From: Pseudomonas syringae CC1557 | Lineage (GTDB): Bacteria > Pseudomonadota > Gammaproteobacteria > Pseudomonadales > Pseudomonadaceae | Assembly (NCBI RefSeq): GCF_000452705.1 | Contig: NZ_CP007014.1 | Location: 2,108,001-2,172,000, forward strand | Length of the DNA: 64,000 nt | Direction of reading: 5' to 3' | Part shown: one piece after another, positions 1 through 64,000 of the stretch | Position numbering within the stretch: position 1 is the first letter of the stretch | Layout of the letters: the number at the start of each line of letters is the position of its first letter | The notes under the pieces: model-generated | Databases searched by the model: none | What the model was told of the DNA's origin: nothing | What the model saw: the letters and a program-made list of their open reading frames with translations, nothing else | Made by a program: the position numbers and the translations under genes

Positions 1-667
1 CCTTGCCCGGGTGGTCGGGCCAGATCGCCTGGCTGGTGGCCATGGTGAAACCCAGCTGCTGCTGTACTGCGCTGGCACCCCACGGCTCACCGACACAGAA
101 CCCGTCGATGCGCCCGGCTTGCAGGTGCTGCGCCATCTGCGTGGGCGGCACCACCACACTGTTCACATCGTCGAGCGGATGAATGCCCTGGCTGGCGAGC
201 CAGTAATACAGCCACATGGCGTGATTGCCGGTGGGAAAGGTCTGCGCGAAGGTCAGCTGTGGACCGTTTTGGTGCGCGCGTTTGTCCAGTGCCTCAGGCG
301 TGATCACGCCCGCTTGCTGTAATTCGCGGGACAGGTTGATGCACTGACCGTTCTGATTGAGGCACATCAGGATCGCCATGTCGGTCGCCGGGCCACCGCT
401 GATGCCCAGCTCCACGGCGTAGATCAGGCCATACAGGCTGTGTGCTGCGTGCAGTTGGCCGCTGACCAGCCTGTCGCGCAGCCCGGCCCATGAGGTCTGA
501 CGCTTGAGGTTGAGACTCAGCCCGTAAGGCTGGGCAAAGCCCTGCGTGGCGGCGACCACGAGCGGTGCGCAGTCAGTCAACGCCATGAAGCCGACGTCCA
601 GGCTGTTGATTTCCGGCGCATCGCTGCCAGTGACCCAGTCCAGAGCGTTGCTGGTTCGTTCAGTCAT
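1..667 (-). CDS. nasS: NasS-like nitrate sensor (NrtA/SsuA fold), 3' end outside window
   Basis: The gene starts at ATG 667 on the minus strand and is cut by the window edge; 222 codons are visible. The protein reads as a nitrate/sulfonate-type periplasmic-binding-protein fold, with segments such as GFMALTDCAPLVVA near the start and GFCVGEPWG near residue 200. The N-terminus (MTERTSNALDWVTG) has no signal peptide or lipobox. That favours the cytosolic sensor NasS, which holds the antiterminator NasT until nitrate or nitrite binds, over a transport-binding protein NrtA. No partner gene is visible on this side, so NasT would have to lie beyond the left edge. The NrtA-family assignment is firm; the NasS role is inferred from the missing export signal. 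Confidence 0.75.
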   Translation of the reverse strand, partial: MTERTSNALDWVTGSDAPEINSLDVGFMALTDCAPLVVAATQGFAQPYGLSLNLKRQTSWAGLRDRLVSGQLHAAHSLYGLIYAVELGISGGPATDMAILMCLNQNGQCINLSRELQQAGVITPEALDKRAHQNGPQLTFAQTFPTGNHAMWLYYWLASQGIHPLDDVNSVVVPPTQMAQHLQAGRIDGFCVGEPWGASAVQQQLGFTMATSQAIWPDHPGK

Positions 668-914
668 AGCGAACACTTCATAAAAAGCCCATCCAGAAAA
701 AAGGCGTCGTTCGACCCGATGCCAGTGCAGGGGGCTGAAGCGACGCCATTGTCCATGCACGCCTCCTTCGTTGGAGCACGTGCCCGATAACCGATCCAAG
801 CAAGGCATATGCCAGCGTCATGTGGCAGGAAGTTTATCGCGCACCTCGCTTGAGCCGCCTGCACACGTCTATAATCGACTCCCTGAATTCAGCTGCTCAC
901 GAGCCCATCCCGCC

Positions 915-1946
915 ATGTACAACCTGGCCCGCCAGTTACTGTTCAAACTTTCCCCGGAAACCTCGCATGACCTCTCGCTGGACCTGATCGGTGCAGGCGG
1001 GCGGCTGGGGCTCAACGGCCTGCTGAGCAAGTCTCCGGCGAATCTGCCGGTCAGCGTCATGGGCCTGGAATTTCCGAACCCTGTGGGGCTGGCGGCCGGT
1101 CTGGACAAGAACGGCGCGGCCATCGACGGTTTTGCACAACTGGGTTTCGGTTTCGTCGAGATCGGCACCGTGACGCCGCGTCCGCAGCCGGGCAATCCCA
1201 AGCCGCGTCTCTTTCGCCTGCCGCATGCCGAGGCGATCATCAATCGCATGGGCTTCAACAACCTGGGTGTCGATAATCTGGTGTCCCGGGTTCAGGCGGC
1301 CAAATACCGCGGCATCCTGGGTATCAACATCGGCAAGAACTTCGACACGCCGGTCGAGCGAGCAGTGGATGATTACCTGATCTGCCTGGACAAGGTTTAC
1401 GCCCACGCCAGCTATGTCACCATCAACATCAGTTCACCCAATACAGCGGGTCTGCGCAGTCTGCAATTCGGCGATTCGCTCAAGCAACTGCTCCAGGCCC
1501 TGAGCCTGCGTCAGCAGGAACTCACGCAACTGCATGGCAAGCGTGTGCCGTTGGCGATCAAGATTGCCCCGGACATGACCGATGAAGAAACCGTGCTGGT
1601 CGCTGCCGCGCTGATCGAATCGGGGATGGATGCGGTCATTGCCACCAACACCACGCTCAGCCGTCAGGGCGTCGAAGGCTTGCCGCATGCTGATCAGGCA
1701 GGTGGTTTGTCAGGCGCGCCGGTTCGGGAAAAAAGCACGCATATCGTCAAGGTGCTGGCTGGCGAGCTTGGCGGGCGTATGCCCATCATCGCTGCGGGGG
1801 GGATTACCGAAGGCCGACATGCGGCCGAGAAGATCGCCGCCGGTGCCAGTCTGGTGCAGGTCTACTCTGGTTTCATCTATAAAGGCCCGGCGCTGATTCG
1901 CCAGTCGGTGGACGCCATCGCGGCAATGCCACGTATCGCAGGCTGA
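915..1946 (+). CDS. pyrD: Dihydroorotate dehydrogenase (quinone), class 2
   Basis: Oxidises dihydroorotate to orotate with quinone as acceptor at the inner membrane, the fourth step of pyrimidine synthesis. The 343-residue protein has the class 2 length and the amphipathic N-terminal helix ([12 protein letters not shown]) used for membrane contact. The FMN/substrate motif [12 protein letters not shown] lies at about residues 62-73, and [10 protein letters not shown] at 171-180 contains the catalytic serine of class 2 enzymes. The reading frame stays open 48 codons upstream, but homologues begin at MYNLARQL, which decides the start at 915; the ribosome-binding site is weak. It stands alone, followed by a hairpin and the convergent rmf gene. 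Confidence 0.97.
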
Positions 1947-1956
1947 ATCCGCAGCT

Positions 1957-1985
1957 AAAAAAAGGGGCTCTTCGAGAGAGCCCCT
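1957..1985 (-). terminator. Rho-independent terminator of rmf
   Basis: A perfect 9-bp stem (1963-1971 with 1977-1985) and a 5-nt loop lie between the convergent pyrD and rmf. Seven A residues at 1957-1963 on the plus strand give a U-tract only in the minus-strand transcript, so this terminates rmf. It may also protect the 3' end of pyrD mRNA. Confidence 0.8.
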
Positions 1986-2083
1986 GGGCGTTGGCCCGCC
2001 GCCCGGGTCGGGCGTGCATGGTACAGGTGTGAATCAGTCAGTCATGTTGACGGCCGTCGAGGCCTGAATATCTATGAATCGCC

Positions 2084-2299
2084 TCATCCGACCGCGTGAA
2101 GTTCGTTGAGTCTGTGGATGCCCGCAGTGCCGGTCATACCGTCCCAGTTGTCGCCGCGTCCTTCGCGCCAGCCATTGATCCATGCCTGGCGTACTGACGG
2201 TAGAGTAAAAGGGCAAAGCTCACGGGATTTACCATGAACGCCGTATTGATATCCGCGTAAAAATGCTCTTTCCAACGGATCACGCTTAAGTCTTCTCAT
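2084..2299 (-). CDS. rmf: Ribosome modulation factor RMF
   Basis: A 71-residue basic protein beginning MRRLKRDPLERAFLRGYQYG, the hallmark of RMF, which turns 70S ribosomes into inactive 100S dimers in stationary phase. The motifs GYQYGVHGKSRELCPF and WINGWREGRGDNWDGM are family-typical. The frame is open further upstream, but the RMF family starts at this ATG. The position between pyrD and rlmL is the usual Pseudomonas arrangement. A terminator lies downstream at 1957-1985. Confidence 0.95.
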   Translation of the reverse strand: MRRLKRDPLERAFLRGYQYGVHGKSRELCPFTLPSVRQAWINGWREGRGDNWDGMTGTAGIHRLNELHAVG

Positions 2300-2885
2300 A
2301 GGGTAATGCCCTCGTCTGTTGACTGTAATATCCCTGAGACCCCGTGATGAGGTCGGGCAGAATGTTCTGCCGTTGGTGCCCGCTGCCGGCGTGGCGGGCC
2401 TTGATGCCATCACCGTTGCAGTGATGACCTGTGTTGATTTCTAACCAAACCGCAGGTCGGTGTGAATGATCGTTTTGTCATAAGCACGTCACATTCCGGT
2501 CTGTCCAGCAATAAGCAATGAGGTGCATCCGCGCTGATTTTTTACGCAGCCCCCTTCTGGCGAGGGTTTGCGGGCGAATCGAGATTGCTTATCAACCTCA
2601 AGTGATGGCTGTTTGCCTTGCCCGCGCAGGCGACGAAGGGTCGCTGATCAGCTGATAAAATGTGACTTTTAGAGCCTGGCTTTCCAGCAGCGTTTTTATT
2701 GCCGACATTGCGCGGCTCGATATCTGTTTTAATGTGCAGCTTAACTGCCGCAATGACATGACAGGATCATGCGGTGGACCGGCACACATCACGTGCCACG
2801 CAGGCGTTCTCCACGAAAGACGCCTGTTCAAATCTGGCAGGGCAATGCGTTGCCCGCCGCAGACGGCTCAGGCCCTGGAATACAC
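2300..2885. other. Divergent upstream region of rmf and rlmL
   Basis: This 586-nt stretch separates rmf (minus) from rlmL (plus). I see no convincing gene; the frames open here read into rlmL or have no family features. A TGATAAAATG sequence near 2654 could be a -10 element for rlmL, but no clear -35 accompanies it. Both transcripts would have long leaders. Confidence 0.4.
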
Positions 2886-5138
2886 ATGTCGGATCGCTAC
2901 GAACTTTTCCTCACTTGCCCAAAAGGCCTTGAAGGGCTGCTTGCAGAGGAAGCCACTGCGCTTGGCCTGCAAGAGACTCGCGAGCACACCTCGGCCATTC
3001 GCGGCTCGGCCGACATGGAGACCGCTTATCGCTTGTGCCTGTGGTCGCGTCTGGCCAACCGCGTGCTGCTGGTGCTCAAGCGCTTCCCGATGAAGGACGC
3101 CGAAGACTTGTACCACGGCGTACTCGATGTTGAATGGCACGACCATCTCGAATCGGAAGGCACCATCGCCGTAGAGTTCAGCGGGCATGGCTCGGGCATC
3201 GACAATACCCACTTTGGTGCATTGAAGGTCAAGGACGCGATCGTCGACAAGCTGCGCACGCCCGAAGGCGAGCGCCCGTCGGTCGACAAGATCAACCCGG
3301 ACTTGCGCGTGCACCTGCGTCTGGATCGTGGCGAAGCCATCCTGTCGCTGGACCTTTCCGGTCACAGCCTGCACCAGCGCGGTTATCGTCTGCAGCAGGG
3401 CGCTGCGCCGCTGAAGGAAAACCTTGCCGCAGCGATCCTGATCAGAGCCGGCTGGCCGCGTATTGCTGCCGAGGGCGGCGCACTGGCTGACCCGATGTGT
3501 GGTGTCGGTACATTCCTGGTCGAGGCCGGCATGATCGCCGCTGACATCGCGCCCAATATCAAGCGTGAGCGCTGGGGTTTCTCTGCCTGGCTCGGTCACG
3601 TTCCGGCACTGTGGCGCAAGCTGCACGACGAAGCGCTGGCGCGTGCCGAAGCAGGCCTGGCCAAAACCCCTTCGTGGATTCGCGGTTACGAAGCCGATCC
3701 GCGTCTGATCCAGCCTGGCCGCAACAACATCGAGCGTGCTGGCCTGAGCGACTGGATCAAGGTCTATCAGGGTGAAGTCGCGACGTTCGAGCCGCGTCCT
3801 GATCAGAACCAGAAAGGCCTGGTGATCTGCAACCCTCCGTACGGCGAGCGTCTGGGTGATGAAGCCAGCCTGCTGTATCTCTACCAGAATCTGGGCGAGC
3901 GCCTGCGTCAGGCCTGCCTGAACTGGGAAGCTGCGGTGTTCACCGGCGCGCCTGATCTGGGCAAGCGCATGGGTATTCGCAGCCACAAGCAGTATTCGTT
4001 CTGGAACGGCGCCTTGCCGTGCAAGTTGTTGCTCATCAAGGTGACGCCCGACCAGTTCGTCACCGGCGAGCGTCGCACCCCGGAACAGCGTCAGGTCGAG
4101 CGTGACAACCCGGTCGAAGTTGAAGTAGTTGAAAGAAAACTCAACAAGAACGGCAACCCGATCAAGCCGGAACCGGTGGTGGTCGAGCAGGCGCGCCTGA
4201 GCGAGGGCGGACAGATGTTTGCCAACCGCCTGCAAAAGAACCTCAAATTGATGGGCAAGTGGGTGCGCCGTGAGGGCATCGATTGCTACCGTGTGTACGA
4301 TGCCGACATGCCTGAATACTCATTGGCAATCGACCTGTATCACGACTGGGTGCACGTCCAGGAATACGCCGCGCCCAAGACCATCGACCCGGAAAAGGCT
4401 TCGGCCCGACTGTTCGACGCGCTGGCAGCCATTCCGCAGGCGCTGAACATCGACAAGAGTCGCGTGGTGATCAAACGTCGCGAGCGTCAGAGTGGCACCA
4501 AGCAGTACGAACGCCAGAGTGCTCAGGGCCAATTTCTGGAAGTCAGCGAAGGCGGCGTCAAGCTGCTGGTCAACCTGACCGACTATCTGGACACCGGTCT
4601 GTTTCTCGATCACCGTCCGATGCGCATGCGTATTCAGCGTGAGGCGGCGGGCAAGCGCTTCCTGAACCTGTTTGCCTACACGGCGACGGCCAGTGTGCAT
4701 GCCGCCAAGGGCGGTGCGCGCAGCACCACCAGCGTCGACCTGTCGCGGACCTATCTTGACTGGGCGCGGCGCAATCTGTCGCTGAACGGTTTTTCCGACA
4801 AGAACCGCCTGGAGCAGGGCGACGTGATGGCCTGGCTGCAGGCCAATCGTGACGAGTACGAGCTAATCTTCATCGATCCGCCGACGTTCTCGAACTCCAA
4901 GCGCATGGAAGGCATTTTCGACGTGCAGCGTGATCAGGTCGAGCTGATAGACCTGGCAATGGCCCGTCTGGCGCCGGGCGGTGTGTTGTATTTCTCCAAC
5001 AACTTCCGCAAGTTCGTGCTCGATGAAAATCTGAGCCAGCGCTATGCGGTCGAAGACATCACTGCACAGACCATCGATCCGGACTTTGCCCGCAACGGCA
5101 AGATCCACCGCGCCTGGAAAATCATGGCGCGCGCTTGA
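2886..5138 (+). CDS. rlmL: Bifunctional 23S rRNA methyltransferase RlmKL (m2G2445 / m7G2069)
   Basis: A two-enzyme fusion of 750 residues (about 700 in E. coli). The N-terminal half carries a THUMP RNA-binding region and an N6-type methyltransferase with the SAM region DPMCGVGTFLVEAG (about 198-211) and the catalytic NPPYGERLG motif (about 317-325); this corresponds to RlmL, m2G2445. The C-terminal RlmK half has FLNLFAYTATASVHAAKGGA and DPPTFSNSK, and makes m7G2069. The frame is open upstream to 2769, but homologues start at MSDRYELFLTCPKG, which sets the start at 2886. It is monocistronic and followed by a spacer of about 145 nt. A 455-codon antisense frame across it has no family features and is ignored. 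Confidence 0.96.
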   Translation: MSDRYELFLTCPKGLEGLLAEEATALGLQETREHTSAIRGSADMETAYRLCLWSRLANRVLLVLKRFPMKDAEDLYHGVLDVEWHDHLESEGTIAVEFSGHGSGIDNTHFGALKVKDAIVDKLRTPEGERPSVDKINPDLRVHLRLDRGEAILSLDLSGHSLHQRGYRLQQGAAPLKENLAAAILIRAGWPRIAAEGGALADPMCGVGTFLVEAGMIAADIAPNIKRERWGFSAWLGHVPALWRKLHDEALARAEAGLAKTPSWIRGYEADPRLIQPGRNNIERAGLSDWIKVYQGEVATFEPRPDQNQKGLVICNPPYGERLGDEASLLYLYQNLGERLRQACLNWEAAVFTGAPDLGKRMGIRSHKQYSFWNGALPCKLLLIKVTPDQFVTGERRTPEQRQVERDNPVEVEVVERKLNKNGNPIKPEPVVVEQARLSEGGQMFANRLQKNLKLMGKWVRREGIDCYRVYDADMPEYSLAIDLYHDWVHVQEYAAPKTIDPEKASARLFDALAAIPQALNIDKSRVVIKRRERQSGTKQYERQSAQGQFLEVSEGGVKLLVNLTDYLDTGLFLDHRPMRMRIQREAAGKRFLNLFAYTATASVHAAKGGARSTTSVDLSRTYLDWARRNLSLNGFSDKNRLEQGDVMAWLQANRDEYELIFIDPPTFSNSKRMEGIFDVQRDQVELIDLAMARLAPGGVLYFSNNFRKFVLDENLSQRYAVEDITAQTIDPDFARNGKIHRAWKIMARA

Positions 5139-5284
5139 TCCTGTAAAGCCTGGGCGGTGAGCTGACGTGTAGCATCTTTGTACAGGTTTGTTCATCGTCC
5201 ACTAGGCAAACTACTGGCGAGTAGCTATAAAAGATCAATAGCCAGCTTGACGCTCCAGTTCGTTGGCGTCATGAGTTTCTGTCT

Positions 5285-7669
5285 ATGACCGCTAAACGTT
5301 TCAGGCTCAGAATTCTGAGTTTTATCAATGATCATCGCTCTGCATGGCTGATAGCGGTTCTGGCCTTTCTGGTCGGCTCGGCACTGACAGTCATGTTGGC
5401 GCTGGCGGACAACGAACTGTATCAGCGTCAGGTGCGTCAGCGTTTCGATCTGCTTGCCGCAGAACGCTTCAGTCGCCTTCAGGAACGTCTCGACCGGCAG
5501 GTTACCCGGCTCGATACCCTCAGCCGCTTTTTAATCTTCTCTCATCAAGTAAAACAGTCGGAATTTGACGGTTTCGTGGCCCCGTTGCTGTTGGGAACCC
5601 AGGCCTATACCTGGAACCCTCGCATAACCAGGACCGAACGGGCAGCTTTTGAAGAGCAGGCCCGCCAGGATGGCATAACGGACTACGCCATACGCGAGAC
5701 GGATGGAAAAGGCGCGTTGAAAGTGGCCGGCGTCCGCGATGAGTATTTTCCGGTGCGCTTCCTGCAAACCGTGAGCAAAACACGGTCGCCATTGGGGTTT
5801 GATATTTCTTCGGAGCAGGTGCGCCGTTCCGCGCTGGAGCGCGCGCGCCTGCTCAAGCGCATTGTCGCCACGCCGCGTATTCGTCTGCTGGACCCGTCCG
5901 ACGCCTACGGTATTTTGCTGGTGGCGCCGGTGTTCTCGGCCACCCGGACGCCTGCGGAGCTGAACGGGTATGTGACGGCGGTCATCAGCCTGGCGCAATT
6001 GATGACGGTGGGCACCGTCGAACAGGACAACCTTGCGGTGACCATGCAGGACCTCAGTTCGCCCGCAAAGCCCGAGCCGGTTTACCAGTCGCCGGTTGCC
6101 GCCATCCACAATCGGCTGTACGCCAGCAGCCTGCTGAGCCTGGGCGACAGGGATTACCTGATCGAAGTCCGTCCGACACAGATTTTCAATCTCAGCAATC
6201 AGATCATGATGCCGGGCCGAGTCATTTGGCTTGGCGGGCTGCTGAGCCTGATGCTCAGCGCCTTGCTCTACACCCTGATCAGTCAGCGTCAGCGAGCCTT
6301 GCAGCGTGTTGCGCAACGCACCCGCGAGCTGCGCCAGCGTGAGTTGCAGTTGCGTGCCGCGCACGGGCAGTTGCGCAACGTGCTCGACGCCGCGACCGAG
6401 GTGGCGATCATCGCTACCGATCTGGACGGGATGATCAACATGTTCAACGTCGGCGCGCAGAAGATGCTGGGGTATCCTCAGGAAGAAATACTGGGCAAGT
6501 TCCGCCTCATGGACCTCTATCAGTCCGCCGAGCTTGAAGCCCGCGCGAGCAATCTGAGCCGAGAGCGCGGGAAGCCGATCAGCGCGTCCCAGTTGATGTT
6601 TCTCGATGCTGTACAGGACGGCACTCATCCGTCGCAGGAGTGGACGCTGCAGCGCAGTGACGGCAGTACCCTGGTCGTCGATATGCTGGTCACTGCAGTG
6701 CGTGACGATCAGGGGCTGTGGACCGGCTATCTGGCCGTATGCATCGACGTCACCGAGCACAAGCGCGTCAACCAGGCCCTTGCCGAACAGGGGCAATTGC
6801 TTAAAAAGCTGGGTTCGCAGGTGCCCGGCGGTATTTATCAATACCACTTGGCTATCGATGGCAGCGCCCGTTTCAGGTATGCCAGTGCGGGTATGTGCGA
6901 GCTGTTCGAATTGGATGAGGAACAGTTGTCTGGCGACGCCGAAGTCTTGATGCGGCGCATTCAGCCCGCCGATCTGGCACGGATCAAAACCTCGATTCTT
7001 TCCAGTGCGAAGCACCTCACAGCCTGGAGTCAGGAATACCGGGTCGAGTTGCCGCGCAAGGGGCTGCGCTGGCTTAGCGCTGCTTCCACACCGGAGCGGC
7101 TGGCCGATGGCAGCGTGTTGTGGCACGGATTTGTCTCTGATATCACCGATCTCAAGCGCGTCGAGCAGGAGTTGCGTGCGCTCTCGGTCACCGACGTACT
7201 GACCGGTGCCTACAACCGGCGCTTTTTTCAGGACCGCATGCAGGCCGAGCTGAAAAGGATCGACCGGCATGGTGGTGATCTTTCGATCATCATGCTCGAC
7301 GTCGATCACTTCAAACGTATCAATGACCGCTTCGGACATGCCACCGGCGATCAGGTGCTGAGGTCTATTTCGGAAAAAATCAGCCAGCGACTACGCACTG
7401 ACGACGTGTTCTGCCGTCTGGGCGGCGAAGAGTTCATGGTGGTGTGCCCGGGCACGCGCAGCACACAGGCTTATCAACTGGCATTGAGCCTGCGCGAGGC
7501 GTTGCGCAGTCAGGTTATCGAAGGGGTTGATCACCCAGTGACGGCCAGCTTCGGGATTGCGAGCAGGCGGGCAGGTGAAGGCATCGACGCCATGTTGCTG
7601 CGCGCTGACTCGGGTGTATACGCAGCGAAGCAGGGCGGTCGGGATCGGGTTGAGCCGGAGCAGCCTTGA
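5285..7669 (+). CDS. Membrane diguanylate cyclase, CHASE-PAS-PAS-GGDEF
   Basis: A 794-residue predicted c-di-GMP synthase. One membrane segment (about 19-41) precedes a periplasmic CHASE-type sensor region (about 75-300, with TWNPRITRTERAAFEEQA), and a second segment (about 312-335) returns to the cytoplasm. Two PAS domains follow (about 355-490 and 500-625). The GGDEF domain ends the protein and keeps an intact active site, GGEEF at 713-717. An allosteric inhibition site RTDD lies exactly five residues upstream, so product feedback is expected. There is no EAL domain. It faces dacB across a shared terminator. Its signal and physiological output cannot be told from sequence. Confidence 0.92.
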   Translation: MTAKRFRLRILSFINDHRSAWLIAVLAFLVGSALTVMLALADNELYQRQVRQRFDLLAAERFSRLQERLDRQVTRLDTLSRFLIFSHQVKQSEFDGFVAPLLLGTQAYTWNPRITRTERAAFEEQARQDGITDYAIRETDGKGALKVAGVRDEYFPVRFLQTVSKTRSPLGFDISSEQVRRSALERARLLKRIVATPRIRLLDPSDAYGILLVAPVFSATRTPAELNGYVTAVISLAQLMTVGTVEQDNLAVTMQDLSSPAKPEPVYQSPVAAIHNRLYASSLLSLGDRDYLIEVRPTQIFNLSNQIMMPGRVIWLGGLLSLMLSALLYTLISQRQRALQRVAQRTRELRQRELQLRAAHGQLRNVLDAATEVAIIATDLDGMINMFNVGAQKMLGYPQEEILGKFRLMDLYQSAELEARASNLSRERGKPISASQLMFLDAVQDGTHPSQEWTLQRSDGSTLVVDMLVTAVRDDQGLWTGYLAVCIDVTEHKRVNQALAEQGQLLKKLGSQVPGGIYQYHLAIDGSARFRYASAGMCELFELDEEQLSGDAEVLMRRIQPADLARIKTSILSSAKHLTAWSQEYRVELPRKGLRWLSAASTPERLADGSVLWHGFVSDITDLKRVEQELRALSVTDVLTGAYNRRFFQDRMQAELKRIDRHGGDLSIIMLDVDHFKRINDRFGHATGDQVLRSISEKISQRLRTDDVFCRLGGEEFMVVCPGTRSTQAYQLALSLREALRSQVIEGVDHPVTASFGIASRRAGEGIDAMLLRADSGVYAAKQGGRDRVEPEQP

Positions 7670-7745
7670 CGAGATGCGCTTGTCTGGCGTGATGAGCCGA
7701 GCCGTATTTGAACCTGACCTGTTCGAAACAGGCTGATCTGAAATC

Positions 7746-7773
7746 AAGAGGCCCGCTATAAAGCGGGCCTCTT
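7746..7773. terminator. Bidirectional terminator between the diguanylate cyclase and dacB
   Basis: A perfect inverted repeat (7746-7757 with 7762-7773, 4-nt loop) with a GC-rich core and AA/TT ends lies 76 nt after the cyclase stop and 15 nt from the dacB stop. It fits intrinsic termination of both convergent transcripts, although the U-tracts are short. Confidence 0.75.
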
Positions 7774-7787
7774 CGCTGGCCAGGATG

Positions 7788-9254
7788 TTACTGCTGGATC
7801 GATACCGTGGTACTGGCCAGTTTGGGCTGGCGGTACAGATCGATCAGTACTTCGTCCAGAATCGACGATGCTCCGAAGGGGCGTGGATCATTGAGAATGG
7901 CCACTACCGCCCAGGTATTGCCGTTGTTGTCGCGGCTGAATCCGGCGATGGCGCGCACGGTATTCAACGTGCCGGTCTTGATATGGGCCTCGCCCAGCAG
8001 TGGCGTGCGCTTGAGGCGTTTGCGCATCGTTCCGTCGAGCCCGGCGAGTGGCATTGAACTCATGAATTCGGCGGCATACGGGCTGCGCCACGCGGCTTGC
8101 AGGATAACTGCCATTTCACGGGCGCTGACGCGTTCTGCGCGGGACAGCCCGGAACCGTTTTCCATGACCAGATGCGGCGCAGTGATACCTTTTTTCGCCA
8201 GCCACTGACGGATCACTCGTTGCGCAGCCTTGCCGTCGTCGCCGTCGGCTTCGTTGCGAAACTCTTCGCCCAGGCTGAGGAATAGCTGCTGGGCCATGGT
8301 GTTGTTGCTGAATTTGTTGATGTCACGGATGACTTCCACCAGGTCTGGCGAGAATGCCTTGGCCAGCAGCTTGGCGTTGCCGGGCAGCACGCCGACGCGA
8401 TCCTTGCCCTGAATGGTGCCGCCCAGTTCCTGCCAGATGGCGCGTACCGCGCCTGCGGTGTAGGTCGGGTGATCGAGCAGGGACAGATAGGTCTGCGAGT
8501 TGCAGCCGTTACCCAGTTGGCCGGTCACCGTTACATTGACGCTGCCGTCCGGTTGCGTCACCGGGTTGTAGCGCACGTCGCCGGTGCATTGTTTGGAGGC
8601 ACTGGCCTTGACCTGGTTGTCGATACGGATGGTGGCGATCGGCGGCTCCACCGACACCAGAATCCGGCCGTCATCGTTGCGGGTCACGAAGCGCAGGGCC
8701 TTGAGGTTGACCATCAGCGAGTCGGGTTTGACCAGAAACGGCTTGTTCTCGTCGTTGCCGTCATCGTTGAACACCGGCAGTTGCGGTTGTACGAAGTGGC
8801 TGCGATCCAGTACCAGATCGCCGGTCACCTGTTGCACACCGTTGGCACGCAGATCACGCATCAATAGCCAGAGTTTTTCCATGTTCAGCTTGGGGTCGCC
8901 GCCGCCCTTGAGGTACAGGTTGCCGCGCAGTACGCCGTTGCTTAGGGTGCCATCGGTGAAGAATTCGGTTTTCCACTGGTGGGTCGGGCCGAGCATTTCC
9001 AGCGCAGCGTAGGTGGTGATCAGCTTCATGGTGGAGGCCGGATTCACCGACACATCGGCATTGAACACGGTCGGTGTACCTGGACCGTTGAGTGGCAGCA
9101 TGACCAGCGAGAGCGCATCATCGCTGAGTTTGCTGGCTTTCAGAGCCTGTTGAACCTTGGGGGGCAGCGTGGTGTTGATGACGGCAGCGTGGGCGGGGAG
9201 AGCCAGAGGCAAAAGCATCGAAGCGAGCAGCAATGGACGTAGCGACTTGATCAT
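7788..9254 (-). CDS. dacB: D-alanyl-D-alanine carboxypeptidase/endopeptidase, PBP4 family
   Basis: A periplasmic class C penicillin-binding protein of 488 residues that trims pentapeptide stems and cleaves cross-links in peptidoglycan. A signal peptide (cleavage near LPAHA, residue 23) leads to the active-site motifs of the serine DD-peptidases: STMK with nucleophile Ser74, the SNN form of the SxN motif in KFSNNTMAQQ, and HIKTGTL near the C-terminus. A large insert between the first two motifs is typical of PBP4. It is monocistronic and convergent with the upstream cyclase gene. Confidence 0.95.
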   Translation of the reverse strand: MIKSLRPLLLASMLLPLALPAHAAVINTTLPPKVQQALKASKLSDDALSLVMLPLNGPGTPTVFNADVSVNPASTMKLITTYAALEMLGPTHQWKTEFFTDGTLSNGVLRGNLYLKGGGDPKLNMEKLWLLMRDLRANGVQQVTGDLVLDRSHFVQPQLPVFNDDGNDENKPFLVKPDSLMVNLKALRFVTRNDDGRILVSVEPPIATIRIDNQVKASASKQCTGDVRYNPVTQPDGSVNVTVTGQLGNGCNSQTYLSLLDHPTYTAGAVRAIWQELGGTIQGKDRVGVLPGNAKLLAKAFSPDLVEVIRDINKFSNNTMAQQLFLSLGEEFRNEADGDDGKAAQRVIRQWLAKKGITAPHLVMENGSGLSRAERVSAREMAVILQAAWRSPYAAEFMSSMPLAGLDGTMRKRLKRTPLLGEAHIKTGTLNTVRAIAGFSRDNNGNTWAVVAILNDPRPFGASSILDEVLIDLYRQPKLASTTVSIQQ

Positions 9255-9583
9255 TGAATAAAACCCTACTGCAAAGAGGGAAATAAAAAAGAGGGCATGG
9301 GTGGATTCCCTCGGTAACTATTCGATATGGACGTTCGATGACTATAGTAGTGAACGCGCAGAGATATTTCGTAATAAATGAGATTGCGCGGCGAACGAGC
9401 GGCATTATGCCCCAAGCAGGGCAGGCTTGTGATAAGGACGATAGCTCAAGTGAGTATTTTTTTGCGCCCATTGCCCGAGCCCCTGTCAGAACACCGGATA
9501 TCCGTTACAAGCAGCAATTGTCGGGCTTTTACGTCGCCAAGCTGGTAAAGTGCCGGCCGATATTTATTGATGAGGATTGTCCC
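9255..9583. other. Divergent promoter region of dacB and yggL
   Basis: A 329-nt region between divergent genes. The yggL frame continues upstream as an open frame to 9338, but that part looks non-coding. I see no repeat or named operator, only AT-rich tracts near both starts that could carry promoters. Confidence 0.35.
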
Positions 9584-9928
9584 ATGGCCACTAACCGCTC
9601 CCGCCGTCTGCGCAAAAAACTGTGTGTGGACGAGTTCCAGGAATTGGGTTTCGAACTGAACCTGGACTTCAAGCAAGAGCTGGATGACAAGGCAATTGAC
9701 GCTTTCCTCGACGCTTTCCTGAAAGAAGCAATGGAAGCCAACGGTCTTGGTTATGTGGGCGGCGACGACTTCGGTCTGGTTTGCCTGAGCAAGCGTGGCT
9801 CGGTCAGCGAAGAGCAGCGCGCTGCTGTTGAAGCCTGGCTGAAAGGTCGTAGCGAACTGACAGAAGTCACTGTCAGCCCGCTGATCGACGTCTGGTACCC
9901 GGAAAAAGAAATCAACCCGGCCGCCTGA
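9584..9928 (+). CDS. yggL: YggL-like 50S-associated protein (DUF469)
   Basis: A 114-residue protein of the YggL family. It begins MATNRSRRLRKKLCVDEF and carries the conserved ELGFELNLDF and GYVGGDDFGLVC segments. In E. coli YggL associates with the large ribosomal subunit; the precise role is unsettled. The start is set by homologue length and a GAGG ribosome-binding site about 8 nt before the ATG at 9584, although the frame is open further upstream. A hairpin follows the stop codon. Confidence 0.85.
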   Translation: MATNRSRRLRKKLCVDEFQELGFELNLDFKQELDDKAIDAFLDAFLKEAMEANGLGYVGGDDFGLVCLSKRGSVSEEQRAAVEAWLKGRSELTEVTVSPLIDVWYPEKEINPAA

Positions 9929-9933
9929 TGCAC

Positions 9934-9957
9934 GAGGAAGCAGGCTCCTGCTTCCTC
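9934..9957 (+). terminator. Hairpin after yggL
   Basis: A perfect 11-bp inverted repeat (9934-9944 with 9947-9957) with a 2-nt loop directly follows the yggL stop. There is little T-tract after it, so it may be a weak terminator or a 3'-end stabiliser. Confidence 0.5.
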
Positions 9958-10039
9958 TACCGCTTTGCCTGTCTGTTCCCCTCGTTACGTCGCCTTCTCT
10001 TCTCCTTTCTGTCTGCGCTGCATGATCGGGTCAACGGCA

Positions 10040-13000
10040 TCAGCCCTGATCGCTGTCTTTAGCCTGTTGCGCCTCAAGTGCCTTCTCAAGTTCGTCCATT
10101 GCCAGGTCCATTGCCTCGTGGCACGCCTTCAGCTGTGCCTCTGACCCTTCTGGTTCGCATGCCTGTTCAATGGCATCACAGGCCTGGACGACTCTGTCGG
10201 CACTGATGATCCGTGCAGCCCCTTTGATCCTGTGGGCTATTTCACTGATTTTCCTGCGATCATCGTCGCGCACCAGTTCGGCCAGCATTAACTGGTCGTC
10301 CTTGTTGCTGGACAGTAACTGGGCAATCAGCCGTTCGACCATTTCCGGACGATCGCCGGTCAGGCTGCTGATGCTTTGCAGGTTGAACGGCCGCACCTTG
10401 CGCGGCAGCGGCGTCACTCGGGAAAGCTGTTCGTTAAGGGTTGTCAGGCTGATGGGTTTGAACAGGCAATCGTCCATGCCTGCGTCCAGGCAGCGCTGGA
10501 TTTCCTCGTGCTGCGCATTGGCGGTGAAGCCAAGCACTCTGCAGCGTGGCTGGCTGTCAGCAAGCTCGCGGGTGCGGATCGAGCGCGCCAGGTCGTAGCC
10601 ATTCATGATTGGCATGTTGCAGTCGGCGACCACCAGATCAAAATCTCCGGCGATCCAGCGTTGCAGCCCTTGCGCACCATTTTCGGCCATTTCGCAATGA
10701 TGACCGAGGAAACCGAGCTGCTGGCACAGCAGCAGCCGATTGGCAGGATGGTCATCCACCACGAGTATGTTCAGAACCTGCTGCGCTTGCGGCACGTCAG
10801 TCACAACAGCAGGCAGGCTGGCCAGTGGTTCCAGTGTGGTCAGTACCAGCTGCATATTGACTCGCGTACCGATACCCGGCTCGCTTTCAAGCGACAGGTT
10901 GCCGCCCATCATCGTGCACAGGCTGCGGCAGATCACCAGCCCCAGCCCGGCGCCGGTCCTGGCCATCTGTCCGGTATTGTCAGCCTGGGCGAAGGGTTCG
11001 AACAGGCGCTGCTGATCCTCGACACTGATACCTATGCCACTGTCCTGCACCGTAATGTGCACATGCAGTTGTTGAGGATCTGGCGTGTCGGGGGCTTGCA
11101 GGCTGATCTTCACCTGGCCGTAGCGGGTGAATTTGATCGCATTGCTGACCAGATTCGACAGGATCTGCTTGAAGCGCAACGGGTCGATCAACACGTCGGC
11201 GTTGATTCGGCTGTCCAGCTCCAGTACCAGATTGAGGTCTTTCTGGCGCGCCAGGCCATCGAATACCCGGACCACCGATTCCACCAGTTGTCGCAGGTTG
11301 GCGCGTTCCGGATTCAGTGCCAGTCGCCCGGATTCGATGCGTGCTATATCGAGGATATCGCCGATCAGGTCCAGCAGCTCATTGGCCGAGCTGTAGGCAA
11401 CCTCGATGGCAGGGCGATCCAGTTCGCCGTGATCGGCACGCTTGAGTGCCAGTTCAAGCATGCCGATCACCGCGTTCATGGGCGTGCGGATTTCATGGCT
11501 CATGGTCGCCAGAAAGGTGCTCTTGGCGCGGCTGGCGGCGTCCGCCTGCTCCTTGGCGGTCTGCAGTTCTTCGATAAGCTGACGACGCTCGCTGATGTCG
11601 ATCCAGCCGCCAATGATGCCCTGTACTTCGCCCAGAGAATCACGAAACGGCAGAATCCAGTGGTAGATGGTCAACTGACGGTCGCCGATATGCAGGAGCC
11701 GGTCGAGAATCAGCGCTGTGTTGCTGGCCATGACGCGCTCATAGTCAGCGGCGTATTCGCGTGCCTCGAAAGCGTTGCCCAGTCCCCCTTCGGTAGCGCT
11801 CTTGCCGATGATGTCTTCGCGCTGCGTGGAAAAGGTCCTGAGGTAACTGTCGTTGCACATGCGCAGCAGACCATCGCGATCACGCACATAAATCGGGTGG
11901 GGTGTGCCGTTGACCAGCGCACTCATGAACTCGAACTGATCGCTCAGCGCTCGCTCTGCCGCTTCGCGCTGACGGATCTGTCGCCGCATCCAGGCGTTCC
12001 AGGCCAGCAGGCCTATCAGCAGCAGGCCGGCACCGGCCAGGATCTGATAGATCAGCCGCTGATAATCGTGCCACTTGGCGCTGGACGGCGTGTAGACGCG
12101 CCAGCGATTGTTGATCGCAGCCAGGTCCTGAGGCGCGATGCTGGCCAGTGCCTTGTCGAGGATCGAGCTCAGTTCGATGGCGTTGCGTGAGGTCGCCATC
12201 GAGATCAGCGCTGGTTCTTCGCCGATAGTCGCGGTCATCTGTAAGCGCTCTTCGAAGATGCCGGAAGACAGAAAATAGTTGGCGCTGAGCAGCGAGGTAA
12301 CAGCCCCTTCGGTTCGGCCCACCGCGAGCATGTCCAGCGCCTGAAAGGGGTTGTCTATCTCCAGCGGTACGACCTTCGGGTATTTGCGTTGCAGCCATTC
12401 CAGCATCGGGCTGCCCTGAGTGATGGCCAGACGTTTGCCATCCATTTGTTCCAGATAACTCGGTGAGCCCTGGTCTTTGCGAGTGACCAGCACGAACGAA
12501 TTATCGATGTAAGGGCGGGTGAAACTCAGCCGGTCTTGACGCTCGTCACTGGAGACCAGTGCGCCGATCATGTCTGCCTGGCCCTGACTGATCTGATTCT
12601 GCATGTCGGTCAGGCTCGGCGAGCGCTTGACGTCGAATTTCAAACCGGTGCGCAGGCGTATCAGTTCGAGCAGGTCGGCGGTGATTCCGCGAAAGTTACC
12701 CTTGGCGTCGAAGAACGTCAGCGGTGCATACGCCTCGTTCACCACCACCCGCACGCTGGGATGCTGGGCAATCCAGCGTTCTTCGCGCTGCGTCAGTTGC
12801 AGCTTCTGATCGGTGAGCATCAAATCGTTGCCGGCACTCCAGCGCCGGGAGATGTCGATACGCTCGTCGACCGGGATTGCCTTGAGCGTTTGATTGATAA
12901 CCTCCAGCAAACGCGTGTTGTCGCCATGCACGGCAAAACTGAAACCGTTGGCTTCATGCTTGCCGAAACTGGCCATCTGCACGTTGTTCAGGTAGCCCTT

Positions 13001-13666
13001 GTTGATGATGTATTGCGTTGAAATCGTATCGCCGAGAAATACGTCGGCCTGATTGAAGGCTACCGCGTTGATCGCATTCTGGAAGGACGGGTAGGTCTTG
13101 AGATTTGCACCCGGGTACGTAGCTTCGACATCGGCAGGCGGCAGATAGTGATAGACCATGCTCAGGCGCATGCCTTTAAGGCCGTCTTTCAGCGGGCGTG
13201 TTTCGCCGATGCGGGTCACCAGCACCGGCTGATCCACTGAATAGGGCTGTGACAGCCTGATATCGCGCGCGACGACTTCGTAGCCATTGGCGGTGCCCAG
13301 CAGGTCGATTGTGCCGTCGACCAGCGCCCTGATCGCTGCATCGCGGCTTTCGAAACGCTTGACCCTGATCGGCAGGTCCAGCGCTTTCGAAATGATACCG
13401 GCGTAATCGGCAGTGATACCTTCGTAATCGTTGCCGGAGATGGTGATGTCAAATGGCGGGTAATCGGGCGCCGAAGTACCGAGGATCAGTTCGCGTCGCC
13501 CTCGCACCCACTGCCATTGGCCGCTGTCCAGCTTCACGTCCATGTGAGCCGGGCTTGAGCGACCGAGCAGGGTGTAATGGTCGGCAGCCTCAAGGCTGGT
13601 CTGAATAGCCCAGACCAGGCATACGCCTATGGCCGGTATCAATAATTGTCTGAAACGCTTGGACAT
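10040..13666 (-). CDS. BvgS/EvgS-type hybrid sensor histidine kinase
   Basis: A 1208-residue phosphorelay kinase. A signal or membrane segment is followed by two tandem periplasmic SBP_bac_3 (Venus-flytrap) domains (about 55-280 and 290-525), a membrane segment (about 540-558) and a PAS domain (about 575-695). Then come HisKA with phospho-acceptor His724 (TMSHEIRTPMN), a HATPase with N box SNAIKF and GAGLGL, a receiver with Asp1015 and an Hpt domain with His1145 (SEIAHRIKGA). All phosphotransfer residues are intact. This is the architecture of BvgS, EvgS and RocS1. The partner regulator starts 8 nt upstream at 13675, so the two form an operon with the regulator first. The ligand is unknown. 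Confidence 0.92.
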   Translation of the reverse strand: MSKRFRQLLIPAIGVCLVWAIQTSLEAADHYTLLGRSSPAHMDVKLDSGQWQWVRGRRELILGTSAPDYPPFDITISGNDYEGITADYAGIISKALDLPIRVKRFESRDAAIRALVDGTIDLLGTANGYEVVARDIRLSQPYSVDQPVLVTRIGETRPLKDGLKGMRLSMVYHYLPPADVEATYPGANLKTYPSFQNAINAVAFNQADVFLGDTISTQYIINKGYLNNVQMASFGKHEANGFSFAVHGDNTRLLEVINQTLKAIPVDERIDISRRWSAGNDLMLTDQKLQLTQREERWIAQHPSVRVVVNEAYAPLTFFDAKGNFRGITADLLELIRLRTGLKFDVKRSPSLTDMQNQISQGQADMIGALVSSDERQDRLSFTRPYIDNSFVLVTRKDQGSPSYLEQMDGKRLAITQGSPMLEWLQRKYPKVVPLEIDNPFQALDMLAVGRTEGAVTSLLSANYFLSSGIFEERLQMTATIGEEPALISMATSRNAIELSSILDKALASIAPQDLAAINNRWRVYTPSSAKWHDYQRLIYQILAGAGLLLIGLLAWNAWMRRQIRQREAAERALSDQFEFMSALVNGTPHPIYVRDRDGLLRMCNDSYLRTFSTQREDIIGKSATEGGLGNAFEAREYAADYERVMASNTALILDRLLHIGDRQLTIYHWILPFRDSLGEVQGIIGGWIDISERRQLIEELQTAKEQADAASRAKSTFLATMSHEIRTPMNAVIGMLELALKRADHGELDRPAIEVAYSSANELLDLIGDILDIARIESGRLALNPERANLRQLVESVVRVFDGLARQKDLNLVLELDSRINADVLIDPLRFKQILSNLVSNAIKFTRYGQVKISLQAPDTPDPQQLHVHITVQDSGIGISVEDQQRLFEPFAQADNTGQMARTGAGLGLVICRSLCTMMGGNLSLESEPGIGTRVNMQLVLTTLEPLASLPAVVTDVPQAQQVLNILVVDDHPANRLLLCQQLGFLGHHCEMAENGAQGLQRWIAGDFDLVVADCNMPIMNGYDLARSIRTRELADSQPRCRVLGFTANAQHEEIQRCLDAGMDDCLFKPISLTTLNEQLSRVTPLPRKVRPFNLQSISSLTGDRPEMVERLIAQLLSSNKDDQLMLAELVRDDDRRKISEIAHRIKGAARIISADRVVQACDAIEQACEPEGSEAQLKACHEAMDLAMDELEKALEAQQAKDSDQG

Positions 13667-13674
13667 CCGTTATC

Positions 13675-14301
13675 TCACACTAGCGCGTTACGTTTCGCCA
13701 TCTCGATAAGGTCTACCAAGGTTTTTGTTTTCAGTTTTTGCATAAGACGGGTTTTGTAAGTACTGACCGTCTTGTTGCTCAGGAACATGCCTTTGGCTAT
13801 TTCCTTGTTGGAACGGCCCTGGGCGAACAACTGCAATACCATCAGTTCGCGATCGTTAACCAACTTGAACAGCTCGAGCTCGCTGGAATTGCCATCTTCA
13901 CGAACGGCACACGCCAATGCCTGACTGGGAAAGTAATTGTAGCCGGATAATACAGCTTTCACCGAACTGAGCAGTTCGCTCAGGTCCTCCTGCTTGCATA
14001 CGTAGCCGGAAGCCCCGGACTGCATGCAGCGAATGGCAAACAGATCGGGCGTTTGCGAGGTCAGTACGAGAATTTTCGAGGGCAGGCCCATGGTGTTGAA
14101 GCGGGCCAATACTTCAAGGCCATCGAGCTTGGGAATGCTGATATCGAGGATGATCAGGTCGGGCATGCATTCGCGAACCATTTGCATTGCATCGACACCG
14201 TTGTCGGTTTCGCCCACCACTTCATAGTTTTCGTTCTCCAGCAGCATTCTTACAGCCAGCCGGATAACCGGGTGGTCATCGATGATAAAAACTGAGTTCA
14301 T
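13675..14301 (-). CDS. LuxR/FixJ-type response regulator (BvgA/EvgA/RocA-like)
   Basis: A 208-residue regulator. The receiver domain (residues 1-120) has the acidic pair in FIIDDHP and the phospho-acceptor Asp in LIILDISIPK; the C-terminal LuxR helix-turn-helix reads GRSNKEIAKGMFLSNKTVSTYK. It is transcribed ahead of the hybrid kinase with an 8-nt gap and is therefore its likely target. By analogy with RocA1, BvgA and EvgA it would control surface or virulence functions, but no target is evident here. The upstream region (14302-14667) contains short repeats that could be autoregulatory sites. Confidence 0.92.
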   Translation of the reverse strand: MNSVFIIDDHPVIRLAVRMLLENENYEVVGETDNGVDAMQMVRECMPDLIILDISIPKLDGLEVLARFNTMGLPSKILVLTSQTPDLFAIRCMQSGASGYVCKQEDLSELLSSVKAVLSGYNYFPSQALACAVREDGNSSELELFKLVNDRELMVLQLFAQGRSNKEIAKGMFLSNKTVSTYKTRLMQKLKTKTLVDLIEMAKRNALV

Positions 14302-14667
14302 ATTTTATTCCATACAAGCAGCGAAGAAAGCGCGCACCTTAGCTCAGATGATCGTGCAGGCACATGAAGAGACTTGGTCGGCAGGCATATATAGGAAAAG
14401 TCCTACAGTAATTAACGTATGGGAGTACGTAAAAGCCTACGTGAAACACGAGTGCGTTTAAAAGTCGAAGCGTATTTTCTGTAAGTGTCACTAACTGATT
14501 AACAAATTGTTTATAACCTTCAGGAATCATCATTCATGTTTAGTGTTACTTTCCTACAGTTCCAAAAGTGGATTCACTAAGGGCCTCGGCCGTTCATTGC
14601 TCCGCCTGTAAGTACTGGTATATGAAGAGGTCACTGTATTCACGCCGACATGTGCAAAATCCGCCGC
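14302..14667. other. Upstream region of the response regulator, with short repeats
   Basis: A 366-nt gap between the receiver-only gene and the response regulator, both on the minus strand. It is AT-richer than its flanks. It holds CCTACAGT twice (14402-14409 and 14552-14559) and an interrupted palindrome ACGTA-N6-TACGT (14415-14430), followed by a further TACGTG. No open frame here looks coding. Regulatory meaning is a guess. Confidence 0.35.
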
Positions 14668-15066
14668 TCAGTCCTGAACGGATTGCGTATCGAGCAGGCG
14701 ACTCAGGTCGGGACCGTGCAAGGGCTTGCGCAGATAGCCAAGCAGCGGCAGGTTGCGTTTCAGGGCGGATTGGCGCAAGTCTTCAAGCTGCGCATCGGGC
14801 AGGCCGCTGAGCAGAATGGCCTGGCGTGCCAGACCGTGACGGAGCGCCTGGTCAATGAGTTCAAGACCGCTCAGATCGGGCAGGCCCTGGTCACACAGCA
14901 GCAGGTCGTAGGGCTCGGGGCTGCGCTGCATGGCGGTCATCGCGTCTGCTGCAGTGAGGGCCGGTGTCAGCAGAAAGTAGCCCTGATTGTTGAGCAGCAC
15001 CTCTGTGGCGATCAATTGAAAGGGGTGATCCTCCACCAGCAGGATGCGCAGATTGTTTCTGGACAT
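14668..15066 (-). CDS. Stand-alone receiver domain protein (RocR-type receiver without EAL)
   Basis: A 132-residue protein that is only a CheY-like receiver: acidic residues in ILLVEDHPFQ, phospho-acceptor Asp in LLLCDQGLPDLSG, and the conserved Lys in GYLRKPLHG. Its sequence recalls the receiver of RocR/VieA-type proteins, which normally continue into a c-di-GMP-cleaving EAL domain. Here the frame stops right after the receiver. Next to a RocS/RocA-like pair it could act as a phosphate sink or competitor for the Hpt domain. The receiver assignment is firm; the function is inferred. Confidence 0.85.
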   Translation of the reverse strand: MSRNNLRILLVEDHPFQLIATEVLLNNQGYFLLTPALTAADAMTAMQRSPEPYDLLLCDQGLPDLSGLELIDQALRHGLARQAILLSGLPDAQLEDLRQSALKRNLPLLGYLRKPLHGPDLSRLLDTQSVQD

Positions 15067-15260
15067 GGTTTTTCCGGAAAGGCACTGGCGATGCAGCTAC
15101 GCATCGTCAGGCGTCATGCGAACCCGTAAGCGTCGCAGGCAGATGGATAAGGTGCCTACAAGGCAGTGAAGTGGCTGGGATTATTGAGGGATGCAAGAAA
15201 TGCTGCGATAGGATTCGTCTGACAAGCGTGTAGGGCTTATCTGTATTTTTCGGAAGCGAG

Positions 15261-15307
15261 AAAAATCGACCGACGCCCACTCGCAAGCGTGCGGGCGTTC
15301 AGTCGAT
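15261..15307 (-). terminator. Rho-independent terminator of dgt
   Basis: On the minus strand an outer 6-bp stem (15265-15270 with 15302-15307) encloses an inner GC-rich hairpin (arms around 15273-15280 and 15291-15298). A run of T follows immediately (A residues at 15261-15264 on the plus strand). It lies just beyond the dgt stop. Confidence 0.7.
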
Positions 15308-15317
15308 CGGTGAAGGG

Positions 15318-16658
15318 TTATATCTGCCCTGAGCGTCCGGTCATTTCTCTGGCCATTTCGCTGGCGTAGCTGTCGGTCATGCCGGCGATGAAGTCGATCA
15401 TGCGCAGGAACGAGGCATGCAGCGGCGCTTTCGGGTCAGGCGCGCTGTTACCCAGCAGGTCCAGAATCCGGCGGTGCTTGAACGAAGTGGTCCTGCCGCC
15501 AAATTGTTCGAGCGCTGCACCGCAAAACGCGTTGAGCAGTATTTCCAGCGTGGTGTAGGCGCCGATTTCATGCAGCGTCTTGCGTTTGTCCTGGAATATT
15601 TTCTTGCGCGCCATGTCCTTGGCGCTCAAGACGCAGCGTTTGGCTGGCCCGTGCATGTGCTCGACCAGATCGCCTGGCAGGGTGCCGGCCAGCAGGGCGT
15701 CCTGTTGTTCGACAAACGCCCTGGCTGCGGCGTTGGTCAGGTGCTCGATGGCCTTGCCGCGCAGGATCGCCAGCTTGCGGCGTCGTGAGTCGCCCGGTCC
15801 GAGCTGGCGATAGGTTTCCGGCAGGTCATCGCCGACCAGCCCCAGCAGCAGTGACTCCACTTCCGCGTAGTCCAGCAGCTCCATCTCCAGCCCGTCTTCC
15901 AGATCGATCAGGGCATAGCAGATGTCGTCTGCGGCTTCCATCAGGTAGACCAGCGGATGCCGCGCCCAACGCTGCTCTTCAAGCTGCGGCAGACCGAGTT
16001 TGCCGGCGATCTGCTCGAGGATCGGCAATTCGCTTTGATAGCAGCCGAACTTGTGCTTTTTATAGCCCAGCGAATCAGCGTGCCGGGCGGTCCACGGATA
16101 TTTCAGGTAGGTGCCCAGTGTGGCGTAGGTCAGGCGCGTGCCGCCGTCGAACTGGTGATATTCCAGCTGGGTCAGAACCCTGAACCCCTGAGCGTTGCCT
16201 TCGAAATTGAGGAAGTCGTTGCGCTCGGTCTCGCTCATCGCATCCAGCCAGCCGCGCCCGGCAGCCTGATTGAACCAGTTGCGGATCGCGTCTTCGCCCG
16301 AATGACCAAATGGCGGGTTGCCAATGTCATGGGCCAGGCAGGCAGATTGCACCACCATGCCCAGATCGCTGGGGTCGCACCAGTCGGGCAGGGCAGAGCG
16401 CAGGGTTTCACCCACACGCATGCCCAGCGAGCGGCCTACGCAGCTGACTTCAAGCGAGTGGGTCAGGCGCGTATGAATATGATCGTTGCTGGTCACCGGA
16501 TGGACCTGGGTCTTGCGCCCCAGACGGCGAAAGGCGCCGGAAAAGATGATCCGGTCGTGGTCCTTGTGGAACGGGCTGCGCCCCAGTTCTTCGGGACTGT
16601 GCAGGGTTTTGCCAAGTCGTTCGCGGTTAAGCAGGGTCTGCCAATCCAAGGCGGTCAC
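15318..16658 (-). CDS. dgt: dGTP triphosphohydrolase-like HD-domain protein
   Basis: A 446-residue HD-superfamily phosphohydrolase that cleaves dNTPs, typically dGTP, to the nucleoside and triphosphate. Metal-binding signatures include the H of [15 protein letters not shown] near the N-terminus and the HD pair in [19 protein letters not shown]. The length and the start [16 protein letters not shown] match the dGTPase-like family (type 2) of pseudomonads. It is monocistronic with its own terminator. Substrate preference within the dNTPs cannot be read from sequence. Confidence 0.92.
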
Positions 16659-16743
16659 TCCGTTAAAAGTCGTTGCCTAGCTTCCCGGTTCGACACGCTG
16701 GCCGCAAGGGCTTCAGGCGGTACGCACAGAAACAGGCCTCATG

Positions 16744-16782
16744 AAAAAGCAAATGCCCGCCCCGGGGTTCCGGGGCAGGCAT
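16744..16782 (-). terminator. Terminator of the yqjD-E-K-like operon
   Basis: A long GC-rich inverted repeat (16753-16782, arms of about 12 bp with one G.U pair) is followed in the minus direction by TTGCTTTTTC. It lies about 40 nt beyond the stop of the last gene in the operon. Confidence 0.75.
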
Positions 16783-16820
16783 GTACGTTCAAGCTTGATT
16801 CACACAAATAGCCGCAGCGA

Positions 16821-17177
16821 TCAAAGTCTTCTGTTGCGATTCTGTATGGCACGACTTTGCATGGCCACCTTGATCAGCGGCGTCAACGTAATGCCCAGTT
16901 TCAGCAGGCGACCCAGCAGGCTGGTGCGCCCGGTCTTGGCACGCTTGCCGCTCAGAAAGCCGAGCAGTGCGACCGACCCCACCCCCCAGAGCGGCGCGTG
17001 ACGGAAGCCAAGCGCGCTTTTCCAGTCGTGGCGAATACCCCGAAAGCGTTGCAGCGGCTGCAACAGTTGCGTGGATTCATGGCGTATTTCCTGACGGTGC
17101 ATCTCCATGCGCAAGCGGATCAGTGCCTTGCGCAATTCGCGTCGGGTATTGCTCTGGTGCGATTTCGGTTCACTCAT
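16821..17177 (-). CDS. YqjK-like basic protein
   Basis: A 118-residue, strongly basic protein with one possible hydrophobic segment (about 65-77, PLWGVGSVALLGF) and an Arg-rich N-terminus. By position it corresponds to YqjK in the E. coli yqjD-yqjE-yqjK cluster; sequence resemblance is modest and the function is unknown. Its ATG overlaps the stop of the preceding gene by 4 nt, so translation is coupled. A terminator follows. Confidence 0.7.
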   Translation of the reverse strand: MSEPKSHQSNTRRELRKALIRLRMEMHRQEIRHESTQLLQPLQRFRGIRHDWKSALGFRHAPLWGVGSVALLGFLSGKRAKTGRTSLLGRLLKLGITLTPLIKVAMQSRAIQNRNRRL

Positions 17178-17566
17178 GGCATCAATCGCTCACGGTCATT
17201 GGCCAGTTCTTCGAGAGTCGCGTGAAACGGCGACGACTCATCGAAAATAGCTGACTTCAGGCGCAATCCGCAGAAGATAGCGGCCAGGAAGTAGAACGTA
17301 CACAGGCCGATGATTCCGGCCAGTCGATAACTGTCCCACAGAACGATCAGCAGCAATGCCGAGAGTCCGGTCAGCAGCAGCAGACCGAAAACCAGTGCCA
17401 GACCGGCGAACAGGAGCAGGCTGACGGTTCGTGCTTTCTGTTCCTGCAACTCAATGCCGAACAGTTCGACATGGGTGTGCAACAGGCCAAGAAAAGCAGC
17501 GCCGAGACGCCGTGGTGAAGAGCCCGGAGTTCCCTCGGGCGGTGCTGATTCCGTTCCAAGAGTCAT
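17174..17566 (-). CDS. YqjE/phage-holin-like inner membrane protein
   Basis: A 130-residue protein with two strong membrane segments (about 47-75 and 80-105; SLLLFAGLALVFGLLLLTGL opens the first). It belongs to the YqjE (holin superfamily III-like) family and sits between a DUF883 gene and a YqjK-like gene, as in enterobacteria. It is probably part of an envelope-associated complex with its neighbours; no enzymatic role is apparent. Confidence 0.82.
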   Translation of the reverse strand: MTLGTESAPPEGTPGSSPRRLGAAFLGLLHTHVELFGIELQEQKARTVSLLLFAGLALVFGLLLLTGLSALLLIVLWDSYRLAGIIGLCTFYFLAAIFCGLRLKSAIFDESSPFHATLEELANDRERLMP

Positions 17567-17570
17567 GATG

Positions 17571-17885
17571 TTAGCGCCTTGTAGCCAGCAGACCGATCAG
17601 AAAACCAACACCTGCAGCGATACCGACCGACTGCCAGGGATTGTTCTGAACGTAATCTTCGGTGGCAACGACTGCCGCTTCACCGCGCTCACGCAGCGAG
17701 TCTTCGGTAGTCTTCAGCGTCTCTTTGGCACGCAGCAGGCTTTCACGGATCTGAGCACGCAGTTCGTCAGCCTGATCACCTGCCAGGGACGCCGTGTGCG
17801 CCAGCAGTTTCTCGGTGTCGGCAACCAGTACCTGAAAGTCGGCTCTCAGGATTTCCTGAGCATTCTGTGCGGTTTCGCGAGCCAT
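17571..17885 (-). CDS. YqjD/ElaB-type DUF883 membrane protein
   Basis: A 104-residue protein: a long charged amphipathic helix (about 1-80) followed by one C-terminal membrane segment (SVGIAAGVGFLIGLLATRR). This is the tail-anchored layout of YqjD/ElaB, which bind ribosomes at the inner membrane in stationary-phase E. coli. The start at 17885 (MARETAQNAQE) is chosen because homologues begin there; the frame is open 14 codons more. It is the first gene of a three-gene operon. Confidence 0.88.
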   Translation of the reverse strand: MARETAQNAQEILRADFQVLVADTEKLLAHTASLAGDQADELRAQIRESLLRAKETLKTTEDSLRERGEAAVVATEDYVQNNPWQSVGIAAGVGFLIGLLATRR

Positions 17886-18166
17886 GATTTTCTCCGTTTG
17901 GGTGGCGTATGGATGTTTCGAGTGCAAGTGATTCCTGAAGGTTCACTTCGATTGCTGCATCGTGACCGATCAGGCGCTTTACAGCCGCTGTACCTTACTC
18001 CAAAAGGGCGGGTCAGGAAAAATCAGTGCTGAGCGAGACATTTGGGGGTTCCGTATTTCTGGCCTTTGGCTATGCTCCACACGGGCCATCCCGATCAGGG
18101 TCAAAAAGCGCACGCCCAGCCTGGCAATCAACAGGTTTCTGAAAATACCGAGAGGATGGAGAAGGC

Positions 18167-19252
18167 ATGGAGCGGCTGTATTCCCTGCAAGGTCTCAGGG
18201 GCATTGCAGTCCTTGGCGTGGTGCTGTTTCACATGATGTCGGTAGAGAGCAAATTTTCCGGCGGCGATATCCTGCTGCCGCCGCTGCTCGACTTCTTCCA
18301 GTTGGGGGTCGATCTGTTCTTTGTCATCAGTGGGTTCGTGATGGTGATCGTCAGCCGCGGCCGCTTTCAGAGCGGCGTGGAGGCGCAACGTTTTCTGTTC
18401 AACAGGCTATCGCGAATCTACCCCACTTACTGGCTGTATTTCTTCATCACCCTGGCGGTCTATCTGGTGCAGCCAGGCATGGTCAACAGCGGACATGGCT
18501 CGTCCAACCTGGTCATGTCGTTCCTGTTGCTGCCCAACGACAAAGTGCTGCTGGTGATGGTTGCCTGGTCGCTGTTGTTCGAGCTGTGGTTCTACGTGGT
18601 GTTCTCCGGCTTGCTGTTGTTCCGCGAACGACTTTTGCCGGTGCTGCTGGGTATCTGGGCGCTGGTCATCATCGTCTTCAACGCGCTGGCCGATTGGCAG
18701 GACTACTCGCCCGCGCTGAAAATCATCCTGCACCCTTACTCGCTGGAATTCATTATCGGTGCGGCGCTGGCGCTGTTCTTCTATGGTCGACACAGCGTGC
18801 GCGTACCTACTGCAGCGGTTTACGCCCTGTTGGGCACGGGGTTGCTGCCGGGCATCGCGCTGATTGGCTATTACCGGCTGTATGACAGTCAGGGCTTGGC
18901 ACGCATGTTGTTGGTCGGTAGCGTATTTGGTGTGCTGGTGCTGACCCTGGCGTTGCTGGAGCGGCGCAAACGGCTTTCGGTGCCTGGCGCTCTGGTGGTC
19001 GTGGGTGACATGTCCTACACGGTCTATCTGTCTCACCTGCTGGTACTTGGCGTTATCGGCCGAATCTGGAGTCTGGTTGGCGCTTGGCCCGAAAGCTATC
19101 TGGATAATCTGTTGTTCGCGCTGCTGATGATGGCGGCGGCGGTCTGCTACGGCTGGGTCGGTTATCGCTGTTTCGAGAAGCCGGTACTGGACCGCGCGAA
19201 TACGTTCAGCAAGCGCCACTTCAAGGCGAATTCAGCGCGGGTGAGCGTTTAG
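18167..19252 (+). CDS. Acyltransferase 3 family (OafA/YrhL) membrane protein
   Basis: A 361-residue polytopic protein with about ten membrane segments. The family motif LQGLRGIAVLGVVLFH at the start includes the conserved Arg and the catalytic-type His22. A second motif, QLGVDLFFVISGFVM, lies near residue 50. Such enzymes O-acylate surface polysaccharides, lipids or peptidoglycan using a cytoplasmic acyl donor. No polysaccharide genes flank it, so the acceptor cannot be inferred. Confidence 0.88.
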   Translation: MERLYSLQGLRGIAVLGVVLFHMMSVESKFSGGDILLPPLLDFFQLGVDLFFVISGFVMVIVSRGRFQSGVEAQRFLFNRLSRIYPTYWLYFFITLAVYLVQPGMVNSGHGSSNLVMSFLLLPNDKVLLVMVAWSLLFELWFYVVFSGLLLFRERLLPVLLGIWALVIIVFNALADWQDYSPALKIILHPYSLEFIIGAALALFFYGRHSVRVPTAAVYALLGTGLLPGIALIGYYRLYDSQGLARMLLVGSVFGVLVLTLALLERRKRLSVPGALVVVGDMSYTVYLSHLLVLGVIGRIWSLVGAWPESYLDNLLFALLMMAAAVCYGWVGYRCFEKPVLDRANTFSKRHFKANSARVSV

Positions 19253-19341
19253 CAAGAAGAGCCTTTGCGGCGACTCGACGTTGTTTCGCACCACGCCTAG
19301 AATAGCGTTTGCTTACCCGTATTGATTGCGAGGATGCACGC

Positions 19342-19584
19342 ATGCCACCGGAATGCCAGTTGTTCGGAACCCCGGGATGTCAGCTGTGCGAGATCGCAGA
19401 ATCGGTGTTGCTGCCGTTTGCGATCGAGCATGGCCTGATGCTTGAACTGATCGATATCAGTGAGGATGAGCAGCTTTTCGAGCGCTACGAGCTGTGCATT
19501 CCCGTATTGCGTCGTGTCGACACCGGGGAAGAGCTGGAATGGCCTTTTGACGCGCCCCAGGTGGCGTCATTCCTGGGCAGTTGA
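19342..19584 (+). CDS. Glutaredoxin-like thiol protein (DUF836)
   Basis: An 80-residue thioredoxin-fold protein with the redox motif GTPGCQLCE near the N-terminus and the cis-proline in CIPVLRRVDTG. It is a short glutaredoxin-like family usually annotated DUF836. The start at 19342 is supported by a GAGG site 8 nt upstream and by the family length; the frame is open 11 codons more. pcaQ follows 53 nt later but need not be co-transcribed. Confidence 0.85.
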   Translation: MPPECQLFGTPGCQLCEIAESVLLPFAIEHGLMLELIDISEDEQLFERYELCIPVLRRVDTGEELEWPFDAPQVASFLGS

Positions 19585-19637
19585 GTGCGTCGCCGAGCGG
19601 CATTTTCCCTTCTTCATTTCCCTGGACCTGACGCGCA

Positions 19638-20567
19638 TTGAATATCGATACCCGGATCAAATTCCGCCATCTGGTGTGCTTCCTTGAAGTGGCGCGTCAG
19701 GGCAGTCTGGCGCGAGCGTCGGATGTATTGTCGATCAGCCAGCCAGCCCTGTCCAAAAGCATCAAGGAACTGGAAACCCTGCTGGCGACCACGCTCTTTG
19801 TGCGCAGCAAGAGCGGTGCTGCACTCACCGAAGCAGGCGTCGCGTTCATGCGTTTCGCCGGGCCGAGTGTTCAGGCCCTGCGGGAAGGCGTCAGCAGCCT
19901 GCGTTCCGGCGAACATGAAACGGTAACCGCGCGGCTTGGCGTGCTGTCCACGGCCGAAAGTCTGCTGGTGCCGGAGGTGATCAATCGTCTGCATAAGCGG
20001 CACCCGGCGCTGATCGTCAGCGTGATGACCGGCCCCAGTGCCTGGCTGTTGTCGCAATTGCGGGTCGGGGAGCTGGATCTGGTGGTCGGCCGCATGACTG
20101 ACAGCCCGCAGATTCAGGGCCTTGTTTTCGAGCATTTGTATAACGAGTCGATGACCCTGGTGGTGCGCAACGACCATCCGCTGCTGGCCGCGCCGCTCAA
20201 GCGTGAAAGTCTGGAGCAGTTCCCGCTGGTGCTGCCGCTTGCCGGCACCACCATCCGCAAGTTCGCCGACAGCCTGTTCGTGCAGTGCGGTATCCAGATG
20301 CCGCGTCAGCGCCTTGAAACACTGTCCCTCACGCTGAGCCGCCGATACGTGCAATGCAGCAATGCGATCTGGATTGCGCCGCTGGATGCAGTCTCGCTGG
20401 AGTTGAAAGGCGGCACGCTGGTCGAGCTGGACATGGGCATTCGTGAGCCGGGCGGCTCGGTCGGGCTGTGCAGCAACCCGGCCCTGCCACTGACCCGTGC
20501 GGCGCAATGGTGTGTGGATGAATTGCGCAGTGTCGGGGAGGCGTATCGTGAGGAGCAGTATCCATAA
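19638..20567 (+). CDS. pcaQ: LysR-type regulator of protocatechuate catabolism, PcaQ
   Basis: A 309-residue LysR-family activator. The N-terminal winged helix (about 8-65, with VARQGSLARASDVLSISQ) is followed by an effector domain. In PcaQ proteins the inducer is beta-carboxy-cis,cis-muconate (and gamma-carboxymuconolactone), and the target is the pca operon. It begins with TTG; no ATG fits the family N-terminus MNIDTRIKFRHLVCF, so TTG at 19638 is the most likely start. The assignment is supported by a perfect PcaQ-type operator overlapping its stop codon and by pcaHGKBC immediately downstream on the same strand. Confidence 0.9.
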   Translation: MNIDTRIKFRHLVCFLEVARQGSLARASDVLSISQPALSKSIKELETLLATTLFVRSKSGAALTEAGVAFMRFAGPSVQALREGVSSLRSGEHETVTARLGVLSTAESLLVPEVINRLHKRHPALIVSVMTGPSAWLLSQLRVGELDLVVGRMTDSPQIQGLVFEHLYNESMTLVVRNDHPLLAAPLKRESLEQFPLVLPLAGTTIRKFADSLFVQCGIQMPRQRLETLSLTLSRRYVQCSNAIWIAPLDAVSLELKGGTLVELDMGIREPGGSVGLCSNPALPLTRAAQWCVDELRSVGEAYREEQYP

Positions 20568-20583
20568 CCATTTGGTTATGGAT
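20560..20583 (+). promoter_or_regulatory. PcaQ operator before pcaH
   Basis: A perfect inverted repeat of 11 bp per arm with a 2-nt centre (20560-20570 and 20573-20583). Its core ATAACC-N4-GGTTAT matches the PcaQ binding motif described in rhizobia (ATAACC-N4-GGTTAA). The site overlaps the pcaQ stop codon and lies about 110 nt before the pcaH start. A possible -10 (CTATAA, 20605-20610) lies about 22 nt downstream, as expected for LysR activation. Confidence 0.85.
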
Positions 20584-20694
20584 GGCGGGAGTTATTTCAG
20601 TTCTCTATAAGCATGAGTTGCGCGACACTTTGCCGCAGCCTGAAGCGCAAGTGATCGACGCCTGCGCGCTCATAAGAAAAACAAGGAGAACGCC

Positions 20695-21414
20695 ATGTCT
20701 GCTGCGGACAACAGCCGCTTCGTCATTCGTGACCGAAACTGGCACCCCAAAGCCCTGACCCCGGACTACAAGACTTCGATCCTGCGCTCACCGCGCCAGG
20801 CGCTGGTCAGCATTCCGCAATCCATTTCCGAGGCATCAGGTCCGGATTTCTCGCATCTGACGTTCGGCCAGCATGACAACGACCTGCTGCTCAATTTCAA
20901 TAACGGCGGTTTGCCCATCGGCGAGCGCATTCTGATTGCCGGTAAGGTTTGTGATCAGTACGGCAAGCCGATTCCCCACACGCTGGTGGAAATCTGGCAA
21001 GCCAACGCGGGTGGTCGTTATCGACACAAACGCGATGCCTATCTGGCACCTATCGACCCCAACTTCGGTGGCGTCGGGCGAGCTCTGACCGACAGCGAAG
21101 GCAACTACAGCTTTCGCACCGTCAAACCCGGCCCTTACCCTTGGCGCAATGGCCCCAACGACTGGCGTCCGGCTCACGTGCATGTGTCGATCAGCGGCCC
21201 GTCGATCGCCACACGGCTGATCACCCAGTTGTATTTCGAAGGTGATCCACTGATTTCGATCTGCCCGATCGTCAAGGCAATCACCAACCCCGATGCGGTG
21301 CAGAGCCTGATCGCCCGGCTTGATCTAGCGCTGGGTAACCCGATGGATTGCCTGGCGTACCGCTTTGATATCGTTCTGCGCGGTCAGCGCAAGACCCACT
21401 TCGAAAACTGCTGA
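20695..21414 (+). CDS. pcaH: Protocatechuate 3,4-dioxygenase beta subunit
   Basis: The catalytic subunit (239 residues) of the intradiol ring-cleavage enzyme that converts protocatechuate to beta-carboxy-cis,cis-muconate. The non-haem Fe(III) ligands, two Tyr and two His, are in place: Tyr in [11 protein letters not shown], Tyr in [10 protein letters not shown], and the HVH pair in [12 protein letters not shown] good ribosome-binding site (AAGGAGAA) precedes ATG 20695. It is the first gene of the operon pcaH-pcaG-pcaK-pcaB-pcaC, expected to be activated by PcaQ. Confidence 0.97.
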
Positions 21415-21424
21415 GGAGGTCGTC

Positions 21425-22027
21425 ATGCCCGTACAACTGTTACAGGAAACCCCTTCGCAAACCGCTGGCCCTTACGTGCATATCGGTCTGGCCCCGCAAG
21501 TGGCCGGCAACCCGACGCGCGAGCTGGAAATCTGGAACGAGCTGGCCAGGCCGGACGCGCCGGGTGAGCACATCGTGCTGCTGGGCAATGTCTTCGACGG
21601 CAACGGCCACCTGATCCGCGATGCGTATCTGGAGTTCTGGCAGGCCGATCATCAAGGTATTTATGACAGCGCGTTTCACCCGGACCGGCCGTTCAATGGC
21701 TTTGGCCGCACCGCGACTACCGACGATGGTCAGTGGATGCTGAAAACCGTGAAACCGGGGTCGGTGCGCAATGCGGCGGGTGTGCCGATGGCGTCCCACA
21801 TCAACGTGTCGCTGTTCGCCCGTGGCATCAATATTCATCTGCAGACGCGGCTGTATTTCGACGATGAAGCACAGGCCAATGCCATCGACCCGGTGCTGAA
21901 CCTGATCGAGCAGCCTCCGCGCCGTGAAACCCTGATCGCGCGTCGCTGCATGCACGACGGTCAATTGGCCTATCGTTTTGACATCCGCGTGCAGGGTGAA
22001 GACGAGACGGTATTTTTCGATTTCTGA
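21425..22027 (+). CDS. pcaG: Protocatechuate 3,4-dioxygenase alpha subunit
   Basis: A 200-residue partner of PcaH with the same intradiol dioxygenase fold but without the full iron-ligand set, as expected for the alpha subunit. It begins MPVQLLQETPSQTAGPYVHI, family-typical. ATG 21425 is preceded by a near-perfect GAGGAGGT ribosome-binding site that starts at the pcaH stop codon, giving tight coupling of the two subunits. Confidence 0.96.
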   Translation: MPVQLLQETPSQTAGPYVHIGLAPQVAGNPTRELEIWNELARPDAPGEHIVLLGNVFDGNGHLIRDAYLEFWQADHQGIYDSAFHPDRPFNGFGRTATTDDGQWMLKTVKPGSVRNAAGVPMASHINVSLFARGINIHLQTRLYFDDEAQANAIDPVLNLIEQPPRRETLIARRCMHDGQLAYRFDIRVQGEDETVFFDF

Positions 22028-22095
22028 GGCAATGTACGTGCGTTTCATGGCGCCTGCACCGGCAGGCGACCTTATAAAAATAAAAGGACACCTTC

Positions 22096-23445
22096 ATGAC
22101 GCTTTCAGCCAGCGGGCCTGCAACAGGTACGCTCGATGTACAGGCTTTCATCAACGCGCAGCCGTTATCAAGGTATCAGTGGCGAGTGGTCGCCTTGTGT
22201 TTTCTGATCGTCTTCCTCGACGGTCTCGATACCGCCGCCATGGGTTTCATTGCGCCGGCACTCAGCCAGGACTGGGGCATCGACCGCGCCAGCCTGGGCC
22301 CGGTCATGAGTGCGGCACTGATCGGCATGGTGTTCGGTGCGCTGGGTTCCGGGCCGCTGGCTGACCGTTTCGGGCGCAAGTGGGTACTGGTTGTCGCGGT
22401 GTTCCTGTTCGGTGTGTTCAGCCTTGCATCCGCCTACAGCAGCAACATTGATCAATTGCTGGTTCTGCGCCTGCTGACCGGCCTGGGCCTGGGCGCAGCG
22501 ATGCCCAACGCCACCACGCTGCTTTCGGAGTACACGCCGGAGCGGCTCAAGTCGTTACTGGTCACCAGCATGTTCTGCGGTTTCAATCTGGGCATGGCCT
22601 GCGGCGGTTTCGTGTCGGCCAAACTGATTCCCAGCATGGGCTGGCACAGCCTGCTGATGCTCGGCGGTATCCTGCCGCTGATACTGGCAGTGGTGCTGAT
22701 GGTCTGGCTGCCGGAATCGGCGCGCTTTCTGGTAGTGCGCAATCGCGGTGCCGAGCGGATTCGCAAGGTGCTGGCACCGATTGCGCCGAAGGAAGTGGCG
22801 GGAGTCACCGCGTTCAGCGTTCCCGAGCAGAAAACCGTGAGCAGTCGCAACGTCCTGAAGGTGATTTTCTCCGGTACGTACAGTGCGGGCACGCTGCTGT
22901 TGTGGCTGACCTATTTCATGGGCCTGGTGATCGTTTATCTGCTGACCAGCTGGCTGCCGACACTGATGCGTGACAGCGGCGCAAGCATGGAGCAGTCGGC
23001 GTTCATCGGTGCGTTGTTCCAGTTCGGCGGGGTGCTGAGCGCAGTGGGTGTCGGTTGGGCCATGGACCGTTACAACCCGCACAAGGTGATTGGTACCGCC
23101 TATGCGTTGGCGGGTGTGTTTGCGTATCTGGTCGGGCAAAGTCTGGGCAATGTCGCCGTACTGGCCACGCTGGTGCTGGTGGCGGGCATGTGCATCAATG
23201 GCGCGCAGTCGGCAATGCCATCGCTGGCGGCACGGTTTTATCCCACTCAGGGCCGCGCCACGGGTGTGTCGTGGATGCTCGGCATCGGTCGCTTCGGTGC
23301 CATCCTTGGCGCATGGGCTGGCGCGACGCTGCTGGGCCTGGGCTGGAGTTTCGAGCAGGTGCTCACCGCACTGGTGGTCCCGGCCGCAGTGGCGGCGCTG
23401 GCGATCCTGATCAAGGGCTGGGTCAGTCATGCCGACGCCACCTGA
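22096..23445 (+). CDS. pcaK: 4-hydroxybenzoate/protocatechuate transporter, MFS AAHS family
   Basis: A 449-residue, twelve-segment MFS permease of the aromatic acid:H+ symporter family. The first-helix motif FLDGLDTAAMGFIAPAL carries the DG-D signature required for aromatic acid transport in PcaK, and GPLADRFGRKWV is the loop 2-3 MFS motif. It lies between pcaG and pcaB in the operon, so it probably imports protocatechuate or 4-hydroxybenzoate. The exact substrate is inferred. Confidence 0.9.
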   Translation: MTLSASGPATGTLDVQAFINAQPLSRYQWRVVALCFLIVFLDGLDTAAMGFIAPALSQDWGIDRASLGPVMSAALIGMVFGALGSGPLADRFGRKWVLVVAVFLFGVFSLASAYSSNIDQLLVLRLLTGLGLGAAMPNATTLLSEYTPERLKSLLVTSMFCGFNLGMACGGFVSAKLIPSMGWHSLLMLGGILPLILAVVLMVWLPESARFLVVRNRGAERIRKVLAPIAPKEVAGVTAFSVPEQKTVSSRNVLKVIFSGTYSAGTLLLWLTYFMGLVIVYLLTSWLPTLMRDSGASMEQSAFIGALFQFGGVLSAVGVGWAMDRYNPHKVIGTAYALAGVFAYLVGQSLGNVAVLATLVLVAGMCINGAQSAMPSLAARFYPTQGRATGVSWMLGIGRFGAILGAWAGATLLGLGWSFEQVLTALVVPAAVAALAILIKGWVSHADAT

Positions 23446-23469
23446 AACCTATCAATCTGGAGCGCAGAT

Positions 23470-24831
23470 GTGAACAGACCGGGTAATCAACTTTTCGACA
23501 GCTATTTCACCCAGGCCGACATGCGCGGGATTTTCTCGGACCAGGGCCGGGTGCAGGGCATGCTCGATTTCGAGGCTGCTCTGGCTCGGGCGCAGGCGCA
23601 GGTTGGCCTGATTCCGGCCAGTGTCGTGGCCGACATCGAGCAGAACTGTCGTGCCGAACTGTTCGATTTCGACGCGCTCGCCATCGCCATTGGCAGTGCT
23701 GGCAATTCGGCGATTCCGCTGGTCAAGGCGTTGGGCAAGCAGATTGCCATACGCAGCCCGGAAGCCGAGCGTTACGTACACATGGGCGCGACCAGTCAGG
23801 ATGTGATGGACAGCGGATTGGTGTTGCAACTTCGCCAGGCGATCATTGTGCTCGAACGCGACCTCTCGCACCTTGCAGAGTCGCTGGCTGAACAGGCACA
23901 GCGCCATGCGGGGACGCCGCTGGCCGGACGCACGTGGTTACAGCAAGCCACGCCTGTCACGCTGGGGATGAAGATCGCTGGCTGGCTGGGCGCTGTCACG
24001 CGCCATCGTCAACGGCTTGAAGAGATCAAACCGCGTCTGTTGTGCCTGCAATTCGGCGGCGCTTCCGGCAGTCTGGCGGCGCTGGGCGATCAGGCCTTCA
24101 AGGTCGCCGAAGCGCTGGCGAGCGAGCTGGGGCTGGAGCTCCCCGAGCAACCCTGGCATACCCAGCGCGATCGTCTGGTGGAATTTGCCAGTCTGCTGGG
24201 CATGATCGCGGGCAGCCTCGGCAAGCTAGGGCGCGACGTCAGCCTGTTGATGCAGACCGAAGTCGGCGAAGTATTCGAACCCTCGGCGCCGGGCAAGGGC
24301 GGCTCTTCGACCATGCCGCACAAGCGCAACCCGGTGGGCGCCGCAGTGATGATCAGCGCAGCAACGCGGGCGCCAGGGCTGGTGGCGACCATGCTCGCTG
24401 CGATGCCGCAGGAGCACGAGCGCAGCCTAGGCCTGTGGCATGCCGAGTGGGAGACCTTGCCGGAGCTGTGCTGTCTGGTTTCCGGTTCGCTGCAACAGGC
24501 GTTGCAGGCAGTTCCTGGTTTGCAGGTTGACGCCGAGCGCATGCGCCTCAATCTGGAGTCCACCCAAGGCCTGGTGCTGGCCGAAGCCGTGAGCATTGCG
24601 CTGGCGCAGCGCATTGGCAGGGACGCCGCACATCATCTGATAGAGCAATGCTGCCGTCGTGCGGTGGAGCAGGGCACGCACTTGCGTCAGGTACTCGGCG
24701 AAGACCCGCAGGTCAGCGAACAACTTTCTTCTGACGAGCTGGATCGCTTGCTGGATCCGGCGCATTACCTTGGTCAGGCCCGACACTGGGTCGAGCGCGC
24801 CGTGGCCGAACACATAAGGATTTCCCGATGA
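23470..24831 (+). CDS. pcaB: 3-Carboxy-cis,cis-muconate cycloisomerase
   Basis: A 453-residue member of the fumarase/aspartase superfamily that lactonises beta-carboxymuconate to gamma-carboxymuconolactone. The superfamily signature SSTMPHKRNPVGA lies near residue 280, with HMGATSQDVMDS upstream. Translation seems to start at GTG 23470, because an ATG two bases earlier is followed at once by a stop. Its end overlaps the pcaC start by 4 nt (ATGA), leaving no room for pcaD between them. Confidence 0.96.
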   Translation: MNRPGNQLFDSYFTQADMRGIFSDQGRVQGMLDFEAALARAQAQVGLIPASVVADIEQNCRAELFDFDALAIAIGSAGNSAIPLVKALGKQIAIRSPEAERYVHMGATSQDVMDSGLVLQLRQAIIVLERDLSHLAESLAEQAQRHAGTPLAGRTWLQQATPVTLGMKIAGWLGAVTRHRQRLEEIKPRLLCLQFGGASGSLAALGDQAFKVAEALASELGLELPEQPWHTQRDRLVEFASLLGMIAGSLGKLGRDVSLLMQTEVGEVFEPSAPGKGGSSTMPHKRNPVGAAVMISAATRAPGLVATMLAAMPQEHERSLGLWHAEWETLPELCCLVSGSLQQALQAVPGLQVDAERMRLNLESTQGLVLAEAVSIALAQRIGRDAAHHLIEQCCRRAVEQGTHLRQVLGEDPQVSEQLSSDELDRLLDPAHYLGQARHWVERAVAEHIRISR

Positions 24832-25226
24832 CCGAAGACGAACGCTACGAAGCCGGCATGCAGGTGCGCCGCGCAGTGCTGGGTGACACACATGTCGATA
24901 ACAGTCTGAGCAAGCTGACGCCGTTCAATGAAGAGTTTCAGGAAATGATCACCCGTCATGCCTGGGGCGACATCTGGACGCGTCCGGGGCTGCCGCGTCA
25001 CACCCGCAGCCTGATCACCATTGCCATGCTGATCGGCATGAATCGCGAGGGCGAATTGCGTCTGCACCTGAAGGCCGCAAAAAACAACGGCGTGACCCGC
25101 GAAGAGATCAAGGAAGTGCTGATGCAGAGCGCCATCTATTGCGGCATCCCGGCGGCCAACGCTACGTTTCACCTGGCCGAAGCGGTCTGGGACGAAATGG
25201 GCGTGGAGTCGTTGAAGGACGACTGA
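24828..25226 (+). CDS. pcaC: 4-Carboxymuconolactone decarboxylase
   Basis: A 132-residue small decarboxylase of the CMD/AhpD family that turns gamma-carboxymuconolactone into beta-ketoadipate enol-lactone. Typical segments are HAWGDIWTRPGLPRHTRS and the C-terminal YCGIPAANATFHLAEAVW. It is translationally coupled to pcaB by an ATGA overlap and is the last gene of the operon before a terminator. The enol-lactone hydrolase PcaD, which acts next, is not encoded here, nor is it fused to this short protein. Confidence 0.96.
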   Translation: MTEDERYEAGMQVRRAVLGDTHVDNSLSKLTPFNEEFQEMITRHAWGDIWTRPGLPRHTRSLITIAMLIGMNREGELRLHLKAAKNNGVTREEIKEVLMQSAIYCGIPAANATFHLAEAVWDEMGVESLKDD

Positions 25227-25248
25227 AAGACTGTCTGATCAGTGCGAG

Positions 25249-25283
25249 AAAAACCGCCACTGTATTCAGCCGTGGCGGCTTTT
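25249..25283. terminator. Bidirectional terminator between pcaC and the porin gene
   Basis: A 7-bp GC-rich stem (25254-25260 with 25272-25278) is flanked by five A on the left and by CTTTTT on the right. It lies between convergent genes and so gives a U-tract in both directions. Confidence 0.85.
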
Positions 25284-25294
25284 TGCAGGGGGCT

Positions 25295-26551
25295 TCAGAG
25301 CAACGAAAGCGGATAGCTGACGATCACCCGGTTTTCATCGAACTGGTTGGTGCTGTAGTCACGGCGCATGGTCGAGTTGCGCCACTTCAGCGACAGGTTC
25401 TTGAACGCGCCGCTTTGCAGCACATAGCCTACTTCGGTTTCCCGAGCCCATTCTTCGCCGTCGGTTATCGCACCTGTGTGTACATTGTCACCGCTGATGT
25501 AGCGGTTCATCAGGCTCAGGCCGGGCACGCCCAGCGCCGCGAAGTCGTAGTCGTGGCGCAACTGCCAGGACTTTTCCCTGGCGTTGTCGAAGCTGGAGTT
25601 GTAACTGTCGTTGGCCAGCGTACCGCCGCTGGTGCCGTTGACCCGCATCCAACCGCTTTCTCCAGTGACGCGTTGCAGGCCCACGTAGAACGTGTTGCCG
25701 CCGTGTTTTGCTGAAAGCAGGGCAGACCAGGTCTTGTTGTCGAGGTCGCCTGCCAGTGCCTGTCCGTCATCCTTGCCCTGGAAGTAACCGAGGTTCGCGC
25801 CCAGGGTCCAGCTGCCCAGCGGCTGACTGTGCAACAGGTTGAAGTATTGCTGATGGTAGATGTCTTCGAGTTCGGCGTACCACACGCCGACCTGAGTGCG
25901 TTTTTCGTTGAACACGTATTCGCCGCCGCCGAAGTTGAATCGGTCGGACGTGAACGCGCCACGACCATTCAGTGACATGTCTTGCATGCTGGCGTCATTG
26001 CGCGGACTGTTACCCCGGAACTGGCCGCCGTACAGCGTCAGGTTGTCGATTTCCTTCGAGGTGATCTGGCCACCCTGAAAGGTCTGCGGCAGGGAGCGGC
26101 CGTCGTCCGAGCGCAAAATCGGCAACACTGGCATCCACTCGCCAACCTTCAATTCGGTTTTCGAGAAACGCACCTTGCCGGCTACAGCGAGCCGGCCAAA
26201 ATCATCGGCCGGGCGTCCATCGCTGTGAATCGGCAGCAGTTGTGTGCCGCCAGTGCCTTTGCCGCCGTCCAGTTTCAGCGAGTACAGGCCCAGCGCATCA
26301 ACGCCGAAACCCACTGTGCCTTGGGTAAAACCGGAGCGGGCGTCGAGGATGAAGTTCTGTGTCCATTCTTCGGCGTAATTCTGCGAATTGGCCGGGTCCA
26401 CAAAGTTGCGGTTGATGTAGAAGTTGCGTAGGTTCAGATTGACCTTGGCGTCATCGACAAATCCGGCGGCATGGCTGGTTATCGGTGTGAGGGTCGCAGC
26501 GACAGCCGCAGAGAGACCGCAAACGATTTTGCAGGGGGCGTTCAAGCGCAT
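25295..26551 (-). CDS. OprD-family outer membrane porin
   Basis: A 418-residue outer membrane protein with a signal peptide (cleavage after THAAG or SHAA, about residue 28). The mature part is of the OprD/Occ family: AGFVDDAKVNLNLRNFYINR at the start of the barrel, DFGRLAVAGKVRFSKTEL, and a final strand ending in Leu. Such porins take up small carboxylates. Its place beside pcaHGKBC, and the PcaP porin of the P. putida pca cluster, suggest an aromatic or hydroaromatic acid substrate. It is transcribed convergently to pcaC. Confidence 0.9.
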   Translation of the reverse strand: MRLNAPCKIVCGLSAAVAATLTPITSHAAGFVDDAKVNLNLRNFYINRNFVDPANSQNYAEEWTQNFILDARSGFTQGTVGFGVDALGLYSLKLDGGKGTGGTQLLPIHSDGRPADDFGRLAVAGKVRFSKTELKVGEWMPVLPILRSDDGRSLPQTFQGGQITSKEIDNLTLYGGQFRGNSPRNDASMQDMSLNGRGAFTSDRFNFGGGEYVFNEKRTQVGVWYAELEDIYHQQYFNLLHSQPLGSWTLGANLGYFQGKDDGQALAGDLDNKTWSALLSAKHGGNTFYVGLQRVTGESGWMRVNGTSGGTLANDSYNSSFDNAREKSWQLRHDYDFAALGVPGLSLMNRYISGDNVHTGAITDGEEWARETEVGYVLQSGAFKNLSLKWRNSTMRRDYSTNQFDENRVIVSYPLSLL

Positions 26552-26626
26552 GGAACAGACCTTTTTTGTAGTTATTGAGTCGTTTTAGCTGCCTGCGATA
26601 TTGAAATGCCGGGACGTTGTCCGCAA

Positions 26627-26659
26627 TTGTGAAAGCGTTGTTTTGGGCGATAATCGAAC
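26627..26659 (+). promoter_or_regulatory. Promoter with PcaR-like box before the EamA transporter gene
   Basis: A -35 TTGTGA (26627-26632), a 16-nt spacer and a -10 GATAAT (26649-26654). The -10 lies inside GGGCGATAATCGAAC (26645-26659), close to the PcaR box I recall from P. putida (GTTCGATAATCGCAC). A second, perfect copy with the same layout precedes quiC. The transcript would reach ATG 26812; the site could also serve the divergent porin gene. Confidence 0.65.
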
Positions 26660-26811
26660 GTTAATGAACCGGTTGGAACATTTTGTGCGAGACGCTGAAA
26701 ATGCTTGCTGCGATGCTCGCTGTCTTATAGCTCCGGGCCATTGCAGTCGACACGCATGCGGTCGTTTTTCGCTACAGATCCAGGTCGAGAACACTTGAAC
26801 AAGGAAGACCG

Positions 26812-27699
26812 ATGAGCACTGCCAGCACGCCGTTGTCCGGCGTCAACCAACCTCTCAAGGGGATTGGCTTCATTCTTCTGGCCACCTTTCTGTTTGCCAG
26901 CCACGACACACTGTCCAAATACCTGTCCGGTTTCTATCCGATCATCCTGGTGGTCTGGGCGCGTTATCTGGTGCATACATTGCTCATGGCCTGCATCTTC
27001 ATGCCGTCTGCCGGGTTACGCGTACTGCGCACCAAACGGCCGGGCCTGCAGGCGCTACGCGCACTGGCGCTGTTGGGCACCAGCCTGTTGTTCACCAGCA
27101 GCCTGATGTTCATTCCGCAGGCAGAAGCCACGGCGGTCAACTTTCTGGCCCCGCTGCTGGTCACCGCCTTGTCAGTACCGCTGCTCAAAGAGCGCGTCAC
27201 ACGCGGGCAGTGGATAGCCGTGGTGGTCGGGTTTATCGGGGTGATGATCATCATTCATCCGGGCGGCGAACTGTTTACACCCGCGATCCTGCTGCCACTG
27301 TCGTCGGCGCTGTGCTTCGCGCTGTATCAACTGCTGACCCGGCTGGTCAGTCCGTTTGACAGCCCGACCACCAGCAACTTCTTTGCCGGGCTGTTTAACA
27401 CCTTGCTGATGAGCGCACTGGTGCCGTTCTTCTGGGAAGTGCCCGCACTCAAACACTTGCCGTTCCTGCTCGCGCTGGGCGCCTGCGGCATGTCCGCCCA
27501 TTTGCTGCTGACCCAGGCCTTCCGCTTCGCTGCCCCGGCCATGCTGGCACCGTTCAGCTACTGCCAGATCGTCTTCGCCGGGTTGCTGGGCTATCTGGTC
27601 TTCGACCACATGCCATCCCCGACTGCACAGGCCGGCATTGCCATCATCTGCCTCAGCGGCCTGGCGGCAGCGTGGCAACAGCGACGCAAGGGCGGGTAG
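26812..27699 (+). CDS. EamA/DMT-family transporter
   Basis: A 295-residue drug/metabolite-superfamily permease with ten predicted membrane segments in two EamA repeats. It begins MSTASTPLSGVNQPLKGIG, and conserved features include FLFASHDTLSKYL in helix 1 and PLLVTALSVPLLKERVT at the end of the first repeat. The substrate is unknown. The promoter upstream carries the same PcaR-like box as quiC, at almost the same distance from the start codon, which ties it to aromatic or hydroaromatic metabolism. It could be an exporter or importer of a pathway compound. Confidence 0.85.
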   Translation: MSTASTPLSGVNQPLKGIGFILLATFLFASHDTLSKYLSGFYPIILVVWARYLVHTLLMACIFMPSAGLRVLRTKRPGLQALRALALLGTSLLFTSSLMFIPQAEATAVNFLAPLLVTALSVPLLKERVTRGQWIAVVVGFIGVMIIIHPGGELFTPAILLPLSSALCFALYQLLTRLVSPFDSPTTSNFFAGLFNTLLMSALVPFFWEVPALKHLPFLLALGACGMSAHLLLTQAFRFAAPAMLAPFSYCQIVFAGLLGYLVFDHMPSPTAQAGIAIICLSGLAAAWQQRRKGG

Positions 27700-27822
27700 C
27701 GACCGACGCTGAACGCCGTGTCGTGCCAATGTTCAGTTGGCATGCAGTTGCTGACGCACTGCCTCACAGGTCTTCGGCGCAGAACAATGTCATGCTGCGC
27801 CTGCAGGAGATTGCCATACATG

Positions 27823-28149
27823 CTTTTCGATCACGGTGGCACTGACGACGCAGAGTGCGACCCCCGGATCAGTGTCAGGACGAAGGAACTCCGGGGGTAG
27901 CCTGGCAGGACGCCAGGCTAGCCGCACCGGGCCATGGATGGCCCGGTGCGGCGACCCCCGGATCAGTGTCAGGACGAAGGAACCCGACGAAGTCGGGCCG
28001 GAAACGGAGCCGGGACTTTGCCTACTTTGGTCCCTCAAAGTAGGGCGCCGTAAGGGCGCAAAGGTGACCTGAGTCGAACCTCAACCTACCTGACATCACA
28101 GAACCGCTGTGTGACGCGGAGCGTCACGAACTGCATCCCCACGCGGGGC
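27823..28149. repeat. Hairpin-rich intergenic repeat, copy 1
   Basis: The first of two direct copies of about 330 bp. Its core is a three-way junction: an outer 9-bp stem (27890-27898 with 27954-27962) encloses a 9-bp hairpin (27898-27906/27912-27920) and a perfect 15-bp hairpin (27921-27935/27938-27952). Further small hairpins follow, including CCCGA-CGAAG-TCGGG and GTGACGC-GGA-GCGTCAC. A 30-nt block (27858-27887) is repeated inside the copy at 27953-27982. Short frames in it look non-coding. I believe such sequences recur between genes in P. syringae genomes, but could not check. Confidence 0.75.
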
Positions 28150-28228
28150 GCTCATCGTTATACACAAGTCCAACCGACTCTCTTGCATTGCGCCATGCCT
28201 CGCGCGTTGCGACTGCACATAAGAAGCG

Positions 28229-28563
28229 CTTCTTTATCGCGATGGCACTGGCGACGCAGAGTGCGACGTAAGTGACGGCTGAGTCCTGGCGCTGATCCGG
28301 GGGTAGCCTGGCAGGACGCCAGGCTAGCCGCACCGGGCCATGGATGGCCCGTTGCGGCGACCCCCGGATCAGTGTCAGGACGAAGGAACCCGACGAAGTC
28401 GGGCCGGAAACGGAGCCAGGGGGTTTGGTTACTTTGGCCCCATCAAAGTAACTCGCCGAGGGGCGAAAAGGTGACCTGAGTCAAACGCCATTCTACCTGA
28501 CACCACAGAACCGCTGTGTGACGCAGAGCGTCACGAAATGCATCCCCACGCGGAGCGTGGGGA
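28229..28563. repeat. Hairpin-rich intergenic repeat, copy 2
   Basis: The second direct copy, same orientation. The outer stem is longer here (12 bp, 28293-28304 with 28360-28371), the first hairpin is identical, and the 15-bp hairpin has one mismatch (28327-28341/28344-28358). The middle part has diverged, but its ACTTTGG...CAAAGT pairing is kept. It ends with GTGACGC-AGA-GCGTCAC and CCCCACGC-GGA-GCGTGGGG hairpins just before the stop of the MFS gene. Changed sequence with kept pairing suggests the structure matters. Confidence 0.75.
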
Positions 28564-28600
28564 CAATAGCCATTCGGGCTTTTCTGGCGGTGTCAGACGA

Positions 28601-29920
28601 TTACTCGCTGAGCGTCGGAACCTTGCGCGGGGCCATGAAGTACAGCCAGATCAGTGCGATGAAATACATCGCCGGAATCATGGTGAACAGCACGTTGTAG
28701 TTGTTGTTGGTCGCGGTCAGCACAGCGCCGACGATCTGCGTCATGAACATGCCGCCGATGGCCGCGCACATCCCGCCAAAGCCGAACACAGTGCTCATCA
28801 TGTGCTTGGGCGTGTAGTCCATCACCAGGCTCCAGATGTTGGCGGTCCAGGCTTGATGCGCACCGACGGCCAGCGAGATGGCCAGCACTGCCACCCACAG
28901 GCCGCTGGCGTTGGCGGCGAATACCACGCTGCAGATCGTGATCGCGAAAATCAGCATCGATACCAGGCGCGCTTTGGTTGCACGCATGCCACGCCCGATC
29001 AGCCAGGACGACAGGATGCCGCCACCCACGCTACCGAAGTCGGCGGTTAGCCAGATCAGAATCAGTGGGATACCCATCTGCGTCACGCTGATCCCCAGGT
29101 TGTATTGCTGATTTAGAAACGGCGGCAGCCAGTACAGGTAAAACCAGAACACCGGCGCAGTAATCGCATACGCCAAGGCGAACGCCCAGGTGCCGCGCAT
29201 CTTCAGAATGCCGGAGAAGGGCACCTTGACCGGCTCAGGCTCGACCTCCTGATTGATGTAGTCCAACTCGGTCTTGCTAACGGTCGGATGCTCTTCCGGG
29301 TTGTAGTACTTCAAACGCCACATGATCACCCAGATCAGCCCCAGCGACCCCATCGCCACGAATGCTGCCTGCCAGCCCCACACGGTCAGGATCAGCGGCA
29401 ACAGTGCGGGAGTCAGCATGGCTCCGACGTTGGTGCCGGCATTGAAAATGCCGGTCGCGACTGCACGCTCACCGGCCGGGAACCACAGGCGGGTTGTTTT
29501 CACGCAAGCCGGGTAGTTGGCGGCCTCGGTCAGGCCCAGAATAAAGCGGCAGACCATGAAGCCGACGGCAGATGTCGCCAGGCCATGCGCGCCGGTTGCC
29601 AGGCTCCACAACAGCACGGCGAGGAAAAACGCGCGCTTGACGCCGACCTTGTCGATGAATCGGCCTTGCAGCACGAAGCCCACCGCGTACCCGACCTGAA
29701 ACCAGAAGTTGATGTTGGCGTAGTCCATCGCCGTCCAGCTCATTTCCTTGGCCAGAATCGGCTGCATGACACCGAGCGCCGCCCGGTCGATGTAGTTCAG
29801 GGTGGTGGCGAAGAACACCAGAGCGAGCATGCCCCAGCGGGTCTTGCCGACGGCGAGAGCGCCGCGAATCTTTTCGCCCATCCCGGCATGGGCGACAGGG
29901 TTGGTCTGGGTATTGAGCAT
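28601..29920 (-). CDS. MFS transporter, anion:cation symporter-like
   Basis: A 439-residue twelve-segment permease of the ACS-type MFS family (hexuronate, glucarate and phthalate transporters). Helix 1 reads FFATTLNYIDRAALGVMQPI and the next loop has GRFIDKVGVKRAF. It is divergent from quiC, so a quinate, shikimate or dehydroshikimate substrate is likely, but this rests on context alone. Two copies of the hairpin repeat lie directly downstream. Confidence 0.85.
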   Translation of the reverse strand: MLNTQTNPVAHAGMGEKIRGALAVGKTRWGMLALVFFATTLNYIDRAALGVMQPILAKEMSWTAMDYANINFWFQVGYAVGFVLQGRFIDKVGVKRAFFLAVLLWSLATGAHGLATSAVGFMVCRFILGLTEAANYPACVKTTRLWFPAGERAVATGIFNAGTNVGAMLTPALLPLILTVWGWQAAFVAMGSLGLIWVIMWRLKYYNPEEHPTVSKTELDYINQEVEPEPVKVPFSGILKMRGTWAFALAYAITAPVFWFYLYWLPPFLNQQYNLGISVTQMGIPLILIWLTADFGSVGGGILSSWLIGRGMRATKARLVSMLIFAITICSVVFAANASGLWVAVLAISLAVGAHQAWTANIWSLVMDYTPKHMMSTVFGFGGMCAAIGGMFMTQIVGAVLTATNNNYNVLFTMIPAMYFIALIWLYFMAPRKVPTLSE

Positions 29921-30546
29921 GATGATCTAACCATCCGTTCCAGGACTGTGCTGCTGGCAGCAGTCGGACTGAGAAGTCCACTCGATGCAGGCGATGTGCA
30001 GGTAAAGTGAGGTCGTAGAACCGTGATTCGACTGGCCGATTGACTCAGGCGTTCAGCGAAACGATCCGTCGGGCCGACAATTTACAGGTTGAGCCGCGCA
30101 AGTGTGTTGGAATGTTTCAGGCGACGCGAAACTGGACCGGGCGTGTGACCAGGCGGGTTCGTCGGGCATGACGTCTGGCGAGACGGGCGAGCGAGTATTC
30201 TGGCAAGGCGGGATGGATGCGCATGAGCAATGTTCCTGTTGTTTGAATTGTTATGGGTTGCTGCTGATGAAGCGAAAAATCAAAACGTTCGACGGCAGGT
30301 CTATCCTGCTATCACTGCAATGTGACGCTGATGTTGAGCATTGTGCGATACAGCGTCAATTGACTAACACGGCTTCTGTTCGATAATCGAACGTAAAACT
30401 AACCAGTTCGTACACTTTAGGTTGCTGTAGGATTTTGATAGGCAAATACTTCATGCGCACCTCTGAATAAGGTCAGAAAAGGCCAGGAATGCGGTGCGAT
30501 CCAGCCGTGACCCAAGCAGGCCACGTTCATTCAGGAGCTGAAAAGC
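29921..30546. other. Divergent control region of the MFS gene and quiC
   Basis: A 626-nt region without a convincing gene; a 94-codon frame at 30102-30386 has no family features. It contains the quiC promoter with a PcaR-like palindrome at 30378-30392 and a leader of about 150 nt. No second copy of the box was seen near the MFS start. Confidence 0.5.
30360..30392 (+). promoter_or_regulatory. quiC promoter with perfect PcaR-like palindrome
   Basis: A -35 TTGACT (30360-30365), a 16-nt spacer and a -10 GATAAT (30382-30387) centred in GTTCGATAATCGAAC (30378-30392). The box is a perfect palindrome of 7-bp arms around one A and differs by one base from the P. putida PcaR box as I recall it. The sequence after it (AACC-GTT, ACA-TTT) also resembles the copy at 26645. 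Confidence 0.75.
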
Positions 30547-32454
30547 ATGCAGCGTTCAATTGCTACCGTTTCCTTAAGCGGTACTCTGCCGGAAAAGCTC
30601 GAAGCCATCGCCGCAGCCGGCTTTGACGGCGTCGAGATTTTTGAAAACGACTTGTTGTATTACGACGGCAGCCCCCGCAACGTCAGGCAGATATGCGCCG
30701 ACCTGGGTATTGCCATCACGCTGTTCCAGCCGTTCCGCGATTTTGAAGGCTGCCGTCGTGATCGACTGCAACGCAACGTGGACCGTGCAGAACGCAAATT
30801 CGACCTGATGCAGGAACTGGGCACCGATCTGGTTCTGGTCTGCAGCAACGCGTCTGCCGATTCGGTGGGCGACGAAAACATTCTTCTCGATGACCTGAGC
30901 CTGCTGGCCGAGCGTGCCGGTGCCCGCAACCTGCGGGTCGGTTACGAGGCGCTGGCCTGGGGCAAGCACGTGAACACCTGGCAACAGGTCTGGAATCTGG
31001 TACGCCAGGTCGATCATCCGGCACTGGGCGTGCTGCTCGACAGCTTCCATACGCTGTCATTGAAGGGTGACCCGAGCGCGATTGCGCAGATCCCCGGCGA
31101 CAAGATTTTCTTTGTACAGATGGCCGACGCGCCGATTCTGGCGATGGACGTGCTGGAGTGGAGTCGACATTTCCGCTGCTTCCCCGGCCAGGGCGAGTTC
31201 GATCTTGCCGGTTTCCTCGCGCCGATCCTGCGCAGCGGCTACACCGGCCCGTTGTCGCTGGAAGTGTTCAACGACGGTTTCCGTGCCGCACCGACGCGCG
31301 CCAATGCTGCTGACGGTTTGCGCTCGCTGCTGTATCTGGAAGAAAAAACTCGCCAGTTGCTGGCGCGTGACGAACCCGCTGCGGTTCCCGAGATTCTGTT
31401 CAATCCGCCGCCTGCCAGCAGTTACAACGGTGTCGAGTTCCTTGAGTTCGCAGTGGATGAAAGCCATGGCGCTCGCCTGTCGGGCTGGCTGCAACGGCTG
31501 GGGTTCGCCAAGCTGGGTCAGCACCGCTCCAAGGCCGTCAGCCTGTTGGGGCAGGGTGATATCAAGATCGTGCTGAATGCCGAGCCGTATTCCTTTGCGC
31601 ACAGCTTTTTCGAGTCGCACGGGCCGTCGTTATGTGCCACCGCCTTGCGGGTCGATAACGGCCATCAGTCACTGGAGCGCGCGCGGGCGTTCAAGGGCCA
31701 GCCCTATCGCGGGCTGGTGGGCCCAAACGAAAGGGAAATCCCTTCGGTGCGTGCGCCGGACGGCAGCCTGATTTATCTGGTCGATCAGGCGCTGCCAGGT
31801 AATTCGATCTACGACAGCGACTTTGTCGTGGATCCGCAGGCGGTCGCCAAAGGGGGGCTGCAGCGTATCGACCACATGGCCATGGCGCTGCCGGCCGACA
31901 GCCTGGACAGCTGGGTGCTGTTCTACAAGAGCATCCTGGATTTTGAAGCCGATGACGAAGTGGTGTTGCCCGACCCTTACGGGCTAGTGAAAAGCCGCGC
32001 GCTGCGCAGCCGTTGTAGCACCGTGCGTTTGCCGCTGAACATTTCCGAGAACCGCAACACGGCCATTTCCTATGCGCTGTCGAGTTATCGCGGTTCCGGC
32101 GTTCACCACATCGCGTTCTCCTGCGAAGACATCTTTGCCGAAGTCAGCCGCGCCAAGGAGGCAGGTGTGCCATTGCTGGACATCCCACTCAATTATTACG
32201 ACGATTTGGCGGCACGCTTCGATTTCGACGACGAGTTTCTCAGCGAACTGGCCTACTACAACGTGTTGTATGACCGCGACGCGCAAGGCGGCGAGCTGTT
32301 TCATGTGTACACCGACGCGTTCGACGGGAGGTTCTTCTTCGAGATTCTGCAACGCAAGAATGACTACGTAGGTTACGGCGCTGCCAACGTACCGGTGCGT
32401 TTGGCGGCCATGGCCAAGGCGCGCAACGTTGTAGCACGCCAGACCCGGCTCTGA
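30547..32454 (+). CDS. quiC: 3-Dehydroshikimate dehydratase fused to an HPPD-like domain (QuiC1 type)
   Basis: A 635-residue two-domain protein. The N-terminal TIM barrel (1-280) dehydrates 3-dehydroshikimate to protocatechuate; its four metal ligands fall at Glu134, Asp165, Gln191 and Glu239, the numbering I recall for P. putida QuiC1. The C-terminal half (about 290-620) is a vicinal-oxygen-chelate domain like 4-hydroxyphenylpyruvate dioxygenase and keeps a plausible His443/His521/Glu599 metal triad; its activity is unknown. ATG 30547 has an AGGAG site. The product feeds pcaHG, so this gene links quinate and shikimate use to the pca operon. Confidence 0.93.
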   Translation: MQRSIATVSLSGTLPEKLEAIAAAGFDGVEIFENDLLYYDGSPRNVRQICADLGIAITLFQPFRDFEGCRRDRLQRNVDRAERKFDLMQELGTDLVLVCSNASADSVGDENILLDDLSLLAERAGARNLRVGYEALAWGKHVNTWQQVWNLVRQVDHPALGVLLDSFHTLSLKGDPSAIAQIPGDKIFFVQMADAPILAMDVLEWSRHFRCFPGQGEFDLAGFLAPILRSGYTGPLSLEVFNDGFRAAPTRANAADGLRSLLYLEEKTRQLLARDEPAAVPEILFNPPPASSYNGVEFLEFAVDESHGARLSGWLQRLGFAKLGQHRSKAVSLLGQGDIKIVLNAEPYSFAHSFFESHGPSLCATALRVDNGHQSLERARAFKGQPYRGLVGPNEREIPSVRAPDGSLIYLVDQALPGNSIYDSDFVVDPQAVAKGGLQRIDHMAMALPADSLDSWVLFYKSILDFEADDEVVLPDPYGLVKSRALRSRCSTVRLPLNISENRNTAISYALSSYRGSGVHHIAFSCEDIFAEVSRAKEAGVPLLDIPLNYYDDLAARFDFDDEFLSELAYYNVLYDRDAQGGELFHVYTDAFDGRFFFEILQRKNDYVGYGAANVPVRLAAMAKARNVVARQTRL

Positions 32455-32599
32455 CCCAGGGCGAGGGGGGCAGGCTCATGCCCTTAGGGCGTGGGAGGGG
32501 CAGCGTCAAGGAAGCTGCGCGGGTTCAGTACCTATGCAGCTTCCTTCTGTCACCGGTCGGCTTCATACTCCGCGAATCACTCGTGGTCATGAGCCGACA

Positions 32600-33271
32600 A
32601 TGAAAACAACTGACGATTCCGTTGATACCCTGCCTGCTGCTGTCGCATCGAAGGGGCGCAAGAACAATCCGGAGAAAACCCGCGAAGACATTCTTCAGGC
32701 GGCCGTCGCCGAATTCGTTGCGCACGGATTGACCGGCGCTCGCGTCGACGCCATTGCCGAGCGCACCAAAACCTCGAAACGGATGATCTATTACTACTTC
32801 GGCAGCAAGGAGCAGTTGTACGTCGAGGTGCTGGAAAAGCTCTACGGCGATATTCGCAAAACCGAAAGCGGCCTGAATCTGGGCGAGCTGGAGCCGGTCG
32901 AAGCGATTCAGCGGGTGGTGGAGTTCACGTTCGATCACCACGACAACAACGTCGATTTCGTGCGCATCGTGTGCATCGAGAACATTCATAACGGCGAGAA
33001 CGTCAAAAGGTCCGACACGATTCAGGCCCAGAGCCAGACCGTCATCAGGGCACTTGATGGCATCCTGCGTCGCGGTGAAGCCAGCGGCCTGTTCCGTGAC
33101 GGCGTGCATGCGGTGGACCTGCACCTGATGATCAGCTCGTTCTGTTTCTACCGGATTTCCAACCGCCACACGTTCAGCGAGATTTTCCAGATCCAGCTGT
33201 GGAGCGAGGAGGTCAGACAGCGTCACAAGGCGATGATCTGCGACGCTGTACTGCGCTATCTCAAGCTCTGA
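32600..33271 (+). CDS. TetR-family regulator next to quiC
   Basis: A 223-residue TetR regulator. The N-terminal helix-turn-helix region reads TREDILQAAVAEFVAHGL and TKTSKRMIYYYFGSKEQLY; the C-terminal ligand domain is of the TetR_C type with DFVRIVCIENIHNGE. The start at 32600 gives the usual length and drops a 22-residue extension (ATG 32534) that looks non-coding; neither has a clear ribosome-binding site. Its place between quiC and the convergent AroE-like gene suggests control of hydroaromatic catabolism, and it is an alternative candidate for binding the shared palindromes. Confidence 0.85.
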   Translation: MKTTDDSVDTLPAAVASKGRKNNPEKTREDILQAAVAEFVAHGLTGARVDAIAERTKTSKRMIYYYFGSKEQLYVEVLEKLYGDIRKTESGLNLGELEPVEAIQRVVEFTFDHHDNNVDFVRIVCIENIHNGENVKRSDTIQAQSQTVIRALDGILRRGEASGLFRDGVHAVDLHLMISSFCFYRISNRHTFSEIFQIQLWSEEVRQRHKAMICDAVLRYLKL

Positions 33272-33273
33272 GG

Positions 33274-34128
33274 TTAAAGCGTGTGGAAGTGCGCCATCAT
33301 GCGCTCCGCATCGGCTGACTGACCACTGAACAGCTCAAAAGCCTTGACCGCCTGGAACACCGCCATAGTGCTGCCATCCAGCGTCCTGCAGCCCAGCGCA
33401 CGGGCATGCCTGAGCAGTTCGGTTTCCAGTGGGAAATAGATGATTTCGGCGACCCACAGCTCGGCACGCAGCAACTCGAGGGGCAAGGGCGTGCCCGGCA
33501 GTTTGGCCATGCCGACCGGCGTGGTATTGACCAGGCCATCGGCTTCAGCCATCGCAGCCGGCAGATCGAGACCGACCTGAGCGCGCCCGGCACCGAAGTG
33601 CCTGTTCAGGTTGTCCACCAGCCCTTGCGCGCGTTGGGGTTCCACTTCGAAGACCGTCAAGCGTTGCACGCCCGCACTCAACAGCGCATGAGCCACCGCT
33701 GCACCTGCGCCCCCGGCACCCATTTGTACCACTTGCTGGCGCGGAGCCTTATCCAGACCGCGCTGGAAACCTTCGGCAAAACCCAGGCAATCGGTATTGT
33801 GACCAATGCGCTTTCCGTCCTTGAACACCACGGTGTTCACAGCGCCGATGCCACGCGCTTCATCGGACAGTTCGTCCAGCAGCGGGATGACCGCCTGCTT
33901 GCAGGGGAAGGTAATGTTCAGACCGGTAAAGCCGCAATGCTGCGCGCCCTCAAGCAGCCGGGGCAAGGCGTTGATGTCAAGTTGCAGCGCGTCAATATCG
34001 ATCAGCCGATACAGATAGCACAGGCCTTGTGCATCACCTTCGCGCTCGTGCATCGCAGGCGTTCGCGAGGCTTGAATGCCTGAGCCGATCAGGCCGGCGA
34101 GCACAGAGGGGGTCTCAGCTTGATTCAT
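33274..34128 (-). CDS. AroE-like shikimate/quinate dehydrogenase (RifI2/SDH-L type)
   Basis: A 284-residue member of the shikimate dehydrogenase family. The catalytic Lys77 (NITFPCKQ) and Asp113 (HNTDCLGF) are present. The substrate loop reads GSGIQASRTPAMHE instead of the biosynthetic SPSPAMHN, as in RifI2/SDH-L paralogues. The nucleotide motif GAGGAG (138-143) is followed by FEVE at the end of the second strand, where AroE has the NR-T clamp for NADP phosphate; an acidic residue there favours NAD+. Together with its place beside quiC and the TetR gene, a catabolic role is more likely than chorismate synthesis. It converges on the TetR gene with a 2-nt gap. Confidence 0.85.
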   Translation of the reverse strand: MNQAETPSVLAGLIGSGIQASRTPAMHEREGDAQGLCYLYRLIDIDALQLDINALPRLLEGAQHCGFTGLNITFPCKQAVIPLLDELSDEARGIGAVNTVVFKDGKRIGHNTDCLGFAEGFQRGLDKAPRQQVVQMGAGGAGAAVAHALLSAGVQRLTVFEVEPQRAQGLVDNLNRHFGAGRAQVGLDLPAAMAEADGLVNTTPVGMAKLPGTPLPLELLRAELWVAEIIYFPLETELLRHARALGCRTLDGSTMAVFQAVKAFELFSGQSADAERMMAHFHTL

Positions 34129-34312
34129 AAAATATATCTCTTGTTTTTGTGGCGCTGCCTGATCGCAGGCAGGTGTTGAATGGAATGTACCAGATGGTTA
34201 ATAGCGCTGCAGGTGGCAGGCGATTGCCATGTAGCGATGTTGTGCGGTGATCGCCCGAATCAGCGATAATCCCCGGCCAACCGTTTCAGATCCCAGTGAG
34301 TCAGAGCCCTGC

Positions 34313-35203
34313 ATGACCGATCCCGCTTTCAGCGCAGCCCAGCAACAAGCCAGCACTCTGTATCTGCCACCAGGTTCCTGGACGACTGTGCTCGATTGTC
34401 TGTGCGCGAAATTTTCGGCGATCAGTCGTGAACAGTGGCTGGATCGTATCGCCCGCGGGCGCGTTCTGGATGCCGAGGGCAGAACGGTGTCGCCCGACCT
34501 GGCGTACCGCGAAGGGCTGAAGATCCACTACTTTCGTGAAGTGCCCAACGAAACGCCGATCCCGGTAGTAGAGACGATCCTGTATGCCGACGAGCATCTG
34601 GTGGTCGCCGACAAACCGCATTTTCTGCCCGTCACCCCCGCAGGCGAGTATGTCGAGCAGACGCTGCTACGCCGCCTGATTCATCGTCTGGACAATCCCG
34701 ACCTGGTGCCGCTGCATCGTATCGATCGGCATACCGCCGGGCTGGTGCTGTTTTCCGCCAACCGCCAGACGCGTTCGGCCTACCAGACGCTGTTCCCGAC
34801 CCGGCGCATCGACAAGTTCTACGAGGCAATCGCGCCCGCGCTGCCGAGGCTGGAGTTTCCGCGTCTGCACGAAAGTCGTCTGGTCGAGGGCGATCCGTTC
34901 TTTCGTATGCAGGAAGGGCCGGGAGCCGCCAACACGCAGACGCGCATCGAAGTGCTGGAGCGGCAAGCGCAGCTATGGCGTTACGGCTTGTACCCGGTGA
35001 CTGGCAAGAAACATCAGCTACGCGTACACATGGCCGCACTGGGCGCTGCCATCTGCAATGATCCGTTCTATCCCGACGCGTTGAAGGACCCGATAGACGA
35101 CTATCAGAACCCGCTGAAACTGTTGGCCAAAGGCTTGCGGTTTGTGGATCCGCTAAGCGGCGAGCAGCGTCAGTTCGAGAGCCTGTTGAAGCTGGACTGG
35201 TAG
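34313..35203 (+). CDS. RluA-family pseudouridine synthase
   Basis: A 296-residue RNA pseudouridine synthase. The catalytic Asp138 lies in the RluA signature HRIDRHTAGLVLF, and the late motif KKHQLRVHMAALG is present. The N-terminal part (about 20-75) is S4-like but degenerate. It differs from classical RluC/RluD in length, so the RNA target is uncertain. The frame is open upstream to 34247, but the start MTDPAFSAAQQQ is preferred from homologues. It is monocistronic and ends at a strong terminator. Confidence 0.88.
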   Translation: MTDPAFSAAQQQASTLYLPPGSWTTVLDCLCAKFSAISREQWLDRIARGRVLDAEGRTVSPDLAYREGLKIHYFREVPNETPIPVVETILYADEHLVVADKPHFLPVTPAGEYVEQTLLRRLIHRLDNPDLVPLHRIDRHTAGLVLFSANRQTRSAYQTLFPTRRIDKFYEAIAPALPRLEFPRLHESRLVEGDPFFRMQEGPGAANTQTRIEVLERQAQLWRYGLYPVTGKKHQLRVHMAALGAAICNDPFYPDALKDPIDDYQNPLKLLAKGLRFVDPLSGEQRQFESLLKLDW

Positions 35204-35230
35204 CCTCCGGAGTCGCCCGTGCAGGCCCAA

Positions 35231-35256
35231 AAAAACCCGCACTTGGCGGGTTTTTT
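35231..35256. terminator. Bidirectional terminator after the pseudouridine synthase gene
   Basis: A 5-bp GC stem extended by five A:T pairs (35231-35240 with 35246-35255), with a 5-nt loop and T-tracts in both orientations. It serves the synthase gene and the convergent YgdR-like gene. Confidence 0.85.
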
Positions 35257-35280
35257 CGAATCAGTCACGTGGCGCCGGGA

Positions 35281-35505
35281 TCACAGATCCTTGACGGTAC
35301 GTACCTGGTCCTTGTTGACGCGGGTTTCTTTGCCATCAAGCTGTTTGAACTCGTAGAAACCGGTATCTTCATCGTACTTCGGAGTGTCGACGGCCTGGAT
35401 TTCACGACCATCGTTCATGGTGATCACAGTGGGCGATGCGCAACCGGCGAGGGAGGCAATGCTCAATGCAAGCAGGAAGGCAGCGGGGAGGGTCCGTTGT
35501 TTCAT
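35281..35505 (-). CDS. YgdI/YgdR-like small lipoprotein
   Basis: A 74-residue lipoprotein with lipobox SLAGC (Cys22) and a YgdI/YgdR (SH3-like) domain: PTVITMNDGREIQAVDTPKY and DTGFYEFKQLDGKETRVNK. It is anchored in the envelope with unknown function. A clear paralogue lies 12 kb away at 47343-47567. Confidence 0.88.
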   Translation of the reverse strand: MKQRTLPAAFLLALSIASLAGCASPTVITMNDGREIQAVDTPKYDEDTGFYEFKQLDGKETRVNKDQVRTVKDL

Positions 35506-35600
35506 TACTGTGTCTCCAGATGGATTCTTGATTACTTGAACTCTCAGACGTAAACGCCGTCAGCAAGTTCCGTATACACCCCGGCAAGTTCAATAACCAC

Positions 35601-36209
35601 TCACTTGCCGAGATTTTCATTGATCCCTGCCAACAGACAGGGTGTGTTCAGGTTGGCCAGCCGTGGGTCATCGGTTTCCAGTTGCAGGGCCACCGGTTGC
35701 AGTGACTCCATGGCCCGCCGCGGACTGCGTTCGCCTGCCTGCCAGGCGGCTTCCAGCGTTGCGGCATGAGCGACCGGGATCATACATAAAAGCGGCTGCC
35801 AGTGCTGACCTTCGCGCACCATGATCGGGCGTTGAGGATGTTCGAGGGCCTTTTCGCGGAGTGCCTGCAGCAGAGGCTCATCGACCAGCGGCACGTCACA
35901 GGGCAGAACCAGCAGCCAGCGATGGCGTGCCAGTGGCAGCGCGGCACGGATTCCGGCCAGAGGGCCATTGAACTCGGTGTCGTCATCCTGAACCAGTTGA
36001 TCGGCATACTGCGCATAGCGCTCGATATTGCGGTTACAGGAGATGATCAGGTCGTCAGTCAGTGGCCGGGTCAAACGATGCAGGTGCTCGATGAGGGCCT
36101 TGCCCTGCCACTCGATCAAGCCCTTGTCGCGCCCGCCCATGCGTTGCCCGCGACCTCCGGCCAGCAGCAGGATCGAGCAGGGCGGCAAGGCGGTACGGAC
36201 ATTCATCAA
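35601..36209 (-). CDS. mobA: Molybdenum cofactor guanylyltransferase
   Basis: A 202-residue enzyme that joins GMP to molybdopterin to form the bis-MGD cofactor used by nitrate reductases and other DMSO-reductase-type enzymes. The nucleotidyltransferase signature [18 protein letters not shown] opens the protein, and [12 protein letters not shown] holds the Mg-binding Asp. Two Met codons stand in tandem at the start; 36209 is given. It is divergent from moaB with a 72-nt shared promoter region. Confidence 0.93.
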
Positions 36210-36281
36210 ACACTCGGCGGGCAGTCAAAAGGAGTGCTGTGATATAACACTGGCCTGTTTCCTTAACAACCGGATGAGGCC

Positions 36282-36821
36282 ATGAAAGCCAAGGCTGACA
36301 CACCTTTCGTACCCCTGAATATTGCTGTATTGACCGTCAGCGATACCCGCACCCGCGAAACCGATACCTCGGGCCAGATGTTCGTCGACCGCCTGACCGA
36401 AGCCGGTCACGGCCTGATCGAGCGCGTGCTGCTCAAGGATGACCTGTACAAGATCCGCGCTCAGGTGGCGACCTGGATTGCCGACGATCAAGTGCAAGTC
36501 GTGTTGATCACTGGCGGGACCGGCTTCACTGGCCGTGACAGCACGCCTGAAGCCGTGGGCTGCCTGCTGGACAAACAGGTTGATGGTTTCGGCGAACTGT
36601 TCCGGCAGATTTCTGTGCCTGACATCGGCACGTCGACCATCCAGTCCCGCGCGCTGGCCGGGCTGTCCAACGGTACGCTGGTCTGCTGCCTGCCGGGCTC
36701 GACCAATGCTGTGCGCACCGGCTGGGACGGGATTCTCGCCGAGCAACTGGATTCGCGGTTCAGACCTTGCAACTTCGTGCCGCACCTCAAGCAGGCCGAA
36801 CCCTGCGCGACCCGTGGTTGA
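36282..36821 (+). CDS. moaB: Molybdenum cofactor biosynthesis protein MoaB
   Basis: A 179-residue MoaB/MogA-fold protein in molybdopterin adenylylation or metal insertion. Family motifs are AVLTVSDTRT near the start, ITGGTGFTGRDSTPEAV in the middle and the late CLPGSTNAVRTGW. It is the first gene of a moaB-moeA pair with a 6-nt gap, divergent from mobA, so three cofactor genes share one control region. Confidence 0.93.
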   Translation: MKAKADTPFVPLNIAVLTVSDTRTRETDTSGQMFVDRLTEAGHGLIERVLLKDDLYKIRAQVATWIADDQVQVVLITGGTGFTGRDSTPEAVGCLLDKQVDGFGELFRQISVPDIGTSTIQSRALAGLSNGTLVCCLPGSTNAVRTGWDGILAEQLDSRFRPCNFVPHLKQAEPCATRG

Positions 36822-36827
36822 GTGCTT

Positions 36828-38039
36828 ATGAGTAACGAGCCAAAAGCCTTGCTGCCGGTTGAAGAGGCCATCGCCCGATTGCTGGCGATGGCTGATGCGA
36901 CCCGTATCACCGATTGCCAGCGGGTCTCGCTGGCCGCTGCCGAAGGCCGGGTGCTGGCAGTGGACCTCGTTTCCACGCTGGATTTGCCGCCGTGGCCGAA
37001 CAGCGCCATGGACGGTTATGCCTTGCGTATGGCGGACTGGACCGGTGAGCCGTTGACCGTCAGCCAGCGCATTTTTGCCGGTCAGGCACCCGAGCCGCTG
37101 GTTCCAGGCACCTGTGCGCGGATCTTCACCGGCGCGCCGATGCCCGAGGGCGCCGACTGCGTCGAGATGCAGGAAAACGCCGACGTGCTGGCTGATCAGC
37201 GGGTACGCTTCAGCGAACCACTCAACGTCGGCCAGAACATTCGTCCCCAAGGCCAGGAAACCCGTGTCGGTGATACCGTATTAGCGGCCGGTACACGGCT
37301 CGGGCCTATCGAGCTGGGCCTGACAGCGTCACTGGGCCTCGCCGAACTGGACGTGATTCGTCGCGTTCGGGTGGCGGTGCTCTCTACCGGTGATGAGCTG
37401 ATCGAGCCCGGTCAGCCGCTGGGTCCGGGGCAGATCTACAACAGTAACCGGGTATTGTTGTGCGCCTGGCTGAAACGCCTGCAATGCGAGGTGATCGATG
37501 CGGGCATCCTGCCGGATGATCTGGCGCAGACGCGTGCTGCGCTGGCGAACCTGCACGATGTCGATCTGATTCTCTCCACGGGTGGCGTTTCAGTGGGCGA
37601 GGCCGACTTTCTCGGCCACGCGTTGCGCGAAGACGGCGAACTGGCACTCTGGAAACTGGCGATTAAACCCGGAAAACCGCTGACCTGCGGGCATTTCCGG
37701 GGCGTGCCGGTTATTGGTCTGCCCGGTAATCCAGCGTCGACGCTGGTCACCTTTGCCTTGTTGGCTCGCGCTTATCTGCTGCGTCGGCAGGGTGTGCTTG
37801 ACGTTGCGCCGTTGCAGTTTCCGGTGCCGGCCGGGTTTGTCTGGACACGTCCCGGCAATCGTCGCGAGTACTTGCGGGGTCGTCTGGAGCAGGGCAAGGC
37901 GGTGATCTACCGCAATCAAAGCTCTGGTGTGCTGCGCAGTGCGGCCTGGGCCGATGGACTGATCGAGGTGCGCGAAGGCACAACCGTCGCCGAGGGTGAC
38001 TGGGTCAATTTCATTCCGCTGAGTGAAGTGCTCGGCTGA
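36828..38039 (+). CDS. moeA: Molybdopterin molybdenumtransferase
   Basis: A 403-residue MoeA enzyme that inserts molybdate into adenylylated molybdopterin. Typical segments are PPWPNSAMDGYALR, the MoCF-binding ILSTGGVSVGEADF and GLPGNPASTLVTF. ATG 36828 is preferred to an in-frame GTG at 36822 because homologues start MSNEP or similar. It is co-transcribed with moaB. Confidence 0.95.
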   Translation: MSNEPKALLPVEEAIARLLAMADATRITDCQRVSLAAAEGRVLAVDLVSTLDLPPWPNSAMDGYALRMADWTGEPLTVSQRIFAGQAPEPLVPGTCARIFTGAPMPEGADCVEMQENADVLADQRVRFSEPLNVGQNIRPQGQETRVGDTVLAAGTRLGPIELGLTASLGLAELDVIRRVRVAVLSTGDELIEPGQPLGPGQIYNSNRVLLCAWLKRLQCEVIDAGILPDDLAQTRAALANLHDVDLILSTGGVSVGEADFLGHALREDGELALWKLAIKPGKPLTCGHFRGVPVIGLPGNPASTLVTFALLARAYLLRRQGVLDVAPLQFPVPAGFVWTRPGNRREYLRGRLEQGKAVIYRNQSSGVLRSAAWADGLIEVREGTTVAEGDWVNFIPLSEVLG

Positions 38040-38127
38040 ATACATTCGAATGGTGAGCCGGGTACACATGAGCTACCCTCAACAACGCTGACAAATCGGG
38101 CAATCGGACTTGCCCTGGAGTAGTGTT

Positions 38128-39054
38128 ATGGCGTCATTGAGAGTGGCTTGTGTCATCCCGACTTACAACGGTCGCAAGGACCTGGAGCGCCTGCTGGATT
38201 CGCTGGCTACGCAAACCGCAACCTTCGATACCCTGATTGTCGATTCCAGTTCGTCAGACGGCTCGCTGGAGCTGGCTCAGGCCCGCTGCGCCAACGTCAT
38301 GCGCATCGACAGCAAGGACTTCAACCACGGCGGCACCCGGCAGATGATGGTCGATCTGCATCCCGACTATGACGTCTACGTCTACATGACCCAGGATGCC
38401 TACGTCGAAGATATCAATGCGATTGGCAACATTCTGCTGCCGTTTGCCGACCCGAAAGTAGGTGCCGTCTGCGGCCGCCAGTTGCCGCACAAGGATGCCA
38501 ATCTGCTGGCCCAGCATGCGCGGCTGTTCAATTATCCGCCGACCTCGCAGATCAAGACCCTGGCTGACGCTGGCACGCTGGGCATCAAGACGCCGTTCAT
38601 GTCCAATTCCTTTGCGGCCTATCGTCGCGAGGCATTGCTGGCGGTTGGCGGTTTCCCTCGGCATGTGATCTTGTCCGAAGACATGTACGTCACCGCCAAA
38701 ATGCTGATCGACGGCTGGAAAGTCGCTTATGAAGGCTCCGCTGTGTGCCGTCATTCACACAACTACACGTTGCGCGAAGAATTCTGCCGGTATTTCGACA
38801 TCGGTGTGTTCCAGTCTCGCGAGGCGTGGATCTATGAGACCTTTGGCGGCATTGCAGGCGAGGGCATGCGCTACGTGAAGTCCGAACTGGCATTCATCGG
38901 CCCACGACGACTGCTTTGGTGGCCCATGTCGTTCGTGCGCAATGCACTCAAATTGCTGGCCTACAAACTGAGCAGGCAAGAGCGTCGCCTGCCCAAAGGC
39001 GTGAAGAAAAAGCTCGGTATGTACAAACGCTACTGGGACAGCCCTTACGCCTGA
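38128..39054 (+). CDS. GT2-family glycosyltransferase (rhamnosyltransferase-like)
   Basis: A 308-residue glycosyltransferase of family 2. The nucleotide-sugar site starts at CVIPTYNGRKDLERLL, and a motif like that of dTDP-rhamnosyltransferases reads FNHGGTRQ, with MTQDAYVED where the DxD region is expected. The C-terminal part is basic and may contact the membrane. ATG 38128 has a GGAG site 5 nt upstream. No other polysaccharide genes are adjacent, so acceptor and polymer are unknown; an isolated O-antigen or exopolysaccharide enzyme is likely. Confidence 0.85.
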   Translation: MASLRVACVIPTYNGRKDLERLLDSLATQTATFDTLIVDSSSSDGSLELAQARCANVMRIDSKDFNHGGTRQMMVDLHPDYDVYVYMTQDAYVEDINAIGNILLPFADPKVGAVCGRQLPHKDANLLAQHARLFNYPPTSQIKTLADAGTLGIKTPFMSNSFAAYRREALLAVGGFPRHVILSEDMYVTAKMLIDGWKVAYEGSAVCRHSHNYTLREEFCRYFDIGVFQSREAWIYETFGGIAGEGMRYVKSELAFIGPRRLLWWPMSFVRNALKLLAYKLSRQERRLPKGVKKKLGMYKRYWDSPYA

Positions 39055-39077
39055 CTGTCCCGTCGGCCAGGCCCTGA

Positions 39078-40886
39078 TCAACCCTTCGCCGCTTCCTCGT
39101 CCAGTCGGTCGGACTCGAACAACTGGGCGAGGTCTGCTCTGGCTTCGCGGGCGGTCTGCAACACTTTGGCGTCGTCGTCATAGACCGCGTGCTGGGCCTC
39201 CAGCACTTGTTCGTCGTGACGCTTGAAGCGGCTGATGCGCGCATTGGCCTGCGCTTCACTCAGGCCCAGGCCCATCAGGGTCTGCCGACTCATTTCCAGG
39301 CTCGAGTAGAATGTTTCGCGCACTGCGTGGGCGCCAAGGTCCATCAGGCGATGAACGTGCTGTCGGTTACGCGCGCGAGCAATGATCTTCATGTGTGGGT
39401 AGAGTTTGCGAATCAGCTCGGCGGTCTTGATATTGGTGTCGGGATCGTCGGTCGCGATGACAAAGTATTCGGCTTCATCGACCTTGGCGGCACGGAGAAT
39501 TTCCGGGCGTAGCGGGTCGCCGTAGAACACCGGTACGTTACCGAAACTGCGCGAGAACTCGATCGACTCGACAGCGGTGTCCAGCGCGATGAAAGGGATT
39601 TTCTGTGCGCGCAGGATACGTGCAACGATCTGTCCCATGCGGCCCATTCCAGCGATCACCACCCGCGGTTTGTCTGTCTGGATATCGCGGTATTCCTCGG
39701 GCACTTCTACCGGCTTGATCCTGGGTTTGATCCAGCGTGCGAGCGCGATGAACAGCAACGGCGTGATCGCCATCGACAGGGTGATGGTCAGCACCAGCAT
39801 GTCGTACAGCCCTGCCTCGAACAGCCCTTGCGCGCTGGCGATCTTGAACACCACGAAAGCGAACTCGCCGCCTGCAGCCAGCACAAGCCCCAATTGCAGC
39901 GCGCTGCGGCTGTTCAGACCGCCCGCAGTACGGCCGATCAGGAACAGCATGGGCAGCTTGATTCCGATCAGCAACACAGTCAGGCCCAGTACGGTCAACG
40001 GTGAACTGAGCAGTAGGCTGAGGTTGGCGCCCATGCCGACGCTGATGAAAAACAGGCCCAGCAGCAAGCCTTTGAACGGCTCGATTTGCGCTTCCAGCTC
40101 GTGACGGTATTCCGAGTCGGCCAGCAGCAGACCGGCCAGGAAGGCGCCCAGTGCCATTGACACACCCACCAGCTCCATCAGCCATGCCGTGCCGATGACC
40201 ACCAGCAGGGCGGTGGCGGTGGAAACTTCCTGAATCCTGGTCTTGGCGACAATCCGGAACACAGGACGCAGCAGATAGCGTCCACCGATGACCACGATGG
40301 CAATGCTGCCCAGTACGCGCAAGCCATGGTTCACGCTTTCGCCCGTGTTCATTGCGTGATCCGCCCCGGCGAGGAACGGCACCATGGCGATCAGCGGGAT
40401 GGCGGCAATGTCCTGAAATAATAGAATGGCGAACGCCATGCGGCCGTGGGGGCTGTTCAGTTGTTTACGCTCCGCAAGACTTTGCAGGCCAAAGGCGGTG
40501 GACGACAAGGCCAAACCCAGGCCCAGAATGATGGCGGTATTCAGTGACTGACCGAAGGTAAACAGCGCAATGCCACCAATTACCAGCCCGGTTAGCACCA
40601 CCTGCGCCATGCCTACGCCGAACACTGCCTTGCGCATCACCCACAGCCGTTTCGGCGACAGTTCGAGGCCGATGATGAACAGCAGCAATACCACCCCCAG
40701 CTCGGAGATATGGCTGACACTCTCGGTGTCGCCGATCAATCCGAGCACTGAAGGGCCAATGATCACGCCCGCAAACAGATAACCGATGACAGCGCCCAAT
40801 TGCAGACGTTTGGCCAGCGGCACGGTCAGGACGGCTGCAAGTAAAAACACCACTGCGGCCTGCAGCAGGCTGCCTTCATGGGGCAT
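39078..40886 (-). CDS. KefB/KefC-type monovalent cation:proton antiporter (CPA2)
   Basis: A 602-residue protein with about twelve membrane segments of the CPA2 family (residues 1-380) followed by a cytoplasmic RCK_N (TrkA-N) domain whose nucleotide motif is IAGMGRMGQIVARIL, and a charged C-terminal tail. It resembles the glutathione-gated K+ efflux systems KefB/KefC, but no KefF/KefG ancillary gene is adjacent. The start at 40886 has an AGGAG site; the frame is open 27 codons upstream. It converges on the glycosyltransferase gene. Confidence 0.9.
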   Translation of the reverse strand: MPHEGSLLQAAVVFLLAAVLTVPLAKRLQLGAVIGYLFAGVIIGPSVLGLIGDTESVSHISELGVVLLLFIIGLELSPKRLWVMRKAVFGVGMAQVVLTGLVIGGIALFTFGQSLNTAIILGLGLALSSTAFGLQSLAERKQLNSPHGRMAFAILLFQDIAAIPLIAMVPFLAGADHAMNTGESVNHGLRVLGSIAIVVIGGRYLLRPVFRIVAKTRIQEVSTATALLVVIGTAWLMELVGVSMALGAFLAGLLLADSEYRHELEAQIEPFKGLLLGLFFISVGMGANLSLLLSSPLTVLGLTVLLIGIKLPMLFLIGRTAGGLNSRSALQLGLVLAAGGEFAFVVFKIASAQGLFEAGLYDMLVLTITLSMAITPLLFIALARWIKPRIKPVEVPEEYRDIQTDKPRVVIAGMGRMGQIVARILRAQKIPFIALDTAVESIEFSRSFGNVPVFYGDPLRPEILRAAKVDEAEYFVIATDDPDTNIKTAELIRKLYPHMKIIARARNRQHVHRLMDLGAHAVRETFYSSLEMSRQTLMGLGLSEAQANARISRFKRHDEQVLEAQHAVYDDDAKVLQTAREARADLAQLFESDRLDEEAAKG

Positions 40887-41129
40887 GTAAAACTCCTTGG
40901 CAATAATTGAACACAATGTGAAACGGGGCGGTATTAAAGCATGGGAGTCTGGCACGGCAATGTTCATTGCGGCATGACGATAATCAACACGGTTGATGTT
41001 TAACGTGCGGCTGCGGCAGGGGAGAAGGGGCAGGATCAGGGCTGGCAGTGCGATTCGCTGCGCATCGGCGTAAGATATGCGCGCATTCAGGCAGCGCCAT
41101 TAGCCGTTCATGAGCATTCAGGAAACGTT

Positions 41130-41318
41130 ATGACCAACAAGCAGCGTTTGATTTACTCGGTTCTGATCGCCGTCGGCGTACTGGCGATCATGCTGGGCTT
41201 GTCGCACTTGCAGAACAGCGGTGCCATTACCGAAAAGACCTTTCAGTACATCGCTATCAGTGTCGCTGTGCTGGTCGTGATCCTGAACGGGATCATGCGT
41301 CGCAAGGTCAAGCGTTGA
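41130..41318 (+). CDS. Small two-helix membrane protein, hypothetical
   Basis: A 62-residue protein with two membrane segments (about 7-25 and 37-56) and a basic end (RRKVKR). ATG 41130 is preceded by an AGGAAA ribosome-binding site. I do not recognise a characterised family; similar small proteins are common in Pseudomonas. It is convergent with the Fur-like gene, 10 nt away. Confidence 0.65.
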   Translation: MTNKQRLIYSVLIAVGVLAIMLGLSHLQNSGAITEKTFQYIAISVAVLVVILNGIMRRKVKR

Positions 41319-41328
41319 GTGACGCCGA

Positions 41329-41721
41329 TTATTGAGCGAGGCCCTTGCCAGCTTCGCCAAGCCATTGGGCTGCGCGAGGGTGCAAGCTGTAGGTCTTGTC
41401 GTCATTAAGGTGAATCACGCCTTCGTCGCACAGGCGCTTGAGGACTTCGCGCACGCTCAGAAACGATAGCGGCACGTCCAGCCTGAGCAATTGACTGTGA
41501 ACGCCCCGCACCCCCAGCGGCTGGCCTTCCTCGTTGGAGGCCAGAAGTGCGTCCAGCACCTTGAGCCTTACCAGGCTGGTGCGCAGGCCAAAATGCTTGA
41601 GCAGCAAGCGGATGTGCTCGTTGCCGGGCCGCTCGGTTTCGGTGACAGGCACCTGTGCCTGCGCCGCCAGCGCTGTTTGCCGCAGCAGGGTGCGAGTCGT
41701 GACTCCTTGGCGATTGAACAT
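41329..41721 (-). CDS. Fur-like winged-helix protein
   Basis: A 130-residue protein whose middle (about 35-110) follows the Fur DNA-binding domain pattern: FGLRTSLVRLKVLDALL, then LSFLSVREVLKRLCDEGVIH. The metal-binding dimerisation domain of true Fur/Zur is absent, so metal sensing is doubtful despite the usual database name of uptake regulator. The start at 41721 is chosen because a GGAG site precedes it; the frame opens 18 codons further up without one. It faces the orphan FecR gene's terminator. Confidence 0.65.
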   Translation of the reverse strand: MFNRQGVTTRTLLRQTALAAQAQVPVTETERPGNEHIRLLLKHFGLRTSLVRLKVLDALLASNEEGQPLGVRGVHSQLLRLDVPLSFLSVREVLKRLCDEGVIHLNDDKTYSLHPRAAQWLGEAGKGLAQ

Positions 41722-41816
41722 CCACAGCTCCTTTCCAGGCTTTCCAAACAAATCGTGCGTTTTCAACACTCTCATTTACTAAGACGAACGAGCCGGGCAA
41801 AACCTCAGTTCTGAAT

Positions 41817-41852
41817 GAAAAAAAATGCGCGAGCCCGCGTTCACAGGCTCGC
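41817..41852 (-). terminator. Terminator downstream of fecR
   Basis: A 7-bp stem (41829-41835 with 41846-41852) read on the minus strand is followed by GCA and a run of eight T (A at 41818-41825 on the plus strand). It lies about 105 nt past the fecR-like stop. Confidence 0.75.
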
Positions 41853-41955
41853 CGCGAAGTGTGTGGGGTTCAGGGTAGATGAAGATCTGCGGAGGGCGAG
41901 GCGACTCATCCGGTTGTGCGCGGATGTAGAAGATTGCTCTTTATTGTCCTGAGGG

Positions 41956-42984
41956 TCAGCCTTTCGGTGAGTCGGACACCCGGCGGTTGAGCACTGGATT
42001 GCCGTTCTGATTCTGGGTGATATACACCGGCAGCACCTTGGGCAGCGAAGCCAGCAGGTTCGACATATCGCTGGTGTTGTAGCTGCCACCGATGCGCATG
42101 GCGCCTGTGGCAGTATCGGCGAGCAGAATCGGCGTTGGCAGGTAACGATTGATCAACGGCAGCGCCTGACTGAGCGGCAAGTCATTGAAGATCAGCTTGC
42201 CATTGCGCCACGCCAGGCTTGCATCCTGTGCGTCGGTCTGGTTGATCAGCGGGGCGTCGTCTCCCGCCTTGTAGCTGGCTTGCATCCCAGGGTCCAGACG
42301 ATGGCTGGCGGCGTGATGCACACGGTCACTGTTGACCTGAACCGAACCGTCGACCAGCGTTACACGCACCTGATCCTGATACATCCACACATTGAAGCGC
42401 GTTCCCGTCACCTTGATGCTGCCTTGACCGGCATCGACCACGAACGGGTGCACGCTGTCGTGGCTGACTTCAAAGAATGCCTCGCCGTTGTTCAGCGTGA
42501 CGCTGCGTCGATCGCGGTAATTGGCATAAGTCAGCTCGGTGCCCAGATTCAGTTCTGCCCGGCTGCCGTCGGCCAGGACCACGAGGCGCGTCGAGTTGCC
42601 GGCGCTGTAGGACTCGTAGGCATTCGGCAGCCAGCCCTGATTCCAGCCTATGTAAGCGGCGACCGGTGCCGCCAGCGCAACCACGGCGGCTGCCGCTGCA
42701 AGCGGTGCCCAGCGGCGCGTGCGGCGTGGCACGACCGGGCGGGCTTGCGCCGACCCTATGGCAACCGAAGGCGCCGGATGCAGCGGTTCGATCTGCCCGG
42801 TCATGTCCCAGACTTCGGCCATCGCCCGATACTCGACCGCATGCAGAGGGTCTGCTGCCAGCCAATGATCGAAGGCTTTTCGCTCTGCGTCCGTGCAGTC
42901 GTCAGCGTGCAGTCGCATGCACCAATGCGCGGCGGCATCGGTGATCGAATCGCGTTCTGCCTTGCTGAAGAGAGGGTCGCTCAT
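41956..42984 (-). CDS. FecR-family anti-sigma/transmembrane regulator, orphan
   Basis: A 342-residue FecR protein: a cytoplasmic N-terminal domain with the DUF4880-like pattern AAHWCMRLHADDCTDAERKAF, one membrane segment (about 97-113), a periplasmic FecR domain (GNSTRLVVLADGSRAELN, about 128-220) and a C-terminal STN-like part. Such proteins relay a TonB-receptor signal to an ECF sigma factor. No sigma gene lies upstream and no receptor downstream; the neighbours are a divergent reductase and a convergent wHTH gene. Its sigma partner must be elsewhere or lost. Confidence 0.88.
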   Translation of the reverse strand: MSDPLFSKAERDSITDAAAHWCMRLHADDCTDAERKAFDHWLAADPLHAVEYRAMAEVWDMTGQIEPLHPAPSVAIGSAQARPVVPRRTRRWAPLAAAAAVVALAAPVAAYIGWNQGWLPNAYESYSAGNSTRLVVLADGSRAELNLGTELTYANYRDRRSVTLNNGEAFFEVSHDSVHPFVVDAGQGSIKVTGTRFNVWMYQDQVRVTLVDGSVQVNSDRVHHAASHRLDPGMQASYKAGDDAPLINQTDAQDASLAWRNGKLIFNDLPLSQALPLINRYLPTPILLADTATGAMRIGGSYNTSDMSNLLASLPKVLPVYITQNQNGNPVLNRRVSDSPKG

Positions 42985-43189
42985 GGGCGCTCCGGCCGTT
43001 ACCGTTGGCGCATTCTACCCCCGTAACTCGCGGAGAGAGAACATTTGCAGGGTATTGCCGGGTACTGCGCTGCGTATTTCCTCGTGAATGTAAGCGCCTC
43101 TCATTGATGGTGAAGTAGTCCCTCAGGCACGGGAGCGTTACTCTTGGGGTTCACCATTTTTCGCTTTACTGCCTTGAAGGGAGCTTCAG

Positions 43190-44221
43190 ATGCCTGACGT
43201 TGATGTTGACCAGCCCACCCGGAACATCTCGTATGAGCAATTGACAGCGCTTTTGCGGCAGATATTTCTCGCTCACGGCACATCGCCCGAGGTCGCAGGT
43301 GTGCTGGCTGAAAACTGCGCCAGTGCTCAGCGGGACGGATCGCATAGCCATGGCATCTTTCGCATACCTGGCTACCTGTCCTCGCTGGCCAGCGGCTGGG
43401 TGGATGGCAAGGCAGTGCCGGTTGTCGAGGACGTGGGTGCGGCGTTCGTCAGGGTCGATGCTCGCAACGGTTTCGCCCAGCCTGCGCTGGCGGCCGCCAG
43501 CGCGTTGCTGGTCGACAAGGCGCGCAGTGCAGGGATTGCCATTCTGGCGATCCGCAGCTCTCATCATTTTGCGGCGTTGTGGCCCGACGTCGAACCGTTT
43601 GCAGAGCAAGGCCTGGTCGCCCTGAGCATGGTCAACAGCATGACGTGTGTCGTACCGCACGGTGCACGTCGACCGCTGTTCGGCACCAACCCTATCGCGT
43701 TCGCCGCACCGCGAGCGGGTGGCGAGCCGATCGTGTTCGATCTGGCCACCAGCGCCATTGCGCATGGCGACGTGCAGATAGCCGCCCGTGAAGGGCGATC
43801 GCTGCCTGCCGGCATGGGCGTTGATTGCAATGGACAGCCGACTGAAGACCCGCGCGCCGTTCTTGACGGCGGCGCGTTGCTGCCATTTGGCGGGCATAAA
43901 GGCTCTGCGTTGTCGATGATGGTTGAACTGCTGGCGGCGGGGCTGACGGGTGGCAACTTCTCGTTCGGATTCGACTGGTCGAAACATCCCGGCGCGCAAA
44001 CCCCCTGGACAGGCCAGTTGGTGATTGTTATCGATCCCGACAAAGGCAGTGGTCAGCATTTTGCGCAGCGTAGCGAAGAGCTGGTACGACAGCTTCATGG
44101 GGCAGGCCAGGAGCGTCTGCCGGGTGACCGACGCTACGTCGAGCGTGCGCGTTCCATGGCTCACGGTATGACTATCGCTCAGGCTGATTTTGCGCGCTTG
44201 CAGGCGCTGGCGGAAAGTTGA
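43190..44221 (+). CDS. dpkA: Delta1-piperideine-2-carboxylate / pyrroline-2-carboxylate reductase
   Basis: A 343-residue member of the malate/L-lactate/sulfolactate dehydrogenase-like family that uses NADPH. The length and sequence (ASAQRDGSHSHGIFRIPGYL, GTNPIAFAAP, GHKGSALSMMVELLA) fit DpkA, characterised from P. syringae pv. tomato, which reduces the cyclic imines of D-lysine and D-proline catabolism to L-pipecolate and L-proline. The conserved His in SHSHGI acts in catalysis. A GGGAG site precedes ATG 43190. It is monocistronic; a LexA box follows downstream for the next gene. Confidence 0.9.
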   Translation: MPDVDVDQPTRNISYEQLTALLRQIFLAHGTSPEVAGVLAENCASAQRDGSHSHGIFRIPGYLSSLASGWVDGKAVPVVEDVGAAFVRVDARNGFAQPALAAASALLVDKARSAGIAILAIRSSHHFAALWPDVEPFAEQGLVALSMVNSMTCVVPHGARRPLFGTNPIAFAAPRAGGEPIVFDLATSAIAHGDVQIAAREGRSLPAGMGVDCNGQPTEDPRAVLDGGALLPFGGHKGSALSMMVELLAAGLTGGNFSFGFDWSKHPGAQTPWTGQLVIVIDPDKGSGQHFAQRSEELVRQLHGAGQERLPGDRRYVERARSMAHGMTIAQADFARLQALAES

Positions 44222-44283
44222 GCCATTTACACATTCGCTGACCATTCGTCGCTACCGGTCTTGTGCAGAGACGCAGATATAAA

Positions 44284-44303
44284 TACTGTATGCATGAACA
44301 GTA
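44284..44303 (+). promoter_or_regulatory. LexA (SOS) box
   Basis: TACTGTATGCATGAACAGTA contains CTGT-N8-ACAG (44286-44301), the standard gammaproteobacterial LexA operator, with matching TA on both flanks. It ends 19 nt before the start codon of the small gene at 44323, so repression of that gene by LexA is expected. Confidence 0.85.
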
Positions 44304-44322
44304 AAAACGAATGAGGTCTGTC

Positions 44323-44520
44323 ATGTCCCTTAAGTCAGCGCAAAACTCCGTTACTCAACACTCTCGTACGCTTTCTACCGTCAACGAGATGCAGCGTGAG
44401 GATTTTCTCAGGATGGCGGCTGCACTGCGCCAGTTCAATGCCTGCCAGCCGGATGTCTCCATGGCCATTGTGGCAGCCCGCTCGGGTGGTGAGTTTCGGC
44501 AAGCGAGTGCAATGGAGTAA
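44323..44520 (+). CDS. Small SOS-box-controlled protein, hypothetical
   Basis: A 65-residue protein without membrane segments or recognised domain; it begins MSLKSAQNSVTQHSRTLSTV and ends in a Gly/Arg-rich tail. ATG 44323 is preferred to 44311 because a TGAGG site lies 6 nt upstream. The LexA box directly upstream predicts induction by DNA damage. It is followed by an 88-nt gap and the ParD-like gene, which has its own repeats, so co-transcription is uncertain. I do not recognise it as SulA or another known SOS product. Confidence 0.6.
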   Translation: MSLKSAQNSVTQHSRTLSTVNEMQREDFLRMAAALRQFNACQPDVSMAIVAARSGGEFRQASAME

Positions 44521-44564
44521 CACGCAGGCTATCGGGCCCCTGCAAAATCTCGCATTGATTGTGA

Positions 44565-44592
44565 GTATATGAAACGTATATGCTTCGTATAT
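44565..44592 (+). promoter_or_regulatory. Three tandem GTATAT repeats, candidate autoregulatory operator
   Basis: GTATAT occurs at 44565-44570, 44576-44581 and 44587-44592, spaced exactly 11 nt, that is one helical turn. The last copy ends 16 nt before the ParD-like start codon. Ribbon-helix-helix proteins often bind such tandem sites next to their own promoter, so autoregulation is the likely role. Confidence 0.6.
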
Positions 44593-44608
44593 TCCGATTG
44601 AGGTGAAT

Positions 44609-44857
44609 ATGGGTCTGGTAAAGATTTCCGAAAACATGCACGCCAACCTGCGCTCTGCCAGTGTTGCGCTTAGCCGATCCATCAATGCTCAGGCTGAACA
44701 CTGGATGCGCATCGGCATGCTTGCCGAATTGCACCCGGCGCTGGATTACAGCGAGATCTGTCAGATGCTGATCCGCATCGAGAGCACAGGCGACACCGTG
44801 CTGGCGACGCAAACCTTCAACGTTTCCGAGTTCGCGCTCTCCAAGGCGGCCTCATGA
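44609..44857 (+). CDS. ParD-like antitoxin-family protein
   Basis: An 82-residue protein of the ParD-like family: GLVKISENMHANLRSASVAL then SRSINAQAEHWMRIGMLAEL, a ribbon-helix-helix DNA-binding arrangement. ATG 44609 follows a TGAGG site; a GTG two codons upstream is also possible. The next gene, a methionine aminopeptidase, overlaps its stop by 4 nt (ATGA). No ParE-type toxin is present; the enzyme occupies the place of the toxin gene. Three GTATAT repeats upstream suggest it represses its own operon. Confidence 0.8.
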   Translation: MGLVKISENMHANLRSASVALSRSINAQAEHWMRIGMLAELHPALDYSEICQMLIRIESTGDTVLATQTFNVSEFALSKAAS

Positions 44858-45645
44858 GCAGTGCTATCGGTCTCAAGACCGAACAGGACCTTGTGCAGTT
44901 GCGCATTGCCGGCCGACTTGCCGCAGGTGTGTTGGCAATGATCAAGCCTTACGTCAAGTCTGGCGTCAGCACCGAAGCGCTGGATGACATCTGTAACGAG
45001 TACATCGTCAAGGAGCTGAAAGTGATCCCGGCCAATGTCGGCTATCACGGTTTCACCAAAACCACCTGCATTTCACCCAATGCGGTGGTCTGCCACGGTA
45101 TTCCTTCGGCCACCGATATTTTGAAGGACGGTGACATCGTCAACATCGACGTCGCGGTGATCAAGGATGGCTGGTATGGCGATACCAGCCGCATGTATCT
45201 GGTCGGCGAGGTCAGTCCCCTGGCCAGGCGTCTGGTCGATACCACTTACGAGGCGACTCGCGCCGGTATTCATGCGGTGCGTCCAGGCGCCACGCTGGGT
45301 GATATCGGCCACGCCATCCAGAGTGTTGCCCACCGTGAAGGTTTTAGTGTTGTACGTGAGTATTGTGGGCATGGCATCGGGCGCAAGTACCATGAAGAAC
45401 CTCAGGTTCTTCACTACGGCACTCAAGGCAAAGGTCTGCGGCTGAAAGAAGGCATGGTGTTTACCATCGAGCCAATGATCAATGTCGGCAAGGCTGGCAC
45501 CAAAACCCTTGCGGATGGCTGGACGGTGCTGACCAGTGACCTTTCATTGTCAGCCCAGTGGGAACATATGGTTGCCGTTACTTCAACCGGTTTCGAATTG
45601 CTGACACCCTGGCCTGAAGGCACGGGCGACTACCCGGCCATCTAG
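44854..45645 (+). CDS. map: Type I methionine aminopeptidase, probably a second copy
   Basis: A 263-residue MetAP type Ia enzyme that removes N-terminal Met from nascent proteins. The complete active site is present: His81, the metal ligands Asp99, Asp110, His173, Glu206 and Glu237 (NIDVAVI, GDTSRMY, CGHGIGRKYHEEP, TIEPMIN, QWEHMVAV). The essential Pseudomonas map gene normally lies beside rpsB, so this is likely an accessory paralogue. Translation is coupled to the ParD-like gene. A terminator follows. Whether it acts as a housekeeping enzyme or as the effector of a toxin-antitoxin-like pair is open. Confidence 0.92.
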   Translation: MSSAIGLKTEQDLVQLRIAGRLAAGVLAMIKPYVKSGVSTEALDDICNEYIVKELKVIPANVGYHGFTKTTCISPNAVVCHGIPSATDILKDGDIVNIDVAVIKDGWYGDTSRMYLVGEVSPLARRLVDTTYEATRAGIHAVRPGATLGDIGHAIQSVAHREGFSVVREYCGHGIGRKYHEEPQVLHYGTQGKGLRLKEGMVFTIEPMINVGKAGTKTLADGWTVLTSDLSLSAQWEHMVAVTSTGFELLTPWPEGTGDYPAI

Positions 45646-45954
45646 CTAGCCGGCTTCACACCTTGCAGACGTGAAAATGGCCTCTTCGAGAGGCCATTTT
45701 TCTGTTTGTGCAAAACCTGCCTGCAATGAGCGTCGCTTCCAGTGTACGTCTGTCACGCCAACGCCCTGCGCCTTCAGTACGGCTTCCCGGATCGGACCGC
45801 CGGATACCCCGCCGCTGAAGGCCCCCACCCCCGCATGCAGCGTTGCACAATGCAGCGCGTCGCTTTGACACAGGGTGGGCGTCTGATGCAGAAAGACATG
45901 CGACTTCCCGTCGAACCGGTAGTGAATTTCAAATTCCACTTGATGAATCATCAT
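45646..45954 (-). CDS. Hypothetical small Pseudomonas protein (possibly DUF6555-like)
   Basis: A 102-residue frame starting MMIHQVEFEIHYRFDGKS. Its pattern (IHYRFDGKSHVFLH, then DALHCATLHAGVG, then GVTDVHWKRR) recalls a family of short Pseudomonas proteins that I remember as DUF6555; this is not verified. The last 15 or so residues are encoded across the map terminator, so the true end may be unusual. There is no strong ribosome-binding site. A 75-nt folded element lies 32 nt upstream of its start. Confidence 0.5.
   Translation of the reverse strand: MMIHQVEFEIHYRFDGKSHVFLHQTPTLCQSDALHCATLHAGVGAFSGGVSGGPIREAVLKAQGVGVTDVHWKRRSLQAGFAQTEKWPLEEAIFTSARCEAG
45674..45704. terminator. Terminator after map
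   Basis: A perfect 12-bp stem (45674-45685 with 45689-45700) with a TCG loop, four A on the left and TTTTTC on the right. It lies 28 nt after the map stop. It is inside the 3' part of the convergent hypothetical frame. Confidence 0.85.
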
Positions 45955-45985
45955 GGCCTGCCTGAACGGCGCGCAACATAGCGCC

Positions 45986-46060
45986 ATCTTAAAATGAGTA
46001 CAGCGCGGTACTGGCGCGGTCCGGTGGTGAAAGTCCCGGGCCGCTCTGTCATTTTGAGAT
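45986..46060. other. 75-nt three-way-junction element, unassigned
   Basis: A 12-bp outer stem (45986-45997 with 46049-46060, one G.U pair when read as RNA on the plus strand) encloses a short hairpin (45998-46001/46008-46011) and a 9-bp hairpin (46016-46024/46036-46044, one G.U) with an 11-nt loop. It lies between endA and the minus-strand gene ending at 45954. It could be a small RNA, a leader element of that gene or a mobile repeat. It matches no riboswitch I know. Confidence 0.5.
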
Positions 46061-46244
46061 CGATACAGACATCACCACGTTACGCGGTCTTGATCGTCCT
46101 GCTGTTTTTGCAGAGTAGCGGCATAATCAGGTGAATCTGGATCCAATTATCAGCTCTCCGATGAGTGGCTGAGCAGTGCACGCGGATGCGTTGGATTCTC
46201 TTTCGGCAACTATCCGAATGGAAGTATTCAGCCTCACAATCGAT

Positions 46245-46949
46245 TCATCTTGTGCACAGCTTCAAGTCGACCGGTCCCACGAACTCGTTGCCATGGCCCA
46301 TCACGCAAGCCACTCGCTGATTACGCTGAAGTTCCCAGGCCTGTGTCGGATAGGTCTTGTCCCAGGCTTGATAGAGTTGTTGATCCTGACGAGATAATCG
46401 CAGGTTGTAGTGCTTGCTCATGTAGAAGTAGGTCCGGGCAATCATGCCGCGAATCGACGGACGAGGCATGACCTTCCTGGCCTTGAAATCCACCTGCGTC
46501 AGGCACGATCCGTACTGGCCTCTCTGCTCGGGAACCCAGCCATAGCTGAAGTTGCTGCGGTCTCCGTTGACCTCACCGATGCTCGGCACCAGATTGTGCA
46601 GGTCGGCTTCCGCACGCTTGTAGACCGCATCGTTTTTCGTGCAGTTCTTGCGGCCGCCGTTCTGCCAGCACTGGCGCAGATGGCCGATCTGCCAGGCAGG
46701 TACGATGTGTTCCCATTCGATGCGGCTGGCGCGTTTGGCATTCTTGCGCGGCACATAGCCGCAACCGGCAAGGTCGACCTTTTTGCCGGTGTATTTGCAA
46801 CCGCAATAGAATTCGGTGGATTGCGGCGCATACAGGGCCCAGGCGACTTTTTTGGCTTCACTGAACGTGCGCGGAGCGTCGGCTTGTGCGACGAATGAAG
46901 CGGTAATGAGCAGGGTGGTGCAGAGCAGGGTAGAAAATCTAAACATCAT
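46245..46949 (-). CDS. endA: Periplasmic endonuclease I
   Basis: A 234-residue secreted DNase of the EndA family with a signal peptide (cleavage after ASFVAQA). The catalytic region is RIEWEHIVPAWQIG, followed by DLHNLVPSIGEVNGDRSNF, and several Cys are available for disulfides, as in the periplasmic enzyme. It degrades extracellular or incoming double-stranded DNA. Two Met codons stand in tandem at the start; 46949 is given. The DUF1654 gene lies just upstream on the same strand, 4 nt away, so they may form an operon. Confidence 0.92.
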   Translation of the reverse strand: MMFRFSTLLCTTLLITASFVAQADAPRTFSEAKKVAWALYAPQSTEFYCGCKYTGKKVDLAGCGYVPRKNAKRASRIEWEHIVPAWQIGHLRQCWQNGGRKNCTKNDAVYKRAEADLHNLVPSIGEVNGDRSNFSYGWVPEQRGQYGSCLTQVDFKARKVMPRPSIRGMIARTYFYMSKHYNLRLSRQDQQLYQAWDKTYPTQAWELQRNQRVACVMGHGNEFVGPVDLKLCTR

Positions 46950-46953
46950 GCCG

Positions 46954-47205
46954 TCAATCTTCCTTCGGCAACGTCCAGAATATTTGCACGCCACCGTCGT
47001 CGCGCCAAGCGAGGGTGACATTATCGTTCTCGGCTATCTCTTCAAGCAGTTGCGCCCAGTCGTCTTCCGACTCGTCAGGTTGACGAAAAAGCAGGGCAGC
47101 CCTGGATTTCTGCGCAGTAGGCGAGTTGATGATCTTCTGCACCCGAATGCCCATGCGCTCGTAAGGGCCGGGAGTAGTGGGGGTCGCTGCGGTTTGTTTT
47201 GCCAC
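46954..47205 (-). CDS. DUF1654-family protein
   Basis: An 83-residue Pseudomonas-type small protein: PYERMGIRVQKIINSPTAQK, then WAQLLEEIAENDNVTLA and QIFWTLPKED at the end. This is the DUF1654 pattern; function unknown. The start is taken as GTG 47205 because the family begins near MAKQ and the frame further up looks non-coding; this is uncertain. It precedes endA. Confidence 0.7.
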   Translation of the reverse strand: MAKQTAATPTTPGPYERMGIRVQKIINSPTAQKSRAALLFRQPDESEDDWAQLLEEIAENDNVTLAWRDDGGVQIFWTLPKED

Positions 47206-47342
47206 GGAAAAAGTCCCAGAGTTTGCTGTACGGGCATACAGTATTTCAGGGTGAGATCTTTCGCAACATCTATGTAGGATAAAGCGCCTGAAGTGGCACA
47301 ATGTCTGACCGAACAAATCCCATGACGCTTTTGGAGTCGCGT

Positions 47343-47567
47343 ATGAATATCAAGTCACTGACTTTCCCAATGCTGGCCGCCGCCGTTGTACTGTTGGCAG
47401 GTTGCTCAACACCCTCGGTCGTTACCTTGCAGAACGGCACGCAATACATTACCAAAGACATGCCCAAGACCAAAACGCGTGATGGTTTCTACGAGTTCGA
47501 AGATGTGTCGGGCAAGACCATCAAGATCAAGGCTGACGAAGTGGCAACGGTCAAACCCGAGGATTGA
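47343..47567 (+). CDS. YgdI/YgdR-like small lipoprotein, second copy
   Basis: A 74-residue lipoprotein with lipobox LLAGC (Cys21) and the YgdR-like domain: PSVVTLQNGTQYITKDMP and RDGFYEFEDVSGKTIKIKAD. It has the same length and plan as the protein at 35281-35505. ATG 47343 is preferred to upstream starts because the signal sequence begins there. Monocistronic; a large nested inverted repeat follows. Confidence 0.88.
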   Translation: MNIKSLTFPMLAAAVVLLAGCSTPSVVTLQNGTQYITKDMPKTKTRDGFYEFEDVSGKTIKIKADEVATVKPED

Positions 47568-47590
47568 TTGAGCGTCATTAAACTGACTAC

Positions 47591-47749
47591 TGATTCTCGT
47601 GCCCATGTAGTCACTCATCGTGTTCGGTGAGCATTCTGGCCATTTTGTGAACAAGCGAAGCGCCGCCCGGTTCACTCCCACGTTCTCCGGCCAGAATTAA
47701 AAGCTGACATGTGTACAGCGATGAGCGCAACGTATGGGCACGAGAATCA
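47591..47749. repeat. 159-bp nested inverted-repeat element
   Basis: Perfect 16-bp terminal inverted repeats (47591-47606 and 47734-47749) enclose further matched arms in register: 7 bp (47614-47620/47719-47725), 9 bp (47633-47641/47689-47697) and 6 bp (47647-47652/47670-47675). The element can fold into one long imperfect hairpin. It lies between the YgdR-like gene and the rbs promoter and contains no gene. It may be a miniature mobile element or a structured RNA. Confidence 0.65.
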
Positions 47750-47775
47750 CGGCGTCATAATTCTCATTCGACAGA

Positions 47776-47826
47776 TTGACAAACCCTGCAGCTTTTTTCA
47801 TAGTTCGCTCCTCGCAAACGTTTGCG
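47776..47826 (+). promoter_or_regulatory. rbs promoter with RbsR operator
   Basis: A perfect -35 TTGACA (47776-47781), a 17-nt spacer and a -10 CATAGT (47799-47804). A perfect 14-bp palindrome CGCAAACGTTTGCG (47813-47826), the classic LacI/RbsR-type operator, covers the expected transcription start. The leader to rbsB is about 80 nt. Binding of RbsR here would block initiation, with ribose relieving it. Confidence 0.85.
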
Positions 47827-47893
47827 CGTTGATGCTCAGCATCGAACCTGCGTCGTTCGCCCGAACAATAATCACAAGATCGGAGATGAACTC

Positions 47894-48853
47894 ATGAAGC
47901 TGCCATTTGCTGGACGCCTTCTCGCTGTCGCCATGTTTGCTGCCGTTACGGCAGTCATGCCCCTCTCTGCTGCATTTGCTCAGACCCCCGAAAAACCCAA
48001 GGTCGCACTGGTCATGAAATCATTGGCCAACGAATTCTTCCTGACCATGGAAGATGGCGCCAAGGCCTACCAGAAAGAACATGCCAACGAATTCGACCTG
48101 ATTTCCAACGGGATCAAGGACGAGTCCGATACTTCGGCGCAGATTCGTATTGTCGAGCAGATGATCGTGTCCAAAGTCGATGCGCTGGTGATTGCACCCG
48201 CTGACTCCAAGGCGCTGGTGCCGGTGCTCAAGAAAGCCACTGACGCCGGGATCAAGGTCGTCAACATCGACAACCAGCTCGATCCTGATGTGCTGAAAAG
48301 CAAAAACCTGCAAATCCCCTTCGTCGGTCCCGATAACCGCAAGGGTGCCGAGCTGGTAGGCGACTATCTGGCCAAAAAGCTTACTGCTGGCGACGAAGTG
48401 GGCATCATTGAAGGGGTGTCGACGACCACCAACGCTCAGCAACGTACCGCCGGGTTCAAGGACGCCATGGACAAGGCGAAAATGAAAGTTGTATCCACGC
48501 AGTCCGGTAACTGGGAAATCGACAAAGGCAATGCTGTTGCCTCGGCGATGCTCAATGAATACCCGAACCTGAAAGCGTTGCTGGCTGGCAACGACAGCAT
48601 GGCACTGGGTGCAGTCTCCGCCGTCCGTGCGGCAGGCAAGGCTGGCAAGGTCATGGTGGTGGGTTACGACAACATCAATGCGATCAAGCCAATGCTCAAG
48701 GATGGCCGGATTCTGGCAACGGCTGACCAGTACGCAGCCAAACAGGCGGTATTCGGCATTGAAGCGGCGCTGAAAGAAGTCAAGGGTGAAAAGGTTGATA
48801 CCAACGAAAAAGGCGTGATTGAAACGCCGGTAGAACTCGTTACCCAACCTTGA
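47894..48853 (+). CDS. rbsB: Ribose ABC transporter, periplasmic binding protein
   Basis: A 319-residue protein with a signal peptide (cleavage at AAFAQ, about residue 29) and a sugar-binding LacI-like fold: KVALVMKSLANEFFLTMEDG near the start and the hinge region LAGNDSMALGAVSAVRAAG. It captures ribose for RbsAC. ATG 47894 has a GGAGAT site upstream. A stable hairpin without a U-tract follows its stop, which may keep binding-protein mRNA more abundant than that of the downstream genes. Confidence 0.92.
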   Translation: MKLPFAGRLLAVAMFAAVTAVMPLSAAFAQTPEKPKVALVMKSLANEFFLTMEDGAKAYQKEHANEFDLISNGIKDESDTSAQIRIVEQMIVSKVDALVIAPADSKALVPVLKKATDAGIKVVNIDNQLDPDVLKSKNLQIPFVGPDNRKGAELVGDYLAKKLTAGDEVGIIEGVSTTTNAQQRTAGFKDAMDKAKMKVVSTQSGNWEIDKGNAVASAMLNEYPNLKALLAGNDSMALGAVSAVRAAGKAGKVMVVGYDNINAIKPMLKDGRILATADQYAAKQAVFGIEAALKEVKGEKVDTNEKGVIETPVELVTQP

Positions 48854-48869
48854 TCCACGCTGAGTGAAA

Positions 48870-48896
48870 AGCGCCCGTCCGCAGAGGACGGGCGCT
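48870..48896 (+). other. rbsB-rbsA intercistronic hairpin
   Basis: A perfect 11-bp GC-rich stem (48870-48880 with 48886-48896) with a 5-nt loop sits 16 nt after the rbsB stop and 11 nt before the rbsA start. No U-tract follows, so it is more likely an mRNA-stabilising 3' structure than a terminator. It also lies next to the rbsA ribosome-binding site (GGGAG). Confidence 0.7.
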
Positions 48897-48907
48897 GGGA
48901 GAAATGT

Positions 48908-50461
48908 ATGTCAGCGTCTGCTCAGACAGCTGTTCTTTCGGTCAGTGGCATTGGCAAAACCTACGCTCAACCAGTGCTTGGCGATATCGACCTGACGTTG
49001 ATGCGCGGCGAAGTGCTAGCCCTGACCGGGGAAAACGGTGCCGGCAAAAGCACCTTGTCGAAAATCATCGGCGGGCTGGTAACGCCCACCACCGGACACA
49101 TGGAATTTCAAGGCCAGCCTTATCAGCCTGCCAGTCGCACGCAGGCGGAAAAGCTCGGCATTCGCATGGTCATGCAGGAGCTGAACCTGCTCCCGACGCT
49201 GACCGTTGCCGAAAACCTGTTTCTTGACAATTTACCGCGTCGCGCTGGCTGGATCGACCGCAAGCGGCTGCGTGAAAATGCAATCAAGGCCATGGCTCAG
49301 GTGGGGCTGGATGCCATCGATCCCGACACGCTGGTTGGCGAGCTGGGTATCGGCCATCAGCAGATGGTCGAAATCGCTCGCAACCTGGTCGGCGACTGCC
49401 ACGTGCTGATCCTCGACGAACCCACTGCCATGTTGACCTCGCGCGAGGTTGAAATGCTGTTCGAGCAGATCACGCGCTTGCAGGCGCGTGGCGTCTCGAT
49501 CATTTACATCTCTCACCGGCTTGAAGAAATTGCCCGGGTTTCCCAGCGGATCGCCGTGCTGCGCGATGGCAAGCTGGTGTGCGTCGAACCGATTTCCCGC
49601 TACAGCAGCGAGCAACTGGTGACCCTCATGGTCGGCCGGGAGCTGGGCGAGCATATGGACATGGGTGCCCGCCAGATCGGCGAAGTGGCGCTGTCCGTAA
49701 AAAGCCTGACCCGAGCAGGCAAGGTCGAGGACGTTTCTTTCGAGGTACGACGCGGCGAAATCTTCGGTATTTCAGGGCTGATCGGTGCCGGACGAACCGA
49801 ATTGTTACGCCTGATCTACGGCGCGGACATTGCCGACAGCGGCGTCATCGAAGTCGGCCAGCCGCTGCAAGCGATCACCGTCCGGTCGCCAGCCGACGCG
49901 GTGGAGCATGGCATTGCTCTGATCACCGAAGACCGCAAGAGCGAAGGGTTGCTGATGTCGCAATCGATCAGCGCCAACATCGCGTTGGGCAACATGCACT
50001 CTATCGCCCAGGGTGGTTTGGTCAATGCTGGCCTGGAGCTGAAACTGGCTGAGCGCCAAGTGGCTGCCATGCGCATCCGCAGCTCAAGTCCGACCCAACT
50101 GGTGTCCGAACTGTCAGGTGGCAATCAGCAGAAGGTGGTGATTGGCCGCTGGCTTGAGCGTGATTGCTCTGTGATGCTGTTCGATGAGCCGACCCGCGGT
50201 ATCGACGTCGGTGCCAAATTCGATATCTACGCGCTGCTGGCCGAATTGACCCGACAGGGCAGGGCATTGGTGGTGGTTTCCAGTGATCTGCGTGAATTGA
50301 TGTTGATCTGTGACCGTATCGGCGTGCTGTCTGCCGGACGCCTGATCGACACCTTCGAGCGCGATAGCTGGACTCAGGACCAATTGCTTGCCGCCGCCTT
50401 CGCCGGTTATCAGAAACGTGACGCGCTGCTCAATGATGCCGCGCCCAGGAACGACTCATGA
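48908..50461 (+). CDS. rbsA: Ribose ABC transporter, ATP-binding protein
   Basis: A 517-residue double ATPase of the sugar ABC family. The first domain has a full Walker A (GENGAGKSTL), a signature-like LGIGHQQMVEIAR and Walker B (LILDEPTAML). In the second domain the Walker A is degenerate (GLIGAGRTEL, no GKS lysine), while the signature ELSGGNQQKV and Walker B LFDEPTRGIDVG are intact, as is usual for RbsA. Its end overlaps the rbsC start by 4 nt (ATGA). Confidence 0.95.
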   Translation: MSASAQTAVLSVSGIGKTYAQPVLGDIDLTLMRGEVLALTGENGAGKSTLSKIIGGLVTPTTGHMEFQGQPYQPASRTQAEKLGIRMVMQELNLLPTLTVAENLFLDNLPRRAGWIDRKRLRENAIKAMAQVGLDAIDPDTLVGELGIGHQQMVEIARNLVGDCHVLILDEPTAMLTSREVEMLFEQITRLQARGVSIIYISHRLEEIARVSQRIAVLRDGKLVCVEPISRYSSEQLVTLMVGRELGEHMDMGARQIGEVALSVKSLTRAGKVEDVSFEVRRGEIFGISGLIGAGRTELLRLIYGADIADSGVIEVGQPLQAITVRSPADAVEHGIALITEDRKSEGLLMSQSISANIALGNMHSIAQGGLVNAGLELKLAERQVAAMRIRSSSPTQLVSELSGGNQQKVVIGRWLERDCSVMLFDEPTRGIDVGAKFDIYALLAELTRQGRALVVVSSDLRELMLICDRIGVLSAGRLIDTFERDSWTQDQLLAAAFAGYQKRDALLNDAAPRNDS

Positions 50462-51450
50462 AAAATACACCTTCCCCGACGCTGACTGTGCCAGCTCGTC
50501 GCAGCGGCAACTATTTCGGCCTCGGCACCTATATTGGGCTGGCAGGTGCATTGCTGGTCATGATTGTGCTGTTTTCATTACTCAGCGATCACTTCCTGTC
50601 CTACCAGACCTTCAGCATGCTGGCCAACCAGATCCCTGATCTGATGGTGCTGTCTGTCGGCATGACGCTGATTCTTATCATCGGTGGCATTGACCTGTCG
50701 GTGGGCTCGGTATTGGCGTTGGCGGCTTCGGCTGTCAGTGTGGCGATTCTCGGTTGGGGCTGGAGCGTGTTTCCCGCCGCATTGCTGGGCATTGCCTGTG
50801 CGACGCTGGCCGGCACGATTACCGGCTCCATCACTGTGGCCTGGCGTATTCCATCGTTTATCGTCTCCCTTGGCGTGCTGGAGATGGCCCGAGGCGCTGC
50901 CTACCAGATGACTAACTCACGTACCGCCTACATCGGCGATTCGTTTGCCTGGCTGTCCGACCCTATAGCGTTTGGCATTTCGCCATCCTTCATCATCGCG
51001 CTGCTGGTGATCTTCATCGCTCAGGCGGTACTCACGCGCACGGTATTCGGTCGCTACCTGATCGGCATCGGCACCAACGAAGAGGCGGTACGGCTGGCGG
51101 GCATCAATCCCAAGCCTTACAAGATCCTGGTGTTTTCGCTGATGGGCATGCTCGCCGGTGTGGCAGCGCTGTTTCAGATCTCGCGTCTGGAAGCGGCTGA
51201 TCCGAATGCAGGTGCCGGTCTGGAGTTGCAGGTCATTGCAGCAGTCGTGATTGGCGGCACCAGCCTGATGGGTGGTCGCGGTTCGATCATCAGCACCTTT
51301 TTCGGCGTGTTGATCATCTCGGTCCTCGCTGCGGGTCTGGCGCAGATCGGGGCGACCGAGCCGACCAAACGCATCATCACCGGTGCGGTCATTGTGATCG
51401 CTGTGGTACTGGATACCTACCGCAGCCAGCGGGCTCGGCGCCAGGGCTGA
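50458..51450 (+). CDS. rbsC: Ribose ABC transporter, permease
   Basis: A 330-residue inner membrane permease with about ten membrane segments and the BPD_transp_2 motif region GIDLSVGSVLALAASAVSV and GGTSLMGGRGSI. It forms the channel of the importer with two RbsA-type ATPase halves. Translation is coupled to rbsA by an ATGA overlap, and rbsR begins 1 nt after its stop. Confidence 0.94.
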   Translation: MKNTPSPTLTVPARRSGNYFGLGTYIGLAGALLVMIVLFSLLSDHFLSYQTFSMLANQIPDLMVLSVGMTLILIIGGIDLSVGSVLALAASAVSVAILGWGWSVFPAALLGIACATLAGTITGSITVAWRIPSFIVSLGVLEMARGAAYQMTNSRTAYIGDSFAWLSDPIAFGISPSFIIALLVIFIAQAVLTRTVFGRYLIGIGTNEEAVRLAGINPKPYKILVFSLMGMLAGVAALFQISRLEAADPNAGAGLELQVIAAVVIGGTSLMGGRGSIISTFFGVLIISVLAAGLAQIGATEPTKRIITGAVIVIAVVLDTYRSQRARRQG

Positions 51451-51451
51451 T

Positions 51452-52468
51452 ATGGCAACCATCAAGGACGTAGCGGCACTCGCGGGGATTTCCTACACCA
51501 CGGTTTCCCACGTGCTGAACAAGACCCGGCCGGTCAGCGAGCCGGTCAGGCTCAAGGTCGAAGCGGCCATCGCGCAGCTGGATTACGTTCCCAGTGCGGT
51601 TGCGCGGTCGCTCAAGGCCAAGACCACTTCGACCATTGGCCTGTTGATTCCCAATGGCATGAACCCTTACTTCGCCGAACTGGCCAGGGGCATAGAGGAT
51701 TATTGCGAGCGCAACGGCTTCTGCGTGATCCTCTGCAACTCCGATGACAACCCGGATAAGCAACGCGGCTATCTGCGTGTGCTGCTGGAAAAGCGCGTAG
51801 ACGGCCTGATTGTCTCTTCGGTCGGTGGCGATGCCGGTATCGCAGGCGGTCTTGCCGAAGTGCGCACGCCGCTGGTGATCGTCGACCGCGAACTGGACGG
51901 CATTGAGGCCGATACCATTCGTATCGACCACGAGCAGGGTGCTTATCTGGCGACCCGTCATTTGCTGGAGCTGGGACATCGGCACATTGCCTGCATTGGC
52001 GGGCCGCTCAAAAGCACGGTGGCCGAAATGCGTCTGGCGGGCTATCGGCGCGCCATGCACCAGGCTTCTGTCGAGGTCAGTGCCGAGTGGGCCCTGCACA
52101 GTGAGTTCACCAGTTCTGCGGGTTATGAGGCGGCAAGCCAGTTGCTGGCAGGGAACCCGCCGACCGCGATTTTTGCCGGCAATGACGTCATCGCCATCGG
52201 TGTGCTACATGCCGCTGCCGAACGCTCTATTCGCGTGCCGCAGGACCTGTCGGTGATCGGTTTCGATGACATCCAGATGAGTCGTTACGTCTACCCGGCG
52301 TTGACCACCGTGGGGCAATCGATCATGCAGCTGGGCGAAACCGCCGCTGAAATGCTGTTAAGCAGAATCGCCGCACCTCATGCAGTTCCTGTCGAGAAAA
52401 GACTCGTGACGCCCTGCGTCGTGGTGCGCGAGTCCACGGCAGCACCGAACACTTTGTCCAACGAATGA
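51452..52468 (+). CDS. rbsR: LacI-family ribose operon repressor
   Basis: A 338-residue LacI-family regulator: helix-turn-helix and hinge in MATIKDVAALAGISYTTVS and YVPSAVARSLKAK, then a sugar-binding core ending with GFDDIQMSRYVYPALTTV. It is encoded inside the operon it most likely represses, and the perfect palindrome at 47813-47826 fits its binding site. The effector should be ribose. It starts 1 nt after rbsC. Confidence 0.94.
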   Translation: MATIKDVAALAGISYTTVSHVLNKTRPVSEPVRLKVEAAIAQLDYVPSAVARSLKAKTTSTIGLLIPNGMNPYFAELARGIEDYCERNGFCVILCNSDDNPDKQRGYLRVLLEKRVDGLIVSSVGGDAGIAGGLAEVRTPLVIVDRELDGIEADTIRIDHEQGAYLATRHLLELGHRHIACIGGPLKSTVAEMRLAGYRRAMHQASVEVSAEWALHSEFTSSAGYEAASQLLAGNPPTAIFAGNDVIAIGVLHAAAERSIRVPQDLSVIGFDDIQMSRYVYPALTTVGQSIMQLGETAAEMLLSRIAAPHAVPVEKRLVTPCVVVRESTAAPNTLSNE

Positions 52469-52498
52469 CGCGCACGCACAGCAACGGATTAATGAGCC

Positions 52499-53419
52499 AT
52501 GCAAGCAAAAATAGTGATAGTGGGCAGTCTGAACATGGACCTGGTCATCCGCGCCCAGCGTTTGCCGCGCCCCGGTGAAACGCTCAGCGGAGAAACCTTC
52601 GCTACCGTGCCTGGCGGCAAAGGCGCCAATCAGGCAGTAGCCGCAGCCCGTCTGGGCGCCAGCGTGGCGATGATCGGCTGCGTAGGGGATGACTCCTATG
52701 GCGAGCAACTGCGTGACGCGCTGCTGGCTGAACGCATTGATTGCCAAGCGGTGACCATAGTCGAAGGGGTGGCCACCGGAATCGCTTCAATCGTGGTCGA
52801 CGCGAACAGTCAGAACGCAATTGTCATCGTTGCCGGTGGCAATGGCCGGCTTGATGCCAGCCTGATCGACCGTTTCGATGCACTGCTTGCCGGTTCCGAG
52901 ATCGTCATCTGCCAGCTGGAAGTGCCGACCGAGACGGTTTTTCACACCCTGGCTCGCGCCCATGCGCTGGGCAAGACCGTCATCCTCAATCCAGCACCGG
53001 CCAGCGCACCGTTGCCTGCACACTGGTACGGCCTGATCGATTACCTGATTCCCAACGAGAGCGAGGCGCAGACCCTCACCGGTATCGGCGTCGACTCTTC
53101 GGCCTCGGCTGAGAAAGCGGCGGCTGCCATGCTGGCGGCCGGAGCGCGCAACGTCATCATCACGCTGGGCGAGCGCGGAACCCTGTTCGCCAATGCCACT
53201 GGCGTGGAGCATATTCCCGCACGTCGTGTGCAGGCCGTGGACACCACCGCCGCAGGTGATACCTTTGTTGGCGGTTTTGCGGCGGCACTTGCTGCAGGGC
53301 AGGGCGAGTCCGAGGCGATTCGCTTCGGTCAGGCCGCAGCGGCCATCTCCGTCACTCGTGCCGGAGCCCAGCCGTCTATCCCGACGTTCGAGGAAGTAAA
53401 GGAATTCAATTCGTTATGA
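52499..53419 (+). CDS. rbsK: Ribokinase
   Basis: A 306-residue PfkB-family kinase that phosphorylates ribose to ribose 5-phosphate. Motifs are [20 protein letters not shown] near the start, [15 protein letters not shown] for sugar binding, and [14 protein letters not shown] near the C-terminus with the catalytic Asp and anion hole. Its end overlaps the rbsD start by 4 nt. Confidence 0.96.
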
Positions 53420-53820
53420 AAAAAACACCGCTACTCAATATCGCCCTGTCCCGCGTGATCGCTTCGCTGGGGCATGGTGACATCCTGATGATCGTCGATG
53501 CGGGGATGCCGGTGCCTGCCGGGGTCGAACTGATCGACCTGGCGTTGACCCGTGGTGTGCCGGATTTCGTCAGTGTGCTGGATGTCGTGCTGAGCGAGAT
53601 GCAAGTGGAAAGCCACGTACTGGCCAGCGAGATGGCTCAGGTCAAGCCGCCGGCCTTGCAGGTTATCGAGAGCCTGAATCTCGACGATCAGCTTGGCCAG
53701 CAGCGCTGGATGAGTCATGAAGATCTCAAGGTCTTGAGCCGTCAGGCCAAGGCGATCATCCGAACCGGAGAGTGCCAGCCTTACAGCAATGTGGCGCTGG
53801 TGTCCGGGGTCGTGTTCTAG
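53416..53820 (+). CDS. rbsD: D-ribose pyranase
   Basis: A 134-residue RbsD protein that interconverts pyranose and furanose forms of ribose so that RbsK can use it. The active-site region reads [15 protein letters not shown] with the catalytic His at about residue 20, and the C-terminal [17 protein letters not shown] closes the ring of the decamer. It is translationally coupled to rbsK. Confidence 0.95.
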
Positions 53821-53842
53821 CTCGTAAGAAAGGGAGTTTCAT

Positions 53843-54868
53843 ATGACATTGATACAGTTTTCCAGACAACTTATCCGCGGAGCGCTGCTCTTGTCCATTC
53901 TCGGCACTGCCGCCGTTCAGGCGGCCGAAAAGCGTGACCTGATCATTGATACCGACCCCGGCGCAGACGATGTCGTCGCTCTGCTGCTGGCGCTGGCTTC
54001 ACCCGAAGAACTGAACGTGATGGCGATCACTACCGTGGCCGGTAACGTGCGTCTGGACAAGACCTCGCGCAACGCCCGACTGGCGCGTGAATGGGCGGGT
54101 CGTGAAGAGGTGCCGGTATATGCCGGTGCGCCCAAACCACTGGTGCGCACGCCGATCTACGCCGAAAATGTTCACGGTCAGGAAGGCCTGCCAGGTGTGC
54201 CGATACACGAGCCCGCCAAAGGCCTGGCCGAAGGCAATGCGGTCGACTACCTGATTCGCACGCTAAGCAAGGCCAAGCCACACAGCATCACCATCGCCAT
54301 GCTCGGTCCGCAGACCAACCTGGCACTGGCGCTGGTGCAGGCCCCGGAAATCACTCAGGGCATCAAGGAAGTGGTGGTCATGGGTGGCGCGCATTTCAAC
54401 GGCGGTAATATCACACCGGTCGCCGAGTTCAACCTGTTCGCTGACCCGCATGCCGCGCAGATCGTGCTGGCCAGTGGCGTGAAACTGACCTACGTGCCGC
54501 TGGACGTCACCCACAAGATCCTCACCAGTGAACAGCGCCTCAAGCAGATCGCTGCCTTGAACAACAACGCCGGCAAGCTGGTAGACGGGATTCTCAATGA
54601 ATACGTCAAGCTGGACATGGAACATTACGGCTTGCCCGGCGGCCCGGTGCATGACGCCAGCGTCATTGCCTGGCTGCTCAAGCCAGAGCTGTTTACCGGT
54701 CGGCAGATCAACGTCACGGTCGATACCCGTGAAGGTACCAGTTTCGGTCAGACAGTTGCCGACTGGTACGGCACGCTCAAGCAGCCGCAGAATGTGTTCT
54801 GGGTCGAAAATGGCGACGCGCAGGGATTCTTCGATTTGCTGACCGAGCGTCTGGCACGATTGAAGTAA
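53843..54868 (+). CDS. Periplasmic nucleoside hydrolase (IunH/RihA-like)
   Basis: A 341-residue member of the inosine-uridine nucleoside hydrolase family. The calcium-binding motif IIDTDPGADDVVALLLALA lies just after an export signal (MTLIQFSRQLIRGALLLSIL, cleavage near VQAAE), so the enzyme is predicted periplasmic, unlike the cytosolic E. coli Rih proteins. It hydrolyses ribonucleosides to base and ribose. As last gene of the rbs operon (22 nt after rbsD, with a GGGAG site) it would provide ribose from plant or dead-cell nucleosides directly to RbsB. Confidence 0.88.
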   Translation: MTLIQFSRQLIRGALLLSILGTAAVQAAEKRDLIIDTDPGADDVVALLLALASPEELNVMAITTVAGNVRLDKTSRNARLAREWAGREEVPVYAGAPKPLVRTPIYAENVHGQEGLPGVPIHEPAKGLAEGNAVDYLIRTLSKAKPHSITIAMLGPQTNLALALVQAPEITQGIKEVVVMGGAHFNGGNITPVAEFNLFADPHAAQIVLASGVKLTYVPLDVTHKILTSEQRLKQIAALNNNAGKLVDGILNEYVKLDMEHYGLPGGPVHDASVIAWLLKPELFTGRQINVTVDTREGTSFGQTVADWYGTLKQPQNVFWVENGDAQGFFDLLTERLARLK

Positions 54869-54904
54869 TTGCGTAGCCTTTGAAAAGCGTGTTGATGAAG
54901 CGCA

Positions 54905-55099
54905 TCAGGCAGGCAGCTTGGCTGGCGTATACCGGCTGAGCACCTGGCTGATAAAGGTTCTGGCGCCGTCGGTGCCCAGCTCCTTGATCAGCAGATCAAC
55001 GGCAATGATCATCAACTCCTCCGGATTTGAAGGGCTGTGCGAGCAATGGCCTTGAGGCCATTTGGCCTTGATGTCTGCTTCGATAGCGATGGCTGTCAT
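54905..55099 (-). CDS. Hypothetical small protein
   Basis: A 64-residue soluble protein starting MTAIAIEADIKAKWPQGHCS and containing EELMIIAVDLLIKELGTDGA. I do not recognise the family. The start at 55099 is supported by a GGAGA site; the frame is open nine codons more. It converges with the nucleoside hydrolase gene. Confidence 0.6.
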   Translation of the reverse strand: MTAIAIEADIKAKWPQGHCSHSPSNPEELMIIAVDLLIKELGTDGARTFISQVLSRYTPAKLPA

Positions 55100-55403
55100 G
55101 TCTGTCTCCAGTGAACGATCACGCATGACGCTATTGACTTCCCGGTACTCGCGTCACGGTCAGTAAACCATCCTCCAAGGCGTTTGACACTTCTACTTAC
55201 GCATCACGTCGATGAGCGTTTTCAATCACGTCCCCGGATAAATGTTTTGTGACGATTTACCCGCACACCCCAGGCTATCCCAAGGCAGACTCTTGCGCCT
55301 GACAGATCAACAGGTTACAGGCGCTTGTCGTTGCTCATTTGCAACAAACCCGTTTTGACGCGGTCGGACCAGGTCTGGAATATTTATTGGCACAGGAGGG
55401 TGT

Positions 55404-55742
55404 ATGCCCCTGAAGTTCGCAACATTGGGTTTTGTGGTCATGACTTCGCTATTGGCAGGGTGCAGCAGCAATGCTTCCAATTCGAGCGCCGAGGCGGCAC
55501 CTGCCAAAGCCGATGCTCCAGCCAGCAATGCCATTCCCGGTCGCTGCGATGCAGCGCTCGCCCAGTTCGCAATCGGCAAACCGGCCTCCATCGAGCTCTT
55601 GCAGCAAGTGCGCACACGTTCCGGCTCGCAAGACGCACGCATCCTCGGGCCTGACGATATGGTCACGCTTGAATATCGTTCCGAGCGGGTGAACGTCAAC
55701 ACCGACGCCTCCGGCAAAGTCACACGCATCAACTGCGGCTGA
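55404..55742 (+). CDS. Lipoprotein with I78-type peptidase inhibitor domain
   Basis: A 112-residue lipoprotein with lipobox LLAGC (Cys20), an Ala/Ser-rich linker and a C-terminal potato-inhibitor-I-like I78 domain: GRCDAALAQFAIGKP, then SQDARILGPDDMVTLEYRSE, then RVNVNTDASGKVTRINCG. Family members inhibit elastase or subtilisin-like serine proteases and may protect the envelope. ATG 55404 has a GGAGG site. A strong terminator follows. Confidence 0.82.
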   Translation: MPLKFATLGFVVMTSLLAGCSSNASNSSAEAAPAKADAPASNAIPGRCDAALAQFAIGKPASIELLQQVRTRSGSQDARILGPDDMVTLEYRSERVNVNTDASGKVTRINCG

Positions 55743-55766
55743 GGCAGCGCTTTTGCCTCAAGCATA

Positions 55767-55797
55767 AAAAAACCCCGTCAGTGACGGGGTTTTTTTA
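55767..55797. terminator. Bidirectional terminator between the I78 and cold-shock genes
   Basis: A GC-rich stem (55774-55780 with 55784-55790) with loop AGT is flanked by seven A and seven T, giving U-tracts in both directions for the convergent genes. Confidence 0.9.
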
Positions 55798-55808
55798 CAT
55801 CAGGTGAA

Positions 55809-56021
55809 TCAGTCAACCCGAACTTGTTCTGCTTGCATGCCTTTCTGGCCTTTAGCAGCAACAAAAGAAACGGTCTGGCCTTCTTTCAGGCTTTTGAAAC
55901 CGTCGCTCTCGATTGCTTTGAAGTGTACGAACAGGTCGTCACCGCCACCTTGTGGAGTGATAAAGCCGAAGCCTTTTTCATCGTTGAACCATTTTACGGT
56001 GCCGGTTTGGCGATTAGACAT
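55809..56021 (-). CDS. Cold-shock domain protein (CspA/CapA-like)
   Basis: A 70-residue single CSD protein that binds single-stranded nucleic acid: RNP1 KGFGFITP and RNP2 DLFVHFKAI are intact, beginning [18 protein letters not shown]. It may act as an RNA chaperone in cold or stationary phase; the exact paralogue (CapA, CapB, CspD) cannot be assigned. A long leader of at least 80 nt upstream is typical of cold-regulated csp genes. Confidence 0.93.
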
Positions 56022-56316
56022 GGTGTATCTCCAGAAACATAATTTTCAGTAACGTGCTGCTCAGGCCAACTGGGCACACCGGCCTATCATAGTCGAAATG
56101 CACAAAAAGACAGCTACTAAGGTGATCTCTTTGAGCAAAGGTAGGCTATATGCAGGGCGTCATACGCTGAAAGTGGCTAAATGATGCCTGGGTCCGGATG
56201 GTTTTCAGTCTGTCAAAAAGACGCTGAAAGCCCCGTTTCATGAGGCTTTCAGGCGATCAAGGGGAAGAGCGGGCCAAGGTTTCAAACGATCGCTTTAGCC
56301 CCTTCAAAAAATTTGA

Positions 56317-56622
56317 TTATTTTGCCTTGGTGCAGTTTTCAGCGACCAGTTTTTGCAGTTTTTGAGTCAATTCCGGGGAAGGCGCGGTGCTGGTGTTGCT
56401 CAGGGATGCGATTTCTTTCTGCGTGAATTTTTCGTTCACTACCCTGGCGCCGCAATCGCAATGAGCCGCAGCGGTTTTAGCATCGAGGTTCTGTTGCTTT
56501 GCGGCAGCGATGCACTCTTGCGTGAACGTGTCCTGTGCAGGTTTGTCCATGGCGGCCTGGGCACCCCAAGGGGCCAGAACGGCGGCGCAGGCGAGGAGGG
56601 CGGACAGACTTAGCGGCTTCAT
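56317..56622 (-). CDS. Small secreted four-cysteine protein, hypothetical
   Basis: A 101-residue protein with a signal peptide (cleavage after GAQA, residue 23) and four Cys in the mature part (37, 55, 57, 97), suggesting two disulfides in the periplasm. It contains HCDCGARVVNEKFTQKEIA. I do not know its function. A GGAG site precedes ATG 56622. Confidence 0.65.
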   Translation of the reverse strand: MKPLSLSALLACAAVLAPWGAQAAMDKPAQDTFTQECIAAAKQQNLDAKTAAAHCDCGARVVNEKFTQKEIASLSNTSTAPSPELTQKLQKLVAENCTKAK

Positions 56623-56980
56623 GGTGTTCTCCTTTTGCTGACTTTTTCTGAAAAAAAACGTACAGGGTCTTGACTGGTTCAGACGTCTACAAGGCCTGCC
56701 AGTTCAGATGGCGTGTTATTTGGCGTGTTTTGCGTAGATGTGCGTCCGGTGGCGACTCAGCTGTGCTAGGATGCGCGTCCTGTTATTTTCAAGTGTCCCC
56801 GTGGCTGATGGCTTTTGGTGCGACGCAGGCAGATTTTCGTACACTCCAGTCATCTGGTTCGGTTCAAGGTTGGCCGTCAGGCTCCTGCCACTGTGAGGCA
56901 GGCATACCACCGGATCACGTACTGGCTCATCCCAACCCACGTGACCTTTGGTAGGGGTCACCACTAGGAGAGGAGGCGCC
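56623..56980 (+). promoter_or_regulatory. thrS leader with two anticodon-arm-like hairpins
   Basis: A 358-nt region before thrS. An extended -10 TGCTAGGAT (56764-56772) may start the transcript. Hairpin A: 6-bp stem (56884-56889/56897-56902) with 7-nt loop ACTGTGA; hairpin B: 7-bp stem (56941-56947/56955-56961, one G.U) with 7-nt loop TTGGTAG. At the anticodon positions the loops show UGU and GGU, both Thr anticodons. A 38-nt linker joins them, and B ends just before the AGGAGAGGAGG ribosome-binding site. This matches the domain plan of the E. coli thrS operator. Confidence 0.7.
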
Positions 56981-58903
56981 ATGCCAACTATTACTCTTCC
57001 CGACGGCAGTCAACGTTCATTCGATCAGGCGGTTTCCGTAGCCGATGTCGCGCTTTCAATCGGTGCCGGTCTGGCCAAGGCCACCGTTGCCGGTAAAGTC
57101 AACGGCAAGCTTGTCGACGCCTGCGACCTGATCGAAAACGATGCCAGCCTGCAGATCATCACCCCCAAGGATCAGGAAGGACTGGAAATCATCCGTCACT
57201 CTTGCGCTCACCTGGTAGGGCACGCGGTCAAGCAGTTGTATCCGACTGCCAAAATGGTCATCGGCCCGGTGATCGACGACGGCTTCTATTACGATATCGC
57301 CTACGAGCGCCCGTTCACGCCTGACGACATGGCGGCGATCGAGCAGCGCATGCAGCAGCTGATCGAAAAAGATTACGACGTCATCAAGAAAGTCACCCCG
57401 CGCGCTGAAGTGATCGAGGTGTTTACCGCCCGTCACGAAGACTACAAGCTGCGCCTGGTCGAAGACATGCCGAACGAGCAGGCCATGGGCCTGTACTATC
57501 ACGAAGAATATGTCGACATGTGCCGCGGCCCGCACGTGCCGAACACCCGCTTTCTGAAGTCCTTCAAGCTGACCAAGCTGTCCGGCGCGTACTGGCGCGG
57601 CGATGCCAAGAACGAGCAGTTGCAGCGTGTTTATGGCACCGCCTGGGCAGACAAGAAACAACTGGCTGCCTATATCCAGCGGATCGAAGAAGCCGAAAAA
57701 CGCGACCACCGCAAGATTGGCAAGCGTCTCGGCCTGTTCCATACCCAGGAAGAAGCGCCGGGCATGGTGTTCTGGCACCCTCAGGGCTGGACCCTGTATC
57801 AGGTGCTTGAGCAGTACATGCGCAAAGTGCAGCGTGAAAACGGCTACCTTGAGATCAAGACACCGCAAGTGGTCGATCGCTCGCTCTGGGAGAAATCCGG
57901 GCACTGGGCCAACTACGCCGAAAACATGTTTACCACGCAGTCCGAGAGCCGCGACTACGCCATCAAGCCGATGAACTGCCCGTGCCACGTGCAGGTGTTC
58001 AATCAGGGCCTGAAGAGCTACCGCGAGCTGCCGATGCGTCTGGCCGAGTTCGGTGCCTGCCATCGTAACGAGCCGTCGGGTGCGTTGCATGGCATCATGC
58101 GCGTGCGCGGTTTCACGCAGGATGACGCACATATCTTCTGCACCGAAGATCAGATGCAGGCAGAGTCCGCCGCATTCATCAAGCTGACGCTGGATGTCTA
58201 CGCCGACTTCGGTTTCAAGGATATCGAACTCAAACTGTCCACTCGCCCCGAAAAGCGTGTAGGCTCCGACGAGCTTTGGGATCGTGCCGAATCGGCGCTG
58301 GCCGCCGCACTCGACAGCGCAGGTCTGCCTTATGATCTGCAGCCGGGTGAAGGCGCGTTCTACGGTCCGAAAATCGAGTTTTCCCTCAAGGACTGTCTCG
58401 GCCGGGTATGGCAGTGCGGCACCTTGCAGCTGGACTTCAATCTGCCGATCCGCTTGAGTGCCGAGTACGTTTCGGAAGACAACAGTCGCAAGAATCCGGT
58501 CATGTTGCACCGAGCGATTCTTGGATCCTTCGAGCGTTTCATCGGCATTCTGATCGAGCATTACGAAGGCGCATTTCCAGCCTGGCTGGCGCCGACTCAG
58601 GCAGTGATCATGAATATCACTGACAAACAGGCCGATTTTGCGCTTGAAGTGGAAAAAACTCTGGCTGAAAGCGGGTTTCGTGCCAAGTCCGACTTGAGAA
58701 ATGAAAAGATCGGCTTTAAAATCCGTGAGCATACTTTGCTCAAGGTTCCTTATCTCCTCGTGATTGGAGATCGGGAAGTTGAAATGCAAACTGTCGCTGT
58801 GCGTACACGTGAAGGCGCTGACCTTGGCTCGATGCCGGTCGCCCAGTTCGCTGAATTCCTCGCACAAGCGGTTTCCCGGCGTGGTCGCCAAGATACGGAG
58901 TAA
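56981..58903 (+). CDS. thrS: Threonyl-tRNA synthetase
   Basis: A 640-residue class II synthetase with the N-terminal TGS (1-61) and editing (tRNA_SAD) domains, the latter with [11 protein letters not shown]. The catalytic core has [26 protein letters not shown] and [10 protein letters not shown], and the C-terminal anticodon-binding domain completes it. ATG 56981 has a long purine-rich ribosome-binding site (GGAGAGGAGG). Regulation by binding of the enzyme to its own leader is likely (see the leader entry). The stop codon touches the infC start. Confidence 0.98.
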
Positions 58904-58905
58904 TT

Positions 58906-59454
58906 ATTATTAAGCGTGAAATGAGACAAGATAAACGAGCTGCACCCAAGGCCCCGATCAATGAGAATATCTCGGCCCGCGAGGTTCGTTTAATTGGCGC
59001 TGACGGCGAGCAGATTGGCATCGTCTCGATTGATGAAGCGCTTCGTATAGCCGAAGAGGCCAAGCTGGATCTGGTAGAGATTTCTGCCGACGCAGTCCCT
59101 CCGGTCTGCCGTGTGATGGACTACGGCAAGTCGATCTTCGAAAAGAAGAAACAGGTTGCTGCAGCGAAGAAAAACCAGAAGCAGATCCAGGTTAAAGAAA
59201 TCAAGTTTCGTCCAGGGACGGAGGAAGGGGATTACCAGGTAAAACTACGCAACCTGGTACGTTTCCTGAGTGACGGGGACAGGGCCAAGGTATCCTTGAG
59301 ATTCCGCGGTCGTGAGATGGCCCACCAGGAGCTGGGTATGGAATTGTTGAAGCGGGTTGAAGGTGACCTTCTTGAATACGGTTCCGTCGAACAGCATCCT
59401 AAGATGGAAGGACGCCAGCTGATCATGGTCATCGCCCCGAAAAAGAAGAAATAA
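58906..59454 (+). CDS. infC: Translation initiation factor IF-3, non-AUG start
   Basis: About 182 residues; the N- and C-domains are joined by the Lys-rich linker [21 protein letters not shown]-3 proofreads start codons. The first ATG (58921) would drop conserved residues KRE; upstream in frame are three ATT codons (58903, 58906, 58909). GGAG at 58897-58900 leaves 2, 5 or 8 nt to them, so the second or third is likely. An AUU start is the known basis of IF-3 autoregulation in E. coli. The gene follows thrS without a gap. Confidence 0.93.
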
Positions 59455-59514
59455 CCACCAGGGCACGGCAGGCCTTGCGGTTATATTTATCAACTGAATG
59501 CGGAGTATCCGAAC

Positions 59515-59709
59515 ATGCCAAAGATGAAGACTAAAAGTGGTGCAGCTAAGCGGTTTTTGAAAACTGCTAACGGCATCAAGCACAAACACGCTTTCAAGAG
59601 CCACATCCTGACCAAAATGTCGACAAAGCGTAAGCGTCAACTGCGCGGTAGCAGCTTGCTGCATCCGTCTGACGTGGCAAAAGTCGAGCGCATGCTGCGC
59701 CTTCGTTAA
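59515..59709 (+). CDS. rpmI: 50S ribosomal protein L35
   Basis: A 64-residue basic ribosomal protein: [20 protein letters not shown] at the start and [18 protein letters not shown] at the end. It is encoded between infC and rplT as in most bacteria. ATG 59515 has a GGAG site. In E. coli rpmI and rplT are repressed by L20 binding upstream; the 60-nt leader here was not resolved for that structure. Confidence 0.97.
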
Positions 59710-59738
59710 TTTTGATCAAGATATAGAGGAAGTAACTC

Positions 59739-60095
59739 ATGGCTCGTGTAAAGCGTGGCGTCATTGCCCGTAAGCGTCACAAAAAAATTCTGAAACTTGC
59801 AAAAGGCTACTACGGCGCGCGTTCACGCGTATTCCGTGTTGCCAAGCAAGCGGTAATCAAGGCAGGCCAATACGCCTACCGTGACCGTCGTCAGAAAAAA
59901 CGTCAGTTCCGCGCTCTGTGGATCGCTCGTATCAACGCTGGTGCTCGTGTTAACGGTCTGTCCTACAGCCGTTTCATTGCTGGCCTGAAAAAAGCGTCCA
60001 TCGAGATCGACCGTAAGGTTCTGGCTGATCTGGCAGTGAACGAAAAAGCGGCGTTTGCTGCGATTGTCGAGAAAGCTAAAGCCACTTTGGCCTAA
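59739..60095 (+). CDS. rplT: 50S ribosomal protein L20
   Basis: A 118-residue early 50S assembly protein: [20 protein letters not shown] and [17 protein letters not shown] are invariant features. It binds 23S rRNA and, in E. coli, represses rpmI-rplT translation. AGAGGAAG precedes ATG 59739. Two hairpins follow before pheS. Confidence 0.98.
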
Positions 60096-60108
60096 GTCCC
60101 CGACAATC

Positions 60109-60134
60109 ACCGGCTCCGGTTTTCCGGGGTCGGT
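60109..60134 (+). terminator. Hairpin 1 between rplT and pheS
   Basis: An 11-bp stem with two G.U pairs (60109-60119 with 60124-60134) and a TTTT loop, 13 nt after the rplT stop. No T-tract follows. It may act with hairpin 2. Confidence 0.5.
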
Positions 60135-60146
60135 GTTAAACGTCAT

Positions 60147-61216
<1,070 letters not shown>

Positions 61217-61244
61217 GTCGTAACGAACCTTTCAGGAGAGCAGG

Positions 61245-63623
61245 ATGAAATTCAGTGAACAATGGCTGCGCGGCTGGGTAAGCCCGCAGGTTTCCCGCGA
61301 CGAGCTGGTTGCTCGTCTGTCGATGGCCGGTCTTGAGGTTGACAGCGTGACGCTGGCCGCCGGCGTTTTCACCGGAGTCGTGGTGGGCGAGGTGCTGAGC
61401 ACCGAGCAGCACCCTGATGCCGACAAGCTTCGCGTGTGCCAGGTCAGCAACGGCAGCGAAACCTTTCAGGTCGTGTGCGGCGCGCCAAACGTGCGCCCCG
61501 GTCTGAAAATTCCGTTCGCCATGATCGGCGCCGAGTTGCCTGGCGACTTCAAGATCAAGAAAGCCAAGCTGCGCGGCGTAGAGTCCAACGGCATGCTGTG
61601 TTCCGCTGCCGAGTTGCAGGCGGGTGAAGGCAACGATGGCCTGATGGAGCTGGCCGCCGATGCGCCGGTTGGTCAGGACATTCGTGTCTATCTGGGCCTG
61701 GATGACGCCAGCATTGAAGTCGACCTGACCCCCAACCGTGGCGATTGCCTGTCGGTGGCCGGTCTGGCACGTGAAGTCGGCGCGCTGTATGCCGCCGAAG
61801 TCACACGCCCGCAGGTTGCAGCGGTCAGCGCCGTACACGACGAAGTGCGTCCGGTTGAAGTACTGGCCCCCGCAGCGTGCCCGCGTTATCTGGGTCGCGT
61901 GATTCGCAACGTCGACCTGTCGCGTCCAACCCCGTTGTGGATGGTCGAGCGTCTGCGTCGCTCTGACGTGCGCAGCATCGATGCCGCCGTCGACATCACT
62001 AACTACGTAATGCTGGAGCTGGGTCAGCCTCTGCATGCATTCGATCTGGCCGAAATAAACGGCGGGATACGGGTGCGTATGGCCGAGGAGGGCGAGAAGC
62101 TCGTCCTGCTCGACGGTCAGGAAGTCAGCCTGCGTGCCGACACACTGGTCATTGCCGACCACCAGCGCGCGCTGGCCATCGCTGGCATCATGGGCGGCGA
62201 ACACAGCGGCGTAACCGCCGGGACCCGCGATATCTTCCTGGAGAGCGCGTTCTTCGACACCATCTCGGTGGCCGGCAAGGCGCGTTCCTACGGCCTGCAC
62301 ACCGATGCCTCGCACCGTTACGAGCGTGGCGTCGACTGGCAGCTGGCCCGTGAAGCCATGGAACGGGCCACTGGCCTGTTGCTGGAAATCACCGGTGGCG
62401 AAGCCGGTCCGGTGATTGAAGTGGTCAGCGAACAGCACCTTCCTTCGATTGCCCCGGTGACCCTACGCGCCAGCCGCGTCGAGCAAATGCTCGGTCTGGT
62501 CATCGAAAACGCTGAAATCGAGCGTCTGCTCACCGGTCTCGGCTTGACAGTCTCTGCCGAAACAGACGGCCAATGGCGCGTTGAAGTGCCAAGCCATCGT
62601 TTCGATATCAGCCTTGAAGTCGATCTGATCGAAGAACTGGCGCGTCTGTACGGCTACAACCGCCTGCCGGTTCGTTACCCGCAAGCGCGTCTGGCTCCAC
62701 AGGCCAAGGCCGAAGCCAAAAGCGATCTGCCAGAGTTGCGCCGCCTACTGGTTGCGCGTGGTTATCAGGAAGCGATCACCTACAGCTTCATCGATCCGAA
62801 GTGGTTCGAACTGTTCACGCCGGGCGCCAAACCTCTGCTGCTGGCCAATCCGATCTCCAATGACATGGCCGCCATGCGCGCCTCGTTGTGGCCTGGCCTG
62901 GTCAAAGCCTTGCAGCACAACCTCAATCGTCAGCAGGATCGCGTGCGCATGTTCGAAAGTGGCCTGCGCTTTGTCGGTCAGCTGGATGGCTTGAAGCAAG
63001 AGCCGATGCTGGCTGGCGTAGTGTGCGGCAGCCGCCTGCCGGAAGGCTGGGCGCAAGGTCGCGACGTGGTCGATTTCTTCGACGTCAAAGCCGATGTCGA
63101 AGCGGTTCTGGGGTTTGCCGGTGCGCTGGGTGAATTCACCTTTACGCCGGGTCAGCATCCGGCCTTGCATCCTGGCCAGACCGCTCGCATCGAGCGCGAT
63201 GGTCGTGAAGTTGGTTTTCTGGGTGCCATCCATCCTGAATTGTCGAAAACCCTGGGTCTGGATCGTCCAGTGTTCGTGTTCGAACTGGTTCTGGGTGAAG
63301 TCGCCAAAGGCAGCCTGCCGAAATTCCACGAGCTATCACGCTTCCCTGAAGTGCGCCGTGACCTGGCACTGCTGGCTGATCGCGATGTTTCTGCCAGTGC
63401 AGTTCTGGACGTAATTCGTGAAAATGCAGGCGAGTGGCTCACAGACCTCAGGTTATTTGATGTTTACCAGGGTAAAGGCATTGATCCACATAGAAAAAGC
63501 CTTGCAGTCGGCTTGACCTGGCAGCATCCATCGCGCACTCTTAATGACGATGAGGTAAACGCAACGACACTTGCTATCCTCACCTCGCTTGAGGAGAGGT
63601 TAAACGCCACGTTAAGGAAGTAG
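61245..63623 (+). CDS. pheT: Phenylalanyl-tRNA synthetase beta subunit
   Basis: The 792-residue subunit carrying tRNA binding and editing. The N-terminal OB-fold domain reads GEVLSTEQHPDADKLRVCQV, followed by B3/B4 editing, B5 and a C-terminal anticodon-binding (FDX-ACB) domain. AGGAG precedes ATG 61245, 28 nt after pheS. ihfA begins 3 nt after its stop. Confidence 0.98.
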   Translation: MKFSEQWLRGWVSPQVSRDELVARLSMAGLEVDSVTLAAGVFTGVVVGEVLSTEQHPDADKLRVCQVSNGSETFQVVCGAPNVRPGLKIPFAMIGAELPGDFKIKKAKLRGVESNGMLCSAAELQAGEGNDGLMELAADAPVGQDIRVYLGLDDASIEVDLTPNRGDCLSVAGLAREVGALYAAEVTRPQVAAVSAVHDEVRPVEVLAPAACPRYLGRVIRNVDLSRPTPLWMVERLRRSDVRSIDAAVDITNYVMLELGQPLHAFDLAEINGGIRVRMAEEGEKLVLLDGQEVSLRADTLVIADHQRALAIAGIMGGEHSGVTAGTRDIFLESAFFDTISVAGKARSYGLHTDASHRYERGVDWQLAREAMERATGLLLEITGGEAGPVIEVVSEQHLPSIAPVTLRASRVEQMLGLVIENAEIERLLTGLGLTVSAETDGQWRVEVPSHRFDISLEVDLIEELARLYGYNRLPVRYPQARLAPQAKAEAKSDLPELRRLLVARGYQEAITYSFIDPKWFELFTPGAKPLLLANPISNDMAAMRASLWPGLVKALQHNLNRQQDRVRMFESGLRFVGQLDGLKQEPMLAGVVCGSRLPEGWAQGRDVVDFFDVKADVEAVLGFAGALGEFTFTPGQHPALHPGQTARIERDGREVGFLGAIHPELSKTLGLDRPVFVFELVLGEVAKGSLPKFHELSRFPEVRRDLALLADRDVSASAVLDVIRENAGEWLTDLRLFDVYQGKGIDPHRKSLAVGLTWQHPSRTLNDDEVNATTLAILTSLEERLNATLRK

Positions 63624-63626
63624 CGT

Positions 63627-63929
63627 ATGGGGGCTCTGACGAAAGCTGAGATGGCCGAACGTCTGTACGAAGAGCTGGGCCTGAATAAACGGGAAGCCAA
63701 GGAACTGGTTGAACTGTTTTTTGAGGAAATCAGGCACGCTCTGGAAGATAACGAGCAGGTGAAGTTGTCAGGTTTTGGCAACTTTGACCTGCGAGACAAG
63801 CGCCAACGGCCTGGGAGAAATCCCAAGACCGGTGAAGAAATTCCAATCACGGCGCGCCGTGTTGTCACCTTTCGTCCAGGGCAGAAGTTGAAGGCCCGAG
63901 TTGAGGCATATGCTGGAACCAAGTCATAA
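63627..63929 (+). CDS. ihfA: Integration host factor alpha subunit
   Basis: A 100-residue DNA-bending protein of the HU/IHF family: [20 protein letters not shown], the DNA-arm motif [20 protein letters not shown] and a basic C-terminus. It pairs with IhfB. It is the last gene of the thrS-to-ihfA cluster, as in E. coli, and overlaps the next gene by 20 nt. Confidence 0.98.
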
Positions 63930-64000
63930 CGACGAGCTACCGCCGATCCCTGGCAAACGCTACTTCACCATCGGTGAGGTCAGCGAGCTCTGCGCGGTAA
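63910..64000 (+). CDS. MerR-family regulator, 3' end outside window
   Basis: Thirty codons are visible: [20 protein letters not shown] then [10 protein letters not shown], the start of a MerR-type winged helix. The ATG at 63910 lies inside the ihfA coding region, overlapping by 20 nt in another frame. A MerR-like gene after ihfA is usual in pseudomonads. The effector domain is not visible. Confidence 0.8.

Follow-up and report, generated by a model that had tools for sequence, protein, structure and literature searches.

The locus described here raises the question of why a small gene from a family of antitoxins should overlap a gene for methionine aminopeptidase (MetAP), the enzyme of N-terminal methionine excision, and what the two would do together. 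Pfam and plasmid records name such first genes ParD-like (antitoxin), yet the partner is a housekeeping-type enzyme in 140 of 199 loci. The initial annotation of the stretch had proposed a toxin-antitoxin-like or stress cassette, possibly tied to DNA damage through a small gene just upstream.

Genes and sites of the locus

The window, by which the whole analysed stretch of 64,000 nucleotides is meant, carries the features collected in Table 1. Its ParD-like protein belongs to PF11903 (98.5 bits in a profile search against a cut-off of 23), and its MetAP exceeds the cut-off of TIGR00500 (309 against 171.35 bits) and also matches PF00557. The overlap of the ParD-like gene with a complete MetAP gene by ATGA, as first annotated, is thereby confirmed. 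The same applies to the three GTATAT repeats at 11-nt spacing that had been placed 16 nt before the ParD-like gene, the words lying at 44565, 44576 and 44587 and the last ending 16 nt before the ATG. The convergent gene on the minus strand (45646-45987) encodes a DUF6555 protein (PF20192, 69.6 bits) and ends right at the MetAP stop. The terminator-like hairpin beyond the MetAP gene is a single site where shuffled sequences average 1.5, a count that is not significant by itself.

Table 1. Features of the locus, in window coordinates.
Feature	Position	Strand	Description
LexA-like box (SOS box)	44286..44301	+	CTGTATGCATGAACAG; precedes the small ORF; outside the cassette
Small ORF	44311..44520	+	69 aa from ATG 44311 or 65 aa from ATG 44323
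-35-like hexamer	44555..44560	+	TTGATT; read from the sequence and from a family-wide hexamer peak at offset -12
Putative operator	44565..44592	+	three boxes at 11-nt spacing, GTATATGAAACGTATATGCTTCGTATAT, near-palindromic; overlaps the -10-like TATATG
-10-like hexamer	44577..44582	+	TATATG; inside the operator; read from the sequence
ParD-like protein	44609..44857	+	82 aa, ATG 44609, PF11903, Met-Gly start; proposed autorepressor
Second type I methionine aminopeptidase (MetAP)	44854..45645	+	263 aa
Terminator-like hairpin	45673..45701	+	13 pairs; 3' of the MetAP gene

Distribution of the gene pair

Profile searches place PF11903 in 93 of 149 Pseudomonas genomes and in 109 of 398 Pseudomonadota genomes. 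The loci that were read comprise all 94 Pseudomonas matches and 107 of the 117 Pseudomonadota matches (the other ten are all weak, with E above 1e-10), giving 199 distinct PF11903 loci, with L104, a duplicate of L001, counted once; because the genomes are related, counts of loci and of genomes are not independent. In 140 of these loci the next frame on the same strand is that of a MetAP, and in 59 it is not, so that the pairing, for which a genome survey had been suggested, proves to be conserved. Every one of the 94 Pseudomonas matches has the partner, in two of them (L047 and L059) with a broken MetAP frame. Measured from the ParD-like stop, the nearest MetAP start codon falls between -8 and +4 nt in 136 of the 140 paired loci, most commonly at -4 (90 loci) or -1 (25 loci).

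A scan of species genomes returned at least 590 ParD-like relatives, and MetAP lies downstream in all of the best 80 of them, which partly overlap the genomes already counted; the named loci nearest to the window pair are from what we take to be the Pseudomonas syringae group. Moreover, 178 plasmid records match the ParD-like protein, and the three that were opened (Ideonella, Pantoea and Acinetobacter) all carry the pair, annotated as a ParD-like family protein and map. A phage origin was considered and set aside, as 50,697 phage records gave no match at E<=0.01. Four ParD-like relatives do occur in viral contigs (L391-L394), each with MetAP, which lies downstream on the same strand in three (cut by the contig end in L394) and is divergent in L392; the ParD-like proteins of L391, L393 and L394 are of the MetAP-paired type, and these contigs are perhaps prophage or host contamination.

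Overlapping genes on one strand can persist without any functional link, and MetAP might accordingly be a passenger, a chance neighbour kept through operon inertia. We regard this as very improbable, since 140 paired loci are spread across the phylum, outside Pseudomonas as well as within it and on chromosomes as well as plasmids, and since the N-terminus and the operator described below are restricted to the paired set.

Two sets within the ParD-like family

In a tree of 61 representatives, from which residues 1-2 of the paired proteins and the whole of L078 were omitted, MetAP-paired and unpaired ParD-like proteins are split by a single branch (SH-aLRT 99.9), albeit with few columns and some long branches. 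Among the 57 unpaired loci with a downstream frame, six neighbours were scanned against Pfam and the rest judged by eye; the six comprise five ParE-like toxins of PF15781 and one zeta toxin (L200). Five unpaired loci have less than 800 nt after the ParD-like gene, and in one, L160, a single base remains and the partner is out of sight. The unpaired locus L182 does contain a MetAP frame, but some 0.75 kb downstream and past a ParE-like frame. In L199-L201, divergent PF11903 proteins precede P-loop genes (zeta by Pfam in L200, by eye in the others), a layout that resembles mycobacterial epsilon/zeta-like systems.

The two sets also differ in where they are conserved. The C-terminal half of ParD binds the toxin. 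Mean top-residue frequency falls from 0.73 in the N-terminal core to 0.43 after it in paired ParD-like proteins (27 representatives), as against 0.59 and 0.58 in unpaired ones (23 representatives), in a count that omits L078 and six divergent unpaired loci; in their C-terminal part the unpaired proteins retain NP and an invariant Glu. Read in this way, the label 'ParD-like antitoxin' appears to fit the unpaired set, and in the paired set MetAP would occupy the seat of the toxin, making the MetAP-partnered putative repressor kin to the antitoxins of ParE-like toxins.

Putative operator and promoter

The family-wide site consensus is roughly ATACGAAACnTATACGnTTCGTATAT and nearly palindromic, and both orientations are about equally frequent (108 against 105). 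A weight matrix was derived from 39 Pseudomonas loci belonging to one MetAP clade, with L059 excluded. It gave a higher score than any shuffled sequence in 51 of 51 Pseudomonas loci with a MetAP of the second clade, in 47 of 49 from other genera and in 79 of 80 named loci, as against 0 of 58 unpaired PF11903 loci (one of the 59, with less than 60 nt upstream, was omitted), in a comparison that was not blind, the starting consensus having been chosen after the loci were inspected and the shuffles keeping single-base content only. Whether the repeats track the pair had been proposed as a check, and they are indeed confined to the MetAP-paired set. Scores of at least 15 bits are reached in 213 of 219 loci, the remaining six being without a good operator.

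Furthermore, with ties counted, -35-like hexamers across the family peak 12 nt before the operator (44 against 4 in shuffles) and again at 26 nt (36 against 3), so that in either case the -10 element would fall inside a box. A general consensus promoter scan of the window listed no promoter at the operator. The operator occurs once in the genome when up to three mismatches are allowed, which points to a regulator that serves its own operon alone. In L392, a viral contig with an inverted MetAP gene, operator-like boxes occupy the stretch between the divergent ParD-like and MetAP genes; in this sole divergent arrangement seen, one case only, the putative site has stayed with both genes through rearrangement.

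Copies, active site and lineages of MetAP

The genome (5.8 Mb, two contigs) encodes one other MetAP, at G000:C1:4209268-4210011, which is 59% identical to that of the window and the sole other match at E<=0.001; rpsB divergently adjoins it, which marks the window enzyme as the spare copy. The annotation of a second MetAP, in a genome where this is not the only map gene, was therefore correct. A surplus is usual where the pair occurs: two or more MetAP matches were found in all 93 Pseudomonas genomes with PF11903 (E<=1e-3, a threshold at which some may be other M24 enzymes) and in all 43 other pair-bearing genomes (E<=1e-40), while the 56 Pseudomonas genomes without PF11903 have a single match in 31 cases and more than one in 25.

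All five metal ligands of a type I MetAP, together with the two histidines of the active site, are present in the window enzyme and are retained throughout the 205 distinct paired MetAPs, apart from one alignment gap; the positions follow what we take to be E. coli numbering. Paired MetAPs fall into two clades, A (132 distinct sequences, including that of the window) and B (73 distinct). In trees the clades are separate and housekeeping MetAPs lie nearer A. By the AU test, neither a single clade of all paired, lone and Asn-type MetAPs (p 0.369) nor one of A and B against the housekeeping enzymes (p 0.528) is rejected, and the repressor may have acquired MetAP once or twice.

The substrate pocket bears on a rival account that overlaps with the explanation preferred below and differs from it in the signal and in the purpose of the enzyme: the paired enzyme would be a backup or specialised MetAP with an altered pocket, serving to withstand natural inhibitors of MetAP or to act on other substrates, and the ParD-like protein an ordinary repressor that answers some other signal. 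All 73 clade B enzymes have S, Q and N at the equivalents of E. coli C59, Y62 and C70, all 132 of clade A have N at position 59, and an Asn subtype of proteobacterial MetAP1 has been described (Bala et al., 2019, as cited in PMC11773813). Clade A, however, has Y at 62 and, in 114 of 132 sequences, retains the Cys of position 70, and no alignment column sets both clades apart from housekeeping MetAPs. On balance this account is unlikely, with an appreciable chance of being right nonetheless. The window enzyme, with Cys at the C70 equivalent, is itself not an Asn-type MetAP1. Two simpler generalisations had to be dropped: an Asn-type pocket cannot serve as the mark of all paired MetAPs, as clade A mostly keeps Cys70, and Asn-type MetAPs are not always paired, as those of L367-L370 are without a ParD-like neighbour. 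The latter come from four gammaproteobacterial genomes of 1.7-2.0 Mb, in two of which (G554 and G696) the Asn-type enzyme is the sole MetAP match at E<=1e-30.

The toxin-antitoxin question

The layout is that of a type II toxin-antitoxin (TA) system, with a small regulator gene overlapping its partner and an upstream operator, the latter recognised by sequence only. A true type II system would make MetAP the toxin, for instance through over-trimming, and the ParD-like protein its neutraliser by binding and its co-repressor. Gene order, overlap and a small first gene of an antitoxin family speak for such a system, as do the patchy and plasmid occurrence of the pair and the ParE-like and zeta toxins among the six scanned neighbours of the sister set. 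MetAP, however, belongs to no known toxin family, and no PADLOC family was matched. A toxin of such a system would not be expected to persist without its antitoxin, yet five intact MetAPs of the paired clade stand at loci without an adjoining ParD-like gene (L202, L203, L205, L206 and L233); the genomes of two of these, G023 and G043, have no PF11903 at all, so that the regulator is dispensable there, and the other three carry PF11903 elsewhere. In addition, the ParD-like frame of L078 stops at codon 13 beside an intact MetAP, the presumed toxin-binding half of paired ParD-like proteins is the less conserved one, and yflG, the second MetAP gene of Bacillus subtilis, complements map when carried on multi-copy plasmids (PMC1266368, as far as the available text goes). 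The TA interpretation with which the locus was first annotated is thus unsupported, and we hold it to be improbable.

The N-terminus of the ParD-like protein

Eleven positions are invariant in 37 diverse paired ParD-like proteins: M1, G2, H11, R15, R23, S24, N26, Q28, W32, G36 and E40. The residue after the conserved start codon is glycine in every one of the 140 distinct paired loci and in all 80 named loci. The starts are 129 ATG, nine GTG and one TTG, together with L078, which is read from its ATG, and Gly2 is spelled by four codons (GGC 85, GGT 39, GGA 14 and GGG 2, with the window counted twice and L078 omitted), which indicates that the constraint acts on the protein. That translation begins at this Met is inferred from its conservation, and in 25 of 139 paired loci the 15 codons upstream contain a further in-frame ATG, as near as one codon in L037 and two in L033. 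Among unpaired ParD-like proteins, MG stands at the domain start, not always the start codon there, in one of 59; many begin Met-Ala, Met-Ser or Met-Pro, starts that MetAP trims as well.

The structural setting is presumed. A ribbon-helix-helix (RHH) dimer is expected for the ParD-like protein on the strength of family membership and, within the portion available, of PMC5728571. The AlphaFold model of the monomer has helices at 8-41, 47-60 and 72-81 and no strand, and it gave no PDB match at E <= 0.001 and eight weak matches, none of them RHH. In RHH proteins the N-terminal strand enters the DNA groove.

Taken with the invariant Gly2 of the paired set, a strand of this kind makes it plausible that removal of Met from the repressor acts as a switch. 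The Met-Gly start, a favoured MetAP substrate, would sit at the presumed DNA-contacting strand; with ample MetAP activity the Met would be removed and the repressor would bind its operator, whereas upon MetAP failure, be it through an inhibitor, metal loss or overload, newly made repressor would retain its Met and bind poorly, and backup MetAP would be made until excision recovers. The repressor might in this manner be a built-in sensor of N-terminal Met excision through which MetAP failure derepresses the backup enzyme, an idea that we put forward tentatively and consider unlikely as it stands. A purely structural need for Gly2 is a possible alternative to the sensor role.

The SOS-boxed upstream gene

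The small ORF matches no Pfam family over cut-off. Its relatives occur in 12 of 149 Pseudomonas genomes, all in the window's own clade, and in each of the 12 the gene precedes the pair at a distance of no more than about 1 kb. An exact CTGTN8ACAG precedes it in 10 of the 12 loci, which makes the small gene, but not the pair, a candidate member of the LexA regulon; a lone box would be weak evidence, as 0.92 such words are expected per window by chance. Of the initial claim of a LexA box before a 65-residue protein, the box stands, and the length may be 65 or 69 residues. A second CTGTN8ACAG word lies at 47226-47241, about one per window being expected by chance. In L020, L021 and L040 a gene of XRE type separates the small gene from the ParD-like gene; by eye it is phage-repressor-like, and the place is perhaps an insertion spot.

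These observations allow an SOS-controlled stress cassette of three genes, including the LexA-regulated small gene, to be weighed. The recurrent box and the close upstream position would suit it, and the window has no terminator-like site between small gene and pair, so that read-through is possible. The pair, however, has its own operator and occurs in 93 of 149 genomes as against 12 for the small gene, and the XRE-type gene intervenes in three loci; the cassette is therefore highly unlikely. As 81 of the 93 PF11903-bearing Pseudomonas genomes are without the small gene, it is best taken as a neighbour, a clade-limited SOS candidate outside the pair. The DNA-damage link proposed at the outset is accordingly not general, and SOS coupling was rejected as a feature of the family.

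Overall interpretation

Taken together, the pair is probably an autorepressed, patchily distributed operon for a backup MetAP, in which an intact enzyme holds the seat of the toxin in an antitoxin family. A ParD-like dimer would bind the three boxes, one helical turn apart and overlapping the promoter, and would repress both its own gene and the MetAP gene that overlaps it; once repression is lifted, extra MetAP would be made beside the housekeeping copy. As to the derepressing signal, our guess is that falling Met-excision capacity is the most likely. Sequence comparison across loci establishes the pairing and orientation, the operator sequence and the promoter-like hexamers that it overlaps, an active site intact by sequence, the other map and the kinship with antitoxins partnered by ParE-like toxins, and we infer the fold, DNA binding, repression and derepressing signal of the ParD-like protein. 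The initial annotation, which took the ParD-like protein as a likely autoregulator and MetAP as its likely regulated output, seems to have judged both roles rightly.

If this interpretation is true, an antitoxin lineage and a metabolic repressor are kin, a widespread second MetAP has a named regulator and operator, and the system lends itself to testing directly whether bacteria monitor the state of N-terminal Met excision. A derepressible backup could, in that case, blunt an inhibitor and would bear on MetAP as a drug target.

Comparison with known systems

The open-access literature, subscription journals and preprints lying outside the scope of the search, yielded no report on the ParD-like/MetAP pair. 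In the portions available, PMC3948609 describes a methionine aminopeptidase and a relBE system on one fosmid as separate ORFs and draws no link between them, and PMC6796979 names a plasmid map gene apart from the toxin-antitoxin genes of that plasmid.

Asn-type MetAP1 is a further point of reference. Bala et al. (2019), cited in PMC11773813 and PMC10742973, refer in their title to the relaxed specificity of this proteobacterial subtype. The paired MetAPs of clade B share its Cys-to-Asn change throughout (73 of 73), whereas clade A, to which the window enzyme belongs, mostly has Cys, and Asn-type enzymes also occur away from any ParD-like neighbour (L367-L370). A partner gene goes unmentioned in the parts of these two accounts that were available.

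A functional second MetAP has a precedent in B. subtilis, where, according to the available part of PMC1266368, YflG is an active enzyme, expressed at a low level beside an essential map, for which a weak repressor, YvoA, has been proposed. YvoA differs in being of the GntR family and encoded elsewhere, in contrast to the overlapping antitoxin-family gene found here.

On the regulator side, excerpts of two reports describe a PF11903-type regulator or antitoxin beside its partner, namely the epsilon/zeta-like pair with a PF11903 antitoxin of Mycobacterium sp. MHSD3 (PMC5728571) and Rv0366c-Rv0367c of M. tuberculosis (PMC6362051). The zeta-toxin neighbour of L200 corresponds to this arrangement, and the partner in both is, as far as these excerpts go, a zeta-type toxin and not MetAP. 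Also close is the TA system of PF11903 with a ParE-like toxin of PF15781, which shares with the present pair the family of the first gene, the gene order, the close or overlapping genes and the presumed autoregulation. What sets the pair apart is MetAP as the second gene, a fixed Met-Gly start, a less conserved C-terminal half of the ParD-like protein and a putative operator of three GTATAT boxes.
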